The notes under the pieces were generated by a model that searched no databases, had not been told where the DNA came from, and saw nothing but the letters and a program-made list of their open reading frames with translations. DNA of 64,000 nt from Solibacillus sp. FSL H8-0523 (lineage in GTDB: Bacteria; Bacillota; Bacilli; Bacillales_A; Planococcaceae). Location: the NCBI RefSeq assembly GCF_038051985.1, contig NZ_CP150291.1, forward strand, positions 2,232,001 to 2,296,000, given 5' to 3'. Both the position numbers and the translations under genes were made by a program. Positions 1 through 64,000 of the stretch are shown one piece after another (the first letter of the stretch is position 1; the number at the start of each line of letters is the position of its first letter).

Positions 1-819
1 ACGGTGTAAGCTTTTTGAATCCTTATAGCTCATCGCACGTACGGCAATTTGTGGTAAGCCGATTACCCCTAAACCGATTAAAATCCAAAATGTTGATACG
101 TAAAGCGGTGTTAAACTTTCATCTGCACCAAACGGCGACACTAAATTCGGATTTTCAGCTACTAGGCCTTGCATGATATTATCCACGCCACCACCTGCAA
201 TAACTGTGGCAACTAGTAAAACAACCGTACCGATCATCATAATCGAACCTTGAAGCGCATCTGTTAACGCAACGGCGCGGAAACCACCAATGACCACATA
301 AATTAGTACTGATGCTGCAAAAATCACTAAAGCTGTCGTATATGAAAGTCCCGTTAATGATTCTATTAAACGTGCGCCACCTACCCACTGTGCCGTCATC
401 GAAGCAAATAAGAAAATCAAAATACTAATTGCTGAAATAATAACGATTGTATGGCTGTCATAGCGCTTCTTTAAAAAGTCGATTAAGGTAATCGCTTCAA
501 TCCGGCGTGCAACAATCGCGAACTTTTTCCCGAGTACCATTAATACAAAGTAACCCGCTGGTAGCTGTGCCATTGCAAGGAGCACCCAGCCTAAGCCGGT
601 ATTATACGCAACCCCTGGACCACCGATGAAGCTTGATGCACTCCCATACGTTGCCATCATCGTCATCGCGAGTAGGAAGCCACCCATTTCACGTCCGCCT
701 AAAAAGTATTCCTGTAAAAATGACTTCGAATTGACCACTTGGCGATTTGCCCAAATTCCAATTCCGAAGATAATGATTAAAAATACGAATAACGGTACAA
801 TTACGGACCAATGAATCAT
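1..819 (-). CDS. panF: Sodium/pantothenate symporter PanF, 5' part (gene runs off the window)
   Basis: Member of the sodium:solute symporter (SSF) family that imports pantothenate with Na+ across the cytoplasmic membrane. The first 273 codons are visible; the rest lies beyond the left edge. The translation begins MIHWSVIVPLFVFLIIIF, a first membrane helix, and carries the PanF hallmark GGPGVAY at residues 66-72 followed by further hydrophobic segments. The ATG at 819 overlaps the stop codon of the upstream yhdT-like gene (ATGA), so the two are translationally coupled. A YhdT-PanF pair is the usual arrangement in bacteria and supports pantothenate rather than proline or another SSF substrate. 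Substrate assignment is from family resemblance and context, not proof. Confidence 0.9.
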   Translation of the reverse strand, partial: MIHWSVIVPLFVFLIIIFGIGIWANRQVVNSKSFLQEYFLGGREMGGFLLAMTMMATYGSASSFIGGPGVAYNTGLGWVLLAMAQLPAGYFVLMVLGKKFAIVARRIEAITLIDFLKKRYDSHTIVIISAISILIFLFASMTAQWVGGARLIESLTGLSYTTALVIFAASVLIYVVIGGFRAVALTDALQGSIMMIGTVVLLVATVIAGGGVDNIMQGLVAENPNLVSPFGADESLTPLYVSTFWILIGLGVIGLPQIAVRAMSYKDSKSLHR

Positions 820-1079
820 CGCTCTTCTTCCTCCTCATCTAACGGAATGTCTTTGAAGAAAAGCTTCATCGCGAGCCAAATGCACACAATCATAAAGATT
901 GTGCCTACAATACAACTATAGAAAAACCACGCTGGGAATCCAAAGACGTACTTGTATTCCGTCGGGTCACCCGAGCCTAGCCCATAGGCAAAGCCGTACC
1001 AAATCGCAAAGTTCATTACAACTAACACCACACCAATGAGTGCTTCTTTATGTGCGATTTTAAAACGCTTATCATGCAT
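816..1079 (-). CDS. yhdT: YhdT-family small membrane protein (DUF997)
   Basis: Small protein of 87 residues with two hydrophobic segments (about residues 14-34 and 44-66) and an acidic C-terminus, DEEEEER. It matches the YhdT/DUF997 family, which is nearly always encoded just before panF and is thought to be an accessory subunit; its exact role is unknown. Two in-frame ATGs exist, at 1088 and 1079. The purine stretch AAGAAAGG touches the first but lies 9 nt before the second, so I prefer 1079. The stop codon overlaps the panF start. Confidence 0.8.
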   Translation of the reverse strand: MHDKRFKIAHKEALIGVVLVVMNFAIWYGFAYGLGSGDPTEYKYVFGFPAWFFYSCIVGTIFMIVCIWLAMKLFFKDIPLDEEEEER

Positions 1080-1178
1080 GTTATTCATCCTTTCTTAGTG
1101 AGTAGTATGTTTAGAAAATATCCTTTTCTATCATACGTGCGAAAGGCTAGAAAGAAAAGACTTTCTCGATAGATTTAT

Positions 1179-1346
1179 AGAACAAAAGCGCTAAAGCACC
1201 CGTTTATCCCCGCCAGACGTTGGAGTGCAAAAGTAAACGGTCTACCACTTTTGCAGGAGGGTTCGAAACGGGCTGGCACTTTAGCCAAGACGTAGACAAA
1301 ACTTTATGTAAAGTAGCCACCATGTGATATTTTATAATTTCCTTAA
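1179..1346. repeat. Dispersed repeat family A, copy 1
   Basis: About 168 bp shared with 56627-56802. Matching blocks in order are AACAAAAGCGCTAAAGC, CCCGTTTA, CGTTGGAG, TTCGAAAC, CTTTAGCC, AGACGTAGA, AAAACTTTATG and ATAATTTCCTTAA. Imperfect inverted arms at 1190-1200 and 1275-1285 could pair; the same arms are perfect in copy 2. It fills most of the gap between yhdT and ddh and ends about 6 bp from the ddh terminator. No ORF is seen in it. Confidence 0.7.
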
Positions 1347-1351
1347 AAATG

Positions 1352-1382
1352 AAAAAACCGCCGTCTCACAACGTAGACGGCG
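1352..1382 (-). terminator. Rho-independent terminator of ddh
   Basis: Arms CGCCGTC (1359-1365) and GACGGCG (1376-1382). On the minus strand they are followed by a run of six T. Confidence 0.85.
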
Positions 1383-1395
1383 ATCATTTTACAGC

Positions 1396-2376
1396 TTATA
1401 ACAATTCCTTACGTAACTCCGCTGCTGACTTTGGTGAAAGTAAGCCAAACGGAATATCAAACACCGTCTTCGCTCCTTTTTCCCCTTTTTGCGCTAATTT
1501 ATGCGCAGCACGAGCATACGCCACTAACACACTTGATGTGAACATCGGATTGGACTCTAATTTTAATGAAAACTCTAAAATTTGCTTGTCTTGTTCGCCT
1601 GATTCACCTGAACGAATAACAAAACCGCCATGTGGCATACCTTGATGATTCGTAGTGAAATCTTCTTCTGTAATGAAATTCACTGTTGTATCGTAATCGG
1701 CAAAGTAGTTTGGCATCTCTTTAATTTCTTTTTCAATGGCCGCTTTATCCGCTCCTTGCTCTAGTACAACGTAGCATTCACGCGCATGCTTTTCACGCGT
1801 AGTAAGCTCTGGGTTTTCCCCATTACGTACACGGTCAACCGCTGTTTTAATTGGCAATGTATACTGCACTGCTTTTTTAACGCCTACGATGCGACGTACA
1901 GCATCTGAGTGACCCTGGCTTAAGCCGTCACCCCAAAATGTATATGTATTCCCTACTGGAAGAACGGCTTCACCAAGTAAACGATTTAATGAGAATAAGC
2001 CTGGATCCCAGCCGACTGAAATAATCGATACCGTACCTTGCTGCTGAGCGACTGCGTCAACCGTTTCAAAGAACGCTGGAATCTTCGCATGCGTATCAAA
2101 ACTATCAATCGTGTTAAACCACTGTGCAAAATGCGGTACCTGCTCCGGTAAATCCGTCGCTGAGCCACCACAAAGAATCATCACATCAATTTGATCTTTA
2201 TAATTCGGTGCATCCGCCACTAAATAAACGGGTACAGTTGAGTTTACGACTACAGATGCTGGATCACGGCGCGTAAAGACAGCTACCAGTTCCATGTCAT
2301 CATTTTGACGAATTGCCGCTTCGACACCGCGACCTAGATTTCCGTAACCTACAATACCAACACGCGTTTTACTCAT
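1396..2376 (-). CDS. ddh: meso-Diaminopimelate D-dehydrogenase
   Basis: Makes meso-2,6-diaminopimelate from tetrahydrodipicolinate, ammonia and NADPH in one step, supplying lysine and cell-wall precursor synthesis. The 326-residue protein fits the family length (about 320-330). Its N-terminal Rossmann motif GYGNLG lies at residues 10-15, and the sequences CGGSATDLPEQ and SVGWDPGLFSLNRLLGE are typical of Ddh. A longer reading frame starts at 2463. The ATG at 2376 is preceded by AGGAGG at 2385-2390 with 8-nt spacing and gives the canonical MSKTRVGIVGYG start. The gene is monocistronic with its own terminator. The single-step route is characteristic of Lysinibacillus/Solibacillus-type bacilli. 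Confidence 0.93.
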   Translation of the reverse strand: MSKTRVGIVGYGNLGRGVEAAIRQNDDMELVAVFTRRDPASVVVNSTVPVYLVADAPNYKDQIDVMILCGGSATDLPEQVPHFAQWFNTIDSFDTHAKIPAFFETVDAVAQQQGTVSIISVGWDPGLFSLNRLLGEAVLPVGNTYTFWGDGLSQGHSDAVRRIVGVKKAVQYTLPIKTAVDRVRNGENPELTTREKHARECYVVLEQGADKAAIEKEIKEMPNYFADYDTTVNFITEEDFTTNHQGMPHGGFVIRSGESGEQDKQILEFSLKLESNPMFTSSVLVAYARAAHKLAQKGEKGAKTVFDIPFGLLSPKSAAELRKELL

Positions 2377-2632
2377 TTCTATTTCCTCCTGTAATTCAAT
2401 TAACGCCTTCACTTTATCACAAAACGATGTAAATTCTGAATTGCGTTTAAATTTAATTATCATGATACAAGTTCAACTGCCATTGCACAACATATTTTCG
2501 TGATTTTTACAAGCAATGGTCATGAATTAAGAAATGTCGGCACGAAAGGAAGCATAGACTTTTTGGTTTCTATCGGTGTCCCTTTTTGTTATACTAGAAG
2601 AGTAAATAAATAGATTTTATTGGAGGAACAGC

Positions 2633-3085
2633 ATGAAGAAATTATCAGCAGTATTGTTAGCGTTTACACTTGTATTCTCAAGTGTGGGTTCAACTCTATT
2701 ATTCGCAAACGATGCACAAACAGTAGAAGCCAAGTCATACAAATCAGGTAAAAAAGGCTTCAACAACAATAACACAAATAACAATTCAAACATCCAAAAA
2801 AATAACGACGACGCAACAAGCCCAACAACGGCTAAAAACAACAACACAACAAACAAAAACGATACAAACACGGCTTCATCAAATAAAGGCGGTTTAATGA
2901 AAGGTCTTATGCTTGGTGGTTTAGCTGGTCTTTTATTCGGTAGCTTATTTGGCGGCATGGGGATGTTAGGTAACATCTTAGGCTTATTAATCAATGCTTT
3001 AGCAGTAGGTGCCATCATCTTCTTCTTAGTGAAAATTTTCCAACTGATTAAACGTAAAAAAGAAGCGAAAAACGAGGCATTATAA
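2633..3085 (+). CDS. Secreted or membrane protein with Asn/Thr-rich linker and Gly-rich membrane segment
   Basis: I do not recognise a characterised homologue. Three zones can be seen in the 150 residues. Residues 1-25 form a signal peptide with an alanine-rich exit. Residues about 38-90 are a low-complexity linker dominated by Asn, Thr, Lys and Asp. Residues about 93-140 are a Gly/Leu-rich hydrophobic hairpin (LMLGGLAGLLFGSLFGG, then LGLLINALAVGAIIFFLVKIF) followed by a basic tail. The Gly-rich hairpin resembles the membrane part of proteins annotated as Tim44-like in other bacilli, but the C-terminal Tim44 domain is absent. A GGAGG ribosome site lies 7-8 nt upstream. Its stop overlaps the next start (TAATG), so the two proteins are probably made together. 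Confidence 0.75.
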   Translation: MKKLSAVLLAFTLVFSSVGSTLLFANDAQTVEAKSYKSGKKGFNNNNTNNNSNIQKNNDDATSPTTAKNNNTTNKNDTNTASSNKGGLMKGLMLGGLAGLLFGSLFGGMGMLGNILGLLINALAVGAIIFFLVKIFQLIKRKKEAKNEAL

Positions 3086-3378
3086 TGGACCGAATTACAT
3101 TACTTGAACAAGATTTAATCAATGCGATTTGCTTATTCCACGCAAAATTTAAAAACGTAGCTCCGGACACTGTAGAAGTGGAGTTAATGTATGATGATGT
3201 GGCTGGATATTCGGCAGAAGCATTTTACAACGGTCAATTAGACGTTTATAACACGGTGAACTTCATTACCGCACTTCGCCTATATATCGACGAGCAATTA
3301 GGTCGCGATTCAATGGCTGCGCGTATCACATTAGATATCGATGACGAGCAAGGTATGATTGCCAACGTGGAGTTTTAA
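3085..3378 (+). CDS. DUF2653 (YxcD-like) protein
   Basis: Cytosolic acidic protein of 97 residues. The patterns LINAICLFHA and VEVELMYDDVAGYSAEA look like the DUF2653/YxcD family of Bacillus, whose function is unknown. The start codon overlaps the preceding stop by one base, indicating translational coupling to the secreted Asn-rich protein. A clear terminator follows directly, so these two genes form the whole operon. Family assignment is from memory of the motif, not from a search. Confidence 0.65.
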   Translation: MDRITLLEQDLINAICLFHAKFKNVAPDTVEVELMYDDVAGYSAEAFYNGQLDVYNTVNFITALRLYIDEQLGRDSMAARITLDIDDEQGMIANVEF

Positions 3379-3383
3379 TTTTT

Positions 3384-3412
3384 GTGCCTGCAAGCTACTT
3401 GCAGGCACTTTT
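3384..3412 (+). terminator. Rho-independent terminator
   Basis: Perfect 11-bp arms GTGCCTGCAAG and CTTGCAGGCAC around a CTA loop, followed by TTTT. Ends the two-gene operon 2633-3378. Confidence 0.9.
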
Positions 3413-3459
3413 ACTTTTCGTTACGATATGAATAGAATGATAAGATTGGTGGTTTTTAG

Positions 3460-3789
3460 ATGACGCAACTAAACAAACTTGTCCGTGATAAGGTACCTTC
3501 TTTAGTAACAAAAGATGGAGGTAGCTATTCACTTAAGTTATTATCTCCACTTGAACATCAGCATGAAATAACGAAAAAATTACATGAAGAAATTTCGGAA
3601 TACGATGGGGCAACATCAAAGGATGCAGCACTTGAGGAATTAGTCGATATTGTTGAATTAATTCATGCGGCATTAAAGCTTCATGATGTGTCGGTTGAGG
3701 AGTTTGACTCATTACGCCAGCAAAAACGTAAACGTAAGGGTGGCTTTGAAAAAGGCATTTTCTTACACGAAATAAAAGGAATCGAATAA
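3460..3789 (+). CDS. MazG-like nucleotide pyrophosphohydrolase (phosphoribosyl-ATP pyrophosphohydrolase-like)
   Basis: All-alpha NTP pyrophosphohydrolase fold, 109 residues. The N-terminus LNKLVRDKVPSLV is the signature of small bacterial MazG-related proteins. The acidic helix motifs HEEISEY and EELVDIVELIH supply the E-x-x-E and E-x-x-D residues expected to bind Mg2+. Such enzymes hydrolyse nucleoside triphosphates to monophosphate and pyrophosphate, and are thought to clean non-canonical nucleotides. The natural substrate cannot be read from sequence. The gene stands alone between two terminators. Confidence 0.8.
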   Translation: MTQLNKLVRDKVPSLVTKDGGSYSLKLLSPLEHQHEITKKLHEEISEYDGATSKDAALEELVDIVELIHAALKLHDVSVEEFDSLRQQKRKRKGGFEKGIFLHEIKGIE

Positions 3790-3790
3790 C

Positions 3791-3822
3791 AAAAAGCCCG
3801 AGCACATTCGCTCGGGCTTTTC
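3791..3822. terminator. Bidirectional terminator between convergent genes
   Basis: Arms AAAAGCCCGAGC and GCTCGGGCTTTT with a 6-nt loop, A-run on one side and T-run on the other. It serves the pyrophosphohydrolase gene and the convergent yhgE-like gene. Confidence 0.9.
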
Positions 3823-3824
3823 GT

Positions 3825-6131
3825 TTATGCTGTTGGCTGTACTTCTGGCTTGTATTTTGTTGTTAACGTTTTGTAGCTTAGTACAAATGCAATAAGTGCC
3901 AGTACAGAAGCTCCAATTAAATAAATGGCTAATACCGACGTATTTGAAGCAAGCAACGATAAATCACCTAATGAGATAACCGATTTAAAGCCTGAGATTG
4001 AATACGTAAATGGTAATAACGCACTGATTGATTGTAAGTTTTCAGGTAGCATTGGGATTGGTAAGTTTGCACCTGTAATCGATAATTGCGCGACTACAAG
4101 TACTAAAGCGATAAAGCGACCCACATTGCCCGCTGCTGAAACTAAGAAGAAAATAATAGACATAAACGTAATGCTCACAACAATTGCGAATAAGAAGAAC
4201 ATCACAACATTTTGAACTTGAAGCTGGATAACAAGTAATGTAAACGCTGCAAGTACAATCGCTTGAATTGTCGCAAATAATGCTAATTGTAACCATTTAC
4301 TAACAAACCAGCTTACCGCTGATTTTGGTAAGACAGCTGGTTTTTTGAATGGTACAAAGAATGATAACACAAGTAAACCTACGAATAAAGCTAATGATAA
4401 TACATAAGGTGCTGTAGAATCACGGTAATATTCATACGCATTTACTTTTTCACCCGCTAATACTACTGGTGAAGAGAACATGTCGATATTCGCGTCCGTA
4501 ATCTTTAATGAAGCAACTTGGTCACGTCCACCTTCTAAGCCCGTTACTAATTGATTAGAACCATCTTGTAAACGATTAACCCCATCATTTAATGATGTTA
4601 CACCTTCTGTCATCGTTAGCCAACCTGTCGCAACGGTTTCATTACCAGTGCTTAATTGTGTAAGACCATTTTTAAGGCTAGATACACCGTCACCGATTTG
4701 GCCCCAAGAATTCAGTAATGTTGTATTACCTGCTGCCACTTGTGATGATCCACTCGATAACTTAGATGCACCCGCGACAACTGCAGATTGTCCTGCTACT
4801 AATTGATCAACACCTGCTACTGCTTGTTGTTGACCAGCTACTAAGGCATTAATACCTCCAACGATCACTTGCTGACCACTTATAGCTCCTTCTAACCCTT
4901 GCGTTACTGCTGGCATACCCTGTGCAATTTGCTGTGCCCCATTATTTAATGCATTAGCACTTTGTACAGCAACCGGATAAATTTGCCCTAAATCCGTTAA
5001 CCCTGCACTTAACGCTAATAAATTTTCTCGGTACATTTCTAAACCTGGTGCTTGTGCTAAACCTTGTAATAACTGAGCACCTTGTGTCATTTGCTGAATA
5101 TCTTGCTCTTTTGATTGTAAAACTGTTGCTAATTGTGCTAAACCATTTGCTAAACCTGGATTTGTAGGTGTACCATCACCTAAAGCAATACCTGCATATA
5201 ATTGATTTGCGCCAGCTGATAATTGCTCTAATCCTGTTAATAAGCTTTGTGATCCTGGTTGTAATTGTTGCAAACCATTATACACTTGGCCTGTACCACC
5301 TTGAAGCGAAGTTAATCCCGCTAGCACTTGTTCTGAGCCAGCTTTTAATTGATTTGCGCCAGTTGCAACTTCTTTAGAGCCGCTAGCTAATCGACTGATA
5401 TTACTCGTACCACCAGTAACTGCTGCTAACAATTCTCCAGCACCAGCATCAGCCGTTTTTGCACCAGCAGCTAATTTGTTAATATCGTCTGCTTTTTCAG
5501 TTAATGATGTTAATAATGTATTAGTTCCTTCAGCTAACTGTGCCGATCCCTCCGCTAATTGCAAAGAGCCATCCGCCCCTGAGGCAAAGCCCGTTTCAAT
5601 ATCGGTAAATCTTGAAAATACTGTTCGTGCATAGGTTGCTGTAATTTTATCGCCTAATTGCTCACGTAGCTTTTCAACCGCGCTGTTTGTTACCTGTGCA
5701 CCCATGAAGTTTAACCCTTCATTTTGAATATAGCGTAGTTCAGGTACTTGCGGATTGGCGTCTAATACCGTTGTCACTTTTTGCGAAAAGTCTTCTGGTA
5801 CTTCAACGACTAAATAATACTCTTGGTTTTCTAACCCCTTCTTTGCCTCTTGCTCCGTTACGAAATGCCAGCCGAGCGTATTGCCTTCTTTTAATGTTTC
5901 CATTAAATCCGCTCCAACATTGATTGGCTGCCCACTTGATACACCACCCGCATCCTTGTTAACAAATGCGACAGGTAAATTTTCAAGATTATCGTACGGT
6001 CCCCATGTAGCCGATAATAGAATCGCTACATAAACAATTGGAATGAACATGACACCGATCAATGCAAATAGTAATCCTTTGCGATTTTTCAGTGACGATA
6101 ATTCCTTTCCGAATAACTGAAATGACCCCAT
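3825..6131 (-). CDS. yhgE: YhgE/Pip (phage infection protein) family membrane protein
   Basis: Large membrane protein of 768 residues in the YhgE/Pip family. In Lactococcus, Pip is needed for infection by some phages; relatives are linked to export or surface functions. The N-terminal membrane helix (about residues 15-38) is followed by an outside domain containing VAFVNKDAGG. A long helical region (about 190-545) is built of repeated units of the form G-x-x-x-L-x-x-G. Five or six membrane helices complete the C-terminus. A TTG at 6137 is in frame, but AAGGGGG lies 6 nt before the ATG at 6131, which I take as the start. A perfect palindrome just upstream suggests a dedicated repressor, though none is encoded beside it. 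Confidence 0.85.
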   Translation of the reverse strand: MGSFQLFGKELSSLKNRKGLLFALIGVMFIPIVYVAILLSATWGPYDNLENLPVAFVNKDAGGVSSGQPINVGADLMETLKEGNTLGWHFVTEQEAKKGLENQEYYLVVEVPEDFSQKVTTVLDANPQVPELRYIQNEGLNFMGAQVTNSAVEKLREQLGDKITATYARTVFSRFTDIETGFASGADGSLQLAEGSAQLAEGTNTLLTSLTEKADDINKLAAGAKTADAGAGELLAAVTGGTSNISRLASGSKEVATGANQLKAGSEQVLAGLTSLQGGTGQVYNGLQQLQPGSQSLLTGLEQLSAGANQLYAGIALGDGTPTNPGLANGLAQLATVLQSKEQDIQQMTQGAQLLQGLAQAPGLEMYRENLLALSAGLTDLGQIYPVAVQSANALNNGAQQIAQGMPAVTQGLEGAISGQQVIVGGINALVAGQQQAVAGVDQLVAGQSAVVAGASKLSSGSSQVAAGNTTLLNSWGQIGDGVSSLKNGLTQLSTGNETVATGWLTMTEGVTSLNDGVNRLQDGSNQLVTGLEGGRDQVASLKITDANIDMFSSPVVLAGEKVNAYEYYRDSTAPYVLSLALFVGLLVLSFFVPFKKPAVLPKSAVSWFVSKWLQLALFATIQAIVLAAFTLLVIQLQVQNVVMFFLFAIVVSITFMSIIFFLVSAAGNVGRFIALVLVVAQLSITGANLPIPMLPENLQSISALLPFTYSISGFKSVISLGDLSLLASNTSVLAIYLIGASVLALIAFVLSYKTLTTKYKPEVQPTA

Positions 6132-6158
6132 AAACAACCCCCTTTAGTAAAACATTCT

Positions 6159-6180
6159 ATACAAATAAAAATATTTGTAT
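6159..6180. promoter_or_regulatory. Palindromic operator candidate upstream of yhgE
   Basis: Perfect 9-bp arms ATACAAATA and TATTTGTAT separated by four bases, 28 bp before the yhgE start codon. Size and symmetry suit a TetR- or MarR-type repressor. The region is AT-rich, so chance is possible. Confidence 0.45.
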
Positions 6181-6410
6181 AATTCAAATATATTCTAAGT
6201 TTTGTATAATTTCTACTATAAAATTCTTATTTTTTGTTTTTTTAATGTGAAAAAAGTTCAATATAATATAGAATAAATACCATGATATATTTCTTATATA
6301 ACAATTAGCAGCGATAAACATAACAGTGTTAGCATCAAATTCACTTTATTGCTATATACCTATAAATTCAACCCTATTCAAATTATAATATTCTAATCAA
6401 AAATAAAATA
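6181..6410. other. AT-rich intergenic stretch
   Basis: Between the yhgE 5' region and the 5'-nucleotidase terminator. No ORF, RNA gene or repeat seen. It probably holds the minus-strand promoter of yhgE, but no convincing -35/-10 pair could be fixed. Confidence 0.5.
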
Positions 6411-6450
6411 AAAAAAATCACTGGGATTTTTCACTCCAGTGATCTTTTTT
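6411..6450 (-). terminator. Terminator of the SLH 5'-nucleotidase gene
   Basis: Arms ATCACTGG and CCAGTGAT flanked by A- and T-runs. Confidence 0.85.
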
Positions 6451-6454
6451 GGCA

Positions 6455-8623
6455 TTATTTTGTCGTTTCTTTTGTTTCTTCAGTTACTTCTGGCTTTACT
6501 GCGACGTCCACAATACGTCCTTGTGGCTCATATGAAATTTCTTTTAAAGATAATAGTTGCTCTTTTAAGTTTTCCCAATCTGATAACCCTAAGTCTGTTA
6601 CTTTACCAGCTTCATATACTTTGCCTAATGCTGCAAAGCCGTCGCCACCTTTAGCTGTAAACGCGTTTGTTGCGATTGTGTATGTTTCGCCATCTTTAAT
6701 GTCTACGTATGCTTTTGTTGCATCATCATAGTATTGTAATGAAACAATGCGAGAGCCTACTTCTTTTGATGAATCATATGTTAATTTAGCGCCAGAGATG
6801 TGTAAGAAGCCGCCGCTTTCCTTTGGTGCTTCTTTTAACGCATGCTCAAATGTTTCTTTTAATTCAGCAGCTGTAATATCTACTAATGCTAATGTGTTAC
6901 CGAATGGTAAAACAGTCATCACATTGCCAGTCGTTACTTCGCCTGCTGGAATCGCTGCACGAATACCGCCACCATTTTGGAATGCCATGATAACGTTTTT
7001 CTTTGTATACGTTTTCGCTTTCGCTAACATACCGTCTGTGATGATGTTTCCTAACGCTGTTTCGCTGTTTCGTACACTTGGTGCACCTATTGATTCGTTA
7101 TCACGTGGGTTCACTAATTCCGCAGTTAACTTCACGCCAATTTCAGTATTTGCTACTACGTCTACTTTTTCTTTGAATGGTGCCAGTAATTTCAGACCTT
7201 CTGCATCTTCAGCGAAGTCTGCTACTTTGATTAATTGTCCTTTATGCTTCACGACAACACCGTTTTCGTCAAACGATACATCTAATGTCCCTAAGAAGTC
7301 TGCATATTGGTATGCTTGTACAATTAGTGTTGCGTCTTTCTTTTCGCCTACTGTATTTGTATCAACTACAAATGGCTCATCTAATTGTGTATGTGTATGC
7401 CCACCTACGACAATATCAATACCAGGTACTGATTTTGCTAACATTTGATCGTTGTCATATGCCGCATTATCATCAAATCCTAAGTGTGTTAACGCGATAA
7501 TTTTGTTAACGCCTTTATCTTCAAATGCTTTTACTGCTTTTTTCGCTTCTTCGATGTAGTCTTCAAATACAATGCTACCTGGAGATGCGATGTCTGCTGT
7601 TTCAGCTGTTGTTAATCCGAAGATCCCGACTTTTTCACCGTTTACTTCTTTAATGATACCTGAGTAAATTTTACCGTTTTCAGGCTCGCTTGAGATTAAG
7701 TCTGTAAATAAGCCTGTGAATAAGCTATCTTTTGAGAAATCAACATTAGCTGTTAATAATGGGAATTTTGCTGCTTTTACGAAATCCGCTAATGCTTTGT
7801 GGCCTTCTGGTGATGAACCAAGGTCGAATTCGTGGTTACCAAATACCATTGCATCAAATTTCATCGCATTTAAAAACGGTACGTCTGCTTGTCCAACGAA
7901 TTCATTGAAATATAGTGTTCCGCTAAATACATCACCTGCATGTAATAATAAAGCATCTGGTGTTTTTTCACGTTGTTCTTTAACCGCCGTCATTAACTTC
8001 GGTAACTTTTCAACATTTGCATGTGTATCATTTACATGCATCACCGATAGGTTATAGTATTTGTTTTGTTCTTCTTCAATTAGGTTTAAAGCTGTTACTA
8101 AAATACTTGCTAATTCACCACGTGTCACTGATTTTGACTGGTCGAATGTTACGTTTGCCGCTGCAAATAAAGCATCAGCATCAATTGGGTAAAGAACACT
8201 TATTTTTTCAACTACTTGTTTTACTTCACCATGTGTTAAATTTTCTTTTGGTCGGAATGTGTTGTCTTCATAACCTTTTTCTACACCTGTTGCATATAAG
8301 GCAGCAATCGCAGCATAGTAATGATTTTCTACTGTAATATCCGTGAAGTTTGGTTGAACTGTTTCAGACGGTTTTAATTGGAATGCGCCTGCGATCATTT
8401 TTGCAGCTTGTTCACGTGTAACAGAAGCGTCTGGTTTAAACGTACCATCGCCAAATCCGTTTAAAATACCAGCTGCTGTTAATGCGCTAATGCCTTCTAC
8501 ATGAGGATGGCTGGCTGGTACGTCTGTAAAGATTGTTTCCTCTGCAGCAACACCTGTTACGCCTACCATTACCGCTGTAACGGCTGTTAATGCCGTTGCT
8601 GAATACATTTTTCGTTTGTTCAT
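6455..8623 (-). CDS. S-layer-homology anchored 5'-nucleotidase / metallophosphoesterase
   Basis: Extracellular enzyme that removes phosphate from nucleotides, probably displayed on the cell wall. Of the 722 residues, 1-27 form a signal peptide. About 31-185 hold three S-layer homology (SLH) modules (FTDVPASHPHVEGISALTAA, then NHYYAAIAALYATGVEKGYED, then a degenerate third). About 192-420 form the calcineurin-like domain with metal ligands in NDTH (198-201), GD (230-231), GNHE (262-265) and GGHTH (407-411). The rest is the 5'-nucleotidase C-terminal substrate domain with FQNGGGIRA. Most bacterial 5'-nucleotidases are anchored by LPXTG or lipid; SLH anchoring implies binding to pyruvylated wall polymer. 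The ATG is preceded by TGGAGG. Substrate range cannot be read from sequence. Confidence 0.9.
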   Translation of the reverse strand: MNKRKMYSATALTAVTAVMVGVTGVAAEETIFTDVPASHPHVEGISALTAAGILNGFGDGTFKPDASVTREQAAKMIAGAFQLKPSETVQPNFTDITVENHYYAAIAALYATGVEKGYEDNTFRPKENLTHGEVKQVVEKISVLYPIDADALFAAANVTFDQSKSVTRGELASILVTALNLIEEEQNKYYNLSVMHVNDTHANVEKLPKLMTAVKEQREKTPDALLLHAGDVFSGTLYFNEFVGQADVPFLNAMKFDAMVFGNHEFDLGSSPEGHKALADFVKAAKFPLLTANVDFSKDSLFTGLFTDLISSEPENGKIYSGIIKEVNGEKVGIFGLTTAETADIASPGSIVFEDYIEEAKKAVKAFEDKGVNKIIALTHLGFDDNAAYDNDQMLAKSVPGIDIVVGGHTHTQLDEPFVVDTNTVGEKKDATLIVQAYQYADFLGTLDVSFDENGVVVKHKGQLIKVADFAEDAEGLKLLAPFKEKVDVVANTEIGVKLTAELVNPRDNESIGAPSVRNSETALGNIITDGMLAKAKTYTKKNVIMAFQNGGGIRAAIPAGEVTTGNVMTVLPFGNTLALVDITAAELKETFEHALKEAPKESGGFLHISGAKLTYDSSKEVGSRIVSLQYYDDATKAYVDIKDGETYTIATNAFTAKGGDGFAALGKVYEAGKVTDLGLSDWENLKEQLLSLKEISYEPQGRIVDVAVKPEVTEETKETTK

Positions 8624-8752
8624 TCAAAAACCTCCAGGAAAGAATTTTTTTACCTAACGTTAATATTATCTGAATAATGGAAGATTTACTAGTTTATTTA
8701 TCAAATTATAACAAGAATTAACAATATTAATATAAACTGTCATAAATGGACA

Positions 8753-8790
8753 AAAAAAGACAAAGTCAATCGAAATTGACTTTGCCTTTT
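8753..8790 (-). terminator. Terminator of acnA
   Basis: Perfect 10-bp arms CAAAGTCAAT and ATTGACTTTG around CGAA, with T-runs on both strands. Confidence 0.85.
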
Positions 8791-8811
8791 ATAAGCTAAT
8801 TAGCGAATGGA

Positions 8812-11520
8812 TTATTGTTGTGCAGCTTTAGCACGTAATACCATTTGTAAGATACCACCGTGACGGTAGTAGTCTACTTCTACTTCTGAATCGAAACGAG
8901 CTAATGCTTTGAACTCAGTTACTTTTCCTTCTGGAGAAGTTGCAGTAACAGTTAGGATATCACGTGGTTTCACATCGTCAGTTAAGTTAACAGCGATTGT
9001 TTCGTCACCTTTTAAGCCTAAAGTATCAGCTGATTCGCCAGCCATGAATTGTAATGGTAAAACACCCATCATTACTAAGTTAGAACGGTGGATACGCTCA
9101 TAAGATTGTGCGATTACAGTTTTAACGCCTAGTAAGAATGTACCTTTAGCAGCCCAGTCACGAGATGAACCCATACCGTAGTCGTTACCAGCTAATACTA
9201 CTAAGCCAGTGCCTGCTTCTTGATATTTCATACATGCATCGTAAATGTACTCAACTTCGCCTGTTGGCCAGTAAGTAGTGAAACCACCTTCTGTACCTGG
9301 AGCAACTTGGTTACGGATACGGATGTTAGCGAAAGTACCGCGCATCATAACTTCGTGGTTACCACGACGAGAACCGTAAGAGTTGAAGTCGCGAATTGCT
9401 ACGCCGTTTTCGATTAAGTACTTACCAGCTGGTGTATCTTTACCGATTGCACCTGCAGGAGAGATATGGTCAGTAGTGATTGAATCACCGAACTTAGCCA
9501 TAACACGCATGCCAGCTAATGTTTTGATTGCTTCAGGCTCTTTAGAAAGACCCGTGAAGAATGGTGGGTTTTGGATGTAAGTTGACTTCTCATCGAATGT
9601 GTATAAAGATTCAGTTGAAGTTTCAATTGCATTCCAAGCTTCGTTAGCAGTGAATACTGTTTCATATTCTTTTTGGAATAATTCACGAGTAACTACTTTA
9701 TTTAATACCGCGTTAACTTCTTCAGTTGAAGGCCAGATATCATCGAAGAATACTTCTTTGCCTTCTGGAGTAACAGCGATAGCGTCTTTTTGTAAATCGA
9801 TATCTACAGTACCAGCTAATGCATAAGCAACAACAAGTGGTGGTGATGCTAAGTAGTTAGCTTTAACTAATGGGCTAATACGACCTTCGAAGTTACGGTT
9901 ACCAGAAAGTACAGACGTTACGAATAAGTCGTTCTCTTTGATTGCTTCTTCGATTTCAGGAAGTAATGGACCTGAGTTACCGATACATGTTGTACAACCG
10001 TAACCTACTGTGTTGAAGCCGATTGCATCAAAGTATTGTTGTAAATTAGCATCTTCTAAGTAACCAGTTACAACTTTTGAACCTGGAGCTAAAGAAGTTT
10101 TAACCCATTTCGCAGGTTTAATACCTAACTCAACAGCTTTTTTCGCAACTAAACCAGCAGCGATTAAAACGTATGGGTTTGAAGTATTTGTACAAGATGT
10201 GATCGCAGCGATTGCGATAGCGCCTGTTGGAATTTCTAGGTCGCCTTCTTCAAATTTAGCTGTTCCTGTTTTAGCGAATTCATCTTCACCTAAACCGAAA
10301 CCTTGAGTTCCTTGAGGAGCTACTACAGATGAACGGTAAGTTGATTTCATTTCAGTTAAAGGAATTAAATCTTGTGGACGTTTTGGACCAGAAAGGTTCG
10401 CTACGATATCCGCAAGGTCAATTTCTAATACGTCAGTGTATACAGGCTCTAAATCAGCGTCAAAGAACATGTCGTTAGCTTTTAAGTAAGCTTCAACAAC
10501 AGCAATGTGTTCTTCGTCACGGCCAGTTAAGCGCATGTAGTTGATTGATTCTTGGTCAACTGCGAAGAAACCACAAGTAGCACCATATTCTGGAGCCATG
10601 TTAGAGATTGTAGCACGGTCAGCAAGTGGTAATTTAACAACGCCTGGTCCGAAGAACTCAACGAATTTGTTAACTACACCTTTTGCACGTAATACTTGAG
10701 TTACTTTTAATGCTAAGTCAGTTGCAGTAGTACCGTTTGGTAATTCGCCAACTAATTTAACACCAATAACTTCAGGAATTGGGAAGTATGAAGGTTGACC
10801 TAACATACCTGCTTCAGCTTCGATACCACCAACGCCCCATCCAAGTACGCCGATACCATTGATCATTGTTGTATGAGAGTCAGTACCTACTACTGAGTCT
10901 GGGAATGTATCGAAAGTGCCGTCAGCATTTTCTTTAACGTGTACGATTGGTGCTAAGTACTCTAAGTTAACTTGGTGTACGATACCAGTTGCTGGTGGTA
11001 CAGCGCGGAAGTTATCATAAGCAGTTTGCGCCCATTTTAAGAAGTTATAACGTTCAGCGTTACGCTCGAACTCAAGGTCCATGTTAGCGTTTAATGCTGC
11101 TGCGTTACCGTATTTGTCAACTTGTACTGAGTGGTCAATTACAAGGTCAACTGGGATTGCTGGGTTGATTTTGTCTGGATCTCCACCCATTTCTTTCATT
11201 GCAGAACGTAAAGAAGCTAAGTCTACTACTACTGGTACACCAGTGAAATCTTGTAGAACTACGCGAGATGGTTTGAATGGTACTTCAGCTTCAGTGTTAG
11301 CGTCTTTACCCCATTTTGCTAATTCGTTTACGTGCTCTTCTTTGATTACGTAGTTATCGTACTGACGTAATACTGATTCTAATAATACTTTGATTGAGTA
11401 AGGTAAGCGTGATACGTTTGCGATACCAGCTTCTTCGATAGCAGCAAGACGGAAGTAGTTATAAGACTTACCGTTTACTTCGAATGAAGAACGACTGTTG
11501 TGTAAGTTTTGTTGTGTCAT
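8812..11520 (-). CDS. acnA: Aconitate hydratase (aconitase A)
   Basis: TCA-cycle enzyme interconverting citrate and isocitrate; aconitases of this type can also bind mRNA when the iron-sulfur cluster is lost. The 902 residues match the AcnA/IRP family length (about 900). The cluster cysteines lie in TSCTNTSNP and [12 protein letters not shown], and [20 protein letters not shown] is a family signature. The swivel domain near the end carries [16 protein letters not shown] frame extension to 11580 exists, but GGGGGA lies 8 nt before the ATG at 11520 and the product then begins [13 protein letters not shown], as is normal. The gene is monocistronic. Confidence 0.95.
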
Positions 11521-11580
11521 GTTTGTGTTCCCCCTAAATTTCGTTAATTGAAAAGGTTGTAATGCTCTTTTCTCCACCAC

Positions 11581-11790
11581 TTATAATAGCTTAGTTTCAA
11601 ACATAAGTAAATTGCATTATTATTATCCTTTACGATAAGTTTTTTTTATGACCTATCGGAAATACACGTTTATTCTACAATATTATTTAGATATTATACG
11701 TAGAATACGCAATTTCATTTACTACATGCAATCATTTGCTATGTCAAAAAAATTTTTCAGCCTGAATCTCACCTTTCAAGCCAATGTGAA
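11581..11790 (-). promoter_or_regulatory. acnA upstream region
   Basis: AT-rich leader region. On the minus strand TTGACA occurs near 11745, with a weak -10 (TAGTAA) at 17 nt, and TATAAT occurs nearer the gene, so the promoter is not fixed. An ATAA...TTAT pair at about 11634-11648 recalls the CcpC box of Bacillus citB, but its spacer is 6 rather than 7. Confidence 0.3.
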
Positions 11791-12627
11791 CTAATTTAAT
11801 TTAATCCAGCGTTGGATAAAGATGGATATGATTCCACGCAACTTATCTGATCGATTTGCAAATTTCAAATAAAAATACAATGTTTTTGCAACGTTTAACT
11901 GATTGGTGCGCGCTTTAAACCACACGGCATCATAGCCGCGTTCAAATGCAACCATTTCTAAACGGTCAAATGCTTGCTCGGTCCATTCAATAAATAATGC
12001 TTCATCAATACCTTTTGCCAGGAGCGCTTCAATTATATTGCAGAAACGTTCTTCTTCATCATCTGTAAACACATAGCCCTTCCAAAAGTTCGTACGAATC
12101 GCCTGCAAAATTTGCGCTGTATAACGAATTGGAAACTTTGGATGCTGAATAATCGCACATAGCAGTTCACTCGTATTGGCAATACTATGTGCCCAACCTT
12201 GTTCTGCGCTGACAAAGCTACGTAAATCTTGCTCTTTTGTTAATAAGGTAATGGCATTTTGCGCAAGGGCATCTAGCTCTTCATTTGTTAAGTAGCAAAG
12301 CTGGCGATCCGCATTGACAATCGCTGCTAAAAACAGCGCTGAAAATGAACGTTGAAATACGCTAGATGCATCCTTTTCTCCCAAATTAAAAACTAATCCT
12401 TTAATGGAAGAAAGTCGTTCAACCATTTCATGAATGCTTGCTTCTGTTAAACTATTTTCTGTTAGCAATTGAAGAAACAGACGATAATTCAATTGATCAC
12501 GTAACTCTGCACTTTCATGTCCAACATTTTCTAGTAACTGCTGAATGACATGCTGATTTTCTTCTACATACTGTTTACGGCCTTGTACCGACATTTCTAA
12601 CATTTGAACATATTCTTCTACGAACAA
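11791..12627 (-). CDS. DUF2785 family protein
   Basis: Helical cytosolic protein of about 278 residues. The segment GWAHSIANTSELLCAIIQHP is the core of DUF2785, a family of unknown function with HEAT-like helical content. A GTG at 12651 is in frame without good spacing to a ribosome site. A TTG at 12627 has GGGGGA 7 nt upstream and gives MFVEEYVQMLEM, so I favour it. It lies 77 bp downstream of the VWA gene on the same strand with no terminator seen between, so it may be the third gene of a RavA-ViaA-like operon. Any functional tie to those genes is inference. Confidence 0.75.
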   Translation of the reverse strand: MFVEEYVQMLEMSVQGRKQYVEENQHVIQQLLENVGHESAELRDQLNYRLFLQLLTENSLTEASIHEMVERLSSIKGLVFNLGEKDASSVFQRSFSALFLAAIVNADRQLCYLTNEELDALAQNAITLLTKEQDLRSFVSAEQGWAHSIANTSELLCAIIQHPKFPIRYTAQILQAIRTNFWKGYVFTDDEEERFCNIIEALLAKGIDEALFIEWTEQAFDRLEMVAFERGYDAVWFKARTNQLNVAKTLYFYLKFANRSDKLRGIISIFIQRWIKLN

Positions 12628-12704
12628 AAAAATTCCCCCTATATCGTTCACCTACTCCATTGTAAGAGACAATAGGCTGTTTGACTAGAAAGAATCCTAT
12701 TCAT

Positions 12705-14240
12705 TTATAAAACAAACGCTTCTGCTGCATCAAATAATTCACCTACTTCAATCACCCGATCAGAGAACTTCTTAACGAGATTTACGTCGACTGCGTTAAA
12801 TAAATTCGTTAATACAACAGACGTACATTCAAACTGCTTTTTCTTCTTCGTCGCATTGAATTCTTCAATAAAGCGTGTCGGTAAAAAGCTCGAGCCATCT
12901 GTGACAAATAAAATATCCGCTTCATTAAATTCGCTTTGAAGTAAGATATTTAACGATTCACGTAATGGCTGCTCATAATTCGTACCACCCCCTAAAAAGC
13001 TATTGCTAAATGCGAGTAAATCCTGCGTAGATGCCTGTCCTTTAGCAAAGATTTTTACCTCACCTACTTTACTTGCAAAAGGGACAATGGCAAAATCGCG
13101 TTTTTGCTTTTTGGCAATTGTCAGTAGAGCGATACAAAATGCTTTGCTTTGTTCCTTAATGGACGTCATGGAGCTGCTTTCATCCATACAAATAATAATC
13201 GGGCCTTTCCCTTTTCGATCCTTGCCCTTAGTATCAAAAACAAACGCTTGAGATTCACTGAAGCGGCGCAAAAAGTCCTGTTTACTGTGGCCCATTACAT
13301 AGTTAGCGAGTTCCGTTGGTAATAATCTCGAAACTTCCTGGCCGATTGCTATGTTTTTGCGCTCCATCGTGTGTTTTTGCTTTGTTTTTTGTTTTTTCAT
13401 TGCAATACGCTTAAAGCGACCTACTAAATCAGCAATTGTTTGGAGTTCTTTATGTGTGCCAATTTTTTCTGCGAGTTCAAATTGATCCCTTAATGGGACG
13501 TGTTCAATTTTCTTACCATCCATTGTTCCTACTGTCACAATGGCTTTTTTTGTATTGCTTATTTTTTGCTTATTTTCTTGAATGATTTGACCGAGTGACT
13601 GCTTACTGATTTCTATTAGTTGATTTTTTACTTGTTGCTCAATTGTTGTCGATTGTTGCTGTGCGTTCTTTAAACTGTGTTCATACATTTTTTGTTGCTG
13701 CTTATAAGCTTGTTTCATGCTTTCTGAAGACGCGCTGTTCATTTGTTGTTGGAGTTCTTGTATCCGTTTTTTTGCAAACTCTTTTGTGCGCTCCGTGGAT
13801 TTTTGCTTTTGTACATTTTTTGAATGTTGATGGTCATTTTTTAACCTTTTGATGAATTGATCTGCCATGCTAATTGCTGTGAGCACACTTAAGAGTTCAT
13901 CACCCTTTGTCAATTGATGCCATTGTATATATTCGTCATTTTTTAGTAAGTTTGCGATAAATCCATACTGTGCTTCATCAACTTGCTGCGCATTTCCCTT
14001 TAAAATGGGTTCTTTACTATAGAAGGAATACCAAGTGTCGCCAATTATGTTTGTAAAGCCTGTTAGCATTTTTTCCCCATCCATGCAGCGATCATTTAAC
14101 AGCTTGGCCATCTTTAACAGCTCATTAAATCGCGCCTTTTGAGACGTACTCATGTCAAATAGCGTACGGCTGTATAATACAACCATATTTTTATCCATAA
14201 GATCACCATCCAAGATGAAGTTTTCATTCTCTCCACTCAC
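12705..14240 (-). CDS. VWA-domain protein, ViaA-like partner of the adjacent AAA+ ATPase
   Basis: Cytosolic protein of about 511 residues. An N-terminal helical part is followed by a strongly charged Gln/Lys-rich coiled-coil stretch (about 125-235). A C-terminal von Willebrand factor A domain has a complete metal site: DESSS at 353-357, a threonine in GGGTNY near 420 and VTDGSS near 447. Pairing with the MoxR/RavA-type ATPase 3 bp upstream is the RavA-ViaA arrangement, in which VWA and AAA+ subunits cooperate as a chaperone-like machine. In E. coli this pair acts at respiratory complexes and modulates aminoglycoside sensitivity. The start is uncertain: GTG at 14240 is coupled to the upstream stop but lacks a ribosome site, and ATG at 14198 is an alternative. 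Confidence 0.83.
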   Translation of the reverse strand: MSGENENFILDGDLMDKNMVVLYSRTLFDMSTSQKARFNELLKMAKLLNDRCMDGEKMLTGFTNIIGDTWYSFYSKEPILKGNAQQVDEAQYGFIANLLKNDEYIQWHQLTKGDELLSVLTAISMADQFIKRLKNDHQHSKNVQKQKSTERTKEFAKKRIQELQQQMNSASSESMKQAYKQQQKMYEHSLKNAQQQSTTIEQQVKNQLIEISKQSLGQIIQENKQKISNTKKAIVTVGTMDGKKIEHVPLRDQFELAEKIGTHKELQTIADLVGRFKRIAMKKQKTKQKHTMERKNIAIGQEVSRLLPTELANYVMGHSKQDFLRRFSESQAFVFDTKGKDRKGKGPIIICMDESSSMTSIKEQSKAFCIALLTIAKKQKRDFAIVPFASKVGEVKIFAKGQASTQDLLAFSNSFLGGGTNYEQPLRESLNILLQSEFNEADILFVTDGSSFLPTRFIEEFNATKKKKQFECTSVVLTNLFNAVDVNLVKKFSDRVIEVGELFDAAEAFVL

Positions 14241-14243
14241 GTA

Positions 14244-15371
14244 TTAAAATCCGATTACATCCGATGTCATTTGCAATAAACGCTTATGCATATCTGTCTT
14301 TAAATTTTGTAGCTCTGGGCGATTGGGCATTTGGCGATTCATATTTTGCACTTCTAAAAAGAGGGACTTCCCCTGCATTAACAATTGGCTTAGCTGTGTA
14401 CGTGCGAGCGGTGTTTTACGTAACATCGTATTTTGTGCCTCTTGTAAAATTGAATCAAACTCGGTCGTCTTTCGATGAATAAACGCATCAACTGTATCAA
14501 ACGCCGTTTCATTAATAATTTCTTGTGTCGCACTTTTTTGATCAACCGTTTCCCATAATACATTTGCCATAATGTTTAAATCTGTTCTATTTACTTCGTT
14601 ACGTCCTGCTAAATACGCTTTTGCCCTTAATATCGATAACGACTGCTTGAAGCGACGATCAGACGGGCGAATGCCTGCATCATGTAACGCTTGACGAATT
14701 TTTGCAATTGCTTGGTAAATTGAATCTGAAATGTCCACATTAGCAACTCGTATTTGATGTTCATAGAGCTCACCCATTGAAATTTTAGGAATTTGAATCG
14801 GCGTGCGATCCTTTAACATCGCAATAAAAGACTCTTCCTCACGAATATAATTCACTTCATAGCGTAGTAAAAAGCGGTCAAATAAGGCCTCTAGTCCCTC
14901 TCCCTCTTCAATATATTCATTTGAAGAACCTACAATTGTCATAAGTGGTGACTGGATTGGTACACCGTTGTTATAAAAAATACGTTCATTAATCAATGTT
15001 AACAATGAATTTAAAATCGCTGAATTCGCTTTAAAAATTTCATCGATAAAGGCAAAATGCGCCTCTGGTAGCATATTTTTTACGTTACGTTTATAAATCC
15101 CCTGTTCTAAATCCTTGAGTGACAGCACCCCGAACAATTCCTCAGGCGTACTAAATGGCGTCAGTAAGTGCTGAAAATAGTGGCTTCCCTCTACAATTTC
15201 CCCCAACATGGAGGACAACACACTTTTCCCCGTTCCTGCTGGTCCAATAAATAATAAATGCTGTCTTGAAAGAAGTGCTGTTAGTAACGCTTCAATCTCT
15301 TCTTCCCGATCATAAAATCGTTTATTTAACTTTTGCTGAATCGCTTGTAATTGTATCGACAATTTTTTCAC
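14244..15371 (-). CDS. MoxR/RavA-type AAA+ ATPase
   Basis: AAA+ ATPase of 375 residues. Walker A is GPAGTGKS (43-50), Walker B FAFIDE (106-111) and sensor 1 VGSSN (147-151), with arginine-finger residues in FDRFLLR (164-170). The helix-2 insert and the C-terminal lid fit the MoxR class, RavA subgroup. E. coli RavA has an extra C-terminal LARA domain; here only about 100 helical residues follow the lid, so a different partner is likely. Start is GTG at 15371, preceded by GAGGGGAG. First gene of a probable operon with the VWA and DUF2785 genes. The 276-bp gap to the divergent beta-helix gene must hold both promoters. Confidence 0.85.
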   Translation of the reverse strand: MKKLSIQLQAIQQKLNKRFYDREEEIEALLTALLSRQHLLFIGPAGTGKSVLSSMLGEIVEGSHYFQHLLTPFSTPEELFGVLSLKDLEQGIYKRNVKNMLPEAHFAFIDEIFKANSAILNSLLTLINERIFYNNGVPIQSPLMTIVGSSNEYIEEGEGLEALFDRFLLRYEVNYIREEESFIAMLKDRTPIQIPKISMGELYEHQIRVANVDISDSIYQAIAKIRQALHDAGIRPSDRRFKQSLSILRAKAYLAGRNEVNRTDLNIMANVLWETVDQKSATQEIINETAFDTVDAFIHRKTTEFDSILQEAQNTMLRKTPLARTQLSQLLMQGKSLFLEVQNMNRQMPNRPELQNLKTDMHKRLLQMTSDVIGF

Positions 15372-15647
15372 GCTCCCCTCAATCGACCTTTACTTTATCT
15401 ACCAAAATTTCTCACAATAATAAATAATAACCTCGATACTATTACGATACACTTCACACATGATTTTTAAACCTTATAGACAGGTCAATATTCTATTAAC
15501 ACCTTACAAATCACTAGCATTTCAAATTATTTTTACGGCTATAAATTAAATTCACCATTCTACTTTTGTAAGTTTTCTCAATATTTTTGATTAAATTTGG
15601 CATTTTACGTGAACATATTACATATAGCTTGTTTAAGGAGGGGTAAT

Positions 15648-17582
15648 ATGGCGATTATTAAAGTATCTACCTCTGTTTTTTCTTTAATTAAAACAGTTGA
15701 ACGTGCCATACAAAAGGCAAGCCAGGGCGATACGATTTTGGTTGCGGCTGGTAAATATAAAGAAGCGCTTACAATTGAAGAAGACGTGAGTATTTCAGCA
15801 AAAATAGCGGAACACGCCCTCATTGAAGGGATCATCATTGTTCCAAAAGGGAAAAGGCTTCTCTTAGAAAATATAACCCTTCACCCAACTTCTCAAATTT
15901 TTGTGGAAGGTACCTTACATTTAATCAATTGCGTCGTCAAAGGCGCTTTATCCAATGTTTTGCTTTCGTTAAATGAAGGAAATGTCGTTGCTGAAAAATG
16001 TCAATTTACCGGCGCCACAGATGTCGCCGTTGTTTTATTAAATAAAAGTCGCGCCTCCTTTGAAGATTGCTATTTCGAAAGCAATGAAAAATCACATTTA
16101 CTCATTGAAGATTCGACAATTGAACTCGTCAACAGTGAGTTACTAAAATCGAATCACGCCGTTTGGTTAAAAAGCAATTCCGACGCCGTTCTTGAACAGG
16201 TACGAATTCATCATCATACTGGTACACAAATCATCGTTCAAGATGCCTCTACTTTGCACATGCAGGGTTGCGGGCTCGAACACGGTGAGGGTAATGGTAT
16301 ATATGCATCTAAACAATCAAAAATTCATATTAACGGGACCGTTATACAGCATCATGCGCTGCCACAATTATGGATTCAAAATAGTCAATTGCATGTTACA
16401 AATAGTCAGGTCAATTACGGCAATGAATCCGGCCTCATGCTTCGAGAATGTGCAGAAGCAACGATTACGAACACCTCCTTTTCACATCATAAAATTGCTA
16501 ATGTTCAGCTAACACTTGAGTCGTTATTAAACATGACCACATGCCAAATTTATAGCTGCCAGGGCGTAGGTGTTCAGTTAAAGGATAAATCCATTGCAAA
16601 CTTCAATGAAACGGTTTTTGCAGATAATGTATTACCTCAACTGTTTTTATCGGAACATTCGATTTGTTCATTAAAAGACACGACCATTAAAGATGGCAAG
16701 CAGGTTGGTATTTTTGTTGAAAAAAACGCCTCATGCTCCATCGTCTCGAGTGCCATTACAAATCAGGAAAATACAGCGATTACAGTCATTGGCGCTGAAC
16801 TGTTTATGTTAGATTCCATTATTCAACACAATAAAGGCAACGGGGTATTAACGGTAAATCAAGCGAACACCACGATTGAAGGCTGTACATTCCAACAAAA
16901 TGATATGCCCCATATTGCTGGAAAGGATCATGCGAATGTTTCGATTGCCAATTGCGAGTTGATCGGCGGCAAAGGAATATTCATGGTAGATAATTGTCAA
17001 CTAGACCTCCGTGAATCGACCATTAGAAATGGTACAGGTGTACAAGTGGAAGTTGTCGGACAAACAAAAGCATCCGTGTTTAAAACGTATATTAGTGATG
17101 GTGACAGTAACGGGATTAAAGTGATGAAGGATGCGACGATGCATATTACAGAAAGTCATATTACTGCACATAAAATGCCACAAATAGTCGTCAATGATAG
17201 CTCCGTTATTTTTAAAAATAGCGAGCTTCTTTGTGGGGGACGTAACGGCTTAATTATTGAAAATAATGCGGAAGCGTTTATTCAAGATTCGTTTATTTCT
17301 AATCACTTATATCCGCAAATTTGGATTGATTTAAATTCAGCCGTTGAACTTTCAGATACGCAGCTGACGGAAGGCCATGAATCGGACATTTACGTGCAAA
17401 ATAATTCAACACTTCACGCGAACAATTGTATTATTCAAAACGACAAATTTATCTTTAACGTACAAGCCGTCAACAATTCTAAAATCAACTTAACGCAAAC
17501 AACTGTTGAGAATTCAATTGGCGATAAGTTTTACAGTGAAAATAACAGCCAAATTACGTATACACTTGATGAACTAAATTAA
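15648..17582 (+). CDS. Right-handed parallel beta-helix repeat protein, apparently cytoplasmic
   Basis: A 644-residue protein made almost wholly of pectate-lyase-like beta-helix coils. From about residue 180 onward the coils pair into units of about 46 residues, marked by recurring PQLWIQNS / PQLFLSEH / PQIVVNDS / PQIWIDLN and alternating G-x-x-x-G-I turns. The N-terminus (ERAIQKASQGDTILVAAGKY) is typical of the entry coil in such folds. No signal peptide or membrane segment is present, unlike most pectate-lyase-like proteins, and I see no obvious carbohydrate-cleaving residues. I therefore call no enzymatic function. The ATG at 15648 has AAGGAGG 6-7 nt upstream; an ATG at 15597 is in frame without one. 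It is divergent from the RavA/ViaA-like genes and converges on a dynamin-like GTPase. Confidence 0.85.
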   Translation: MAIIKVSTSVFSLIKTVERAIQKASQGDTILVAAGKYKEALTIEEDVSISAKIAEHALIEGIIIVPKGKRLLLENITLHPTSQIFVEGTLHLINCVVKGALSNVLLSLNEGNVVAEKCQFTGATDVAVVLLNKSRASFEDCYFESNEKSHLLIEDSTIELVNSELLKSNHAVWLKSNSDAVLEQVRIHHHTGTQIIVQDASTLHMQGCGLEHGEGNGIYASKQSKIHINGTVIQHHALPQLWIQNSQLHVTNSQVNYGNESGLMLRECAEATITNTSFSHHKIANVQLTLESLLNMTTCQIYSCQGVGVQLKDKSIANFNETVFADNVLPQLFLSEHSICSLKDTTIKDGKQVGIFVEKNASCSIVSSAITNQENTAITVIGAELFMLDSIIQHNKGNGVLTVNQANTTIEGCTFQQNDMPHIAGKDHANVSIANCELIGGKGIFMVDNCQLDLRESTIRNGTGVQVEVVGQTKASVFKTYISDGDSNGIKVMKDATMHITESHITAHKMPQIVVNDSSVIFKNSELLCGGRNGLIIENNAEAFIQDSFISNHLYPQIWIDLNSAVELSDTQLTEGHESDIYVQNNSTLHANNCIIQNDKFIFNVQAVNNSKINLTQTTVENSIGDKFYSENNSQITYTLDELN

Positions 17583-17613
17583 TAAATCGTCCCCTTAGTG
17601 GTTCCGGTGCAAT

Positions 17614-17657
17614 AAAAAACGAGGAGTAAGCTGAAATTCGCTTACTCCTCGTTTTTT
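17614..17657. terminator. Bidirectional terminator between beta-helix and dynamin-like genes
   Basis: Perfect arms ACGAGGAGTAAGC and GCTTACTCCTCGT flanked by A6 and T6. Confidence 0.92.
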
Positions 17658-19482
17658 ATAGTTCAATGATTTGTGGCAGTACTGGAATTTCTGACACAAT
17701 ATCCGCTTCTGTTAAACTTAAGCCGATTAATTTAAATTTCGCATTAAAGTCAAGTTGCGTTAGTAAATCGTCAGAATCATTGATATTTAATCGTTTATAT
17801 AACGCTTGATGTGTTAAATCGACCGCACAAATACATTCAATCGTATTACGAATATGATCCTTTTCTTGGTCGGTAATTGGTAACGTATCATCCAATAAAC
17901 ACGGTTGAATCGCATCCTTTAAAAAGCTTTGCGCTTCCACAATACAGTTAAACTCTGTCAGCTTATCGGCATACGATTTAAGATACGTACGCTCACGTTT
18001 ACGTTGGATATTCAAATCATCTACTTGATTTTGAATCATCTGTAAGCGTTTATCTGCCAGTTCATTTAATCGATTTTGCACAATGTATAAATTTTTAAGG
18101 ACAAACTCTTCGTATTTAGTGATGAATTCTATTTTCTCAGCTAATTGCGCTTGTATTTTGTTTAAAGAAGCCATGCGATCACTCATTAAACCGCTCTTTT
18201 CTTCGGCCGGAATTGGGAACGATAAGCTTTGACCCGTTTGCTTTTTGTATTGTTTTTCTAAACGTGTGTATTCCATCGTATATTCCACATGAAGTTTGCG
18301 ATAATCACGGACATTTTTTTGATATAATCCAGCAACTTCCTCATATTTTTCCACTAAAGAATCACGTAAATATAAATCACTGGCAAGCTTTTGGAGTAAT
18401 TGATATAGTGTTTGGACCTCTTTAAATACCTTACTTACCTGCTCATATTCTTCTTCATACGCTGAAACCAATGCGATATCGCGTTGCTTACGTGTAAACT
18501 CTAATTCAAAATCTGATTGATATTGTTCAATATTTTCATATGCCGAAATATACGGTTCACGTAATGGAATCAATTCGATTTCTTTACGTAAACGCCCTAG
18601 CCAATTGATGAATAACTCGACAACATGTCGTGTTTTCTTTTGTTGATTACCAACAAGCTCTTGAATCAATTGTGTAAGCTGCGTAATACGCGAATCGATC
18701 AACATTTGAGAATCATTTGTTTTACGAGCCTCTAGTGCATTGCGAGCAGAGACAGCAACGATTTGCCCAATATATTTGTCGTATCGATTTTTTTCTGCTA
18801 ATACAAACGCATTCACGTCACCGTCTAGTTGATCAATGCCATTGACAATTAAGTTTGCTTCAATACCGAATGTATTAAGCTTTTTTAAAAAATTGACTTC
18901 TTCTTCTGTTGCAGAAGAGCCTGCGCGCAGTACAAAAAATACTTCATCGACACGTTGAAGTAACGTCTGCGAAAAATATGCCGTATTATTGGCACCGGGC
19001 TCAAGCCCCATTGAATCAATCAGTGTCACATCTTTTAAAAGGTCATGCTTTACATATACTTCAATATAATCAATATGCTCACGAATAATTTGAGCGCTTT
19101 CATTATTTGAAACCGTTAAAAGCTTTAATTTCGAAATATCAAAGGTAGCCACCATACCATCTAAAAACACCGCTTTCACACATTCTTGTGCGCTGTATTT
19201 TATGAAGGTATTGACATGTGTTGGCTCATTTTTATTGTCTTCAAGCAACTTACGACCTAGTAAACTATTAATTAACGTCGTTTTTCCAACACGCTCTTTT
19301 CCTAAAAAGAGAATAATCGGCTGACTACCCGCATCATCAATAATTCGTTTTAGTCGATAAGTCGTATCTTTTACATAAGAATTTTGCGATAAAATGACGT
19401 GTAATGGCTTTAAGCGCTCGATTAATTGCTGTAAAGTTGATTGATTGTCTAATTGTTGGAGATTATGTACTTGCTCTGTCAT
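17656..19482 (-). CDS. Dynamin-like large GTPase
   Basis: A 608-residue protein with an N-terminal dynamin-type GTPase domain. G1 is GKERVGKT (61-68), G2 Thr lies in PTHVNT (about 88), G3 is DSMG (156-159) and G4 is NGID (214-217), an N-x-x-D variant of the usual T/N-K-x-D. The remaining 350 residues are helical with long heptad-like coiled coils (about 300-500), as in the stalk of bacterial dynamin-like proteins. It has no clear transmembrane paddle and is half the length of Bacillus DynA, a fused tandem. Family members remodel or tether membranes, in some cases protecting against phage or pores. AAAGGAGTT precedes the ATG. Its role here is unknown. Confidence 0.83.
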   Translation of the reverse strand: MTEQVHNLQQLDNQSTLQQLIERLKPLHVILSQNSYVKDTTYRLKRIIDDAGSQPIILFLGKERVGKTTLINSLLGRKLLEDNKNEPTHVNTFIKYSAQECVKAVFLDGMVATFDISKLKLLTVSNNESAQIIREHIDYIEVYVKHDLLKDVTLIDSMGLEPGANNTAYFSQTLLQRVDEVFFVLRAGSSATEEEVNFLKKLNTFGIEANLIVNGIDQLDGDVNAFVLAEKNRYDKYIGQIVAVSARNALEARKTNDSQMLIDSRITQLTQLIQELVGNQQKKTRHVVELFINWLGRLRKEIELIPLREPYISAYENIEQYQSDFELEFTRKQRDIALVSAYEEEYEQVSKVFKEVQTLYQLLQKLASDLYLRDSLVEKYEEVAGLYQKNVRDYRKLHVEYTMEYTRLEKQYKKQTGQSLSFPIPAEEKSGLMSDRMASLNKIQAQLAEKIEFITKYEEFVLKNLYIVQNRLNELADKRLQMIQNQVDDLNIQRKRERTYLKSYADKLTEFNCIVEAQSFLKDAIQPCLLDDTLPITDQEKDHIRNTIECICAVDLTHQALYKRLNINDSDDLLTQLDFNAKFKLIGLSLTEADIVSEIPVLPQIIEL

Positions 19483-19722
19483 ATATGTAACTCCTTTACT
19501 CTGCTCTAGTAATTACATTATACGCGTAGATATTTTTCGTTGAATCACTATTTTTTGGAAATCAGAAAAATTGATTCAAGTGTCATGCTTTAATTTGTCA
19601 TAATTAGGTATTAACTCACACCCCCTATTTTAGTTACTTTCTATTTGTAATTTTAACTTTTCTTCATATACTTTTGCGGTTCATGGTATGATGAGAAAAG
19701 ATTTTTTAAAGGAGTTTTTTTC

Positions 19723-21153
19723 ATGTACACTATTCGCGAGCAATGGTTTGGAAATGTACGTGCTGATATACTAGCTGGTTTAGTTGTCGCACTAGCACTC
19801 ATTCCTGAAGCAATTGCTTTTTCCATCTTAGCAGGCGTGGATCCTATGGTTGGACTCTATGCATCATTCGTTATCGCTGTCACAATTAGTTTTGTCGGCG
19901 GACGTCCGGCGATGATTTCTGCAGCAACCGGTGCGATGGCGCTGGTTATCGTATCACTTGTGAAAGATCACGGCTTGCAATACTTATTAGCCGCAACAAT
20001 TTTAACGGGAGTCATTCAAATCCTTTTCGGAATGATGAAAATTTCACGTTTAATGAAATTCATTCCAAACTCGGTGATGATCGGCTTTGTCAATTCATTA
20101 GCGATTTTAGTATTTATCGCGCAAATGCCGCATTTTATTGGCGGTAGTCTATTCACTTGGGTATTTTTACTGGGAACGATTGCCCTAATTTATGGTATTC
20201 CGTACATCATTAAAGGCATCCCTGCTCCCCTCATTGCCGTTGTTATTTTATCGGTCGTTGCGGTGTATACAGGGGTAAATTTAAATACGGTAGGCGATAT
20301 GGGTTCGATTACGCAGTCCTTACCGACATTTTTCATTCCTGATATTCCATTTACAATGGAAACATTGATGATTATTTTACCGTATTCACTTGCCTTAGCC
20401 GTTGTTGGGTTAGTGGAGTCTCTATTAACAGCATCGATTCTAGATGATATGACATCAAGTGAAAGTGATAAAAACACGGAAGCTCGTGGCCAAGGGATTG
20501 CCAACGTCATTAACGGTTTCTTTGGCGGGATGGCTGGTTGCGCGATGATTGGTCAATCGGTCATTAATGTAAAAAGTGGTGCCCGCGGGCGTCTATCCAC
20601 TTTTGTTGCCGGCGTATTTTTAATGTTTTTAATTTTAGTGTTAGGCGATTACGTGGTACAAATTCCAATGCCGGTACTTGCTGGGGTAATGGTCGTTGTT
20701 TGTATTACTCAATTTGACTGGCAATCGTTTAAATACGTTGCAACTGCCCCGAAAAAAGATGTATTTGTTATGCTATTAACGATTGGTGTTGTGCTTTACA
20801 CACATAACTTAGCACTAGGTGTAATTGCGGGAATTGTTGTGAGCGCGTTATTCTTCGTCAATGAAATTTCACGTGTGAAAATCACACAAGACGGCGCAAC
20901 TTACTTTGTGAGCGGACAGCTATTTTTTGCCTCTACTGAAAGCTTTATCAACTACTTTAAAGCACAAAAAATCGAGCACAACAAGATTGTTATTGATTTT
21001 ACGGACTGTAAAGTATGGGATGATTCCGCAATTGGTGCGTTAATGAAGGTAAAAGATCAATTAAAAGCGAATCAAATTACCGTAAGCTATAAGCAAATGG
21101 ATGCCTCTAGTAAGCAGTTAATGAAAAAGTTAACAGGGACGGCACTCGATTAG
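19723..21153 (+). CDS. SulP family anion transporter with STAS domain
   Basis: Membrane transporter of the SLC26/SulP family, 476 residues. The opening [20 protein letters not shown] is the family signature, and about ten to twelve hydrophobic segments follow. Residues about 395-470 form a cytoplasmic STAS domain ([20 protein letters not shown]), where the usual phosphorylatable Ser/Thr position reads D-D-S. Bacterial SulP proteins carry sulfate, bicarbonate or dicarboxylates; the substrate cannot be chosen from sequence. It is followed after 11 bp by a universal stress protein gene with its own strong ribosome site, so the two are probably co-transcribed. Confidence 0.88.
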
Positions 21154-21164
21154 GAGGGGATAGA

Positions 21165-21584
21165 ATGTATCAACAAATTTTACTTGCAGCAGACGGCTCT
21201 GAAAACTCCATGCGCGCTGCGAATGAGGCGTTAAAAATTGCAAAGGTCAGCCCGAATTGCATCGTAACCATTTTATTTGTCATTGATATTGAAAAAGTAA
21301 AAACCGAAGTCCTTCATGCAACATCAATTGATAGTTTATATATGGAGCGTCGTCAAAAGCTCGTTCCACTTGAACAATTATTTGAAACTGCAGGCATAAA
21401 CACACAAGTTGAAATGATTCACGGTACACCTGGCCCTGAAATTGTGAGGTATGCGAACAGCCATGACATTGATTTAGTCATTATTGGTAGTCGTGGACTT
21501 AATAGCTTGCAAGAAATGGTGTTAGGTAGTGTTTCACATAAAGTAATGAAGCGTGTGAATTGCCCTGCCATGATTGTAAAGTAA
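21165..21584 (+). CDS. UspA-type universal stress protein
   Basis: A 139-residue nucleotide-binding alpha/beta protein. The ATP-binding motif G-x2-G-x9-G-S/T is seen as GSRGLNSLQEMVLGSVS near the C-terminus, so an ATP-binding subtype is predicted. TAGGAGGGG lies just before the ATG. Co-transcription with a SulP transporter is a common pairing in bacilli and cyanobacteria and suggests that the Usp protein tunes the transporter or responds to the same stress; that link is inference. Confidence 0.9.
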   Translation: MYQQILLAADGSENSMRAANEALKIAKVSPNCIVTILFVIDIEKVKTEVLHATSIDSLYMERRQKLVPLEQLFETAGINTQVEMIHGTPGPEIVRYANSHDIDLVIIGSRGLNSLQEMVLGSVSHKVMKRVNCPAMIVK

Positions 21585-21586
21585 GA

Positions 21587-21624
21587 AAATGCGGTCTACG
21601 TTTCCTTCGTAGCCGCATTTTTTA
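21587..21624 (+). terminator. Terminator of sulP-uspA operon
   Basis: Arms ATGCGGTCTACG and CGTAGCCGCAT followed by T6. Confidence 0.85.
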
Positions 21625-21710
21625 GTTTACAACTCGCCCAAACCCGACAAGATGCTGAATCAATAGTAATATTTCATTTTCATAACAAAAGACTAAATGA
21701 CCGCAAATTT

Positions 21711-22268
21711 TTACTCTTTATAACAAAAGCAATTTGTTGTATGATCCTTCACCAAGCCAACCGCCTGCATATACGCATAGCATATTGTGCTGCCCACAAA
21801 TTTAAAACCATCTTTTTTTAATTGCTTACTCATTCGGTCACTGATTTCCGTAGTTACTGGGACATCTTCTATTCGTTCCCACCGGTTGATGATTGGCTTG
21901 TGCTCGACAAATGACCATATATAATTGGAAAATGAGCCATGTTTTTGTTGGATATTGACGTAGCTCTTTGCATTCGTCACGACACTAGCTATTTTTAAGC
22001 GGTTTCGGATAATGCGTTCATCTTGTTTTAGGGCTTCTAATTTTGCTTCATCATATTGTACAATTTTTTCGACATCAAAATAGTCGAATGCCTGTCGGTA
22101 ACCCTCGCGCCGCTTTAAAATTGTCAGCCAGTTTAAACCCGCCTGTGCCCCTTCTAAACATAGCATTTCAAATAGCTGTTGATCATCAAAAACAGGGATT
22201 CCCCACTCTTCATCGTGATATTTTACATAAATCGGTTCCGTTAATTTTACCCAGCTACATCTTTCCAC
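21711..22268 (-). CDS. tag: 3-Methyladenine DNA glycosylase I
   Basis: Constitutive base-excision repair enzyme removing 3-methyladenine from DNA. The protein is 185 residues from a GTG start at 22268, close to the 187 of E. coli Tag. This start has AGAGG 7-8 nt upstream and restores the N-terminal MERCSWV. The zinc ligands of the family are then all present: Cys4, His18 (YHDEEW) and the C-terminal His/Cys in DHTTNCFC. FKFVGSTICYAYMQAVG is also typical. A longer frame starts at 22310 but would add unneeded residues. It is divergent from the TetR gene. Confidence 0.92.
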   Translation of the reverse strand: MERCSWVKLTEPIYVKYHDEEWGIPVFDDQQLFEMLCLEGAQAGLNWLTILKRREGYRQAFDYFDVEKIVQYDEAKLEALKQDERIIRNRLKIASVVTNAKSYVNIQQKHGSFSNYIWSFVEHKPIINRWERIEDVPVTTEISDRMSKQLKKDGFKFVGSTICYAYMQAVGLVKDHTTNCFCYKE

Positions 22269-22376
22269 CGTTTTGCCTCTTTCCACTCGTTTTTCTTCAC
22301 TGTAAAGCAAATTTTTTGCCTTCGCAATTTTCCTGTGCTACATTTACCTTACGAACGTCAGGAAGGAGAGAGCGGA

Positions 22377-22937
22377 ATGACAAAAACACAGTTGATGCAA
22401 GCAGCTTTTCATCATTTTGGTGCACATGGCTATAACGGTGGCTCGCTTGCCCAAATCGCAGAGGAAGTCGGCATTAAAAAGCAATCGATTTATACATATT
22501 TTAAAAGCAAAGACGCCTTGTATTTAGCTATTTATGAAGAGGCGATGCAGTTTGAGCTTACGTTTGTTCAAAATTATATGGCGAGTGTGCGTAATGAGCC
22601 GATTGAACAAGCACTGTTGCCATTACTTCAGCAAGTTGCACAGCGCTTTGAGCAAAATGTGGAAACGAAATTTTTCATTCGCTCTACTTTTTTAACACCG
22701 CATCATTTACAAGAAGCTCTAACTAAAAAAACGTATGATTATTTAGATGCCATACAAGCTTTATTTGCAAATTACTTCAGCACAAAAATGCCCCGTGAAA
22801 GTAGCCATGAAGCAGCAGTTGCTTATTTAGGACTGCTCGATAGTTTATATGTAGAAATGCTGTATGGCGGCAACGAACGTTTCAAACAGCGCTTACAAGC
22901 GGGCTGGAACGTATTTTATCGAGGAATATCAAATTAG
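22377..22937 (+). CDS. TetR family repressor, probable regulator of the downstream SMR pair
   Basis: 186-residue TetR-type regulator. The N-terminal helix-turn-helix reads SLAQIAEEVGIKKQSIYTYF (residues about 26-45), followed by FKSKDALYLAIYEEAM. The ATG at 22377 is preceded by GGAAGGAGAG; an in-frame ATG at 22335 lacks a ribosome site. The two SMR genes start 13 bp after its stop on the same strand. The order TetR-SMR-SMR equals yvdT-yvdS-yvdR of Bacillus subtilis, so local control of the pump is likely. Ligand unknown. Confidence 0.88.
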   Translation: MTKTQLMQAAFHHFGAHGYNGGSLAQIAEEVGIKKQSIYTYFKSKDALYLAIYEEAMQFELTFVQNYMASVRNEPIEQALLPLLQQVAQRFEQNVETKFFIRSTFLTPHHLQEALTKKTYDYLDAIQALFANYFSTKMPRESSHEAAVAYLGLLDSLYVEMLYGGNERFKQRLQAGWNVFYRGISN

Positions 22938-22949
22938 AGGTGAAACATC

Positions 22950-23285
22950 ATGACAAAATATTGGATCTTAGTTTTCATTGCTGGCTTAATCGAAATTGGC
23001 TGGGCGATGGGCTTAAAATATGCGAACACGATTCCATTGTGGATTGGCGTCATCGCGTTAATCGTGTTATCGTTCTATGTTTTAATAATTGCGACAGAAA
23101 AGTTACCCGTTTCAACCGTTTACGCGGTCTTTACCGGTATTGGTACAGCAGGAACGGTCATTGTTGAAACAGTATTATTTAACGAGCCTTTTAGCTTAAC
23201 GAAAGTTGGCTTTATCGCGTTATTATTGGTCGGGGTAATCGGCTTAAAAATGCTATCTGGTGAAAAAGAAGCGAGGGATGCGTAA
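22950..23285 (+). CDS. Small multidrug resistance (SMR) protein, first subunit
   Basis: Four-helix membrane exporter subunit, 111 residues, with the essential membrane-embedded glutamate in GLIEIGWAMGLKYA (about residue 15). In paired SMR systems two unequal subunits form one antiparallel pump. The stop overlaps the start of the next SMR gene by one base (TAATG), typical of such pairs (YvdSR, EbrAB, YkkCD). GAGGTGAA precedes the ATG. Substrates could be quaternary ammonium compounds or guanidinium; the sequence does not tell. No guanidine riboswitch was seen upstream. Confidence 0.88.
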   Translation: MTKYWILVFIAGLIEIGWAMGLKYANTIPLWIGVIALIVLSFYVLIIATEKLPVSTVYAVFTGIGTAGTVIVETVLFNEPFSLTKVGFIALLLVGVIGLKMLSGEKEARDA

Positions 23286-23599
23286 TGGCTTGGTTTTATT
23301 TAATTTTAGCAGGATTGTTTGAAGTTGGTGGCGTCATTGGTATGAATAAAGTGGCGCAGCGTAAAAGCATTTCTTCCTTTGCCATTATGTTCGGTGCCTT
23401 TGCTTTTAGCTTTTCCTTTTTAGCACTGGCGATGAAAACCTTACCAATGGGCGTATCCTATGCGGTATGGACGGGTATTGGTACGGTCGGTGGTACACTT
23501 GTCGGAATGTTCATATACGGCGAGTCAAAGGATTGGAAACGTATTCTGTTTATTTCGTTTATTATTCTAGCTGTTGTTGGATTAAAGATTACGCAGTAG
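23285..23599 (+). CDS. Small multidrug resistance (SMR) protein, second subunit
   Basis: 104 residues with four hydrophobic segments and the conserved glutamate in LAGLFEVGGVIGMNKV (about residue 13). It is the partner of the preceding SMR gene, joined by a one-base overlap. PMGVSYAVWTGIGTVGGTLVG is the family's third-helix pattern. No terminator is visible before the next gene, which may be read through from the same promoter. Confidence 0.88.
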   Translation: MAWFYLILAGLFEVGGVIGMNKVAQRKSISSFAIMFGAFAFSFSFLALAMKTLPMGVSYAVWTGIGTVGGTLVGMFIYGESKDWKRILFISFIILAVVGLKITQ

Positions 23600-23652
23600 A
23601 ATGGTACTGAACAGTTAAAATACAGTTGTTACACGATTTTTGGAGGATTATT

Positions 23653-24627
23653 ATGAAGTACTACTTTCAGTCAATTCCTATTCCGATGAGTGGGGTCATG
23701 CTCGCATTTGTTTCGTTAGCAAATTTATTGCATGCACTAGATGTTACGATACCTGCTCATATTAGCTTCTTTATTGGAATTGTTTTATTTTTAAGCTTAA
23801 TTGGTAAGCTCATTTTTGCGACAAAAACGGTCGTCGCTGAAATGCAAAACCCAATCATTGCTTCTGTTTCTCCTACGTTTACGATGGGTACCCTTTCACT
23901 AAGTAGTGGCTTAGCGAACTATGGTGTTCACTCAGTGGTGATTCATACATTATGGATTTTAGCAGCAGTAACGCAATTTTTTATTATTATCTACTTTCTT
24001 AAAGCGTTTATTTGGAAAAAAGGGCTTACACTTGCAAACATATTTCCTAGCTGGCTCATTTTATTCGTCGGTGTAGCGGTCATGCCATTAACAGCGCGCG
24101 ATTTGTCCGGTCGTTTTACGCAAACTGTGTTAATTTTTGCAATTTGTGCGTTTCTCATCATCGTACCTATCGTTATCTTACGTGGCTTTATTCGAAAAGA
24201 TTTACCGGAGCCGACGATTCCGATGCTAGCCATTTTAACAGCCCCTGCATCTCTTTGCTTATTGGCCTACTTTGTGCAATTTAATAGCTCATTGGCTGTA
24301 ATTTTGACATTATATACAGTGGCGCAACTTTTATTCTTCCTTGTATTAACAAAGTTGCCGAGCATATTAAAGCTGCCGTTTTACCCAAGTTATGCGGCAT
24401 TAACGTTCCCACTCGTGATTACGGCAACGGCAACAAATGAATTTATACATGCCTTTTCATTCGAAGGAACAATCAAAACTGTATTAACCGCTTATTTTGC
24501 GTTGCAGCTACTTTTAGCCATTTGTATCGTCGTTTACGTACTCATTCGCTACGTGAATTACTTAAGTGTACAAATCAAGCAAAAACGAGCACTTGCCACG
24601 AAAAATAATCAAACAGCTTTATCATGA
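23653..24627 (+). CDS. TDT/SLAC1-type transporter (tellurite-resistance/dicarboxylate family)
   Basis: Integral membrane protein of 324 residues with about ten hydrophobic helices, opening with YYFQSIPIPMSGVMLAFVSLANL, the start typical of TehA/TDT proteins (also related to plant SLAC1 anion channels). The ATG at 23653 has TTTGGAGGATT upstream; an ATG at 23626 in frame has none. Likely substrates are anions or C4-dicarboxylates; tellurite resistance is only a family label. Just after the stop lies a hairpin that also holds the next gene's ribosome site. Confidence 0.82.
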   Translation: MKYYFQSIPIPMSGVMLAFVSLANLLHALDVTIPAHISFFIGIVLFLSLIGKLIFATKTVVAEMQNPIIASVSPTFTMGTLSLSSGLANYGVHSVVIHTLWILAAVTQFFIIIYFLKAFIWKKGLTLANIFPSWLILFVGVAVMPLTARDLSGRFTQTVLIFAICAFLIIVPIVILRGFIRKDLPEPTIPMLAILTAPASLCLLAYFVQFNSSLAVILTLYTVAQLLFFLVLTKLPSILKLPFYPSYAALTFPLVITATATNEFIHAFSFEGTIKTVLTAYFALQLLLAICIVVYVLIRYVNYLSVQIKQKRALATKNNQTALS

Positions 24628-24633
24628 TGAAAC

Positions 24634-24678
24634 ATTCCCCCTCTCTTTGACGTATTGTATAGAAAGGGGGAATTTTTT
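24634..24678 (+). promoter_or_regulatory. Hairpin that doubles as terminator and SD-sequestering structure for the YdcF gene
   Basis: Left arm ATTCCCCCTCTCT (24634-24646) pairs with AGAAAGGGGGAAT (24661-24673) with one mismatch, followed by T6. The right arm contains AAAGGGGG, the only ribosome site for the ATG at 24679. RNA read through from upstream would thus terminate or hide that site, favouring expression from a promoter inside the loop or below. Confidence 0.6.
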
Positions 24679-25251
24679 ATGAAAAAATGGCTTGTGATCG
24701 GCATCATCGTTATTTCAATACCCGCTCTCTTATACATATGGCTCGGCAATGTAATCGACCACGCGGCGAAAAATAGTGCGGATGGTTCCAATGAATACGT
24801 CATTATTCTTGGTGCGAAAGTAAAGCCCGGTGGTGTCCCGTCCTTATCACTAAAAAATCGCTTAGACGTGGCGGCGGATTATTTACATGCGTATCCACAT
24901 GTAAAAGCCATTGTTTCCGGTGGGCAAGGTGCGGATGAAGATCGTACAGAAGCATCTGTTATGTATGATTATTTAGTTGAAAAAGGGATTGGTGCTGACC
25001 GGATTTTACAAGAAGATCAATCGACGTCAACCTATGAAAATCTCGCGTTTTCAAAAAAATTATTACCTAAACATGTAAAAAGCATTACGATTGTGTCCAA
25101 TGACTTTCATTTAAAGCGGGCAACGATGCTCGCGAGTAAACTCGAATTAAAAACGGATGTCCTTGCAGCGCCAACACCTCAAGTGGTCGAGCAAAAATCA
25201 CGAATACGCGAACGTCTCGCACTTGTAAAAACCTATATTGTAGGTCAATAA
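24679..25251 (+). CDS. YdcF/SanA-type DUF218 membrane protein
   Basis: 190-residue protein with an N-terminal membrane anchor (KKWLVIGIIVISIPALLYIW) and an extracytoplasmic DUF218 domain. Family motifs are YVIILGAKVKPGGVPS, VSGGQGADEDRTEA and TSTYENLAFSKKLL. DUF218 proteins such as SanA and YdcF are tied to envelope integrity or nucleotide binding, but the biochemical activity is not settled. The start is set by AAAGGGGG 8 nt before the ATG, which lies within a hairpin. Confidence 0.83.
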   Translation: MKKWLVIGIIVISIPALLYIWLGNVIDHAAKNSADGSNEYVIILGAKVKPGGVPSLSLKNRLDVAADYLHAYPHVKAIVSGGQGADEDRTEASVMYDYLVEKGIGADRILQEDQSTSTYENLAFSKKLLPKHVKSITIVSNDFHLKRATMLASKLELKTDVLAAPTPQVVEQKSRIRERLALVKTYIVGQ

Positions 25252-25302
25252 GTTTACAAGTTGTGTTGTTTTCGATATTGTTGCAGTTATGAGGTGAAGA
25301 AT

Positions 25303-26298
25303 ATGAAACTAAGTATTTTAGATCAAGTACCAATTTCAAAAGGGATGACAGCTTCCGAAGCTTTAGCAAACAGTGTAAAAATTGCGCAGGTCGGGGATCA
25401 ATTAGGTTATGAACGTATGTGGTTTGCGGAGCACCATAACACAACAACACTTGCAAGCTCTGCACCTGAAGTAACAGCAGCATACGTGGCAGCAAAAACT
25501 GAACGTATTCGTGTGGGTACGGGCGGTATTATGATGATGCACTACTCGCCGTTTAAAGTGGCAGAAGTGTTTAAAACTTTAGCTGCTTTAGCACCCGGCC
25601 GTATTGACTTTGGCGCTGGCCGCGCGCCTGGTGGGGATATGCCATCAATGACAGCTTTAGCTAGTGGACGCCGCCCGGACTTAACCGAGCAGTATGATAA
25701 ACTGGAAATCATTTTACGTTTAATGAATGAACAGCCAACAGGTGAAACGGTGTATGATAACGTCGTCGCAACACCATTTAAAGTACAGCTGCCGGAAGCA
25801 TGGTTACTTGGTTCAAGCGGACAAAGTGCTCGTCAAGCAGGCGAGAATGGTGTTGGTTATTCATTTGCACAATTTTTCAACGGCCAAATGTCTAAGGGTA
25901 TTTTTGATGCCTATCGTAACAGCTTTAAACCGTCTTACTTTATGCAAAAACCAACGATTATTACAACGTATGCGGCGAGTGTGGCCGAAACAGCGGAGGA
26001 AGCCGAATATCTGTCGATGCCGATGCAAATTGGACGCTTAAATTTAATGCGCGGACGCTTATTAAATGTCATGAGCCCAGAAGAAGCGAATGATTATCCA
26101 CTTACGGAAATGGATAAAATGATGCTGCAAGAAAATCGCCATTTAATGCTCATTGGCTCTGCCGAAGACGTTGCGGCGCAAATTTTAGAAGAACAAGCTG
26201 AGTACGGATTTGACGAAGCGATGATTAACAGTAACTTATACTCAGTTGAGCAGCGCTTGAATAGCTATACGTTACTTGCACAACAATTAATTAAATAA
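25303..26298 (+). CDS. LLM-class flavin-dependent oxidoreductase (luciferase-like)
   Basis: 331-residue TIM-barrel flavin monooxygenase-like protein, close in style to Bacillus YceB/YhbW. The opening LSILDQVPISKGMTASEALAN, the motif RMWFAEHHN and the segment IDFGAGRAPGGD are family landmarks. These enzymes use FMNH2 and oxygen on small organic substrates; the substrate is unknown. The ATG at 25303 follows GAGGTGAAG; the longer frame from 25261 has no ribosome site and a Cys-rich unnatural start. It ends at a strong terminator facing leuA. Confidence 0.87.
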   Translation: MKLSILDQVPISKGMTASEALANSVKIAQVGDQLGYERMWFAEHHNTTTLASSAPEVTAAYVAAKTERIRVGTGGIMMMHYSPFKVAEVFKTLAALAPGRIDFGAGRAPGGDMPSMTALASGRRPDLTEQYDKLEIILRLMNEQPTGETVYDNVVATPFKVQLPEAWLLGSSGQSARQAGENGVGYSFAQFFNGQMSKGIFDAYRNSFKPSYFMQKPTIITTYAASVAETAEEAEYLSMPMQIGRLNLMRGRLLNVMSPEEANDYPLTEMDKMMLQENRHLMLIGSAEDVAAQILEEQAEYGFDEAMINSNLYSVEQRLNSYTLLAQQLIK

Positions 26299-26303
26299 TA
26301 AAC

Positions 26304-26336
26304 GGCGTGCCCCAAATTCGGGACACGCCTCTTTTT
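26304..26336. terminator. Terminator between the LLM gene and leuA
   Basis: Arms GGCGTGCCCC (26304-26313) and GGGACACGCC (26320-26329), with a T-rich tract on the plus side. It overlaps the leuA stop and may serve both directions. Confidence 0.8.
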
Positions 26337-27924
26337 ATACGCTTGCTTTTTCGCTCTTAGGTTGTGGTGCTATTTGCGCCACGATAATGCTGTTAATCGC
26401 GTTAATATATGCGAATGCTGATGCTTTTAAAATATCCGTATCTGCCGCTTTTGCAATATATTTTTCCCCTTCATGCTCGATGATGATTTTTACTTTACCA
26501 AGCGCCTCTTTCCCGCGCGATACGGAGCTAATATTGTATTCTACTAACTTCACTTCGATTCTTGTGACGTCAGCAATGGCAGAGTATAGGGCATCAATTG
26601 GGCCCGACCCAACAGAACTTGCCTGATAAATTTCATCGCCTTTACGAATTTTCACACTCGCATTCGGGAAGGTTGAATTGGAGATAATTTGTAGGTCCTC
26701 TAGATCATAAAACTGATCTTTATAGGATTCTTTATTTGGATTATTTAGTTCCGTTTTTTCATAATAATTTTCAACGATAACGTATAAATCATGGTCATAT
26801 ACTTCTTTTTTCGAATCAGCTAGTTTTAAGAAGCTCTCAAAAATCCCTTCAAATTCCTCTTCGGCAAAGTCTTTAAAGCCTAGCTTGGATAACGCATTTT
26901 TTACCGCATGACGGCCTGAGCGTGCAGTTAGTACAAGCTCCATGTCATCTAAACCGACATCTTCTGGATGCACGATTTCGTAGGCGTCACGTGATTTTAA
27001 TAAGCCATCTTGGTGAATGCCCGATGAGTGTGCAAAGGCGTTGTCACCTGTAATGGCCTTATTCACTTGGACATCTAATCCCATAAAGCTTGAGACAAGG
27101 CGTGACGTGTTCATAATTTCCTTTGTATTAATGTTTGTATAGCCACCGTATACATCCCCGCGCGTGAACATCGCCATCACCACTTCTTCTAGTGCCGCAT
27201 TTCCCGCTCTTTCGCCGATTCCGTTCATCGTTACTTCGACTTTATCGGCACCGTTTTTAATGGCAGCTAATGTATTTGCTGTGGCCATGCCTAAATCATT
27301 GTGACAGTGCACGGATAGTAATACCGAGTCATCTAGGTTTTTCATGCGGTCATTCAGTTTTGCAATCATTTGACCCCACTGCTCAGGCTCTGCGTAACCA
27401 ACTGTATCCGGTACGTTAATCATTGTTGCACCGGCTTTCATCACCGCTTCAATCGTTTTCCATAAGTATTCAAAATCCGAGCGTGATGCGTCTTCTGTTG
27501 AATATTGTACTTGTGGCAATAATGTTTTCGCGTATCTCACTGCGTCTACACCAATTTGTAAAATTTGATCCTTCGATTTACTAAATTTTTTCTCCACATG
27601 AATATCAGATGTCCCTAGTACCATATGAATCATTGGATTTTGTGCATACTTCACTGCGTGGTAAACGGAATCAATATCATTTTTTACCGCACGTGCTAAC
27701 GCTGTAATCATAATATCTGACGTGTTCCCGACCTTTTGTGCAACCGCCTGTACCGCATCAAAATCACCTTGTGAAGATGCTGGGAAGCCGGCTTCAATAA
27801 TATCAACACCTAGTTTTTTTAGCTGCTGTGCGATTTCCACCTTTTCATATAAGTTCAATTTCGCCCCTGGTACCTGCTCGCCATCGCGTAATGTTGTATC
27901 AAACACCCAAATTTTTCGACTCAT
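26335..27924 (-). CDS. leuA: 2-Isopropylmalate synthase
   Basis: First committed enzyme of leucine synthesis: acetyl-CoA plus 2-oxoisovalerate gives 2-isopropylmalate. The 529-residue protein has the HMGL-like catalytic barrel with [12 protein letters not shown] near residue 10 and the metal site [20 protein letters not shown]. The C-terminal LeuA allosteric domain (about 395-515) is where leucine feedback acts. The ATG at 27924 has GGGG 8 nt upstream; the ATG at 27930 is too close to it. Unlike a leuABCD operon, the gene stands alone, with its own promoter and a leucine-type T-box leader. Confidence 0.93.
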
Positions 27925-27987
27925 ATTCATTTCCCCTTTTCTTCTACATGATATTGACGATGGAAGCGAGATTGAACTTAGTAAACT

Positions 27988-28247
27988 AAAAAACCCTCGC
28001 CTCTACACGGATTGCTCCGAATAGAGACGAGGGTTTAACTCGCGGTACCACTCTAATTGAACGCCTAAACGTTCCTCTTAAGACCCTTGTAACGGCGGGT
28101 GCCCGACTTCCCTACTAAATTTCAGGTTGTATGCTCCTGGACGAGTTCAATAGCGGCATCCACCAGTTCACACCACCCACTGGCTCTCTTAAGGTATCCT
28201 GCTCATTTACTACTTCCAATCAACGCTTCCATGTTCTCTTGAAAAGA
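27988..28247 (-). ncRNA. T-box leader (leucine specifier CUC) controlling leuA
   Basis: tRNA-sensing leader RNA read on the minus strand. The T-box core AGAGTGGTACCGCG lies at 28041-28054. Stem I contains the AGAGAG and GGTG motifs, and the specifier loop shows GAA-CTC at 28143-28148, a CUC leucine codon. A terminator with ACCCTCG...CGAGGGT arms and T6 lies at 27988-28036. Uncharged tRNA-Leu should stabilise the antiterminator and switch on leuA. Confidence 0.93.
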
Positions 28248-28277
28248 AGTGTACTTGAAAAAGTAGTCACTCGTCAA
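28248..28277 (-). promoter_or_regulatory. leuA T-box promoter
   Basis: Minus strand -35 TTGACG (28272-28277), 18-nt spacer, -10 TACACT (28248-28253), directly before the T-box leader. Confidence 0.6.
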
Positions 28278-28284
28278 CCATTAT

Positions 28285-28410
28285 CTGAAAATTAAATTTA
28301 ATTCAGCTAGGTTTGATCCCCAACTGATTTATATTTGGCCACTGGCGGATGTCACAGATTTTTACTCGAAAAAATCTGGACGGAATTACGCCAAGGCGAA
28401 ATTGATTTAA
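28285..28410 (-). repeat. Dispersed repeat family C, copy 1 (short form)
   Basis: Shares with 54091-54287 (read in the opposite orientation) TTAATTCAG, GGCGGA-GTCACAGATTTTT, CTCGAAAAAATCTGGACG, AATTACGCC and GGCG-AATTGAT. In this copy CAGATTTTT and AAAAAATCTG form a tight stem; copy 2 carries about 80 extra bases at that loop. It sits between the guaC stop and the leuA promoter. Confidence 0.7.
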
Positions 28411-28412
28411 TA

Positions 28413-29396
28413 TTAAATTTTGTCCCCATTGAAAATCGAGTTTTTCACAACGACATAGTCCACTGTACGAATTGAAGCGAGTGCCTTACCACCTGAATAA
28501 GAAATAGCCGATTGTAAATCTTGCTCCATTTCTGTTAATGTATCGAAAATTGAGCCCTTCGAATCAACATACATCTTTTTACCTTCAACATTTTTGCGTT
28601 CGCCTTTTTGGAATTCTGACGCTGAGCCGAAGTATTCCTTCACTTGCTTGCCGTCCACTTCTACTGTTTGCCCTGGAGATTCCTCATGCCCGGCAAATAA
28701 TGAGCCGATCATTACCATTGATGCACCGAAGCGCACTGATTTCGCGATATCACCGTGCGTACGAATGCCTCCGTCTGCGATGATTGGCTTCGTTGCTGCC
28801 TTTGCACACCAGCGTAATGCCGCTAATTGCCAGCCGCCTGTTCCAAAGCCCGTTTTAATTTTCGTAATACATACTTTGCCCGGTCCAATCCCAACTTTTG
28901 TTGCATCTGCGCCCGCGTTTTCTAATTCACGCACCGCTTCTGGTGTCCCGACATTTCCTGCAATGACAAATGTATTCGGTAAATGCTTTTTAATGTGACC
29001 AATCATATCAATTACTTGGTTCGAGTGACCATGCGCAATATCGATTGTCATATATTCCGGCACAAGCTGCTCATCTGCTAACGCTTCGACAAATGCATAT
29101 TCCTCATCTTTTACACCTACTGAAATAGAAGCAATTAAGCCTTTAGAATGCATATGACGAATAAATTGTGTACGCGTCGCTGGGTTAAAGCGGTGCATTA
29201 TATAAAAATACCCTTCAGTAGCTAATTGTTCGGCTAATTGTTCATCTAAAATTGTCTGCATATTTGCAGGAACAACTGGTAATTTAAATGTATGGTTCCC
29301 TAAAGTCACCTTTGTATCACATTCCGTACGGCTTTTTACAATACACTTCGCCGGAATTAATTGAATATCCTCATAATCAAATACTGTATCCATCAT
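28413..29396 (-). CDS. guaC: GMP reductase
   Basis: Converts GMP to IMP with NADPH, returning guanine nucleotides to the common purine pool. The 327-residue IMPDH-like barrel has the catalytic loop [15 protein letters not shown] with the essential Cys, preceded by [20 protein letters not shown], and lacks CBS domains, all as in bacterial GuaC. AGGAG lies 9 nt before the first of two ATGs (29396). A good sigma-A promoter lies about 60-90 bp upstream, flanked by an inverted pair of PurBox-like sequences. Confidence 0.93.
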
Positions 29397-29410
29397 TTGA
29401 CAACACTCCT

Positions 29411-29534
29411 AAACACGAACATTTTTCGTTTTTTATTATTAATCTTTCGACATTAGCTACTTTACAAGATGGTGAAAGCGTTGTCAACAGGAATACGAAT
29501 TTTAATTGAAAATAATATCAAATCGTTCGTGTTT
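29411..29534 (-). promoter_or_regulatory. guaC promoter with flanking inverted PurBox-like motifs
   Basis: Minus strand -35 TTGACA (29482-29487), 17-nt spacer, -10 TAAAGT (29459-29464). AAACACGAAC at 29411-29420 and its inverse GTTCGTGTTT at 29525-29534 bracket the promoter. They resemble the PurR PurBox (CCGAAC core), but the spacing, about 105 bp, is wider than the normal pair. Confidence 0.55.
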
Positions 29535-29723
29535 CTAGCTTTTCAATACATAAATGGCCTAATATTAGTATTTTAATGTTACTATAAACTATCTGATTTG
29601 CCTGGAAATTCAAGAAATGTTTTAATAAATGCATGATAAGGAGTCGATGAATTGATGGTAGTTATGAAGGTTACATCGTAAATTTAAGGCTTAACACTAG
29701 ACCACATTATTGGGGAGAAAACA

Positions 29724-30518
29724 ATGGACCATTTAATCGCATGTATGAAAATAATCGGGGATGACACGATTCAGCGCACACAACTAAAACATCGGCTTAC
29801 ATTAGTCAATGCTTTTGGCATTCAACCAGGCATGCGCGTGTTAGAAATAGGCTGTGGGCAAGGTGATACGACTGTCGCATTAGCAGAGGCAGTTGGAGAC
29901 GCTGGTCAAGTCGTGGCGATTGATATTGCCACACCGGATTACGGCGCACCGATTACGCTAGGAGAAGCGGCACAAACAATTTCACAGTCACCTATTGGAA
30001 AACGCATTACCTTTCATTTTGAAACAGATTTTTTAACATTTGATACGACAGAGCACTTTGATGTAGTCGTGTTGTCGCACTGCTCCTGGTACTTTAAAAA
30101 TCCTGAGCAGTTATTTGCTTACTTCAACAAAATGAAAACCATGACAACGCGTGTCTGTTTTGCAGAGTGGGATATGGATTACCGTGAGCTTTCGCAACGT
30201 TCTCATTTTTGCGCAGTGAATCTTCAAGCATTATATAGCGCCTACTTTGGTGGCGATGGCAATATTTTAAACGTTTTTCATCAAAAACAGATTAAACAGA
30301 TGCTTATGGAAGCGGAGTTTACCATTACAAAAGAGCTAGTGCTCGACGCTACGTATTTACAGGATGGCGGGTGGGAAATTGCTTATGCAAAGGAATTATA
30401 TCCGGCACTACAAACTACACCACAGCCAATTCAAACAATGGCTACGACCTATTTTCATTTAATGCAAGCGGACGAACAAAAGTCTCTGAATAGCTTCGTC
30501 ATCATCGCAAATATCTAA
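29724..30518 (+). CDS. Class I SAM-dependent methyltransferase
   Basis: 264-residue protein with a Rossmann-type SAM-binding fold. Motif I is VLEIGCGQGDTTVALAEAVG (about residues 37-57), and VVAIDIATPDYG supplies the acidic residue for the ribose. Substrate is unknown; the C-terminal half has no recognisable specificity domain. A ubiE-like or small-molecule methyltransferase is possible. GGGGAGAAAACA precedes the ATG. The gene is alone and ends at a bidirectional terminator shared with the sirtuin gene. Confidence 0.82.
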   Translation: MDHLIACMKIIGDDTIQRTQLKHRLTLVNAFGIQPGMRVLEIGCGQGDTTVALAEAVGDAGQVVAIDIATPDYGAPITLGEAAQTISQSPIGKRITFHFETDFLTFDTTEHFDVVVLSHCSWYFKNPEQLFAYFNKMKTMTTRVCFAEWDMDYRELSQRSHFCAVNLQALYSAYFGGDGNILNVFHQKQIKQMLMEAEFTITKELVLDATYLQDGGWEIAYAKELYPALQTTPQPIQTMATTYFHLMQADEQKSLNSFVIIANI

Positions 30519-30558
30519 AAATAAGCACAGGTAGCCGCTTGCTACTTGTGCTTATTTT
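30517..30558. terminator. Bidirectional terminator
   Basis: Arms AAAATAAGCACA-GGTAGC and GCTACT-TGTGCTTATTTT between convergent genes. Confidence 0.9.
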
Positions 30559-30561
30559 ACT

Positions 30562-31266
30562 TTATAGGTATGCATCAAGCTGTGTCAGAATCTCGCCAGC
30601 AGAACCCTGCAATACCGCATCGAAGCCTGTTGCATGTGTTTCTAATTCTAAATTAATATACACAAGCTTACCGCGCGCCATCATCGGAAGTTGATTGACC
30701 GGATATACTTCAAGACTTGTCCCAATCACCAGAACCACATCCGCATGTTGGATGGCATTTAATGCACGATTCCATGCATCTTGTGGCAGTGTCTCGCCGA
30801 ATAATACGACATTTGGGCGCAGATGATTTGTGCAATATGTGCACACTGCGTTGTTTAGAAAGTGTTCTTTACTATGTGGCTTGTTACACGACGTACAACG
30901 AATCGTCACGATGTTTCCGTGTAACTCTGCGACGTTTTTACTGCCAGCGAGTTGATGGAGCTGATCAACATTTTGCGTAGCAATCAGCTGTACGTATCCT
31001 TGCTGCTCCCAGCGCGCTAAAATACGATGGCCCACGTGTGGCTCGATGTCATGTAATGCCTCTATTCGCAACTGATAAAACTCGCGGAACAGCGCATAGT
31101 CATCCGTTAAGCTTTCCACCGATGCGACGGTTCTCGGATCAATCGACTTCCACCAGCCTGATTTTGAACGGAAATCTGGAATTCCCGACTCCGTAGACAT
31201 GCCAGCGCCAGTTAATACTACTGTTGATGTGGACTCTTTCATCCAAGATGCTACTGTTTCCATCAT
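30562..31266 (-). CDS. cobB: NAD-dependent protein deacylase (sirtuin)
   Basis: Removes acyl groups from lysines using NAD+. The 234-residue protein begins METVASWM and shows all sirtuin motifs: GAGMSTESGIPDFRS, TQNVDQLH, the catalytic His in LHGN, and a zinc ribbon with two C-x2-C pairs (CTSC, CTYC). VIGTSLEVYP is also present. The ATG at 31266 has GGGGGAG 7 nt upstream; the frame extends to 31305 without support. A 42-residue ORF precedes it on the same strand and may be co-transcribed. Confidence 0.92.
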   Translation of the reverse strand: MMETVASWMKESTSTVVLTGAGMSTESGIPDFRSKSGWWKSIDPRTVASVESLTDDYALFREFYQLRIEALHDIEPHVGHRILARWEQQGYVQLIATQNVDQLHQLAGSKNVAELHGNIVTIRCTSCNKPHSKEHFLNNAVCTYCTNHLRPNVVLFGETLPQDAWNRALNAIQHADVVLVIGTSLEVYPVNQLPMMARGKLVYINLELETHATGFDAVLQGSAGEILTQLDAYL

Positions 31267-31329
31267 GTTTATGCTCCCCCTACATTCCCCATTTTTTTGT
31301 AGCATACCAAATCATTCGGCTGCTGCCAA

Positions 31330-31458
31330 TTACTCATTCACCACTTCGAGTAATGTATTGGTTAACAGTGCTAAACGTTCCACAATTTGATCCTTTAAAA
31401 TATGCTCATGCTCGGCGTGGTCCTGTTCATGCTTTGTGAAATAATCTACCGCTTCCAT
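31330..31458 (-). CDS. Small protein of 42 residues upstream of the sirtuin gene
   Basis: Short reading frame beginning MEAVDYFTKHEQDHAEHEH and ending LLEVVNE. The ATG at 31458 is preceded by GAAAGGGGG with 6-7 nt spacing, a strong site. The peptide is charged, His/Glu-rich and predicted helical, with no signal or membrane segment. No family is recognised. Its stop is 63 bp before the sirtuin start with no terminator between, so an operon is likely. The ribosome site and clean frame argue for a real gene, but homologues would be needed to settle it. Confidence 0.55.
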   Translation of the reverse strand: MEAVDYFTKHEQDHAEHEHILKDQIVERLALLTNTLLEVVNE

Positions 31459-31500
31459 AAAAACGCCCCCTTTCTATCCTCCTTACCCCAAAATTGCACT

Positions 31501-31531
31501 AAAAAATGCCTAAGTATTTCACTTAGACATT
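31501..31531 (-). terminator. Terminator of the 100-residue gene
   Basis: Arms TGCCTAAGT and ACTTAGACA (one mismatch) with T6 on the minus strand. Confidence 0.7.
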
Positions 31532-31609
31532 AGAAACTCCCATTTTAAATCCTTTATTGGATCCCGACGTATCAGCTTGCTAGCAAATGTTGACGCTCTG
31601 AAAAAATCC

Positions 31610-31912
31610 TTATTTCACCAACTCAATCCATCCACTTTCTTGAATCGTTACGCGCGGTGTTGCGTATTTTGGTGGTTCATAGGAATAGATAATTTTTTCA
31701 TAATCATCTTTTACGACATACACATTTAAAAATTGAATTTCATTAATCAATTTTCGAATATGAATTTTTTCTTGTTCCATCTCACTACTGCGATTATTTA
31801 AAAGCATGAGCAACTCATTTTTTATATTTAAAACATCTTTTTCATCGGCTCGACGAATAACACTTTTTGGCAAATTTAAAAATTCATCAATTTTCATTAA
31901 GTTAAGTTCCAT
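31610..31912 (-). CDS. Hypothetical cytosolic protein, 100 residues
   Basis: Not recognised. The product starts MELNLMKIDEFLNLPKSVIR. It has a helical, charged middle (about residues 25-60) and ends in a beta-like stretch VYVVKDDYEKIIYSY followed by PPKYATPRVTI. No membrane segment or signal peptide is present. AAAGGAGAA lies 6 nt before the ATG and a terminator follows about 80 bp downstream, so it appears to be a real single-gene transcript. Confidence 0.7.
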   Translation of the reverse strand: MELNLMKIDEFLNLPKSVIRRADEKDVLNIKNELLMLLNNRSSEMEQEKIHIRKLINEIQFLNVYVVKDDYEKIIYSYEPPKYATPRVTIQESGWIELVK

Positions 31913-32000
31913 GTACAGTTCTCCTTTATACAGCGAATCAATCTAGTATGTTATTTACCCAATTTCGCCATTTTAACCCTTCCTTAGACATGGAATGAAC

Positions 32001-32034
32001 AAAAATAAAAACAGCTTCCTCGGTCGGAAGCTGC
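32001..32034 (-). terminator. Terminator downstream of the 126-residue membrane protein gene
   Basis: Arms CAGCTTCC and GGAAGCTG, T-rich tail on the minus strand. Confidence 0.8.
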
Positions 32035-32043
32035 GGTCTAAAA

Positions 32044-32424
32044 TTAAGCAGTGAAAACATACTTTTGGAATAATTTTTGAATCCCATAAAACAGAGCAGC
32101 ACCAAATACACCGATCACTGCAAAGGTTGTACTACCACTATTATTAAAGATGTACATCGTATACGGGATCGTAAGCACAGCACCCATAACGATATAGCTG
32201 AAAAATTTCATCCATTCGTTTCGTAAAAATTTTTCGAATATGTAGGACAGCACAACACCAGCGATTAAAAACATCGGTGCACTTAACATCACAAATGTAA
32301 AAATCATTGTAGCAAACGAAAAATATTGCTGGGCTGACTCCGTATAGCCAACAATGGAAAAAAGAACACTAAAAATGAGAGTTGTTACGAGTGCGATCGT
32401 AATTTTACGACTAATTGTTTGCAC
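32044..32424 (-). CDS. Small integral membrane protein, unknown function
   Basis: 126 residues with four hydrophobic segments (about 9-27, 36-62, 73-92 and 97-114), including ITIALVTTLIFSVLFSIVGY and MIFTFVMLSAPMFLIAGVVL. No family recognised. Starts at GTG with GGAGG 6 nt upstream. It follows the alpha/beta hydrolase gene after 12 bp on the same strand and ends at a terminator, so the two form an operon. Confidence 0.75.
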   Translation of the reverse strand: MQTISRKITIALVTTLIFSVLFSIVGYTESAQQYFSFATMIFTFVMLSAPMFLIAGVVLSYIFEKFLRNEWMKFFSYIVMGAVLTIPYTMYIFNNSGSTTFAVIGVFGAALFYGIQKLFQKYVFTA

Positions 32425-32436
32425 GTGAATCCTCCG

Positions 32437-33357
32437 CTACCGTTTTAAAAAGGCATCAATTTGCTCAATCGTTTGCTGAACTTCTCGTTCAAAAACGTCA
32501 TTCTGCGTAAAGTAACTATGGACAATCCCTTCCATGACAATTGCCTTTGTGTCGACCTTTGCTCGCTGCAACGTATGCGCAAATTCAAGTCCCTCATCAC
32601 GCAGTACATCATTTTCCGCCACAAAAATAAGCGACGGTGGAAATACGGTATAGTCCGCTACTCGTAATGGTGCAGCTAATGGATTTTTCGCATCATTCGG
32701 TGATGATAGATAATAATCTACAAACCACTTCATAACGTCACGATCTAAGCCAAAGCCCTTTTCAAATAGTGTATAAGAGTTGGATTGAAAGCTCAAGTCC
32801 GTAACCGGATAAAGTAAAATTTGAGCGGTAATTGGTAAATTATATTGTGCCGCCAATTGACAAACAGCTGCCGCTAAATTCCCACCCGCACTGTCACCAG
32901 CAACAGAAATGTTTGCTCCCTGCCCATTAAAAGTACCCGCATGCTCTCTCACCCATAAAAAACTGTCAAAACAATCATTCACCGGGACCGGGAATTGGTA
33001 TTCTGGCGCTAAACGATATTGTACCGAAATCACTATGTGACTTGTTTGCTCAGCTAAATATGCGCAGCTTTCATGACACGTATCTAAATCATTTAACACC
33101 CAACCGCCACCGTGAAAATACATCATGACTGGAAAAGGTCCTTGTCCAACTGGTGTATACATACGAATTTGAATGTGTGCACCGTCACGCATTTCAATTG
33201 CACGCTGTTCTATTGTTACCTGTTTTGCAACAGGTCTTACTACTTTTAGTGCTTTTGCGCGCATCTCTCTTGCTTCAGAAGCAGTCATTGTTGCCAAGGA
33301 TGGCAGTTGATTCTTTTTATTTAAATAGTGTTTTGTATGTTCATGTATGTTTGGCAT
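32437..33357 (-). CDS. Alpha/beta hydrolase, hormone-sensitive-lipase-type esterase
   Basis: Probable cytosolic carboxylesterase of about 306 residues. The oxyanion motif HGGGW and nucleophile motif GDSAGGN are those of the HSL (family IV) esterases. The acid residue probably lies in VAENDVLRDEG and the His in GIVHSYF. The frame extends to a TTG at 33375; the ATG at 33357 is the more conventional start, with GAAGG about 11 nt upstream, so the start is not certain. First gene of a two-gene operon with a small membrane protein. Confidence 0.85.
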   Translation of the reverse strand: MPNIHEHTKHYLNKKNQLPSLATMTASEAREMRAKALKVVRPVAKQVTIEQRAIEMRDGAHIQIRMYTPVGQGPFPVMMYFHGGGWVLNDLDTCHESCAYLAEQTSHIVISVQYRLAPEYQFPVPVNDCFDSFLWVREHAGTFNGQGANISVAGDSAGGNLAAAVCQLAAQYNLPITAQILLYPVTDLSFQSNSYTLFEKGFGLDRDVMKWFVDYYLSSPNDAKNPLAAPLRVADYTVFPPSLIFVAENDVLRDEGLEFAHTLQRAKVDTKAIVMEGIVHSYFTQNDVFEREVQQTIEQIDAFLKR

Positions 33358-33470
33358 CGTCGTCACAACCTTCAATGTATTTAATACCTATAAGTTTACT
33401 ATGTTATAACCATAAATGATTTTCAAGAAAATTGCAAATCATTTAACCAAGCCCTTTATACACAAAAAAA

Positions 33471-34057
33471 GGCTCATCACCGTAACATCGGGTTGCATTT
33501 TCTAATAAAATTTCACTTAATTTATTGGTGGGCTACGGCATGACAGCATTATGACCACGTGGTACGTGTCCATACTACTGTCTTTAATGCCGTTTGCTAT
33601 GCCCACCAATTCATCATTTTACCCTCTTTATATATTTTAAGAGCGCAAAATCAAGCCGCTTGCGCTAACGCGAGGCGGCGGGTGGTGGAAAAGTTCTCCT
33701 TCTTAATCAAATTTACTTTAATTCAATACTCTGCTATTGATAGAAAATTTATTTATCAAAGGATTCTTTTTTATTACCTTTAATTATATGTAGCACGATT
33801 TAAAAAGGAAAAAGCTTTCAATTTATTTGCTTCATTATTTTTATTGAAGTTCACTTTATGCCAAAGTAGAGTGGCGCGAAGTGGAGGGGTAACTCCAGCG
33901 GGAACAGCACGCGCGGAAAATCCATTTTTTTTGCCGCCGTAAGAGGCACAAAAAATTAGTTGGAGCCGTGCCCGCGGAACGTAACAGAACGGATCCGCTT
34001 AAAAATCACCCATTCTATTTATTAAACTTTGTCATCCCCAACTTATGGTGATGAGCC
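33471..34057 (+). repeat. Structured dispersed repeat family B, copy 1 (full length, 587 bp)
   Basis: Ends form imperfect inverted repeats: GGCTCATCACCGTAACATCG on the left and, read inward from the right, GGCTCATCACCATAAGTTGG. Inside lie a hairpin with perfect arms ATTGGTGGGC (33524-33533) and GCCCACCAAT (33601-33610) enclosing CGGCAT/ATGCCG, a GCCGCTTGCG...CGAGGCGGC stem near 33655, and a third hairpin at 33925-33955 with loop GCCGTAAGA. No protein-coding frame of note. The right end lies 2-4 bp from the telA terminator. Confidence 0.85.
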
Positions 34058-34058
34058 A

Positions 34059-34094
34059 GAAAAAACGCTGCACGGAACTACCCGTACAGCGTCT
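34059..34094 (-). terminator. Terminator of telA
   Basis: Arms ACGCTGCACGG and CCGTACAGCGT, T6 on the minus strand. Confidence 0.85.
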
Positions 34095-34098
34095 AACA

Positions 34099-35253
34099 TT
34101 ACACACTTTTAAGTTTTTCATACTCTAGTTGAAGCTGTTCAATTCGCTTACGTCCCTCGTCACGGTTACGTACAGTTTCAGCTTGAATTTGCTTTGTTTC
34201 TTCAATTCCTGCCATAATTGTTTTCCACGTCGTTTCAATCGTCTCCATTTTAATGCTTGGGCTTCCCGCTTGGCGTGCGATGTTCACTGAGTTTTGACGT
34301 ACATTTTCCGCATTGCGCACAAGCATCTCATTCGTTCGGCGATCCAGCTCGGCCATTGAATCGGAAACAAGTTTTTGGCGCTGAATTGTTACTGCGTGAA
34401 TTAAACCTTGTTTGAAAATCGGAATCGTTGTCACGAATGCGGAGTTGATTTTACCGATTAAGTGGTTATTCCCTTGCTGCATCAAGCGAATTTGTGGTGC
34501 AGATTGGAAAGATACTTGCTGCGCCATTTCTAAGTCAAATCCGCGTTGCTCTAGTAGCTCAATACCACGCGTAACCGTTTCAAGCTCCATCATAGCCTGC
34601 TGATCCCCTGCATCCGCCTTTGCATTTAATGTCGGTAGCTGCTGACGTAAATCCGCTACTTTTAAATCAATTGCTGCCACATGCTCGCTTAATGTATGGA
34701 AATAATTTAAGTTTTCATCATACATTTGCTCTAGCTGTACCGTATTGTTTTTCATCTCTATCTCGTATTTTTGAATTTCCGTGTAAACCGCGTCTACTTC
34801 CTTATTCATCGAATCATACTTCGATAAAACACGCTCTAGCTGTTCTTTACTTTTTGAAAATAATTTCTTTAGGAAGCCTTTTTTCTGTTCCTCTTGAAAG
34901 TCTTGTGGATCAAAGCGGTCCATAATTTTATTTAAATTGTTTAATAATGATGTCGATTTTTCTAAATTACTTTGTTTAATGGTCGCAAGCATACGGTCCG
35001 AAAACGTAGATATCCCCTGCGCTGTTTCTTTTCCGAACTCAAGTACGGCAATTTGATTTTTAACATCAATTTTTTGCGCCAATGTTTGAACTTGTGGCTG
35101 CAATTTCAGCTGTTCTTGGCGTTGACGGATTTGTGACAGCTCTTGCTGTGACACAAGTGGCTTTGTTTGTTGCTGGACCAATTCCGTTGTTTTTTCTAGT
35201 GTTGGTTCTTGTGCACGCTTTTCTAGGTCATCGAATAACGGATTATCTGACAT
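34099..35253 (-). CDS. telA: TelA/YaaN family toxic anion resistance protein
   Basis: Cytosolic helical protein of 384 residues matching TelA/KlaA/YaaN, first linked to tellurite resistance and also to bacteriocin or cell-wall stress tolerance. Family landmarks are DRFDPQDF, LEQMYDENLNYFHTLSEHV and QIRLMQQGNNHLIGKINSAF. In bacilli it is normally paired with xpaC; here the gene upstream is on the other strand and no xpaC is seen. TTGGGGGGAATAA-type purines precede the ATG. The biochemical function is unknown. Confidence 0.88.
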   Translation of the reverse strand: MSDNPLFDDLEKRAQEPTLEKTTELVQQQTKPLVSQQELSQIRQRQEQLKLQPQVQTLAQKIDVKNQIAVLEFGKETAQGISTFSDRMLATIKQSNLEKSTSLLNNLNKIMDRFDPQDFQEEQKKGFLKKLFSKSKEQLERVLSKYDSMNKEVDAVYTEIQKYEIEMKNNTVQLEQMYDENLNYFHTLSEHVAAIDLKVADLRQQLPTLNAKADAGDQQAMMELETVTRGIELLEQRGFDLEMAQQVSFQSAPQIRLMQQGNNHLIGKINSAFVTTIPIFKQGLIHAVTIQRQKLVSDSMAELDRRTNEMLVRNAENVRQNSVNIARQAGSPSIKMETIETTWKTIMAGIEETKQIQAETVRNRDEGRKRIEQLQLEYEKLKSV

Positions 35254-35500
35254 GATTTATTCCCCCCATCATTTTCTAGTTAATTTACGCATGAATGCAC
35301 TAAAAAGTTTCACGTAATTAGTATGAATTATACGTGTATTTGTGCGTATTTTCTAATATTTCGTCATGTTATTAACTTACTAAAACAAAAATTGTAAAAC
35401 ACATAAATTAGTAGTATTATTATACTATTATTCTGAAATATCAAACAAAATTACTTTAAGGTTTGAGTTTTCTTACATTAAATCTAGGAGGTTACTCATT

Positions 35501-37492
35501 ATGAAATCATCCATCCGATGGCGAATTATTGGGATCGTTGTACTTATTGTCATTGTTGGAATTGGTTCACTTGCTTCGATTAGTTCCATGATGATCAAAG
35601 ATAAGACTGTAAGTGCGGTAGTTGGTCAGAGTGAATCCCTCGTAAAGCAAGTTTCGCAAACTATGGATTCTTTTTTACAAGGCTATGAACAATCACTTCA
35701 AAGCATGGCTTTATCTGAAGACGTCAAAGCGTTTGCACAGGCAGATCGTACCTATAATAGTGCAGATGATAAGGTGTATCGAAAACAACTGGCTAATTTT
35801 ATCGCAAGCTATCCTGATGCATCATCTATCTATTTTGCAGACGCATCATCTGTAACAATTGAGCCACACTTTGATGGGGTAAAAGAGGTCGATGCTACTA
35901 CGCGCGCTTGGTACATCAATAGTATGAACAAGCCCGGAAGTGTGCACTGGACATCGCCATACATAGATCAATCAACAGGCAATTCGACGATTACCGGCTC
36001 GATTACCGTTCAAGATGGCAACAAAATTATAGGGGTTTTAGGTGTTGATATTTTGTTAGACAACTTAACCGCGATGGTATCAGCAATCGAATTAGGCTAT
36101 GACGGCATACCTGTGATCATTGATAACGAAGGTGTAGCCATCGTCCATCCTACCTATGCTGGTGAAAACATCAGCGAGCAAGATGCCGTGGCAAAGATTT
36201 TACAAGCAGAGAATGAATCCGGCTTTGTAAAATCGAGCATTGATCAGCAACAGCATATTGTTGTCTATAATAAAATCCCTGAAATCGGCTGGAACATCGG
36301 GGCCGTTTATAATGAACAAAAATTAAATGAAATTGCGAAAAGCATTGAGAAAGTTATTTTCATGATCACTGTTGTCATTATTGTAATCATGTTTGCGGTG
36401 TTGTTCATTGTTATTTCTCGCATCGTACGTCCACTTCAAACACTCGGTAAGCTAATGGGGCGTGTTGCAAACGGCGATTTAACTGCGAAAATTGACTTGC
36501 ATTCAAAAGACGAAATTGGTCAATTAGCGAAAAACTTCAATAGCATGGTCGGAGAAATGAAGGACATTGTTCACGTCGTGCAGCAGTCATCCATTCAAGT
36601 GGAACAACGCTCACAGCATTTAAGTGCGATGGCCGAAGAAACGAATGCTTCCAGTATGCTTGTATCAGAAGCCGTGGCTGAAATTGCCGCTAGTACAAAC
36701 GAAGCTTCGGAACATAATGAGGAAGTAACTATTCAAACAAATGACCTTGGGGAACATATTAACTCACTAGAAAAGCATACAAATGCACTACATGCCGTTA
36801 CAAATGAGGCAAGTCGATTAAATGTGTATGGTCAGCAAAACATGCACGAATTACTCATTAGCTTTGAACAATCTCAGGCAAGTTTTAAATCCATGACAAA
36901 CGTCGTTAACAGCCTTGAGCATAAAATTTCAACGATTACAGAAGTCATTGATACGATTAATGCCATTTCCAATCAAACGAATTTACTCGCATTAAACGCT
37001 TCCATCGAGGCGGCACGTGCAGGTGAACACGGGAAAGGTTTTGCGGTGGTTGCAGACGAGGTACGTAAGTTAGCTGAACAAACCGCTATTGCGACAGAGC
37101 AAGTTCAAAAGACCATTACAACCTTGCAGCAAGAGTCTTATTCGATTATGCTTCAAATGCAGGACATGGAAAAATCTGTGTTAACACAAGGTTCTGTCGT
37201 AACCAATACTAAGCAAACATTTACTGATATCTCAACTAGTATGGAAAGTGTTGAACAAACATTTGAAATGTTAGCTCGTGCCCTGTCAACGATGATGCAT
37301 AGTAAGGAAGATGTTATTGCAACAATCGAGGAATTAGCTCAAAACTCGCAAGCCATCGCCGCTACATGTGAGGAAGTAAGTGCCTCAAGCGATGAACAGC
37401 TTTCTGCGATTCAAAACGTAACCGAAGAGTGTGAACAATTAAACAGCCTAAGTAATGACTTAGCCATTGCAGTGAAGAAATTTACTTTATGA
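35501..37492 (+). CDS. Methyl-accepting chemotaxis protein with dCache sensor
   Basis: Transmembrane chemoreceptor of 663 residues: membrane helix at about 9-30, extracellular dCache domain (about 35-280) containing [20 protein letters not shown], second helix about 285-307, HAMP domain about 308-360, and cytoplasmic signalling domain with the hairpin [18 protein letters not shown] and [15 protein letters not shown]. The dCache type commonly binds amino acids or other small metabolites; the YIDQSTG...D pattern resembles amine/amino-acid sensors, but the ligand is not assigned. AGGAGG precedes the ATG. Monogenic, followed by two terminators in a row. Confidence 0.93.
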
Positions 37493-37574
37493 AAAAAGCG
37501 GGTATCCTACGAGTTAGGGATACCCGTTTTTGCGCATTAAAAAATGCCCTTTTATGCGCAAAAGGGCATTTTTT
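37492..37574. terminator. Two consecutive rho-independent terminators
   Basis: First: GCGGGTATCC / GGATACCCG with flanking A/T runs (37492-37531). Second: AATGCCCTTTT / AAAAGGGCATT with A6 and T6 (about 37539-37574). The first starts at the stop codon. Confidence 0.9.
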
Positions 37575-37665
37575 CAGTCTACTATTGGGGGAGAGACTTT
37601 ACACCCATACAATTTGCATGAGTCTACTTTTAAGTTACCCAATAATAGTCGAACTAAACAATAAA

Positions 37666-39279
37666 TTATTCTTGTAATGATTTTTTTCGAATTGGATTTA
37701 AAATAAGGCCAATGACTAAAATACAAAGCGCAATAATGGCTGCTGATGTAAATAGCCCACTATATCCGTTTTGAGCTGCAAGTTGGGTCACGTCATTTAC
37801 CGAACGGAGCACAACTTCTTTTAATGTAGGATCTTGTATATTTTGCACGGCCCCCATCATTTGCTCTTGTGAAAATTCTCCCCCACCTGCAAACTGGCTA
37901 CCGATTTGTGCTAATTCCGCATTTGCAGCTTGAGAAAGGTTCGCTTCTTCAATGTTTGTTTGTAAAATTGATTGGAAATCAGTTTTAAATAAATTTGGTA
38001 ATTCATTAAAGCCACGTGCAATAAAACCTGCATAAATCGTTGGCGCAAGCGTCATCCCGATTGTACGAATAAGCGACAGTGATGCTAATGCTGTTCCTTT
38101 ATTCGCTTGCAGCTTTTCTGTTGCTAAAATGTTTAATGGTGCACCTAACAGCACACCCATCCCAATACCTGCGACAATCGATGCAATGATAAATTGCCAT
38201 TTCACATCAACCCAGCCTGGGAATAAGAAAAAGCCAATCGCTCCAATTAAGCCTGAGAACACAACGGCGACAATCGGTCCCTTCTTATCAACTAAAGCGC
38301 CACCTAAGCCAGCACCAATCCCCGCAGCTAGTGCAAGTGGTGTCATCCAGTAGCCGGAATGCTCTGATTTAATGCCTAAAACTTGCTCTGTAAACGCTGG
38401 AATGAAGATCATCCCTGCAAGCATTGCCCCTGAAAGTAACCCGAGCATTAATGTTAATAAATACGTTGGCTGACGCATTAACGACACTGGTAAAATCGGG
38501 TCGCCACCATTACGCTCTAAACGTGTTTCATAGAAATACAGGACGATTAGAATCGCTACGCCCGCTAAAATGAATGGGTAAACGGTTGGTTCAAGCAGTG
38601 AACGGAAGAAATTCACCCCTTCAATATTCGTTAAACCATACATAATGCCTAAAATCGCAATGGACAGTAGCACCGTACCTGTCATATCGAGCTTACCAGG
38701 TGTTGGATCTTTCGTTTCTTCTAGCTTTGTAATCCCTAAGATGACTAATACAACCGCAATTGGCACATTGATTAAGAAAAGCCAATGCCAGCTACCAGTT
38801 AAATCTAAAATCACGCTCCCGATATTTGGTCCTAAAACAGCCGCAATCCCGTTCATCCCACCAAGCATCCCAAGTGCTTTCCCTTGCTTCTCTTGTGGTA
38901 ATGTACTAACGACATACGATGTACCGATGATGAAAATACCACCGCCGCCCATTGCTTGAATAAAGCGAGCTATTAAATAAAAGGTAAAGTTTGGACTAAG
39001 TGCGACTAATAGCGACCCAAGTCCGAATAACGCAATTTCAAAGATAAATAGTTTTTTACGCCCATAACGGTCTGATAATTTACCAACAATCGGTACACTA
39101 ATCGCTAAACCAAGCGTATAGATTGTAACGCCCCATGCCCCCCAGTTGGCTGATACGTCAAATGAATTGTTGATTGTTGTCAGTGCGGCACTAATGATCC
39201 CATTGTCCAGCGCGGCCATAAATACACCAATCGCAAATAACGTAATCGCCCATGTTGCAGAGGATTTTGAATTTGTCAT
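37666..39279 (-). CDS. DHA2-family (14-helix) drug:H+ antiporter
   Basis: Major facilitator of 537 residues with about 14 membrane helices, as in EmrB/QacA. The loop motif GKLSDRYGRKKLF and the segment RFIQAMGGGGIFIIGTSYVV are typical of the DHA2 class. A Gln/Ala-rich hydrophilic stretch near residues 430-500 precedes the last helix. It likely exports lipophilic drugs or metabolites. The ATG at 39279 has AAAGGTG 8 nt upstream; the ATG at 39297 does not. No regulator gene is adjacent. Confidence 0.9.
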   Translation of the reverse strand: MTNSKSSATWAITLFAIGVFMAALDNGIISAALTTINNSFDVSANWGAWGVTIYTLGLAISVPIVGKLSDRYGRKKLFIFEIALFGLGSLLVALSPNFTFYLIARFIQAMGGGGIFIIGTSYVVSTLPQEKQGKALGMLGGMNGIAAVLGPNIGSVILDLTGSWHWLFLINVPIAVVLVILGITKLEETKDPTPGKLDMTGTVLLSIAILGIMYGLTNIEGVNFFRSLLEPTVYPFILAGVAILIVLYFYETRLERNGGDPILPVSLMRQPTYLLTLMLGLLSGAMLAGMIFIPAFTEQVLGIKSEHSGYWMTPLALAAGIGAGLGGALVDKKGPIVAVVFSGLIGAIGFFLFPGWVDVKWQFIIASIVAGIGMGVLLGAPLNILATEKLQANKGTALASLSLIRTIGMTLAPTIYAGFIARGFNELPNLFKTDFQSILQTNIEEANLSQAANAELAQIGSQFAGGGEFSQEQMMGAVQNIQDPTLKEVVLRSVNDVTQLAAQNGYSGLFTSAAIIALCILVIGLILNPIRKKSLQE

Positions 39280-39350
39280 AAAAAAGACACCTTTCATTCA
39301 GTTTATTAGTCTCCTATTATACGCCTTAATGTAATTTTTGGTAAATAAAA

Positions 39351-39955
39351 AGTTCATCACTAAAACATGGGGTTGCTATTTCTAATGAAGTTTTTTTATC
39401 TTGATTGGCGTGCTACGGCAAGACCGCGACAAAGCCACGTGATACGTGTCTTTATCACTGTCTTTGTTGCCGTTTGCGAGGCACGCCAATCACAAAGTGT
39501 TTCTCTCGATATAAAGTGAAGGGAAAACCGCTCAATTAAGCCGCTTGCGCTTCGCGAGGCGGCGGTGGACGGAAATGCTAGGGTGTACTTATCGGTGGCG
39601 CTCTGTTAAAAGGAAACGCCATTTTTACAAAAGTTCACTTTATAAAAAAGTAGAGTGACGCTGAGCGGAGGGAGGCTACCAATACATCCGCTTCAACGAA
39701 AAGAGTTGTACGGAGCGCAGTGGCGGACTCCTTGGCGATTAAGCGTGAGCGGAAAATCCACTTTTGCTGCCGCCGTCAGAGGCAGCAAAAGTTAGTTGGA
39801 GCCACGCCGCCCGGAAAGCCTGCCCCGGAGCGCAGTACAATGGACCCGAGCTTAAAACCACCTTGCTTTAACGCGTATCCCCCCGTAGCGCAGCAGAACA
39901 CCCTCCATTAGAAAAACGTTTTCACCTTGCCATCCCCAACTTATGGTGAGAAACC
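39351..39955 (+). repeat. Structured dispersed repeat family B, copy 2 (605 bp)
   Basis: Same order of elements as copy 1. The first hairpin is TGATTGGCGTGC (39402-39413) with GCACGCCAATCA (39481-39492) and inner CGGCAA/TTGCCG. A GCCGCTTGCG...CGAGGCGGC stem lies near 39543. The third hairpin is CTTTTGCTGCC (39761-39771) with GGCAGCAAAAG (39781-39791) and loop GCCGTCAGA. Stems differ from copy 1 by compensatory changes. Ends carry TTCATCACTAAAACATGGGG and CATCCCCAACTTATGGTGAG. An 11-bp direct repeat AAATAAAAAGT flanks it. Confidence 0.85.
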
Positions 39956-39998
39956 AAATAAAAAGTACCCTCCTAAAAGCAGGAAGGTACCATTTTTT
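39956..39998 (-). terminator. Terminator of argH
   Basis: Arms GTACCCTCCT and AGGAAGGTAC, A/T runs on both sides. The T-tract abuts repeat B copy 2. Confidence 0.8.
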
Positions 39999-41370
39999 AA
40001 GCTAATAACGCTTTTGCTTTATCAATTTGAATTTTTACTTGCTCAAAGCCCGTTCCACCTAGAGAATTACGACGGCTTACCGCTGCTTCTGGTGCTAACA
40101 CCGTATAGATGTCCTCTTCAATTAGTGACGATTCTTTTTGCATGTCTGCAAGTGGTAAATCTAATAAATAGATGCCTTGCTGAATACACGTAAAGACAAG
40201 CTTACCTGTAACCTCATGTGCTTCTCGGAATGGCATGCCTTTTGTTGCTAAATAATCCGCAAGCTCTGTCGCATTTGAGAAGTCTGAATGTACCGCAGCG
40301 TGTAGACGAGGCTTGTTGATTGTCATTGTGCGTACCATACCTTCAAAGATTTTCAGTGAGCCAAGAACCGTTTCCATTGTATCAAACATGCCCTCTTTAT
40401 CTTCTTGCATATCTTTGTTATACGTTAACGGCGTCCCTTTTAGCACAGTTAATAAGCCAACTAAGTTCCCAAACGCACGGCCCGCTTTCCCGCGAATTAG
40501 TTCAGCCATATCCGGGTTTTTCTTTTGAGGCATAATAGATGAGCCTGTAGAGAACGCATCATCTAGTTCGATAAATTTAAATTCATCCGTCGACCAAATA
40601 ATAATTTCCTCTGCAAAACGTGATAAATGCGTCATTAATAACGCCGAATTTGATAAAAATTCTACGATAAAGTCACGATCACTAACCGCATCCATTGAGT
40701 TCGCGTAAACATCACTAAAACCTAAAAGTTCTGCTGATTTTAAACGGTCAATCGGGAAAGTTGTCCCAGCCATTGCCCCAGCGCCTAAAGGTAAAATATC
40801 AATACGCTTCATTGATTCTGTAAAACGCTCTTTGTCACGCTGTAATTGCCAGAAATACACCATTAAATGATGCGCAAAGCTAATTGGCTGTGCACGTTGT
40901 AAGTGCGTGTAGCCCGGTGCAATCGTTTCAACGTTCTCTTCTGCTTTTACGATGATTGTGTTTTGGAAGTTTTCGATTAAACCGACAACCTCAGGCACAC
41001 GTTTTTTTAAGAATAAGTGCATGTCAGTTGCCACTTGGTCGTTACGGCTACGGCCTGTATGTAATTTACCGCCAACAGGACCGATTAAATCGATTAACAT
41101 TTTTTCTAAGTTTAAGTGAATGTCTTCATTTGCGACTAAGAATTCTAATTCGCCGGCCTCCGCTTTTACTTTAAGCTGTGCTAAGCCTTCTAAAATTTCC
41201 GCTACGTCTTCAGCTGGTAGAATATTTTGTGCACCGAGCATTGTTACGTGTGCAACAGATCCTTCAATATCTTCTAATACTAATTGTTGGTCAAAGCCGA
41301 TTGATGCGCCAAACTCATCCACCCATGCTTCTGCTGACTTTTGGAAACGTCCGCCCCATAATTTTGCCAT
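39997..41370 (-). CDS. argH: Argininosuccinate lyase
   Basis: Last step of arginine synthesis: splits argininosuccinate into arginine and fumarate. The 457 residues fit the family (about 455-470). The fumarase/lyase signature [12 protein letters not shown] is present, with [20 protein letters not shown] and [17 protein letters not shown]. The ATG at 41370 has AGGAGAG upstream and gives MAKLWGGRF, the common start; the frame extends to 41388. It follows argG after 73 bp on the same strand, forming the argGH operon, and ends with a terminator. Confidence 0.95.
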
Positions 41371-41399
41371 ACTGTTCTCTCCTATCATTTATCGCGATT

Positions 41400-41437
41400 A
41401 ATAGAAGAAGCGACTCGGGCTCCGAATCGCTCTTCTT
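41400..41437 (-). other. Stem-loop between argG and argH
   Basis: AGAAGAAGCGACTCGG and CCGAATCGCTCTTCTT can form a long imperfect stem. No T-run follows, so it may be an mRNA processing or stability element rather than a terminator. Confidence 0.45.
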
Positions 41438-41443
41438 GTCTAC

Positions 41444-42652
41444 TTATTTAGTTACTTTTGTTTGTTTCGCTACTTCCGCTGCTACCACTGTTGGCATACC
41501 CCATAATTCGATGAAGCCTACTGCTGAAGCATGGTTGAATTTATCGTGTTTTGAGTAAGTTGCTAATTCTTCAGAGTATAAAGAGTTATTTGACTTACGG
41601 CCTTCCACAATTGCGTGACCTTTGTAAAGTTTCACACGTACTGTACCATTTACCGTTTTTTGCGTTTCTTTTAAGAACGCAACTAATGCTTCACGGATTG
41701 GGTTGAACCATAAACCGTTATAAATGATTTCAGATAGTTTGTGCTCAATCATTGGTTTGAAGTGTGCAACTTCTTTTACTAATGTAATATCTTCTAATTC
41801 TTTATGTGCAGTTAATAACACTTTTGCTCCTGGAATTTCGTATACTTCACGAGATTTAATCCCAACTAAACGGTTTTCAACGTGGTCAATACGACCAACA
41901 CCGTGTGCACCTGCTACTTTATTTAATTCTTCGATTAAATCAGCTAGTTTCATTTCTTGACCGTTAAGTGAAACTGGTTTACCTTGCACGAATTCGATTT
42001 CAACGATTTCCGCTGTATCTGGTGCATTTTCAACTGAAACTGTTAAACCGTAAGCTTCTTCAGGTGGTGATACCCAAGGATCTTCCATGATGCCCGCTTC
42101 GTTTGCACGGCCCCATAAGTTTTGATCGATTGAGAATGGTGAATCAAGTGTTGCAGGAATCGGAACACCGTGTTTCGCAGCGTATTCGATTTCCTCGTCA
42201 CGGCTCCAGCCCCACTCACGTACAGGTGCTAATACTTCTAAGTCCGGATTTAATGCTTTAATCGAAACTTCGAAACGAACTTGGTCATTCCCTTTACCTG
42301 TACAACCATGTGCTACCGCATCTGCGTTAGTTTCTGTTGCAATTTCAACTAATTTTTTTGAAATTAGTGGACGAGATAACGCTGATACTAATGGATACTT
42401 TTGTTCGTACCATGTGTGCCCTTGTAATGAAATAAGCGCGAAATCCTCTGCGAACTCATCTTTTGCATCGATCATATATGATTCAACAGCACCTACTTGA
42501 AGTGCTTTGTTTTTAATGAACTCTAAATCTTTACCTTCACCAACGTCAAGACATACCGCGATTACGTCCCAACCTTGTTCCTTTAACCATGGAATCGCTA
42601 CTGATGTATCTAATCCACCTGAATATGCTAATACGACTTTCTTGTTTGCCAT
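41444..42652 (-). CDS. argG: Argininosuccinate synthase
   Basis: Joins citrulline and aspartate with ATP to form argininosuccinate. The 402-residue protein begins [20 protein letters not shown], containing the PP-loop SGGLDTS, and has [16 protein letters not shown], both diagnostic. TTGGAGG lies 8 nt before the ATG at 42652; the frame extends to 42667 without need. First gene of argGH. A palindrome resembling an ArgR box lies 20-35 bp upstream. Confidence 0.96.
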
Positions 42653-42671
42653 GTTCGTTGCCTCCAAAATG

Positions 42672-42687
42672 ATGTATGTTTATACAT
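42672..42687. promoter_or_regulatory. Possible arginine-repressor (ArgR/AhrC) operator before argG
   Basis: Perfect inverted repeat ATGTAT-GTTT-ATACAT in the argG leader. It resembles ArgR boxes in size and AT content, but the match is loose. Position fits repression by arginine. Confidence 0.35.
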
Positions 42688-42689
42688 TT

Positions 42690-42940
42690 TATTAATAGTT
42701 TATACACGAATAGTAACACGTTATAAACATAAACGCAACTGCATTTATATAAAATTTTTGACTTTTTTGAGCGTTCTAAAAACAATTGTTCACGAACATT
42801 TCAACTTTACTCGTTTACACGTTTTTTCGCTAAAAATTGTGCGTTAATACTTCATGGAATCATACAAAAAAATTGCATAATACGTTTATCTACTCTCATT
42901 GCTATACATTCTATTAACAATTCAACATCATCTTTATTTT
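42690..42940. other. AT-rich intergenic region between argG and the SDR terminator
   Basis: No ORF or repeat recognised. A weak minus-strand pair TTGCGT-17-TACTAT about 60-90 bp before argG could be its promoter. Confidence 0.35.
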
Positions 42941-42944
42941 TAAA

Positions 42945-42989
42945 CAAAAAAACCTTACATCCAAATGGCACTTGGCGTGTAAGGTTTCA
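42945..42989 (-). terminator. Terminator downstream of the SDR gene
   Basis: ACCTTACA and TGTAAGGT arms with an inner CCAA/TTGG pairing and T7 on the minus strand. Confidence 0.75.
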
Positions 42990-43107
42990 AAAAAGCATTC
43001 TCTCTGTTATTCATTTATATGCAATTTGATGTATTAACTATTAATTCGATTTTTAATGATGTAAGACGTCTATACAGTAAAACGAATACTTTTGTAAAAG
43101 TTGGGAG

Positions 43108-43854
43108 TTACTTTTTATTGAAGAAGCCCTGCCCAACGAATTCTACAAGGCTCGGTGCGACGGCATATAATTTACTAGTAACGCCCATAATACGTGGTAA
43201 ATTAACTTCACGCGGGCGTTTATCAATGGCACGTACTACTTCTGCTGCTACTTTTTCTGGCTGAATTAAGAAATTTTCAATGGCATTACGGTATACATTC
43301 GAAGCATCCGCCTTTTGAAGAAACGGCGTATCAATTGGTCCTGGGTAAATACCGGTTACCGCAATATGATATTCCGCTAGCTCTAAGCGTAGACCATTCA
43401 CAAATCCCGTAACAGCATGCTTACTCGCCGCATAGACACTCGCCTTTTTCGTAGCGACTTTCCCTGCCTGTGAGCCAACGAAAATAAAATGGCCGCTACG
43501 TCGTTCCATCATTGCTGGTGCTAAACGCTTTGCCAAATATATTGGCGCGCGTACATTGACTTCAAGCATTTGATCGATTTCATCATCGGTTAAGTCAAAG
43601 GCATTGTCAAAGTAGCCTAAGCCTGCATTTAAAATCGCCACATCTAATGGAGGAAGCTGTGTTGTGATGCGGTCAATATCCGCGCGGTTTCGTAAATCGC
43701 CTTGTAGGGCAATTGCGCCTAACTGTTCCAGTGCCTTGATTGCTACCTCGTTACGGCCAGTTGCATAGACGGTGTGTCCCTGTGCAACTAGGAGTTCTGT
43801 CATTTTACGCCCAATGCCACTTGTTGCACCTGTAATTAAAATAGTTTTCTTCAT
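43108..43854 (-). CDS. Short-chain dehydrogenase/reductase (SDR)
   Basis: NAD(P)-dependent oxidoreductase of the classical SDR type, 248 residues. The cofactor motif TGATSGIG lies near the N-terminus, the NAG motif in LNAGLGYF, the catalytic Ser in FVGSQAGK and the Y-x3-K pair in YAASKHA. GTGRNE after the first beta-strands suggests NADPH preference. PGPIDTPF is the usual motif after the active site. Substrate unknown. It lies 58 bp downstream of nsrR on the same strand, but a terminator-like palindrome separates them, so co-regulation is doubtful. TGAGG precedes the ATG. Confidence 0.88.
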   Translation of the reverse strand: MKKTILITGATSGIGRKMTELLVAQGHTVYATGRNEVAIKALEQLGAIALQGDLRNRADIDRITTQLPPLDVAILNAGLGYFDNAFDLTDDEIDQMLEVNVRAPIYLAKRLAPAMMERRSGHFIFVGSQAGKVATKKASVYAASKHAVTGFVNGLRLELAEYHIAVTGIYPGPIDTPFLQKADASNVYRNAIENFLIQPEKVAAEVVRAIDKRPREVNLPRIMGVTSKLYAVAPSLVEFVGQGFFNKK

Positions 43855-43879
43855 ATTTACCTCACATCTTTGCGTATTT

Positions 43880-43919
43880 TTCTAAAACAAAAACTAGATA
43901 CATCTAGATGTTCTAGTTT
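43880..43919 (-). terminator. Terminator-like palindrome at the end of nsrR
   Basis: AAACTAGA-ACATCTAGATGT-TCTAGTTT type symmetry (43891-43919) overlapping the nsrR stop, T-rich downstream on the minus strand. The core 12 bp are a perfect palindrome. Confidence 0.6.
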
Positions 43920-44356
43920 CGTGTAATGCCAAATAATTCGGTTAAAGCGTCCTTTGATCCGAGTACATCTGCTAATGTATACGAATCCAACACCGCTAAA
44001 TATGCTTTTAATGCTTGGTGCAGCGCAAATTTCAGCTGACACTCAGGAGAAATCTTGCATAGATTACTTTCCGGATTGAAGCATTCTACTAAATGAAAGT
44101 CTTCTTCTGTTTTGCGAACAACTTCCCCGATATTAATATCCTTCGGGTCAACAGCTAGACGAATCCCGCCCCCACGTCCACGAATGGTTTCAATATACCC
44201 GTGCTGCCCTAAATCATATGTTACCTTCATTAAATGGTTTTTTGAAATTTGATAGGCATCTGCTATCTCTTGAATTGTCGCTAAGTGGTCTGTCCCACGC
44301 ACGCCTAAATACATGAGCGTACGTAAAGAATAATCTGTATATACGGTTAAGCGCAC
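43913..44356 (-). CDS. nsrR: NO-sensing Rrf2 family repressor NsrR
   Basis: Iron-sulfur regulator that loses DNA binding when its [4Fe-4S] cluster is nitrosylated. 147 residues from a GTG at 44356, chosen because GGTGAG precedes it and because the resulting Asp8 (MRLTVYTDYSLR) equals the fourth cluster ligand of Bacillus NsrR. Three cysteines lie in CFNPESNLCKISPEC. The winged helix reads ATIQEIADAYQISKNHLMKV. It is divergent from hmp with two NsrR-type operators between, so it probably represses hmp and itself. Confidence 0.93.
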   Translation of the reverse strand: MRLTVYTDYSLRTLMYLGVRGTDHLATIQEIADAYQISKNHLMKVTYDLGQHGYIETIRGRGGGIRLAVDPKDINIGEVVRKTEEDFHLVECFNPESNLCKISPECQLKFALHQALKAYLAVLDSYTLADVLGSKDALTELFGITRN

Positions 44357-44428
44357 GTTTCTCACCAACTTTCTAAATTTCAGTATAACATTTTCTGACG
44401 ATTGGTCGACCTTTGCGACTCATTTTTT

Positions 44429-44492
44429 AAAGATGTATTTTAGATATATCTTTGTGACAAATTTGTTAAAGATGTATTTTATATATTGCTTT
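44429..44492. promoter_or_regulatory. Two NsrR operators between nsrR and hmp
   Basis: Site 1 at 44429-44453 has half-site AAGATGTATTTT and opposing ATATATCTTT. Site 2 at 44468-44492 has AAGATGTATTTT and a weaker right half. The half-site matches the AAGATGYATTTT pattern of NsrR targets. Site centres are about 39 bp apart and sit where the hmp promoter should be. Confidence 0.8.
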
Positions 44493-44564
44493 AAAGGAAA
44501 CCTAGCAGTATATTGAATTCACAAAGAACAACAAGTTCTTGCAAACGAAGGGAAGATACCCATT

Positions 44565-45725
44565 ATGTTAACAAAACAAACGATTGATACAATTAAAGCG
44601 ACTGTTCCGGTATTAGAAGTACACGGATTAGCGATCACAAAAACTTTTTACTCAAACCTTTTTAATGACAATCCACAATTATTAAACATCTTTAATCACA
44701 CGAACCAAAAGAAAGACCGTCAACAAACAGCTTTAGCAAACACAGTATATGCAGCTGCGGTTCACATTGAAAACTTAGAAGCAATCGTACCGGCAGTTGT
44801 ACAAATTGCGCACAAACACGTAAGCTTAGGGATTTTACCAGAACACTACCCAATCGTAGGGAAATACTTGCTTGCAGCGATTAAAGAAGTACTTGGAGAC
44901 GCTGCAACAGATGAAATTATTGACGCTTGGGCTCAAGCATACGGCGTAATCGCGGATATCTTCATCTCAGTAGAAGAAGATCTTTATAAAGCAGCTGAAA
45001 ACAATGGCGGCTGGAGATTATTTAAAGACTTCAAAATTGCAAAAATCGTGGAAGAAAGCGATGTTGTCAAATCATTCTATTTACAACCAGCAGACGGCTC
45101 AAAATTACCAGCATTCACTGCCGGCCAATACATTTCAATTCGCGCACAAGTACCAAACCAAGAATTCTTAATGAACCGTCAATACACAGTTACTGAAGGT
45201 ACTGAAGAATACTTCCGCATCTCTGTTAAACGTGAAGATGATGTGAATCCGAACGGTGTCGTTTCAAATTTCTTACATGCATCAGAAGTTGGTACAAACG
45301 TACAAGTAAGTGCTCCAGCGGGTGTGTTCACATTAGTACAAAACGAAGCGCCAGTGTTATTCATCTCTGGTGGTGTTGGTGTAACACCATTACAAGCGAT
45401 GTTAAAAACAATGGAAAACCGCAAAGCATCATTCATCCAATGTGCACGTAATGAACGTGTTGCGGCATTTAAAGAAACAATCGAACAACAAGTGGCTGCT
45501 TTAGGCGGTACTTACAAAGCGGTTTATAGCGATACAGAGGGCTATGTGACAAAAGAGCAAATCGCCGCTGTACTTGAAGAAGGTACTGAAGTTTATGTGT
45601 GTGGTCCAATTGCATTCATGGAAACGGTTATTTCAAGCTTAGTTGAATTAAACGTACCAGCTGAGAAAATTCACTACGAATTCTTCGGTGCTGCAATGGC
45701 TTTACAAATTAGAACTTCTAAATAA
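44565..45725 (+). CDS. hmp: Flavohemoglobin (nitric oxide dioxygenase)
   Basis: Converts nitric oxide to nitrate using O2, haem, FAD and NADH. 386 residues. The N-terminal globin (about 1-138) carries the proximal His in [11 protein letters not shown] and distal Tyr/Gln residues near TFYSNLF. A ferredoxin-reductase FAD domain follows (about 150-250; MNRQYTVTE), then an NAD domain with [13 protein letters not shown] and [10 protein letters not shown]. It is slightly shorter than the usual 395-410. Divergent from nsrR with NsrR operators between, so induction by NO is expected. Confidence 0.94.
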
Positions 45726-45729
45726 TTTC

Positions 45730-45771
45730 AAAAAGCGTGTTGAAGGGTTACCCTCTCAACACGCTTTTTTT
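45730..45771. terminator. Bidirectional terminator between hmp and the metallo-hydrolase gene
   Basis: Arms AAAAAGCGTGTTGA and TCAACACGCTTTTT. Confidence 0.9.
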
Positions 45772-46711
45772 ATGCTTTTTTGTAAAAATAAACCCCATCA
45801 CGCATTTCCATCTCTGCTAAACCTTCATCCACTAAATAGTCTAGTTGACCAAGCGTTTCTGAAAGCGTCAGACCGAGTTGTTGCTGGTAAATACGCTCGA
45901 ATAGCTGCGTTGTCGCTTCAAAATTTGTAGTGGGCTGTTCGATCATGTCGCGCAGTTTCATCGCACGGTGCTTTTGCTTTTCAAAGCGGTCATCAATAAG
46001 CGACGCAACATTTGTCACTTCTTTCCCATGTCCTGTATACATTTTAGTCACACCAAGCTCACGTAAACGTTTCAATGAAGCATTATATTGCAGTAATGAT
46101 TTTGGACGTTCCATCGACATTTCTACTGGCGGCTCCACTAATGGATTCGAAGATGTACGCTCGAGAAGCAAGTCTCCACCGATACATTCACGCGTCGCTT
46201 CATCGACAAAAATTAAATGGCTTTGTGCATGTCCTGGTGTTTCATATACCTTTAAGCCAGGATGCCCAGGTACTTCATCGCCCTCTTGTAAAAATTTTGT
46301 TAATGGAATCGTTCCAAACAGCTCGACTTCCCCTTTTACTTTTAATATTCTCGGAATATATTTTTCTGGTACCCCTTGTTCGAGTAAAATTTTTGTGAAA
46401 AAGCGGTCATAGTAGGCAAAAAACTCCGGTGTTTTTCGCATCCAATAGTCCACGTAGCGGTGTCCTAAAATATCGGCACCCACAAATGCGTCAACCCAGC
46501 CGGCATGATCTGGATGATGATGGGTTAATACAACTTGTTCGACATCCTTCATGTCATAGCCTGCGCCGCGCAATCCCCATTTAATCGCTTCATACGCTTC
46601 CTCTGTTTTTGGTCCTGCATCAAATAATGTTAGTGTGTCTCCCTTTACTAGAAAAGCATTTACGTCACCTACCGCATATGGTGTTGGAATAACTATTTTG
46701 TGAACTTCCAT
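45770..46711 (-). CDS. Metallo-beta-lactamase-fold hydrolase (YqjP-like)
   Basis: 313-residue binuclear metal hydrolase. The metal motif is THHHPDHAGW (H-x-H-x-D-H class), with later ligands in PGHAQSHLIF and the C-terminal GHGKEV. The ATG at 46711 follows AGGGGAT with 7 nt spacing; the frame extends to 46786 without support. Bacillus subtilis yqjP, a similar gene, also lies beside a pyrroline-5-carboxylate reductase gene, as here. Substrate unknown; thioesters or acyl compounds are possible given the FadR-like operator directly upstream. That link is inference. Confidence 0.87.
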   Translation of the reverse strand: MEVHKIVIPTPYAVGDVNAFLVKGDTLTLFDAGPKTEEAYEAIKWGLRGAGYDMKDVEQVVLTHHHPDHAGWVDAFVGADILGHRYVDYWMRKTPEFFAYYDRFFTKILLEQGVPEKYIPRILKVKGEVELFGTIPLTKFLQEGDEVPGHPGLKVYETPGHAQSHLIFVDEATRECIGGDLLLERTSSNPLVEPPVEMSMERPKSLLQYNASLKRLRELGVTKMYTGHGKEVTNVASLIDDRFEKQKHRAMKLRDMIEQPTTNFEATTQLFERIYQQQLGLTLSETLGQLDYLVDEGLAEMEMRDGVYFYKKA

Positions 46712-46740
46712 CAATCTATCCCCTTTATGTTGCTCGTTAA

Positions 46741-46758
46741 TGAATGAATATTCATTTA
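46741..46758. promoter_or_regulatory. FadR (YsiA)-like operator before the metallo-hydrolase gene
   Basis: TGAATGAATATTCATTTA matches the Bacillus FadR consensus TGAATGAMTANTCATTCA at 17 of 18 positions. It contains the perfect palindrome AATGAATATTCATT and lies 30 bp before the start codon, where a repressor would block transcription. Confidence 0.6.
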
Positions 46759-46794
46759 TTTTACACCTTTTTTCTACATCCGTCACGCATTCAC

Positions 46795-46823
46795 TTGACA
46801 GTTTTTCATTACATAACTATAAT
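46795..46823 (+). promoter_or_regulatory. Consensus sigma-A promoter of the proC T-box leader
   Basis: TTGACA (46795-46800), 17-nt spacer, TATAAT (46818-46823): a perfect match in both hexamers. Confidence 0.9.
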
Positions 46824-46829
46824 TTTGGA

Positions 46830-47078
46830 TAATTCTAAATTTACAGGCTTCGATAAAGTTAAGTACATTATTTTATGGTTGTAGAGAGTGCCGTGTTTGC
46901 TGGAATCGGCATAGCCCACTAAAATTATGGAACCTCCTTTTGAGCTGTTATGACAACATAACCGTGCCCTTCGCGATAAGAAGGAGCGAGCAGCACACAA
47001 TTTGTGTGAATTTAGGTGGTACCGCGGAAACTTCAAGCGTTTTCGTCCTTTAACGAAGGATGAAAATGCTTTTTATTA
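46830..47078 (+). ncRNA. T-box leader (proline specifier CCU) controlling proC
   Basis: tRNA-sensing leader. The T-box core AGGTGGTACCGCGG lies at 47014-47027. GTAGAGAGTGCC near 46880 is the AG-rich part of stem I, and GGAA-CCT at 46929-46935 presents the CCU proline codon. A terminator AGCGTTTTCGTCCTT...AAGGATGAAAATGCT with T5 lies at about 47036-47076. Uncharged tRNA-Pro should allow read-through into proC. Confidence 0.92.
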
Positions 47079-47107
47079 TGGCATTAAATACTATTGGAGG
47101 AATTATC

Positions 47108-47914
47108 ATGCAAAAAATTATATTTATCGGCGCCGGCTCTATTGCGGAAGCTCTTATCCATGGCTGGGTAGAGCAGGACGTCATTGATGCAAAACAGGTG
47201 TATGTTTCAAACCGTTCCAATCAAGAACGTTTAGATGAACTGACGAATAAATACGGAGTGAACCAATTAAAAGATTATAAGGCCTTACAAGGTGCCGATT
47301 TAATCATTTTAGCAATGAAGCCCAAAGATGCACGGGTGGCAATGGATGCGATTCGCCCTTACGTAGAAGAAGATACGTCGGTACTCTCCGTATTAGCGGG
47401 CATTAGCATGCAGACAATTGAAGATCATTTAGGCAATCGACCAATTGCCCGTGTCATGCCGAATACTTCCGCAACGATTGGCATGTCTGCTTCAGGAATT
47501 GCCTTTAATCCACTTGTATCCGCTGTACAGCGCGGGCTTTATATACAAATGCTTGAGGCTGTTGGGATTGTCATTGAAGTGGAGGAAGATAAACTTCATG
47601 CCGTTACTGCACTTTCAGGAAGTGGCCCGGCCTATTTATACTATTTAGTCGAAGCTTTTGAACGTGTTGGGACTGAGTTTGGCTTATCGAAGGAAATTGT
47701 CCGTAAATTAATGGTACAAACAATTGCAGGTTCAGCGGAAATGTTGAAATCCGTGAAGGAGGAACCGGAAGTACTGCGCAAAAAAGTGACGAGTCCAGGT
47801 GGCACTACGGAAGCTGGGATCAATGCGCTTGAAGCGATGGCTTTTAACGAGGCGATTGCTAGTTGTATACGCAGTGCAGAAAACCGTTCCCGTGAATTAG
47901 CGAAAGGTGAGTAA
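47108..47914 (+). CDS. proC: Pyrroline-5-carboxylate reductase
   Basis: Last step of proline synthesis, reducing pyrroline-5-carboxylate with NAD(P)H. The 268-residue protein opens MQKIIFIGAGSIAEALIHGW with the Rossmann motif GAGSIAEA. The C-terminal family signature lies in KVTSPGGTTEAGINALE, with AVTALSGSGPAYLYYL before it. The ATG at 47108 has TTGGAGG 7-8 nt upstream. A longer frame from 47060 would start inside the T-box terminator hairpin and is rejected. Regulation by a proline T-box marks it as the biosynthetic, tRNA-responsive copy (proI/proC type). Confidence 0.95.
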   Translation: MQKIIFIGAGSIAEALIHGWVEQDVIDAKQVYVSNRSNQERLDELTNKYGVNQLKDYKALQGADLIILAMKPKDARVAMDAIRPYVEEDTSVLSVLAGISMQTIEDHLGNRPIARVMPNTSATIGMSASGIAFNPLVSAVQRGLYIQMLEAVGIVIEVEEDKLHAVTALSGSGPAYLYYLVEAFERVGTEFGLSKEIVRKLMVQTIAGSAEMLKSVKEEPEVLRKKVTSPGGTTEAGINALEAMAFNEAIASCIRSAENRSRELAKGE

Positions 47915-47949
47915 GAAAAGGCTTCGTTCAAACTTGAACGAAGCCTTTC
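47915..47949. terminator. Bidirectional terminator after proC
   Basis: Arms GGCTTCGTTCAA and TTGAACGAAGCC with A/T flanks, between convergent genes. Confidence 0.9.
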
Positions 47950-47951
47950 AC

Positions 47952-48182
47952 TTATAATACCCCTGCACGAATCCGTTTGACGATGCTATACGTTGTGTAA
48001 ATCGCGATTGGTCCTAGTATTGCTGCGAAAATCAGCCACATCGTTAAGCCGTCCGTTGCTTTTAAAAGCTCTAAATTTGTACGAATATAGATGACAACGC
48101 CGAATAATAATATGTAACTCATAACATTTGGAAAAATGACTAGTAGCCGAAGTAATTTTGGTGTAATTGTTGGTTGTTGCAT
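47952..48182 (-). CDS. Small two-helix membrane protein, unknown function
   Basis: 76 residues with two hydrophobic segments (about 11-33 and 45-66), including VMSYILLFGVVIYI and LTMWLIFAAILGPIAIY, and a basic tail KRIRAGVL. No family recognised. Two adjacent ATGs exist (48185 and 48182); GGGGG is 7 nt before the second. It stands alone between repeat B copy 3 and the proC terminator. Confidence 0.7.
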   Translation of the reverse strand: MQQPTITPKLLRLLVIFPNVMSYILLFGVVIYIRTNLELLKATDGLTMWLIFAAILGPIAIYTTYSIVKRIRAGVL

Positions 48183-48245
48183 CATTCATCCCCCTTTTAC
48201 TCATTATAACGCATTTTTTCTCAATATTACTATAATTTTGTTGAA

Positions 48246-48595
48246 TCACCATAATTCGGGTATGAAAAAGTTCAATAAACAGAATGGATACTTTTTAATA
48301 GGATCCGTTCTGCTACGTTCCGGGGAAGCTTTCCGCGGGCACGGCTCCAACTAATTTTTTGCGCCTTTTACGGCGGCACAAAAAATGGATTTTCCGCGCG
48401 TGCTGTTCCCGCTGGAGTCCCCCCTCCACTTTGCGTCACTCTACTTTGGCATAAAATTTGCTTATATATAAAAACGTCATACTTTTCCATAATCCACCGC
48501 CTCGCAACAGCGCAAACGGCATTAAAGTCTGTATTGCCAACAATCAAAAAAGTAAAATTTTATAAAAAAACAACCCCATATTTCGGTGATAAGCC
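48246..48595 (-). repeat. Structured dispersed repeat family B, copy 3 (350 bp, inverted, internally deleted)
   Basis: Reads on the minus strand relative to copies 1 and 2. Ends match: CCATAATTCGGGTATG on the left and CAACCCCATATTTCGGTGAT on the right. The third hairpin is kept: TTTTTTGCGCC (48355-48365) and GGCACAAAAAA (48375-48385), whose 9-nt loop on the minus strand is GCCGTAAAA. The outer arms of the first hairpin are lost, with CTTTAATGCCGTTTG fused directly to GCGAGGCGG. Right end lies about 7 bp from the chemoreceptor terminator stem. Confidence 0.82.
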
Positions 48596-48634
48596 ATATA
48601 AAAACCGGCATCTCCAATGTGGAAATGCCGGTAC
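48596..48634 (-). terminator. Terminator of the second chemoreceptor gene
   Basis: Arms ACCGGCAT and ATGCCGGT with an inner TCCA/TGGA pairing; T-rich on the minus strand. Confidence 0.8.
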
Positions 48635-48639
48635 AATAC

Positions 48640-50634
48640 TTATTTCAATTTATAACGCCCTGTAATTTCTTGTAGCTCTGAAGATACTCCGAATAATGTA
48701 TCTACTGAGCTATTGAGCTGTGTCATTTCATTTACTTGCTCCGTAGTAAAATTCGCTACGTTTTCAACGCGACCGGTCGTTTGTTTTGATAATAAGGCCA
48801 CATCATCAAACGAAGCCGCGATTTCTTCGGTACTTGCCGCCATCTCTTCTGACGAGCTTGATAAAATATCCACTTGATCGGCAATTTGTTTTACACCTTC
48901 AACGATTCCTTCGAACGAAGCGTGTGCTTGGTCGGCAATTTTACGCCCATCTTCTAGCACGCTTGCTGTCGTTGAAATCGCTGAAACGATATGCTCCGTT
49001 TCGTGTTGTACGCTAGTTACCACGTTGGCAATGCGGTCTGCTGCTATTTTCGATTCTTCTGCAAGCTTACGAACCTCATCTGCTACGACTGCGAACCCCT
49101 TACCTGATTCACCGGCACGTGCAGCTTCAATCGACGCGTTAAGCGCTAGTAGGTTTGTTTGATCAGAAATGCCTGTAATGACGTTTGTAAATTCACCAAT
49201 CTTATCTGATAAATTGGCTAAATGCTGTGTACGATCTACTGAAATTTTTGTTTCTTCATGTAAATGTGCCAGTTCTTTCATTAATTCATTCATAATATCT
49301 GAGCCTGATTGTGCGTTGTTTTCGGTATTATTGGCATGTGTTGAAATTTCCATAATGGATTCGGTTACTTCCTGAATGCCGCGCGCTAACTCATCCATCG
49401 CAAGCGAGCTTTCTTCAATATTACGTAACTGAACTTTTGAATCATTTGAAACCCCCACTGTTTCACATTGAATTTCAAGCGATGCCATCGATGTTGCCGA
49501 TGAAAAGCCTTGAATCTGTGTCGATGTACCATGAATTGTTTCTGAACGCTCTTTTAATTCCAGCATAATTTTTTGGAAGTTATCCATCACTGCATTTGAT
49601 GCTGCAACGAGCTGGCCGATTTCGTCACGAGATTGCAACTCAATACGTTTTGTTAAATCCGCTTCCCCGTTACTAATATCATCTAACGAATCACGGACGC
49701 TTTTAATACGACGAATTTGGCGTGTAATCGTAAAGTCTGTAATCCCCATTACAATGGCTACTGCTATAATTGCCGCAATAATTGTCGCAATTAAAATGGC
49801 CGTTAACACTTTATTTGAAATCGTAATCGCTAAAATATGACCATCCGATAAAGGCACAAGGTAGTTCATTGCCTTCTCGCCATTAAAACTTGTTGCCAGT
49901 TGTGTCATATCCGTTCCATTGAAATTCGCTACATCAAAATTGACCTCTGACGCTTCCGTTTGCGCTAACACTTCGCCGTCTTTGGTAATAACTGATGCAT
50001 ACAGAACGGTGTCATTTAAATGTGTTTTTAATTCATTCATGTAAAAATCTTTCCCGATTTGTGCCTCTAAATCTAATAAACGTTGGCCGTTACGTGCGAC
50101 TTGAATAATTTTTGGATTTGCTGAATTCCAAGAGCCTGTCCCAACAAACTTATAAAATTTTCCGTCTACGTCACGAATTTGCGCGAGTTGTGTAATCGCA
50201 TCGCTTGGATTTTTTAACAATTGCATATATTCATACGCTTGACCATTTGGATCAGAGCCAAAGTTGAAATCAACACTTGGCGCAATGGACGTTAACGTTG
50301 TATTCCCTTGTCCATCGGTGCTCCAAATTTCATCCATACCGCCGCGCTTGGCTAATTCTTTTAAATCCTCATGCGTACCACCATTTTCAACAATCCATGA
50401 GATGAGTGTTGACTGTGCAATCATTTCCGTTTCCATAATTTCTTCTGTGACTTGGCGCGAAAGTATAGAACCCTCTAAACCTAACTTAACCGATTCTACT
50501 AATGCTTCACCCTGATTATGGATACTATCTTCGGTTGTTTTGTATATATACATCGCAAAACCACCGATTAACAGCACGACTCCGATTAGTATAGGAACCA
50601 TCATTTTCCATTTCATTGACTTAAACTTAATCAT
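48640..50634 (-). CDS. Methyl-accepting chemotaxis protein with single-cache-like sensor
   Basis: Transmembrane chemoreceptor of 664 residues. Membrane helix at about 12-32, extracellular sensor about 35-275 (starting TTEDSIHNQGEALVES), second helix about 278-300, HAMP about 301-360, and signalling domain with the hairpin [19 protein letters not shown] and [16 protein letters not shown]. The outer domain resembles the 4-helix/cache mixture seen in uncharacterised Bacillus receptors; no ligand can be assigned. It contains long Asn/Asp stretches unlike the 35.5-kb receptor, so the two sense different things. Monogenic. Confidence 0.9.
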   Translation of the reverse strand: MIKFKSMKWKMMVPILIGVVLLIGGFAMYIYKTTEDSIHNQGEALVESVKLGLEGSILSRQVTEEIMETEMIAQSTLISWIVENGGTHEDLKELAKRGGMDEIWSTDGQGNTTLTSIAPSVDFNFGSDPNGQAYEYMQLLKNPSDAITQLAQIRDVDGKFYKFVGTGSWNSANPKIIQVARNGQRLLDLEAQIGKDFYMNELKTHLNDTVLYASVITKDGEVLAQTEASEVNFDVANFNGTDMTQLATSFNGEKAMNYLVPLSDGHILAITISNKVLTAILIATIIAAIIAVAIVMGITDFTITRQIRRIKSVRDSLDDISNGEADLTKRIELQSRDEIGQLVAASNAVMDNFQKIMLELKERSETIHGTSTQIQGFSSATSMASLEIQCETVGVSNDSKVQLRNIEESSLAMDELARGIQEVTESIMEISTHANNTENNAQSGSDIMNELMKELAHLHEETKISVDRTQHLANLSDKIGEFTNVITGISDQTNLLALNASIEAARAGESGKGFAVVADEVRKLAEESKIAADRIANVVTSVQHETEHIVSAISTTASVLEDGRKIADQAHASFEGIVEGVKQIADQVDILSSSSEEMAASTEEIAASFDDVALLSKQTTGRVENVANFTTEQVNEMTQLNSSVDTLFGVSSELQEITGRYKLK

Positions 50635-50898
50635 ATTCGATTTCCCCTATAAAGTTTATTTTTTCTATAATTTTACTTTATTTCGAATTATGTTTTAAGT
50701 ACTTTTCAAGTAAAATGTTAAATACTTTCTAATACATGGGATATTTGTCACAAAAAATTCAGTTTAAAGAGGTAGTTTTAAATGACTTTTGATTATAAAA
50801 ATTGCAAATTCATCATGCATACATTCAAAATTTATTGCAAATTATTAATATTTCAGTGGAAAATAATAAAAAAACAGACTGGCATATCACAGCCTACA
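50635..50898. other. AT-rich intergenic region upstream of the chemoreceptor
   Basis: No ORF, RNA or repeat recognised. It should contain the minus-strand promoter of the receptor gene, but no clear sigma-A or sigma-D (TAAA/GCCGATAA) pair was identified. Confidence 0.4.
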
Positions 50899-50940
50899 AA
50901 ATATAAGCGTGCTTGAGAAAAATCTCACAGCACGCTTGCA
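50899..50940 (-). terminator. Terminator of the sigma/anti-sigma operon
   Basis: AAGCGTGC-TTGAG and CTCACA-GCACGCTT arms, T-rich tail on the minus strand. Confidence 0.75.
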
Positions 50941-50945
50941 TATTT

Positions 50946-52493
50946 TTATTGCAGCGGCATAAAAGCCACTTGCCAAATGCCTTGTTCATTTAAAATCATT
51001 TGGAAGCCATGCTCCTGCTCGCCATCCGAGAAGGCGATGTAGCCACTTACTTCATCAGTTTGGATAAATTCCCCTTCAAGTAAATGCGGCGAAATTTGAA
51101 TAGCTTGCTCCCTTGCCGCCAATTCCTCAAACGCTGGTCTTACTCGTAAATGCTCCTCCTCTGACCAAACAATGTGGTTTTCAAGTGTCGTCAACAGCTT
51201 ATACTCGCTTTGTTTGTCATTTATAAAGCTTGCGTACATGTAAATCCGCGCAATCGTGATCGGTGTTTCATCGCGCAAAAGCTCGAGATCATTTGATGTT
51301 TTGAATGCTTCGTATAAGTCGCGTTCAGCAGATGTCCACATATTCTTTGCTACCGCTCCTGCTTCATAGCCGAGCACCTTGCCTTTTATACGCGTGCGTG
51401 AAATGACTTCAATAGCTCCGCGCATCCAATTATCCGGGACGACTGCCAGTTCATTTTCCTGCAAAACGACCTCAGGCAGCTCATAATAAAAAATGGATTT
51501 TGCTGCATCTTCATTTGCGAGGTGATTACCCATTTTTTCTTTATACACTTCAAAAACGGTTTCCCCTCCGATTTTGGCAAAGCCTGAATCCTCATGAAAC
51601 GGGATTTCCTCAATGATGACCGTGCCGTTTTGAATAGCAAACCGCTCCCCTGGTAAGCCGAGTACGCGGCTCATGACCGTTTGCCCTTGGTCGTTTTCAT
51701 AGAGAATCACATCTTTACGCTCCAGTTTCGCTAGCTGCTCGTCAACAACGACCGGATAAGCGGAATAATCATGACGTCCACGGTCCATCGTGTCCGACAA
51801 ATACGTCATAGTCGACTCAGTATCCGAAGTGAACGAAACATAAGGAATGCTATGTGTGGATTGTTCGCCATATCCTTCAAGACGTTCTAATTTTCCATTC
51901 TTATATTCCACGACAACCCGATTCGCTAGCTCATTTGAAAACTGAACCCAGTACAGCCAGCCGTCGTCTAAATCAACAAGCTGCGCCTTCTTCTCGCCAA
52001 CAAAAACTTGCTTGACGTTGTGCTTTATCATGATGCCCGCCGTTAAATAAGGGGCATTATTCGTTGCTTGCCATAAATAAGGCGTTTCAATCGGGAGATC
52101 TATTTTGTGAACTTGCTGATACTTTTTATCCTTAAATTGAACATATTCAGTCTTAATCATTTCCTTGTTATTCGATAGCTGGTACACAATAAGCGCATCT
52201 TGCTTTTCGACTACATTCAATTTTTGATACAGGATTTCCACATCCTGCCCTGCCGCCTGCTCGTTAAGATAAGCGAGTAGTGATGCTTCAGTTGCGGTAG
52301 TGGGTGAATCGCTAGGACTTGTCGTAAGCACAATAAAAATAACCGCAAGCACTGTAAAACAGCACGCAATGATCGGTATGTTTAGCGAGCGCTTCTTTTT
52401 TTGAAGCCGCGCTAAAACGGCCTGCTCATTTTTTTCCGTAAAGCGCTGTTGCTCACTTAAAACGTTTTGCAACTGTTCTTTTATTTTAGTCAT
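50946..52493 (-). CDS. Anti-sigma-type membrane protein with a degenerate signal-peptidase-I-like outer domain
   Basis: 515-residue membrane protein whose start overlaps the end of an ECF sigma gene by 8 bp. Residues 1-37 are cytosolic and basic (the expected sigma-binding part), 38-57 a single membrane helix, and the rest lies outside. Residues about 230-375 resemble type I signal peptidase: SDTMDRG takes the place of the S-M-x-P-T box, 25 residues later KDVILYE that of GDIVV, then MSRVLGLPGERFAIQNGTV that of KRxxGLPGD, and VPDNWMRG...ISRTRIKGKV that of GDNR...S-x-DSR. The catalytic Ser reads Thr235 and the catalytic Lys reads Ser275, so peptidase activity is unlikely. The remainder is unrecognised. 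Sensing role is inference. Confidence 0.72.
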   Translation of the reverse strand: MTKIKEQLQNVLSEQQRFTEKNEQAVLARLQKKKRSLNIPIIACCFTVLAVIFIVLTTSPSDSPTTATEASLLAYLNEQAAGQDVEILYQKLNVVEKQDALIVYQLSNNKEMIKTEYVQFKDKKYQQVHKIDLPIETPYLWQATNNAPYLTAGIMIKHNVKQVFVGEKKAQLVDLDDGWLYWVQFSNELANRVVVEYKNGKLERLEGYGEQSTHSIPYVSFTSDTESTMTYLSDTMDRGRHDYSAYPVVVDEQLAKLERKDVILYENDQGQTVMSRVLGLPGERFAIQNGTVIIEEIPFHEDSGFAKIGGETVFEVYKEKMGNHLANEDAAKSIFYYELPEVVLQENELAVVPDNWMRGAIEVISRTRIKGKVLGYEAGAVAKNMWTSAERDLYEAFKTSNDLELLRDETPITIARIYMYASFINDKQSEYKLLTTLENHIVWSEEEHLRVRPAFEELAAREQAIQISPHLLEGEFIQTDEVSGYIAFSDGEQEHGFQMILNEQGIWQVAFMPLQ

Positions 52494-53007
52494 CTAGCTT
52501 CACCTCACCTTGAAAATCTTTAAGCTTTGGCCTTAAGAGCGTTCGCCCACGCCTTAAACGTGTTTTTACCGTGTTTTCTGAAACATCCAGTAGCTCCGCA
52601 ATTTCACGGCTCGTATATTCCTCATAATAATAAAGCGCGATCACTTCGCGGTATTTGAGCGGCAGCTGGAGTACTGCATCCGCAATTTGGTTTTTAGCGA
52701 GGCGTTCCAACGTTTCCTGTTCTATGGATGGCTGCGTTTTGTTAGCAGTTTGCCACATTTGCCGTAAAATTTTCAGACGCCCACTTACACTGCGCAAATG
52801 ATCATGACTTTTATTAATTGTCATTTTTGCTAAATATGTTTTGATGCTAGCACGCTCTTCAAATTGCTCCTGCGTTTCAAAAAACTTCACAAACACATCC
52901 TGCACAATTTCCTCTGCAGTGCTCCAGCTTTTTACGTAAATATACGACAGCTTCACTAAATAATCTCCGTGGGCTCGCATCAGTTGCTTGAGCTCATATG
53001 TATCCAT
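52486..53007 (-). CDS. ECF-type RNA polymerase sigma factor
   Basis: Alternative sigma factor of 173 residues with region 2 (SYIYVKSWSTAEEIVQDVFV) and region 4 (LPLKYREVIALYYYEEY, then SREIAELLDVSENTVKTRL). The ATG at 53007 has GGGAGGCG 5-6 nt upstream; the frame extends to 53136 but that part overlaps the rnz terminator and lacks similarity to sigma factors. The anti-sigma gene overlaps its 3' end, so the two are coupled. Its regulon is unknown; an autoregulated promoter should lie at about 53010-53100. Confidence 0.92.
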   Translation of the reverse strand: MDTYELKQLMRAHGDYLVKLSYIYVKSWSTAEEIVQDVFVKFFETQEQFEERASIKTYLAKMTINKSHDHLRSVSGRLKILRQMWQTANKTQPSIEQETLERLAKNQIADAVLQLPLKYREVIALYYYEEYTSREIAELLDVSENTVKTRLRRGRTLLRPKLKDFQGEVKLDD

Positions 53008-53100
53008 TGCCACGCCTCCCTTCAAGAACCTTTGCCCAATAGACGGATGAGGAATGAGAATAGTTTCAATTTTTTTAAAACGACCCATCATTTTTGTGAA

Positions 53101-53133
53101 AAATAAAAACCCGCGACTAATTCGCGAGTTTTC
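53101..53133 (-). terminator. Terminator of rnz
   Basis: TCGCGA and TCGCGA-type arms (AACTCGCGA / TCGCGGGTT on the minus strand) followed by T5 and a T-rich tract. It separates rnz from the sigma operon. Confidence 0.8.
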
Positions 53134-53135
53134 CA

Positions 53136-54074
53136 TTAAATTTCATTTAAAGTATGCTGACGCCATTCAAATTCACTGTGGTCATTTGCTAAATACACAC
53201 TTGAGAAGATCTGGGCGGCCTCGTCTAGGAAAGGGATTAAATCCTTTGCTAGAAAGCGCGCGCTAATGTGATTTAAGATTAGATTTTTAGCATTCGCTTG
53301 TTTGGCAACTTGTGCAGCTTCTGTATTCGTCGCATGGCCATATTGTGCTGCGAGCTCAATTGTTCCGTGATCAAATGTTGCCTCGTGCACCACAATATCC
53401 GCATGTTGCGCAAGGACAACCGCATTTTCACAAAACTTCGTATCCCCCAAAATCGTGACGACGAAGCCTGGTTGCGGTGGATTTGTGACGTCTTTACTCG
53501 ACACTACTGTACCGTCTTCTAATGTCACATTATGACCTGCCTTTAATTGCCCTAGCAGCGGCCCCTTAGGAACACCTAGTTGCTGGGCTTTTTCAATTAA
53601 TAATTCCCCAGGCAATGGCTTTTGCTCAATGCGATACCCAAAGCACTCAATAACATGCTGCAGTGGCATTGCACGTACGATAAACTGTGCGTCTTCAAAA
53701 ACAATTCCTTCTTGCACCTCGACAAAATCAATCGGATACGTGACATGTGTTTTAGATAATTTTAACGTCATGTCAATCCACTGCTCTAAGCCTTTTGGTC
53801 CGTAAATTGTTAATGTGTCCTCGCCACCTAAAAAGGAACGCGAGCTTAAAAAGCCAGGTAATCCTAGAATATGATCCCCGTGCAGGTGCGTAATAAAAAT
53901 TTTATCAATTTTACGTGGCTTTATTGTGGTGTGTAAAATTTGATGCTGCGTTGCCTCACCGCAGTCAAATAACCAAATCGAGCCTCGTTCCTCTAATAGC
54001 TTTAATGCAAGCGCACTTGTATTACGATCTTTTGAAGGCATCCCTGCGCCTGTTCCTAAAAAATGTAGTTGCAT
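53136..54074 (-). CDS. rnz: Ribonuclease Z
   Basis: Zinc endonuclease that removes the 3' trailer of tRNA precursors lacking encoded CCA. The 312-residue protein begins MQLHFLGTGAGMPSKDRNTS, has the metal motif THLHGDHILGLPG, the flexible-arm region near FGYRIEQKPLPGELL and the late ligands in HEATF and LNHISAR. Length agrees with Bacillus RNase Z (307). TGGAGG lies 6-7 nt before the ATG. Terminator directly downstream. Confidence 0.95.
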   Translation of the reverse strand: MQLHFLGTGAGMPSKDRNTSALALKLLEERGSIWLFDCGEATQHQILHTTIKPRKIDKIFITHLHGDHILGLPGFLSSRSFLGGEDTLTIYGPKGLEQWIDMTLKLSKTHVTYPIDFVEVQEGIVFEDAQFIVRAMPLQHVIECFGYRIEQKPLPGELLIEKAQQLGVPKGPLLGQLKAGHNVTLEDGTVVSSKDVTNPPQPGFVVTILGDTKFCENAVVLAQHADIVVHEATFDHGTIELAAQYGHATNTEAAQVAKQANAKNLILNHISARFLAKDLIPFLDEAAQIFSSVYLANDHSEFEWRQHTLNEI

Positions 54075-54090
54075 CGTATCCTCCAGTTTA

Positions 54091-54287
54091 TATCAATTAC
54101 GCCTCGGCGTAATTGCGTCCAGATTTTTTCGAGTTGGGGCCACATGATGTGGGTCAGTCCGCCGTTGTCACAGGACGTGACGCATTTAGGCTGACTTCCT
54201 CTTTTAAACTCCTTTAAAAATCTGTGACTTCCGCCGGGGCTTAACTTAATTCAGTGGGGATTCAAATCCCCACTGAATTAAGTTAAT
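54091..54287 (+). repeat. Dispersed repeat family C, copy 2 (long form) with a 46-bp palindrome
   Basis: Contains the 22-bp palindrome at 54094-54115 (CAATTACGCC / GGCGTAATTG), then AGATTTTTTCGAG, a copy-specific insert of about 80 bp, AAAAATCTGTGACTTCCGCC, and a perfect inverted repeat with 22-bp arms at 54241-54286 (TTAACTTAATTCAG... and its complement, centre CA). Copy 1 at 28285-28410 is inverted relative to this one and lacks the insert. Lies just upstream of rnz. No ORF. Confidence 0.75.
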
Positions 54288-54335
54288 TTGCCTCATGAAT
54301 GAAGCGTTTCTACTACTCATTATAAGTGGCGATAC

Positions 54336-54367
54336 AAAAAAAAGCTAATACTGGCATAGTATTAGCT
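54336..54367 (-). terminator. Terminator of the mhq operon
   Basis: Arms AGCTAATACT and AGTATTAGCT with T8 on the minus strand. Confidence 0.88.
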
Positions 54368-54374
54368 CGGATTG

Positions 54375-54977
54375 TTAAGCAAAATTTTGTTCGTACCACG
54401 TTTTAGCTTTTTGAACTTCATTCATTGTTAATTGATGCCCGTTTTGTTCCCATTCAAGCGTTACGATTGCGCCTTGTTGTGACAGCATCGCCTGTAAATC
54501 CGTTGCTTCTTGTGGTGAACACATCGGATCATTGCTACCCGCTGCGATAAATACCTTTGTATCTTGCTGTGGAATTTGTGCATCACGATTAGGAACCATT
54601 GGATGATGTAAAATTGCACCTTTTAATGCGTCATTATAGTCATATAACAAGTTCGCCGCAATGTTGGCTCCATTTGAATACCCAATCGCAATAATGTTAT
54701 CCCGACTAAAATTGTATTCCGTTGCCGCATCGTCTAGAAATTCGTAAAGCTCTTTCGTTCGTGCTGCTAAATCTTCTATATCAAAGACACCATCTGCGAC
54801 ACGACGGAAAAAGCGTGGCATACCGTTCTCTAACACATTCCCGCGGACACTTAAAACCGAAGCCTCTGGGTCTACAATTTCAGCTAATGCAAGTAGGCTA
54901 TTTTCATCGCCACCTGTGCCGTGTAATAGTAAAAATACCGGCTTTTTGTCGTTCCCTTGTTTAAATAGATGTTGCAT
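54375..54977 (-). CDS. mhqD: MhqD-type carboxylesterase/phospholipase family hydrolase
   Basis: Alpha/beta hydrolase of 200 residues. The opening LLLHGTGGDENSLLALAEI, VLSVRGNVLENGMPRFFRR and the nucleophile elbow GYSNGANIAANLL are those of Bacillus MhqD. A catalytic Asp probably lies in AAGSNDPMC and the His in NGHQLT. It acts with MhqO in resistance to methylhydroquinone and other quinones, presumably on ring-cleavage or conjugate products. GGAGTG precedes the ATG. It lies 75 bp after mhqO, with a hairpin CACCTAAGAAAC/GTTTCTTAGGTG between them. Confidence 0.9.
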   Translation of the reverse strand: MQHLFKQGNDKKPVFLLLHGTGGDENSLLALAEIVDPEASVLSVRGNVLENGMPRFFRRVADGVFDIEDLAARTKELYEFLDDAATEYNFSRDNIIAIGYSNGANIAANLLYDYNDALKGAILHHPMVPNRDAQIPQQDTKVFIAAGSNDPMCSPQEATDLQAMLSQQGAIVTLEWEQNGHQLTMNEVQKAKTWYEQNFA

Positions 54978-54999
54978 CTAAGTCACTCCAATCTCGTTC

Positions 55000-55038
55000 A
55001 CCTAAGAAACGGCGTGTAATGATACGTTTCTTAGGTGT
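55000..55038 (-). other. Intercistronic hairpin between mhqO and mhqD
   Basis: Perfect 12-bp arms CACCTAAGAAAC and GTTTCTTAGGTG around 15 bases. No T-run, so a stability or processing element is more likely than a terminator. Confidence 0.5.
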
Positions 55039-55052
55039 CATTGTTAATTCAA

Positions 55053-56036
55053 TTACTCATACTCTTTTTCAATCGTCTTTGTTGAACGAACCGTATCAAT
55101 TGGGCGTACAACACTTTCGATATAGTCACGTTTTGGCTCTAAAAACGGAGGTAATGATAAAATTTCTCCGACTGTATCGTACGGCTCATCTCCCAAGAAA
55201 CCAGGACCATCTGTTGCCCATTCGAATAAAATCCCTGGTGCTACGCGGGCATATAGTGACTCGAAGAAGAAGCGGTCCACATAACCTGACGTACCAAAGC
55301 CAAAGCTCTCCATACGCTCAATCCATTCGTGTAATACGGCAGTATCCTCCACGCGGAAGGCAGCGTGATGAACTGTACCAAAGCCTTGGCGACCCGGTGC
55401 TAGTTCTGTGTTATGTTCAACAATGACAGAAGCACCGTTTCCACCTTCCCCCACTTCGAATAAGTGTAAGTTCCCTTCTGCTGCGACTTCACGCATGACC
55501 ATTACTTTTTCTAACATTTCTTTAAAATAATCGAATCGAGCAATGCGAATGTGTACCGGTCCTAAGCCTGTGATTGCAAACTCTAGTGGAATCGGCCCTT
55601 TTTGCCAAGGCGTGCCTGATGCAATGCCTTCGTTGTTTTCATCCGAAATCAGCATATATTGTTGATCATCAAAGTCTACAAATGACAAGGTTTGCTTTCC
55701 AAATAATGTTTGAATACCTTCATGCTCAACATGCAAACGATCAAAACGTTTCACCCAGTAGTCTAGTGCTTCATCTGTTGGAACTCGGAAAGCCGTTTTG
55801 TGAATTTCATCTGTTCCGTGAACGCCCTTTTGAATGCCTGGGAAATCAAAGAAGGTCATGTCTGTACCGGCAGAGCCTTTATCGTCTGCGAAAAATAAAT
55901 GATACGTTTGAATGTCATCTTGGTTTACTGTTTTTTTCACGAGACGCATCCCTAATACATACGTGAAAAACTCGTAATTTTTTTCGGCACTGCTTGTAAT
56001 TGCTGTTACGTGGTGAATTCCTTTAATGTGGTTCAT
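55053..56036 (-). CDS. mhqO: MhqO-type ring-cleaving dioxygenase
   Basis: Extradiol dioxygenase of the vicinal-oxygen-chelate fold, two glyoxalase-like modules in 327 residues. IKGIHHVTAITSSAEKNYEF, PWQKGPIPLEFAITGLGPVH and FGTVHHAAFRVED are family landmarks, and the His/Glu residues in them are the likely Fe2+ ligands. It opens the ring of quinone-type electrophiles. The ATG at 56036 has GGAGG 8 nt upstream; the longer frame to 56051 starts within that site. An MhqR box lies 20 bp upstream. Confidence 0.92.
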   Translation of the reverse strand: MNHIKGIHHVTAITSSAEKNYEFFTYVLGMRLVKKTVNQDDIQTYHLFFADDKGSAGTDMTFFDFPGIQKGVHGTDEIHKTAFRVPTDEALDYWVKRFDRLHVEHEGIQTLFGKQTLSFVDFDDQQYMLISDENNEGIASGTPWQKGPIPLEFAITGLGPVHIRIARFDYFKEMLEKVMVMREVAAEGNLHLFEVGEGGNGASVIVEHNTELAPGRQGFGTVHHAAFRVEDTAVLHEWIERMESFGFGTSGYVDRFFFESLYARVAPGILFEWATDGPGFLGDEPYDTVGEILSLPPFLEPKRDYIESVVRPIDTVRSTKTIEKEYE

Positions 56037-56054
56037 AATTGTTTCCTCCATTTT

Positions 56055-56072
56055 TTCTCGATTTCGAGATAT
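56055..56072. promoter_or_regulatory. MhqR operator before mhqO
   Basis: TCTCGA-TT-TCGAGA inverted repeat (56056-56069) within TTCTCGATTTCGAGATA. It matches the TATCTCGAAATCGAGATA-type box of Bacillus MhqR. Confidence 0.75.
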
Positions 56073-56086
56073 TAGTGTAAAAAAAT

Positions 56087-56521
56087 TTATAAGGTCGCTG
56101 CGTGATGCCCGACTCGTTTTAAAAGCTCCGTTAACGTTTGAATCTCTTGTTCAGACAAAACATCAAAGATTTCTGCAATTTTTTGTTCATGTGCTGGGAA
56201 AATTTCTTCAATTTGTTGTTTGCCTAAATCGGATAATGCTGCATAGGTGACTCGGCGATCACTCGCACATGATTTACGCGATACAAAGCCCTTCTGCTCC
56301 AGCTTATCGACGACATACGTAATACTACTACTTGCGATTAAAACTTTTTTTCCGATCATCTGAATCGGTTGCTCGCCCTTATGATAGAGCAACTCTAACA
56401 CGGCAAATTCCGTTAAATTTAAATTACTTGTTAACACTTGCTTGCGCGTGGCCTCTTGAGCTGCATTTGTGGCTCGGTGTAATACAGTAAATGCCTTTAG
56501 TTCCGCTTCATAGCTACTCAT
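56087..56521 (-). CDS. mhqR: MarR-family repressor MhqR
   Basis: 144-residue MarR regulator. The winged helix lies at about residues 30-100 (LNLTEFAVLELLYHKGEQP, SSITYVVDKLEQKGFVSR and SDRRVTYAALSDLG). Bacillus MhqR represses quinone-resistance genes, and order and sequence here (mhqR-mhqO-mhqD) support the same role. ATG at 56521 has GTGGG 7 nt upstream and is preferred to 56527. One operator lies before this gene and one before mhqO, so it should repress itself and the operon. Few cysteines are seen, so the mechanism of quinone sensing is not obvious. Confidence 0.9.
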   Translation of the reverse strand: MSSYEAELKAFTVLHRATNAAQEATRKQVLTSNLNLTEFAVLELLYHKGEQPIQMIGKKVLIASSSITYVVDKLEQKGFVSRKSCASDRRVTYAALSDLGKQQIEEIFPAHEQKIAEIFDVLSEQEIQTLTELLKRVGHHAATL

Positions 56522-56555
56522 ATGCATCCCACTTTCAAATTATTTCGATTTCATT

Positions 56556-56573
56556 TATCTTTAATTCGAGATA
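56556..56573. promoter_or_regulatory. MhqR operator before mhqR
   Basis: TATCT and AGATA outer arms with TTCGAGATA on the right half; an imperfect copy of the box before mhqO, 35 bp before the mhqR start. Confidence 0.6.
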
Positions 56574-56626
56574 AATATATCATGGATTTTTTCGCATGTC
56601 AACAATTGAAGTAGAATCCATTAACA

Positions 56627-56802
56627 AGAACAAAAGCGCTAAAGCGCCCGTTTAGCTGCGACAAGCGTTGGAGGAAGGCTCCTAGCGTGCTTGCCACGCG
56701 TAGAGACTTTCGAAACGCCTCGAGCAGCTGGCGCTTTAGCCTAGACGTAGATGAAAACTTTATGAAAAGTTATCCACACTGCGATAATCTATAATTTCCT
56801 TA
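56627..56802. repeat. Dispersed repeat family A, copy 2
   Basis: Second copy of the 1179-1346 repeat. Perfect arms GCTAAAGCGCC (56638-56648) and GGCGCTTTAGC (56730-56740) form its main stem. Ends at ATAATTTCCTTA, 3 bp from the terminator A/T run of the methyltransferase gene. Confidence 0.75.
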
Positions 56803-56804
56803 AC

Positions 56805-56845
56805 AAAAAAACACTCCATCCAAATTCATTGTTGGATGAAGTGTT
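56805..56845 (-). terminator. Terminator of the TRM11-like methyltransferase operon
   Basis: AACACTCCATCCAA and TTGGATGAAGTGTT arms, T7 on the minus strand. Confidence 0.85.
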
Positions 56846-56849
56846 CCCG

Positions 56850-57782
56850 TTATTCGCAAATTAAAACTTGGCGTTCAAATGCGCCTTTTTTAACAATCGC
56901 TTGATCGATAATGTTTAGATTTGCATTGGCAATTTCATTATTCATTGACTCAATTGTGACAATGACAACGCGCTTCGCGATGCGTCGTGCGTTTGAGATG
57001 ATACTTTGCTGTAATTCTTTTGAGATATGTGTAAATAAATTGTACGGCATATCAATAATCGCGACATCATAGCCCTCGTTTGCCTCTTCAATTGGCCCGA
57101 TTTCCACGTTTGGCTCATATCCGAAATGACGTAAATTAATGCACGAGCCCCATACGACACGCTTATTCATATCCCGTCCTTCAATGGGAATACCCATGCT
57201 CATTGCTTCAACGAGCACCGTCCCAATTCCGCAGCAAGGATCAATGACTTTCAAGCCTTTTGGAAATGGTACGGCAATGTTAACAATGGCACGTGCGTCA
57301 CGTGTACTTAGTGCTGTTGAATACATTTCCGGCTTTTTCATATGCGTTAACCACACCGATTCACCGTGAACGAGCTCCCCTAAATAATAGACGCCCTCAT
57401 AAAACACCAGACCAAGAACTACGTCTGGCTTTGCTAAATCTGGTTCCGCGTCAATGGCCATGCCGATTGTACGCATCAAATCGTTGCGTAGCTTTCGGTC
57501 AAGCTTAGGCTCAACGGCGTCATCACTATTATTTAAACAATGAATTTTAAACGTTTTATCGCCAAGCTGTAGCCCTTTTGCAAAAGCTACTAAGTCTTCA
57601 ATCGTTTCACCTTGTGCCCAAATGTCTAAGCGCTCACGCATAAATGGACTGCGGCTTGGTTCGATTTTTTGCTCACTAATTAATACATTGCCTGCCACGT
57701 CGAAGTTAAAAAATGTGCGCATCTCTAAACGTGAAAGCTCGTATTCATCTTTTTTCCAAGTAAAGCTGTATAAATGCTTCAT
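56850..57782 (-). CDS. Putative RNA methyltransferase of the TRM11/UPF0020 type
   Basis: 310 residues. The C-terminal half is a SAM-binding domain: motif I reads VIDPCCGIGTVLVEAMSMG and motif IV DMPYN, the N6/N2-amino type seen in TRM11, TrmN and RlmKL. The N-terminal 150 residues (YSFTWKKDEYELSRLEMRTF) may be a THUMP-like RNA-binding region, but this is weak. Substrate is probably a guanosine or adenosine in tRNA or rRNA; not certain. Its start is 1 bp after the stop of the upstream 149-residue gene, so translation is coupled. Confidence 0.8.
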   Translation of the reverse strand: MKHLYSFTWKKDEYELSRLEMRTFFNFDVAGNVLISEQKIEPSRSPFMRERLDIWAQGETIEDLVAFAKGLQLGDKTFKIHCLNNSDDAVEPKLDRKLRNDLMRTIGMAIDAEPDLAKPDVVLGLVFYEGVYYLGELVHGESVWLTHMKKPEMYSTALSTRDARAIVNIAVPFPKGLKVIDPCCGIGTVLVEAMSMGIPIEGRDMNKRVVWGSCINLRHFGYEPNVEIGPIEEANEGYDVAIIDMPYNLFTHISKELQQSIISNARRIAKRVVIVTIESMNNEIANANLNIIDQAIVKKGAFERQVLICE

Positions 57783-57783
57783 C

Positions 57784-58233
57784 TTATGCGTTTACAGCTT
57801 CTAATAACTGCGCGACAAAGTTATAAAGTAATTCACATACGGCTTCAATAGACATGTCTTCACTAAAACCTTCAATGCAATCAACTGCGACGTTTAATTC
57901 CCATAAGCCTTCTTGGCCAGAGAATGCCGCGCTACTGCTACCTAAAGCTGATTTCACATTAGCTTTTAAATACTTACGAATCGTTTCGCTATGTTTTTTT
58001 TGTAAGCGTAAACCAAATAAAGCCGTGTACAGATTAAACGCATCGTCAAATTCTAATGCAACTGCGTCAATTTTAATATCAAGGAATTGTGTAGATTCTG
58101 CATAGATGAACTCCCCTTGATTTTCTTTTAAATACGAGATTGGCGTCGCTGCAAATGCTAGGCCTTCTGCTGTAATTGTATCTTCTGTTTCTTTACTGCA
58201 GCGTTCTAAAACTTCTAATTGTAACTTTACCAT
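57784..58233 (-). CDS. Hypothetical protein coupled to the methyltransferase
   Basis: 149-residue acidic cytosolic protein beginning MVKLQLEVLERCSKETEDT. I recognise no family. Secondary structure looks mixed, with a helical C-terminus (EAVCELLYNFVAQLLEAV) and a conserved-looking IKIDAVALEFDDAFNLY. It is transcribed with, and translationally coupled to, the RNA-methyltransferase-like gene (1-bp gap), which suggests a partner or a shared RNA-related job; inference only. AAAGGAAT lies 9-10 nt before the ATG. Confidence 0.72.
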   Translation of the reverse strand: MVKLQLEVLERCSKETEDTITAEGLAFAATPISYLKENQGEFIYAESTQFLDIKIDAVALEFDDAFNLYTALFGLRLQKKHSETIRKYLKANVKSALGSSSAAFSGQEGLWELNVAVDCIEGFSEDMSIEAVCELLYNFVAQLLEAVNA

Positions 58234-58499
58234 GTTTTCGATTCCTTTCAGGTTGTGAAACGTGTTTTTACATTTACGTTCTTATCCACTCTAAATTTAT
58301 CTTATTAAGTATACACGACAATTCATTTTGGTGCATTAGAAAGACAAATGGTAAAACAGATTTTTCCACAAGTACTTATTTCCCTATTTTTTGAAATCCG
58401 CTTTTCTAGCAATAAGTAATTTTTACTAATAATGGTAGCTTGTTCTATTAAATTAATTTATAATATTTTCATATTATCTAAATGGAGTGTGAGATTTTG

Positions 58500-60242
58500 A
58501 TGCCTAGTAACAATAAATATTCAGATTATTTCACTACTGCCGACAATTCTGATATTAAATCCAACGAACGCTTTAAAGAAAAGCTTGATTTTTTAGCGTT
58601 AACACGAGAACGACGAGAATCTGTCAGTATTTTAAAAGATATTTATTTAGAAAACCGAGATTATATTTTAAACAGTTTTTATGATCGTCTTTTACAAACC
58701 GAAAAATTTAATACAATTATTAATACCCATTCAACGGTTGAACGCTTAAAAGTGACATTCGATAAGCATTTCCTGAGTTTGTTCAATGACGAACTCGATA
58801 TTGATTATGTTTTCAAACGTCGTCAAATTGCTTATACCCATGCGCGAATTGGCGTCTTACCGAACTGGATGATTGCAGCATATACACTCATCAATCAATT
58901 AATTCGACCTGCGATTGTGAAAAAGCTGTACAAAAAGCAAAGCCAAATGACGGAAGTCTTGCTTGCGTACGAAAGCTTAGTAACGATTGATCAGCAAATT
59001 ATCGTAGAAACGTATATTGAGATTCAAGCAAACTCAGTGGTAACAGGGCTTGGCGATATTATTTCCTATAATACAAAGCTTGAGTCCATTAAAGAACTTG
59101 TACAATTTCAGCGCAATCAAAGTAAGGAAATTTTAGAAACCGAACAAGAGATGCAACAATTAAATGTCAGCATTGATCAAATCGTTTCAACTGTTAATGA
59201 TGTCAATGAGCAAACGAGTTCACAAATCGCTAAAATGTCTGAGCATTTATCGAAGCTTCAACAAGTTTCGGAAATTTTACAAAACGCTGATGAGGGACAA
59301 CATGCCATTACACTTGAAATTGAGCAGCTTGTTAAACGCGTTAACAATGTTACGCGTCTTGCGGAAACAATTAAAGCATTCGCAGAGCAAACGAATCTAT
59401 TAGCGCTAAGTGCATCCATTGAAGCAGCGCGGGCAGGTGATGCTGGGCAAGGCTTCTCGATTGTGGCCGCCGATGTACGTCGCCTTTCAGAAGATATTAA
59501 ACAGTCGATTTCCATTATTAATTCGGATATTCAGCAACTGTTAAACATTACATTAAATATCCGTTCATTAACGACAAATTTATCAGAAGACTTACATAAA
59601 GGTGTTGGCAATACGGTTCATATTTTTGAAACTTTGCGTCATTTAAACGAGTCTTTCCTTATTCAAGGCGAGCGTCTTAATGAAATCGTAAAAAACACAA
59701 AATCACAAGCTGTGGCTGCTACTACCATTACCGAAAGCACGCGCAATGTTACGAAGAATATGGAACTGAGTCAAACAATCGTTCACGAAACAGGCTTAGC
59801 AATTTACCAGTTAAGTAAAATGATTGACCATTTCCGAACGAATACGATTGCGCATAATGCAATAATTAGTCAAGAAGACATTATCGAGCTCGCGATTACC
59901 GATCATCTACTATGGCGCTGGCGTATCTATAACCTAATGCTTGGTTTTGAAAAAATGACGGTTGATGAAGTCGAATCACCAAAGCAATCGCGTCTTGGCG
60001 AATGGTACTACGGTAAAGGAGGCTATTTACTTGGAAACGAACGCGCTTATAAGGAATTAGAGCAGCCATTCATTCACATTCATGACACTGCTAAAAAAGC
60101 GGTAGCCGCCTTCCATAACGGTGAAAAAGACTTAGCTAAAAACTATTTAGAGGACATTACTGTGAATTCGCAAATCGTTATTAATAAGCTTCGCGAATTG
60201 CAAACCATCTTGGCGAGTAAAAAGCCCGCGATTTTAAAATAG
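58500..60242 (+). CDS. Globin-coupled aerotaxis-type receptor (HemAT-like) with C-terminal CZB domain
   Basis: Cytosolic chemoreceptor of 580 residues, no membrane segment. Residues about 20-175 form a haem globin sensor with proximal His114 in YTHARIGVLPNW, as in HemAT. Residues about 230-440 are the signalling domain with [18 protein letters not shown]. Residues about 465-575 resemble the chemoreceptor zinc-binding (CZB) domain: DHLLWRW, SRLGEWYYGKG and HIHDTA. The usual Cys before L-G-x-W-Y is Ser and one His position reads Phe (PFIHIH), so the zinc site looks degraded. Bacillus HemAT (432 residues) has no CZB part. ATG at 58500 is preferred over 58482, which has no ribosome site. Confidence 0.85.
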   Translation: MPSNNKYSDYFTTADNSDIKSNERFKEKLDFLALTRERRESVSILKDIYLENRDYILNSFYDRLLQTEKFNTIINTHSTVERLKVTFDKHFLSLFNDELDIDYVFKRRQIAYTHARIGVLPNWMIAAYTLINQLIRPAIVKKLYKKQSQMTEVLLAYESLVTIDQQIIVETYIEIQANSVVTGLGDIISYNTKLESIKELVQFQRNQSKEILETEQEMQQLNVSIDQIVSTVNDVNEQTSSQIAKMSEHLSKLQQVSEILQNADEGQHAITLEIEQLVKRVNNVTRLAETIKAFAEQTNLLALSASIEAARAGDAGQGFSIVAADVRRLSEDIKQSISIINSDIQQLLNITLNIRSLTTNLSEDLHKGVGNTVHIFETLRHLNESFLIQGERLNEIVKNTKSQAVAATTITESTRNVTKNMELSQTIVHETGLAIYQLSKMIDHFRTNTIAHNAIISQEDIIELAITDHLLWRWRIYNLMLGFEKMTVDEVESPKQSRLGEWYYGKGGYLLGNERAYKELEQPFIHIHDTAKKAVAAFHNGEKDLAKNYLEDITVNSQIVINKLRELQTILASKKPAILK

Positions 60243-60302
60243 CAAAAAGAGAGATGCTACACTTACGAGTTCTCGTTTGAATCACAAATTATAAAATTAC
60301 AC

Positions 60303-60345
60303 AAAAACAGCTTCCTAAATCGGTTGATTTGGTAAGCTGTTTTTT
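60303..60345 (+). terminator. Terminator of the globin-coupled receptor gene
   Basis: AAAAACAGCTTCCTAAATC and GATTTGGTAAGCTGTTTTTT pair with small mismatches. Confidence 0.85.
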
Positions 60346-60464
60346 ACGGGTCCAAACTTTTATTTGGGAACGTTATTTTGTATAGGGATTAATTTTTTGT
60401 AATGTGTAAAGGAATCATTACCACAATTTTTCCGTTTTGCTACAGTACGGGTACAGTACGTTGA

Positions 60465-60770
60465 AATGAGTTGGTTTGAAGCTCTAGTCCGTTGTACTGC
60501 GTTACGGGGCAGGCTTTCCGGGCGGCGTGGCTCCAACTAAATGTTTCATGCCTCTTCCGGTGGCATGGAACATTGGATTTTCCGCGCACGCTTAATCGCC
60601 AAGGAGTCCGCCCCTTCACTCCGCCCAACTCTTTTCGTTGAAGCAATTTTATTAGTAGCTCTTCTTTCACTTCGCGCCACTCTCTCATAAATTTGATTAA
60701 TTCGCAAATGACATCAATCGATCAAGTAAGGGTCTATTAGAAAAAAATCCAACATTATGGTGTCGAACCT
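60465..60770 (-). repeat. Structured dispersed repeat family B, copy 4 (partial, inverted)
   Basis: Matches copy 2 in inverse orientation over TACTGCG-TTACGGGGCAGG, CTTTCCGGGCGGCGTGGCTCC, CACGCTTAATCGCCAAGGAG and AACTCTTTTCGTTGAAGC. Its hairpin has new arms, ATGTTTCATGCC (60541-60552) and GGCATGGAACAT (60562-60573), around a 9-nt loop (ACCGGAAGA on the minus strand). The right end CCAACATTATGGTG resembles the family end; the left end is diverged. Lies between convergent genes. An 82-residue frame inside is treated as non-coding. Confidence 0.75.
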
Positions 60771-60898
60771 AATTTATGTAAATCATACCACAATTGAATC
60801 CCCAGCATCTTCGTATGTTAAAGATTCCAATAAAGTTACCAAACCTGCGTTTGGGTTTCACCTTGACGTTATAACGCGCATAAGTCTGCAGGAATCCT

Positions 60899-61375
60899 TT
60901 AACCAGAATGAGATTTTTCATAAAACACGATTGTTATATTGTCGTTTATTTTCTTTGTTTCACCTGTTTTTTTATAACCTAACTTTTCATAGAGGTAACA
61001 AAGACCTTCTTCTTGCATTATGGTGTCCAACTCCCATAATTTCGCGTCATCGTATATCTGTTCTATCTCCGCAAAGACTTTTTGGGCTATGCCCTTTCCT
61101 TGATGTTCTGGCAATATAAATATAGGACTGACACGATAAGATTTATTGTCCATCTTTACAACTCTAATGCCACCAATTGTATCTTCATAATAATTGATTA
61201 AATAATAGTCTGTAAAAGGTTGGTTAAATCGAGCAATAATTCGTTCTAAGGATTCGTTGGCAGGGTTTGTATCATAATCTTGATATTTTTCTAATAATGG
61301 CATGAATGCTTTGACTTGCATTTCATGAATCGTCACTGCATCATCTATGTTTGCTTTATATAATGAAACGCCCAT
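60899..61375 (-). CDS. GNAT-family N-acetyltransferase
   Basis: 158-residue acyltransferase of the GNAT fold. The acetyl-CoA motif A reads ILPEHQGKGIAQKVFAEIE (Q-x-x-G-x-G/A), with the C-terminal YEKLGYKKTGETKKI also typical. Substrate unknown: many such small GNATs act on amino groups of metabolites or peptides. The ATG at 61375 has AAAGGAGGT 9 nt upstream, much stronger than any site for the frame extension to 61456. Monogenic; no clear terminator was found before repeat B copy 4. Confidence 0.9.
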   Translation of the reverse strand: MGVSLYKANIDDAVTIHEMQVKAFMPLLEKYQDYDTNPANESLERIIARFNQPFTDYYLINYYEDTIGGIRVVKMDNKSYRVSPIFILPEHQGKGIAQKVFAEIEQIYDDAKLWELDTIMQEEGLCYLYEKLGYKKTGETKKINDNITIVFYEKSHSG

Positions 61376-61535
61376 AAAATAGCAACCTCCTTTTTTTCCA
61401 TATCCCAGGTTGGACTTGTTATTTATTTTACTTTTGAATACATAAATACCCTGCAAAAAGTAAATTTCACAGGGTATTTGAATAGAATTTTTAATTTTAC
61501 ATTTCTAAAGAGGTACATCTAGTTGCCTCTTTTTG

Positions 61536-62999
61536 TTATGCCCGCGCTTTTAAAAGTGGCACTCTCGATTTTATAATTGATAAAAGTACAAACAAACTAA
61601 AGCTAAATAATACAGTGCCTGTGAAGACAAACCCTGGTGTTCCTACTAAATCTAGGATGCCTAATAAGGAAGATCCCGCCACAACGCCTATCGAGAAGAA
61701 CGCATAGAAATAGCCATATGCTTTCCCGCGCGTTTTTTCAGAAGTCGCTTCAATTAAGATGGAATTGATGGAAGGGAATAAAAACGCAAAGCCTACACCA
61801 TATACTGCTAAAATACCGTATAGCAACAGTGTTTCCTGCGCTAATCCAATTCCAATTTGGGCCACACCTAATAGCGTTACACCAATTAGTAGCGTCACCT
61901 GTGCATTGACATAATCAAAGATACGATTCGTTGGTAAAATGAAAATTAATACCGCCACAATGCCAAACACACTCAGAAGCGTTCCTGACATACGCGAGCC
62001 ATAACCTAAATCTTGTACATGAATCGGTAGTAAATACGCTAAAACCCCTTGTGAAAACATTAGGAAAAACGCGCCGCCATAGGATTTGATAATTCCTAGG
62101 TTCCACTTAAGCTTTTCTTTCGTGTGCTGTTCTTTCCGTTTTGGTAACGGGAATTTACGTAAAAAGATAAAGAGACCGATTAACAAAATAATCCCGTATA
62201 CCGCTACCATACTTAACACGTCTGGTACGGAAACTTTACTTGCTAAAATCCCACTGGATGCAGGTCCAACAATGGCCGCAATCCCAACAAATGACCCTGT
62301 CACTGCGCTCCCACTGCCCTGCTCGTTCGCACGACGAATATTCGCTAATAACGTAAAGGCTGCCGGTGTAATAAAGCCACTACTAAACCCGTGAATACAA
62401 CGGACAAGTAATAAAATTTCGGGGCTATCTACAAGCTGATAGCAAAGTAACGATAAGGATGATGTGATGAGGCCAAATACTAAAATCCGGAATGCTCCGA
62501 TTTTATCCGTAAACACGCCTGAAAAAATATTGCCAAATGTATTCATAAACGAATACAAGCCAACAACAATTCCGGCAATAAACGTCGTTGCCCCAACAGA
62601 CAACGCATATGTACTCATAATCGGTAACTGAACAAATAAATCAAAAAACGAAAAGAAAATAATCGCATAGACAAGCCAGTGCGTAGGAAACGGCTTGATG
62701 CGCATCCTTTTTTCCATTTTTCGTAGCTTCCGATCCAATAGGAAGTTCCCAAATGGGATAAACGCTACTAAGACGGAAAGCAAGGACCAGCTAACATTCC
62801 ATTGAATACGAAGCTGAACAAGAATAATCGCAATGACATAAAGCACGAAAATTCCACCATGCAGGCTGCCGTTCACTGTTACGAATAGCGGTAAATCGGC
62901 AAAATATTTTAAAGGCATTGAAATAAATAGTAACGTAATAAGTGAGAGTCCATCGAGTGTTCCCATTATGCGTAAAAACCGTAGTGGATGAATCTTCAT
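61536..62999 (-). CDS. DUF3817-MFS fusion transporter
   Basis: 487 residues in two parts. Residues 1-98 match DUF3817, a small three-helix membrane family usually found as separate proteins: LRIMGTLDGLSLITLLFISM, PLKYFADLP and NGSLHGGIFVLYVIAI. Residues about 105-485 form a 12-helix major facilitator domain with YSFMNTFGNIFSGVFTDKIG (motif A position) and RCIHGFSSGFITPAAFTLLA. Substrate unknown; the closest style is YfkF/YttB-type MFS efflux. TGCAGGAGGAAAAA precedes the ATG. The one-frame join is clean, with no frameshift sign, so a true fusion is indicated. Confidence 0.85.
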   Translation of the reverse strand: MKIHPLRFLRIMGTLDGLSLITLLFISMPLKYFADLPLFVTVNGSLHGGIFVLYVIAIILVQLRIQWNVSWSLLSVLVAFIPFGNFLLDRKLRKMEKRMRIKPFPTHWLVYAIIFFSFFDLFVQLPIMSTYALSVGATTFIAGIVVGLYSFMNTFGNIFSGVFTDKIGAFRILVFGLITSSLSLLCYQLVDSPEILLLVRCIHGFSSGFITPAAFTLLANIRRANEQGSGSAVTGSFVGIAAIVGPASSGILASKVSVPDVLSMVAVYGIILLIGLFIFLRKFPLPKRKEQHTKEKLKWNLGIIKSYGGAFFLMFSQGVLAYLLPIHVQDLGYGSRMSGTLLSVFGIVAVLIFILPTNRIFDYVNAQVTLLIGVTLLGVAQIGIGLAQETLLLYGILAVYGVGFAFLFPSINSILIEATSEKTRGKAYGYFYAFFSIGVVAGSSLLGILDLVGTPGFVFTGTVLFSFSLFVLLSIIKSRVPLLKARA

Positions 63000-63100
63000 T
63001 TTTTCCTCCTGCTGCGAAAAATCCTCTTTATTATATCATGCCATTTTACTAGTTCTCTACTTGAATGATAAGTATTCTCAAAATATTTGTCTAATATTAC

Positions 63101-63149
63101 AAAAAATGAGCACAATATGCATTTTTCTGCATTGTGCTCATGATTTTTT
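63101..63149 (-). terminator. Terminator of dinB
   Basis: ATGAGCACAAT and ATTGTGCTCAT arms flanked by A6 and T6. It overlaps the last codons of dinB. Confidence 0.85.
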
Positions 63150-64000
63150 ATGGTCTTCTAGAAAATCCTTGCTAAAACTTGTATTGGAGGCAAAGCTTTT
63201 CTTTTTCACGCGGACGCCGCGCTGCACGACACCTTTGCCAAATTTTTTTGCCATTTGGTCTACGAGCTCGACAATCGGTTCATCTTTAATATGCTGCTCA
63301 AAATTAAATAAATTGAGCTGCTGTGTTGATTCCGCTTGATCGACAACATTTGATACGGTAATCCCAATAAGGCGTACGGGTGTTTCATCCCAATGCTGTA
63401 AAAAAAGCTTCCACGCAAGATCAAAAATTTCATCCGCATGCTGGATCGCATTTTTAACGGATTTACTCCGCGTTTGGTTTTGCCACTCAAAATTGCGAAT
63501 TTGAATACTAATCGTTGTCCCGGCTAAGTATTTTACTTTTAAGCGCTCGGCTACACTACGACTTAGCTTTTCAAACGTTTCTTTTAAGATGTAATATTCT
63601 GTTTCATCGCGCGGGAGCGTTGTTGAATTACCGACACTTTTTGTATCAAAAATGGAATTTGGATCCACTTCACGTGGATCTTCTCCGTTTGCACGTTTGT
63701 ACAGGCGCGCACCGTTTTTTCCAAATTCTTTTTGCAATTTACGTTCATCGGCCTTTGCTAAATCGCCAATCGTTTTAATGCCAATCGAATTTAGCTTTTT
63801 CGCCGTACTTTCTCCAACGCCATGCATTTCGATGACTTCCAGTGGCCATAATAATGCTGAAATTTCGCGCTTTCGTAATACGGTAATCCCCATTGGCTTT
63901 TTCATATCTGAAGCCGTTTTTGCTAAAAACTTATTCGGTGCAATCCCAATCGAACATGGCAAATCCAGCTCATGTAAAATGCGTTGTTGCATTTCCTGTG
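63138..64000 (-). CDS. dinB: DNA polymerase IV (Y family), 3' part (gene runs off the window)
   Basis: Error-prone translesion polymerase. The visible 287 codons cover the end of the palm, the thumb and the little-finger domain. LPCSIGIAPNKFLAKTASDM is the palm signature of DinB, followed by helix-hairpin-helix elements (MHGVGESTAKKLNSIGIKTIG). QQLNLF near the C-terminus fits the beta-clamp-binding motif (Q-x-x-L-F type). The start lies beyond 64000: the ATG at 63992 is internal, as the codons before it (Q, E) continue the palm helix. Full length is expected near 410 residues. Confidence 0.93.
   Translation of the reverse strand, partial: QEMQQRILHELDLPCSIGIAPNKFLAKTASDMKKPMGITVLRKREISALLWPLEVIEMHGVGESTAKKLNSIGIKTIGDLAKADERKLQKEFGKNGARLYKRANGEDPREVDPNSIFDTKSVGNSTTLPRDETEYYILKETFEKLSRSVAERLKVKYLAGTTISIQIRNFEWQNQTRSKSVKNAIQHADEIFDLAWKLFLQHWDETPVRLIGITVSNVVDQAESTQQLNLFNFEQHIKDEPIVELVDQMAKKFGKGVVQRGVRVKKKSFASNTSFSKDFLEDHKKS

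Follow-up and report, generated by a model that had tools for sequence, protein, structure and literature searches.

The 64,000-nt stretch of Solibacillus sp. FSL H8-0523 DNA analysed here (the window) holds four copies of a dispersed element, family B, which raises the question of whether such copies are dead insertion debris or carry a folded shape that selection has kept. All four copies are present, two per strand, and match one another (Table 1). The first-pass annotation had them share ends and internal order and contain no ORF. The sites and the mutual matching stand, but copies 3 and 4 are shortened; no ORF of at least 80 aa lies inside copies 1–3, and an 82-aa ORF overlaps copy 4. Family B copies are not one unit and comprise at least two separable hairpin modules, the complete copies having module A, a hairpin on the 5′ side, and module B, a compound hairpin of ~109 nt on the right. 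Compared with the other copies, copy 1 has a partly absent right arm of module B. Copy 3 has lost most of module A and keeps a 5′ hairpin remnant, and neither module A nor a 5′ hairpin was seen in the sequence of copy 4.

Table 1 Features of the four family B copies in the window, and the kinds of element (containers) in which module B was found. TIR, terminal inverted repeat; TSD, target-site duplication; R1, covariance model of module B.
Feature	Position or carrier	Strand	Basis or remark
Copy 1, complete MITE, 587 bp	33471..34057	+	Both ends recognisable, GGCTCATCACC...GGTGATGAGCC
Copy 1, left TIR	33471..33495	+	
Copy 1, right TIR	34033..34057	-	
Copy 1, module A, 5′ compound hairpin	33524..33610	+	31-pair structure counted on 30 copies
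Copy 1, middle small hairpin GCCGC..GCGGC	33655..33679	+	Read in sequence
Copy 1, module B	33882..33989	+	R1 90.9 bits and alignment
Copy 1, module B apical stem and 9-nt loop GCCGTAAGA	33924..33956	+	
Copy 2, complete MITE, 605 bp	39351..39955	+	TIRs and perfect 8-bp TSD AAATAAAA, zero shift
Copy 2, TSD AAATAAAA, left	39343..39350	.	
Copy 2, TSD AAATAAAA, right	39956..39963	.	
Copy 2, module A, stretch as aligned	39402..39494	+	
Copy 2, module B, stem type ACTTTTGCTGCC	39717..39826	+	R1 98.1 bits
Copy 3, shortened MITE, ~356 bp	48240..48595	-	End-like sequences on both sides
Copy 3, module B	48321..48428	-	R1 112.9 bits
Copy 4, decayed MITE	60465..60770	-	Left TIR recognisable, right end poor
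Copy 4, module B, stem type AATGTTCCATGCC	60506..60617	-	R1 97.6 bits
Container 1, ISL3-type ends	G000, G014		Transposase identified
Container 2, GAGGCTGGGACA-type ends	Kurthia plasmid		Annotated IS1182 transposase inside element
Container 3, CAGAYTGTMGACAAA-type ends	G005, G007; similar ends in G245		
Container 4, CGGACTTGATATAAAC-type ends	Paraliobacillus		Read by eye
Container 5, GATACAAACTGCGCA-type ends	G298		Both ends by pattern in 2/8 loci; more by eye

The family B copies are ISL3-type MITEs. Elements of up to ~600 bp carry imperfect ISL3-like TIRs, and complete ones span about GGYTCATCACCRTAACATGGGGTTG to CATCCCCAACTTATGGTGATGARCC. Two blastn queries against the window's own genome (G000; 4.14 Mb, one contig) returned 62 and 77 matching pieces, which together with end-pattern matches form 53 clusters, and both ends are recognisable in 14 of these. 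Flanking 8-mers of the 14 two-ended elements agree at zero shift in all eight positions in two cases (copy 2, AAATAAAA, and the element at 3486190, AGAATTTT) and in seven positions in two more (4/14 at seven or above), the remaining ten agreeing in 2–6 of 8; in a control that paired flanks from different elements, 1/182 pairs agreed in all eight and 3/182 in at least seven. The A-rich flanks of copy 1 agree in 6/8 positions at zero shift and 7/8 at a 1-nt shift, those of copy 3 in at most 5/8 and those of copy 4 in at most 4/8. Compared by eye, the relation to ISL3-type TIRs appears in GGYTCATCACCRTAAnnTGGGG set against GGTTCTAAGTAAAATGTTGGGG, with the TTGGGG block at equal offset.

The ISL3 transposase domain (PF01610) occurs in 9/16 genomes of the genus, and in the own genome ISL3 is present only as a remnant. 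One congener (G014) holds three ISL3 elements of 1513–1515 bp with matching ends, one with a 403-aa transposase ORF and two of the three with perfect 8-bp TSDs; a module-B variant (54.5 bits) has the transposase gene on one side and the right inverted repeat on the other. The ends of the two genomes have the GGTTC start and the TTGGGG block in common and have otherwise diverged. ISL3-transposase loci of four further congeners (G005, G007, G008 and G013) gave no module-B match at E 0.01. The ISL3 ends, the relatives in G014 and these module-B-free loci thus mark module B as optional cargo of ISL3 elements. Family B is like ISL3 insertion sequences and their MITEs in these ends, in the 8-bp AT-rich TSD and in the module B of the congener's ISL3, and differs from them in holding covarying hairpin modules that are common to other element types. 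A search of G035 spacers for a coding parent gave a short stretch alone, read as a transposase start. As to empty sites, loci compared in two congeners have repeats in common and flanks that are not orthologous, and plasmid searches gave back only the queries and other copies.

From the outside inward, module B starts with a 5-bp helix (GGCGG/CCGCC, GGGGG/CCCCC or GGGGC/GCCCC), followed by an internal loop region, GACTCC/GGAAAGC, within which three additional pairs are counted. A 4-bp helix (GCGG/CCGC, GGCG/CGCC, GGGG/CCCC or GAGG/CCTC), a bulge (GAACA or ATTAA) and a second 5-bp helix (GCACG/CGTGC or GCGTG/CACGC) then lead to the innermost conserved internal loop, GAAAATCC/TTAGTTG, beyond which lies the apical stem that the first-pass annotation had singled out. 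Its quoted hairpins with differing stems were recovered in all four copies. The apical loop (GCCGYMAGA and variants), said to be always 9 nt, has that length in 34/36 own-genome copies fitting the flanking motif, among which 18 different left arms occur, but is 8 nt in the other two; outside the own genome's group it is not always 9 nt, and G043 has shorter ones. The well-kept parts are the internal loops around GAARATCC/TTAGYTG, GGGAACAGCACG and GGAAAGC, many columns of the internal loops being kept at 0.90–1.00 across many genomes. Folded as single sequences, the four copies of module B are only moderately better than their shuffles (z of -1.5, -3.2, -2.4 and -3.4 for copies 1–4). In two own-genome copies (L098 and L113), additional sequence that ends with a GCGACAGGAGCAC motif directly precedes GGAAAATCC. 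In some Paraliobacillus copies (L186, L195, L203, L187 and L220), a short hairpin of GTGGGGCTGCGATTACTCGCCCCAT type, a nested palindromic repeat, is inserted in or beside module B at varying places. Other hairpin-rich repeats, of GAAAGTATAAACT type, lie close to module B at loci L136 and L145 of G043.

To judge covariation, we relied on shuffles, slid structures and an empirical column-pair null rather than on R-scape. In a wide alignment of 103 distinct sequences from many genomes, 29/29 pairs have changed on both sides and 95.1% of 2632 cells are paired. The covariation score is 0.522 against 0.145 for shuffled alignments, none of 500 shuffles matching it, and structures slid by 1–3 columns score at most 0.074. 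When all columns were ranked by APC-corrected G statistic, the top 15 column pairs were all structural, so that 15/29 structural pairs stand above every non-structural pair. The others rank from 18 to 783 of 4950, and covariation is thus uneven, the lowest places, including the one at 783, being taken by conserved pairs of the inner helix. The 16th column pair (43 and 221) changes from GAAAATC/AGTTG to GAAGATC/AGCTG, A-T to G-C, inside the inner loop, and looks like an extra base pair of that loop.

Alignment A4 was fitted to the model, which favours the structure, and own-genome alignment A3 was likewise model-fitted, but such fitting is unlikely to explain the covariation in full, as the free variation of both partners argues against it. 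Two subtypes in A3 were judged to be misaligned by one column in the outer helices, and A3 was kept out of the covariation claim. Alignment A1 comprises 35/37 module-B stretches, the two omitted being those with an additional insert; A2 has 29 rows, made up of 25/46 stretches and four placed by hand, and its sequences match R1 by construction because R1 was built from it. Unpaired columns of the wide alignment are kept better than paired ones (mean top frequency 0.83 versus 0.68), which is not expected from simple drift or from replication that perfects palindromes. Together, a covariation signal above shuffles and slid structures, 15/29 pairs above the null and kept loops support well that module B is under selection for its folded shape.

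The first-pass view that pairing-preserving changes reflect selection on folded RNA or DNA hairpins is therefore upheld by the double changes and the 500 shuffles, and the covariation test that it proposed gives a signal on the 103-sequence alignment, both by shuffles and by the column-pair null. Its statement that the copies are more than dead insertion debris holds as to shape selection, but the copies are nevertheless MITEs. Against selection it had set a known MITE with a coding parent and random drift. The MITE half describes these copies (ISL3-type ends, some 8-bp TSDs and a coding relative in a congener); the drift half probably does not, given the covariation and the kept loops.

Module A, the second hairpin for which changing paired stems had been noticed, also covaries. 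On 30 copies, 13/31 pairs have changed on both sides, 94.6% of cells are paired and the covariation score exceeds those of 500/500 shuffles (alignment A6 takes 30/51 pattern rows, the others being chance matches or truncated copies). It folds strongly better than shuffles (z of -5.6 in copy 1 and -7.1 in copy 2) and is present in 9/16 genomes of the genus. An own-genome element of 197 bp (L095, in the region of G000:C1:1405199) combines ISL3-like ends on both sides with part of module A; its flanks agree in 7/8 positions, and it has no module-B match.

The genome search with a covariance model that had been suggested shows module B to be widespread. In the own genome, where 150/1348 first-look candidates were scored, R1 has at least 52 matches with E no higher than 0.001. 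With 12 candidates scored per genome, R1 matches 75/299 genomes of the class Bacilli, in 28/119 genera; class-wide copy numbers from these best 12 candidates are lower bounds. In a sample of the phylum, 2/299 genomes match, both of the own family, which makes the sample a useful specificity control. Locus searches with R1 used selected sources, 50 for the own-genome set and 87 for the wide set. Carriers of the AAAATCC type include Evansella clarkii, Gracilibacillus, Paraliobacillus, Virgibacillus and Lysinibacillus. Among plasmid records, an AAAATCC-type query found two, both Kurthia plasmids, and a second query found six, in Priestia, Radiobacillus, Peribacillus and Planococcus; phage records gave no match to this second query, the one used.

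Module B lies inside elements with five kinds of ends (Table 1, containers 1–5). As three of the five lack an identified transposase, their independence rests on end sequences that were partly read by eye. The GAGGCTGGGACA-type ends also occur in a Priestia plasmid and in G198, with at most two mismatches per end. Target duplications were sought for the Kurthia and G298 elements, and none was evident. In G245, small elements with CAGANTGTCGAAAAAG / CTCAACAGCCTG ends (L370-L373) sit in terminator-like hairpins, with much of the hairpin, or the whole of it, repeated on the two sides; the exact repeats are 20, 15, 30 and 16 nt long, whereas 1922 random pairs have a median of 5 and at most 15.

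Module B also has a preferred polarity. Neighbouring matches at most 700 bp apart are in minus–plus order, with the 3′ sides (GGAAAGC) outward, in 28/32 pairs, the rest being four direct and no plus–minus pairs (duplicate loci L157 and L131 were left out of this recount). Counted by genome, since many pairs are copies within one genome, 11 are minus–plus and none plus–minus. One apparently unnamed, shape-selected module might be the common end-part of several unrelated transposon families of Bacilli, acquired separately with the same outward polarity and doing one general job, a possibility that we put forward as a conjecture rather than a probable conclusion. The job could be, for example, to insulate, process or mark element ends through a conserved host factor.

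Our leading reading, which we hold tentatively, is that family B elements are non-autonomous ISL3-type MITEs and that module B is recognised by its fold. A conserved cellular factor would recognise the module through its internal loops, most likely when it folds as an RNA hairpin in read-through transcripts entering or leaving the element. The function that we infer for module B is that of a transcript-processing, stabilising or insulating structure, which would make insertions tolerable and shield the element or the host from harm by outside transcription. Both effects would explain why different transposons acquired and retained it. Mobility of the MITEs themselves would come from transposases that act on the terminal repeats, and not from module B. 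According to PMC3446304, bcr-type repeats occur in transcripts (84/165 and 62/155 in two strains) and bcr3 is associated with longer mRNA half-life; by analogy, it is plausible that module B acts as RNA.

Wobble pairs bear on the choice between RNA and DNA. There is an excess of G.T over A.C in the wide alignment, both over all rows (84 versus 35) and when only rows with 90% or more Watson-Crick pairs are counted (30 versus 4); without pair 32-232, the counts are 55 versus 35 and 19 versus 4, respectively. Such an excess is expected if the strand reading GAAAATCC acts as RNA. Alignment A3 points in the opposite direction (A.C 54 versus G.T 28), but 37 of its A.C cells fall in two pairs judged to be misaligned, and without these pairs A.C is 17 versus G.T 28.

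The closest competitor, which we regard as somewhat unlikely, places the hairpin in DNA: as a cruciform or a single strand, module B would be bound by a transposase or by a DNA protein of the host and be required for mobilisation, in the manner of REP hairpins and TnpA-REP (RAYT). On this account, the inverted pairs with their outward polarity would mark module B as a transposon-end site. It is also favoured by the A.C excess of the raw own-genome alignment and by the scarcity of G.T pairs (84/2632 cells in the wide alignment), more being expected of a structural RNA. Nor is there a sense-strand preference relative to flanking tandem genes, with 18 copies in the same and 14 in the opposite orientation in the own genome and 17/17 elsewhere. 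RAYT-like Y1 proteins, one of which is the sole PF01797 match found in the own genome, occur in 37/299 genomes of the class, and 23 of these 37 are among the 75 that have module B (odds ratio 6.6), but this association is confounded by phylogeny. Moreover, no RAYT-like protein was found in 52/75 module-B genomes, including the copy-rich G043; the best module-B scores at 30 RAYT loci (~1.5 kb on each side) were E 0.04, 0.058 and 0.35; and duplications, where seen, abut the terminal repeats rather than module B. We therefore rejected RAYT as the motor of module B, given association but no proximity in the 30 loci examined, and take the RAYT-like protein as a lead. The own-genome RAYT-like gene (L153 1459-2037; G000:C1:530195-530770) adjoins an ISL3 remnant and overlaps the end of an ORF whose product was read as ComM/Mg-chelatase-like.

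Family B resembles REP/BIME/REPIN systems with RAYT in its hairpins in inverted pairs, its many copies and the single RAYT-like gene of the genome. It differs in the size of module B, whose ~109 nt in the model exceed a 20–40 bp REP several times over, and in that the module was not found flanking RAYT genes in the 30 loci; no constant GTAG/CGTC tag was seen in the module-B alignments.

Less probable still is that module B is a domesticated host element, ERIC- or bcr-like, with a chromosome-level or mRNA-stability role, which transposons carry by chance insertion. Several copies do lie outside any container recognised in the sequence examined; of 20 loci scanned for GAGGCTGGGACA ends alone, three have them on both sides, and some of the other 17 lie in other containers. 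Gene context can be read the same way. Sites between convergent genes are commoner than in control gaps of G035 (27/104 versus 21/167) and sites between divergent genes rarer (11/104 versus 31/167, p 0.09), but neutral insertion with purifying selection would explain the convergent excess as well. These counts come from 43 own-genome sites and 63/105 wide matches, classified with a simple ORF caller that ignores ORFs of less than 700 nt overlying a site; no ORF of at least 700 nt called in this way spans any of the 104 classified sites, and small genes annotated as hypothetical overlie two Priestia copies. Against a host element of this kind stand the recurrent polarity and the presence of module B in insertion sequences of two families. 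Replication by itself, through template switching in quasi-palindromes that perfects functionless stems, is a very doubtful source of the covariation, as it would account for long stems that are near-perfect though differing between copies, sometimes including the outer flanks, and for the dominance of Watson-Crick pairs, but it should also pair the internal loops, many columns of which are kept at 0.90–1.00, and one wobble direction is preferred in the wide alignment.

Repeats with GGAAAGCG cores occur frequently in Bacillus genomes, and we know of no name for them. Searches of the literature on bcr repeats, ISL3/IS1182 MITEs and structured RNAs yielded no paper that we recognised as describing module B, and core strings of module B had no text matches there. 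The one literature match of a container-end string is an unrelated paper and was set aside. In Rfam, no family reached gathering score for these elements in the whole window and six related loci, and with a relaxed threshold copies 1 and 2 gave only sub-threshold matches. Intergenic stem-loop repeats and hairpin MITEs are themselves an already known kind, including bcr1, EFAR, RUP, BOX, NEMIS and ERIC (available sections of PMC2267715 and PMC3733652). Family B is like ERIC, YPAL, NEMIS, EFAR, bcr1, RUP and BOX in being non-coding, intergenic, multicopy and MITE-like with long imperfect hairpins; those repeats are named for single species or groups in the same sections of PMC3733652 and PMC2267715, whereas module B spans many genera of Bacilli and several containers. 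Part of the module-B family may already have been seen in single species, for instance as Efa-1/EFAR, Bhal-1 or Sta-1, stem-loop families for which PMC2267715 gives names, sizes and copy numbers. The part of PMC4666352 at hand holds nothing further on the module-B family.

Module B, rather than the MITE, seems to be the interesting part, as its shape appears to be selected and it occurs in many Bacilli, in several mobile elements and in one polarity. If the preferred reading of module B as a recognised shape, most likely an RNA hairpin, is right, this is a structured element in 75/299 sampled genomes of the class, without an Rfam match on the tested copies, and it would direct attention to a host factor, or a transposon trick, able to read one fold that different mobile elements share. 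Bacterial intergenic hairpin repeats, a loose class, also become testable in this way, with one covariance model, defined internal-loop residues and natural elements with and without module B. Elsewhere in the window, on the minus strand, 28020-28232 and 54139-54205 match a T-box leader (RF00230) and Bacillaceae-1 RNA (RF01690), both at gathering score; Bacillaceae-1 and module B are both structured elements of Bacilli, and the window's Bacillaceae-1 match lies away from the family B copies.
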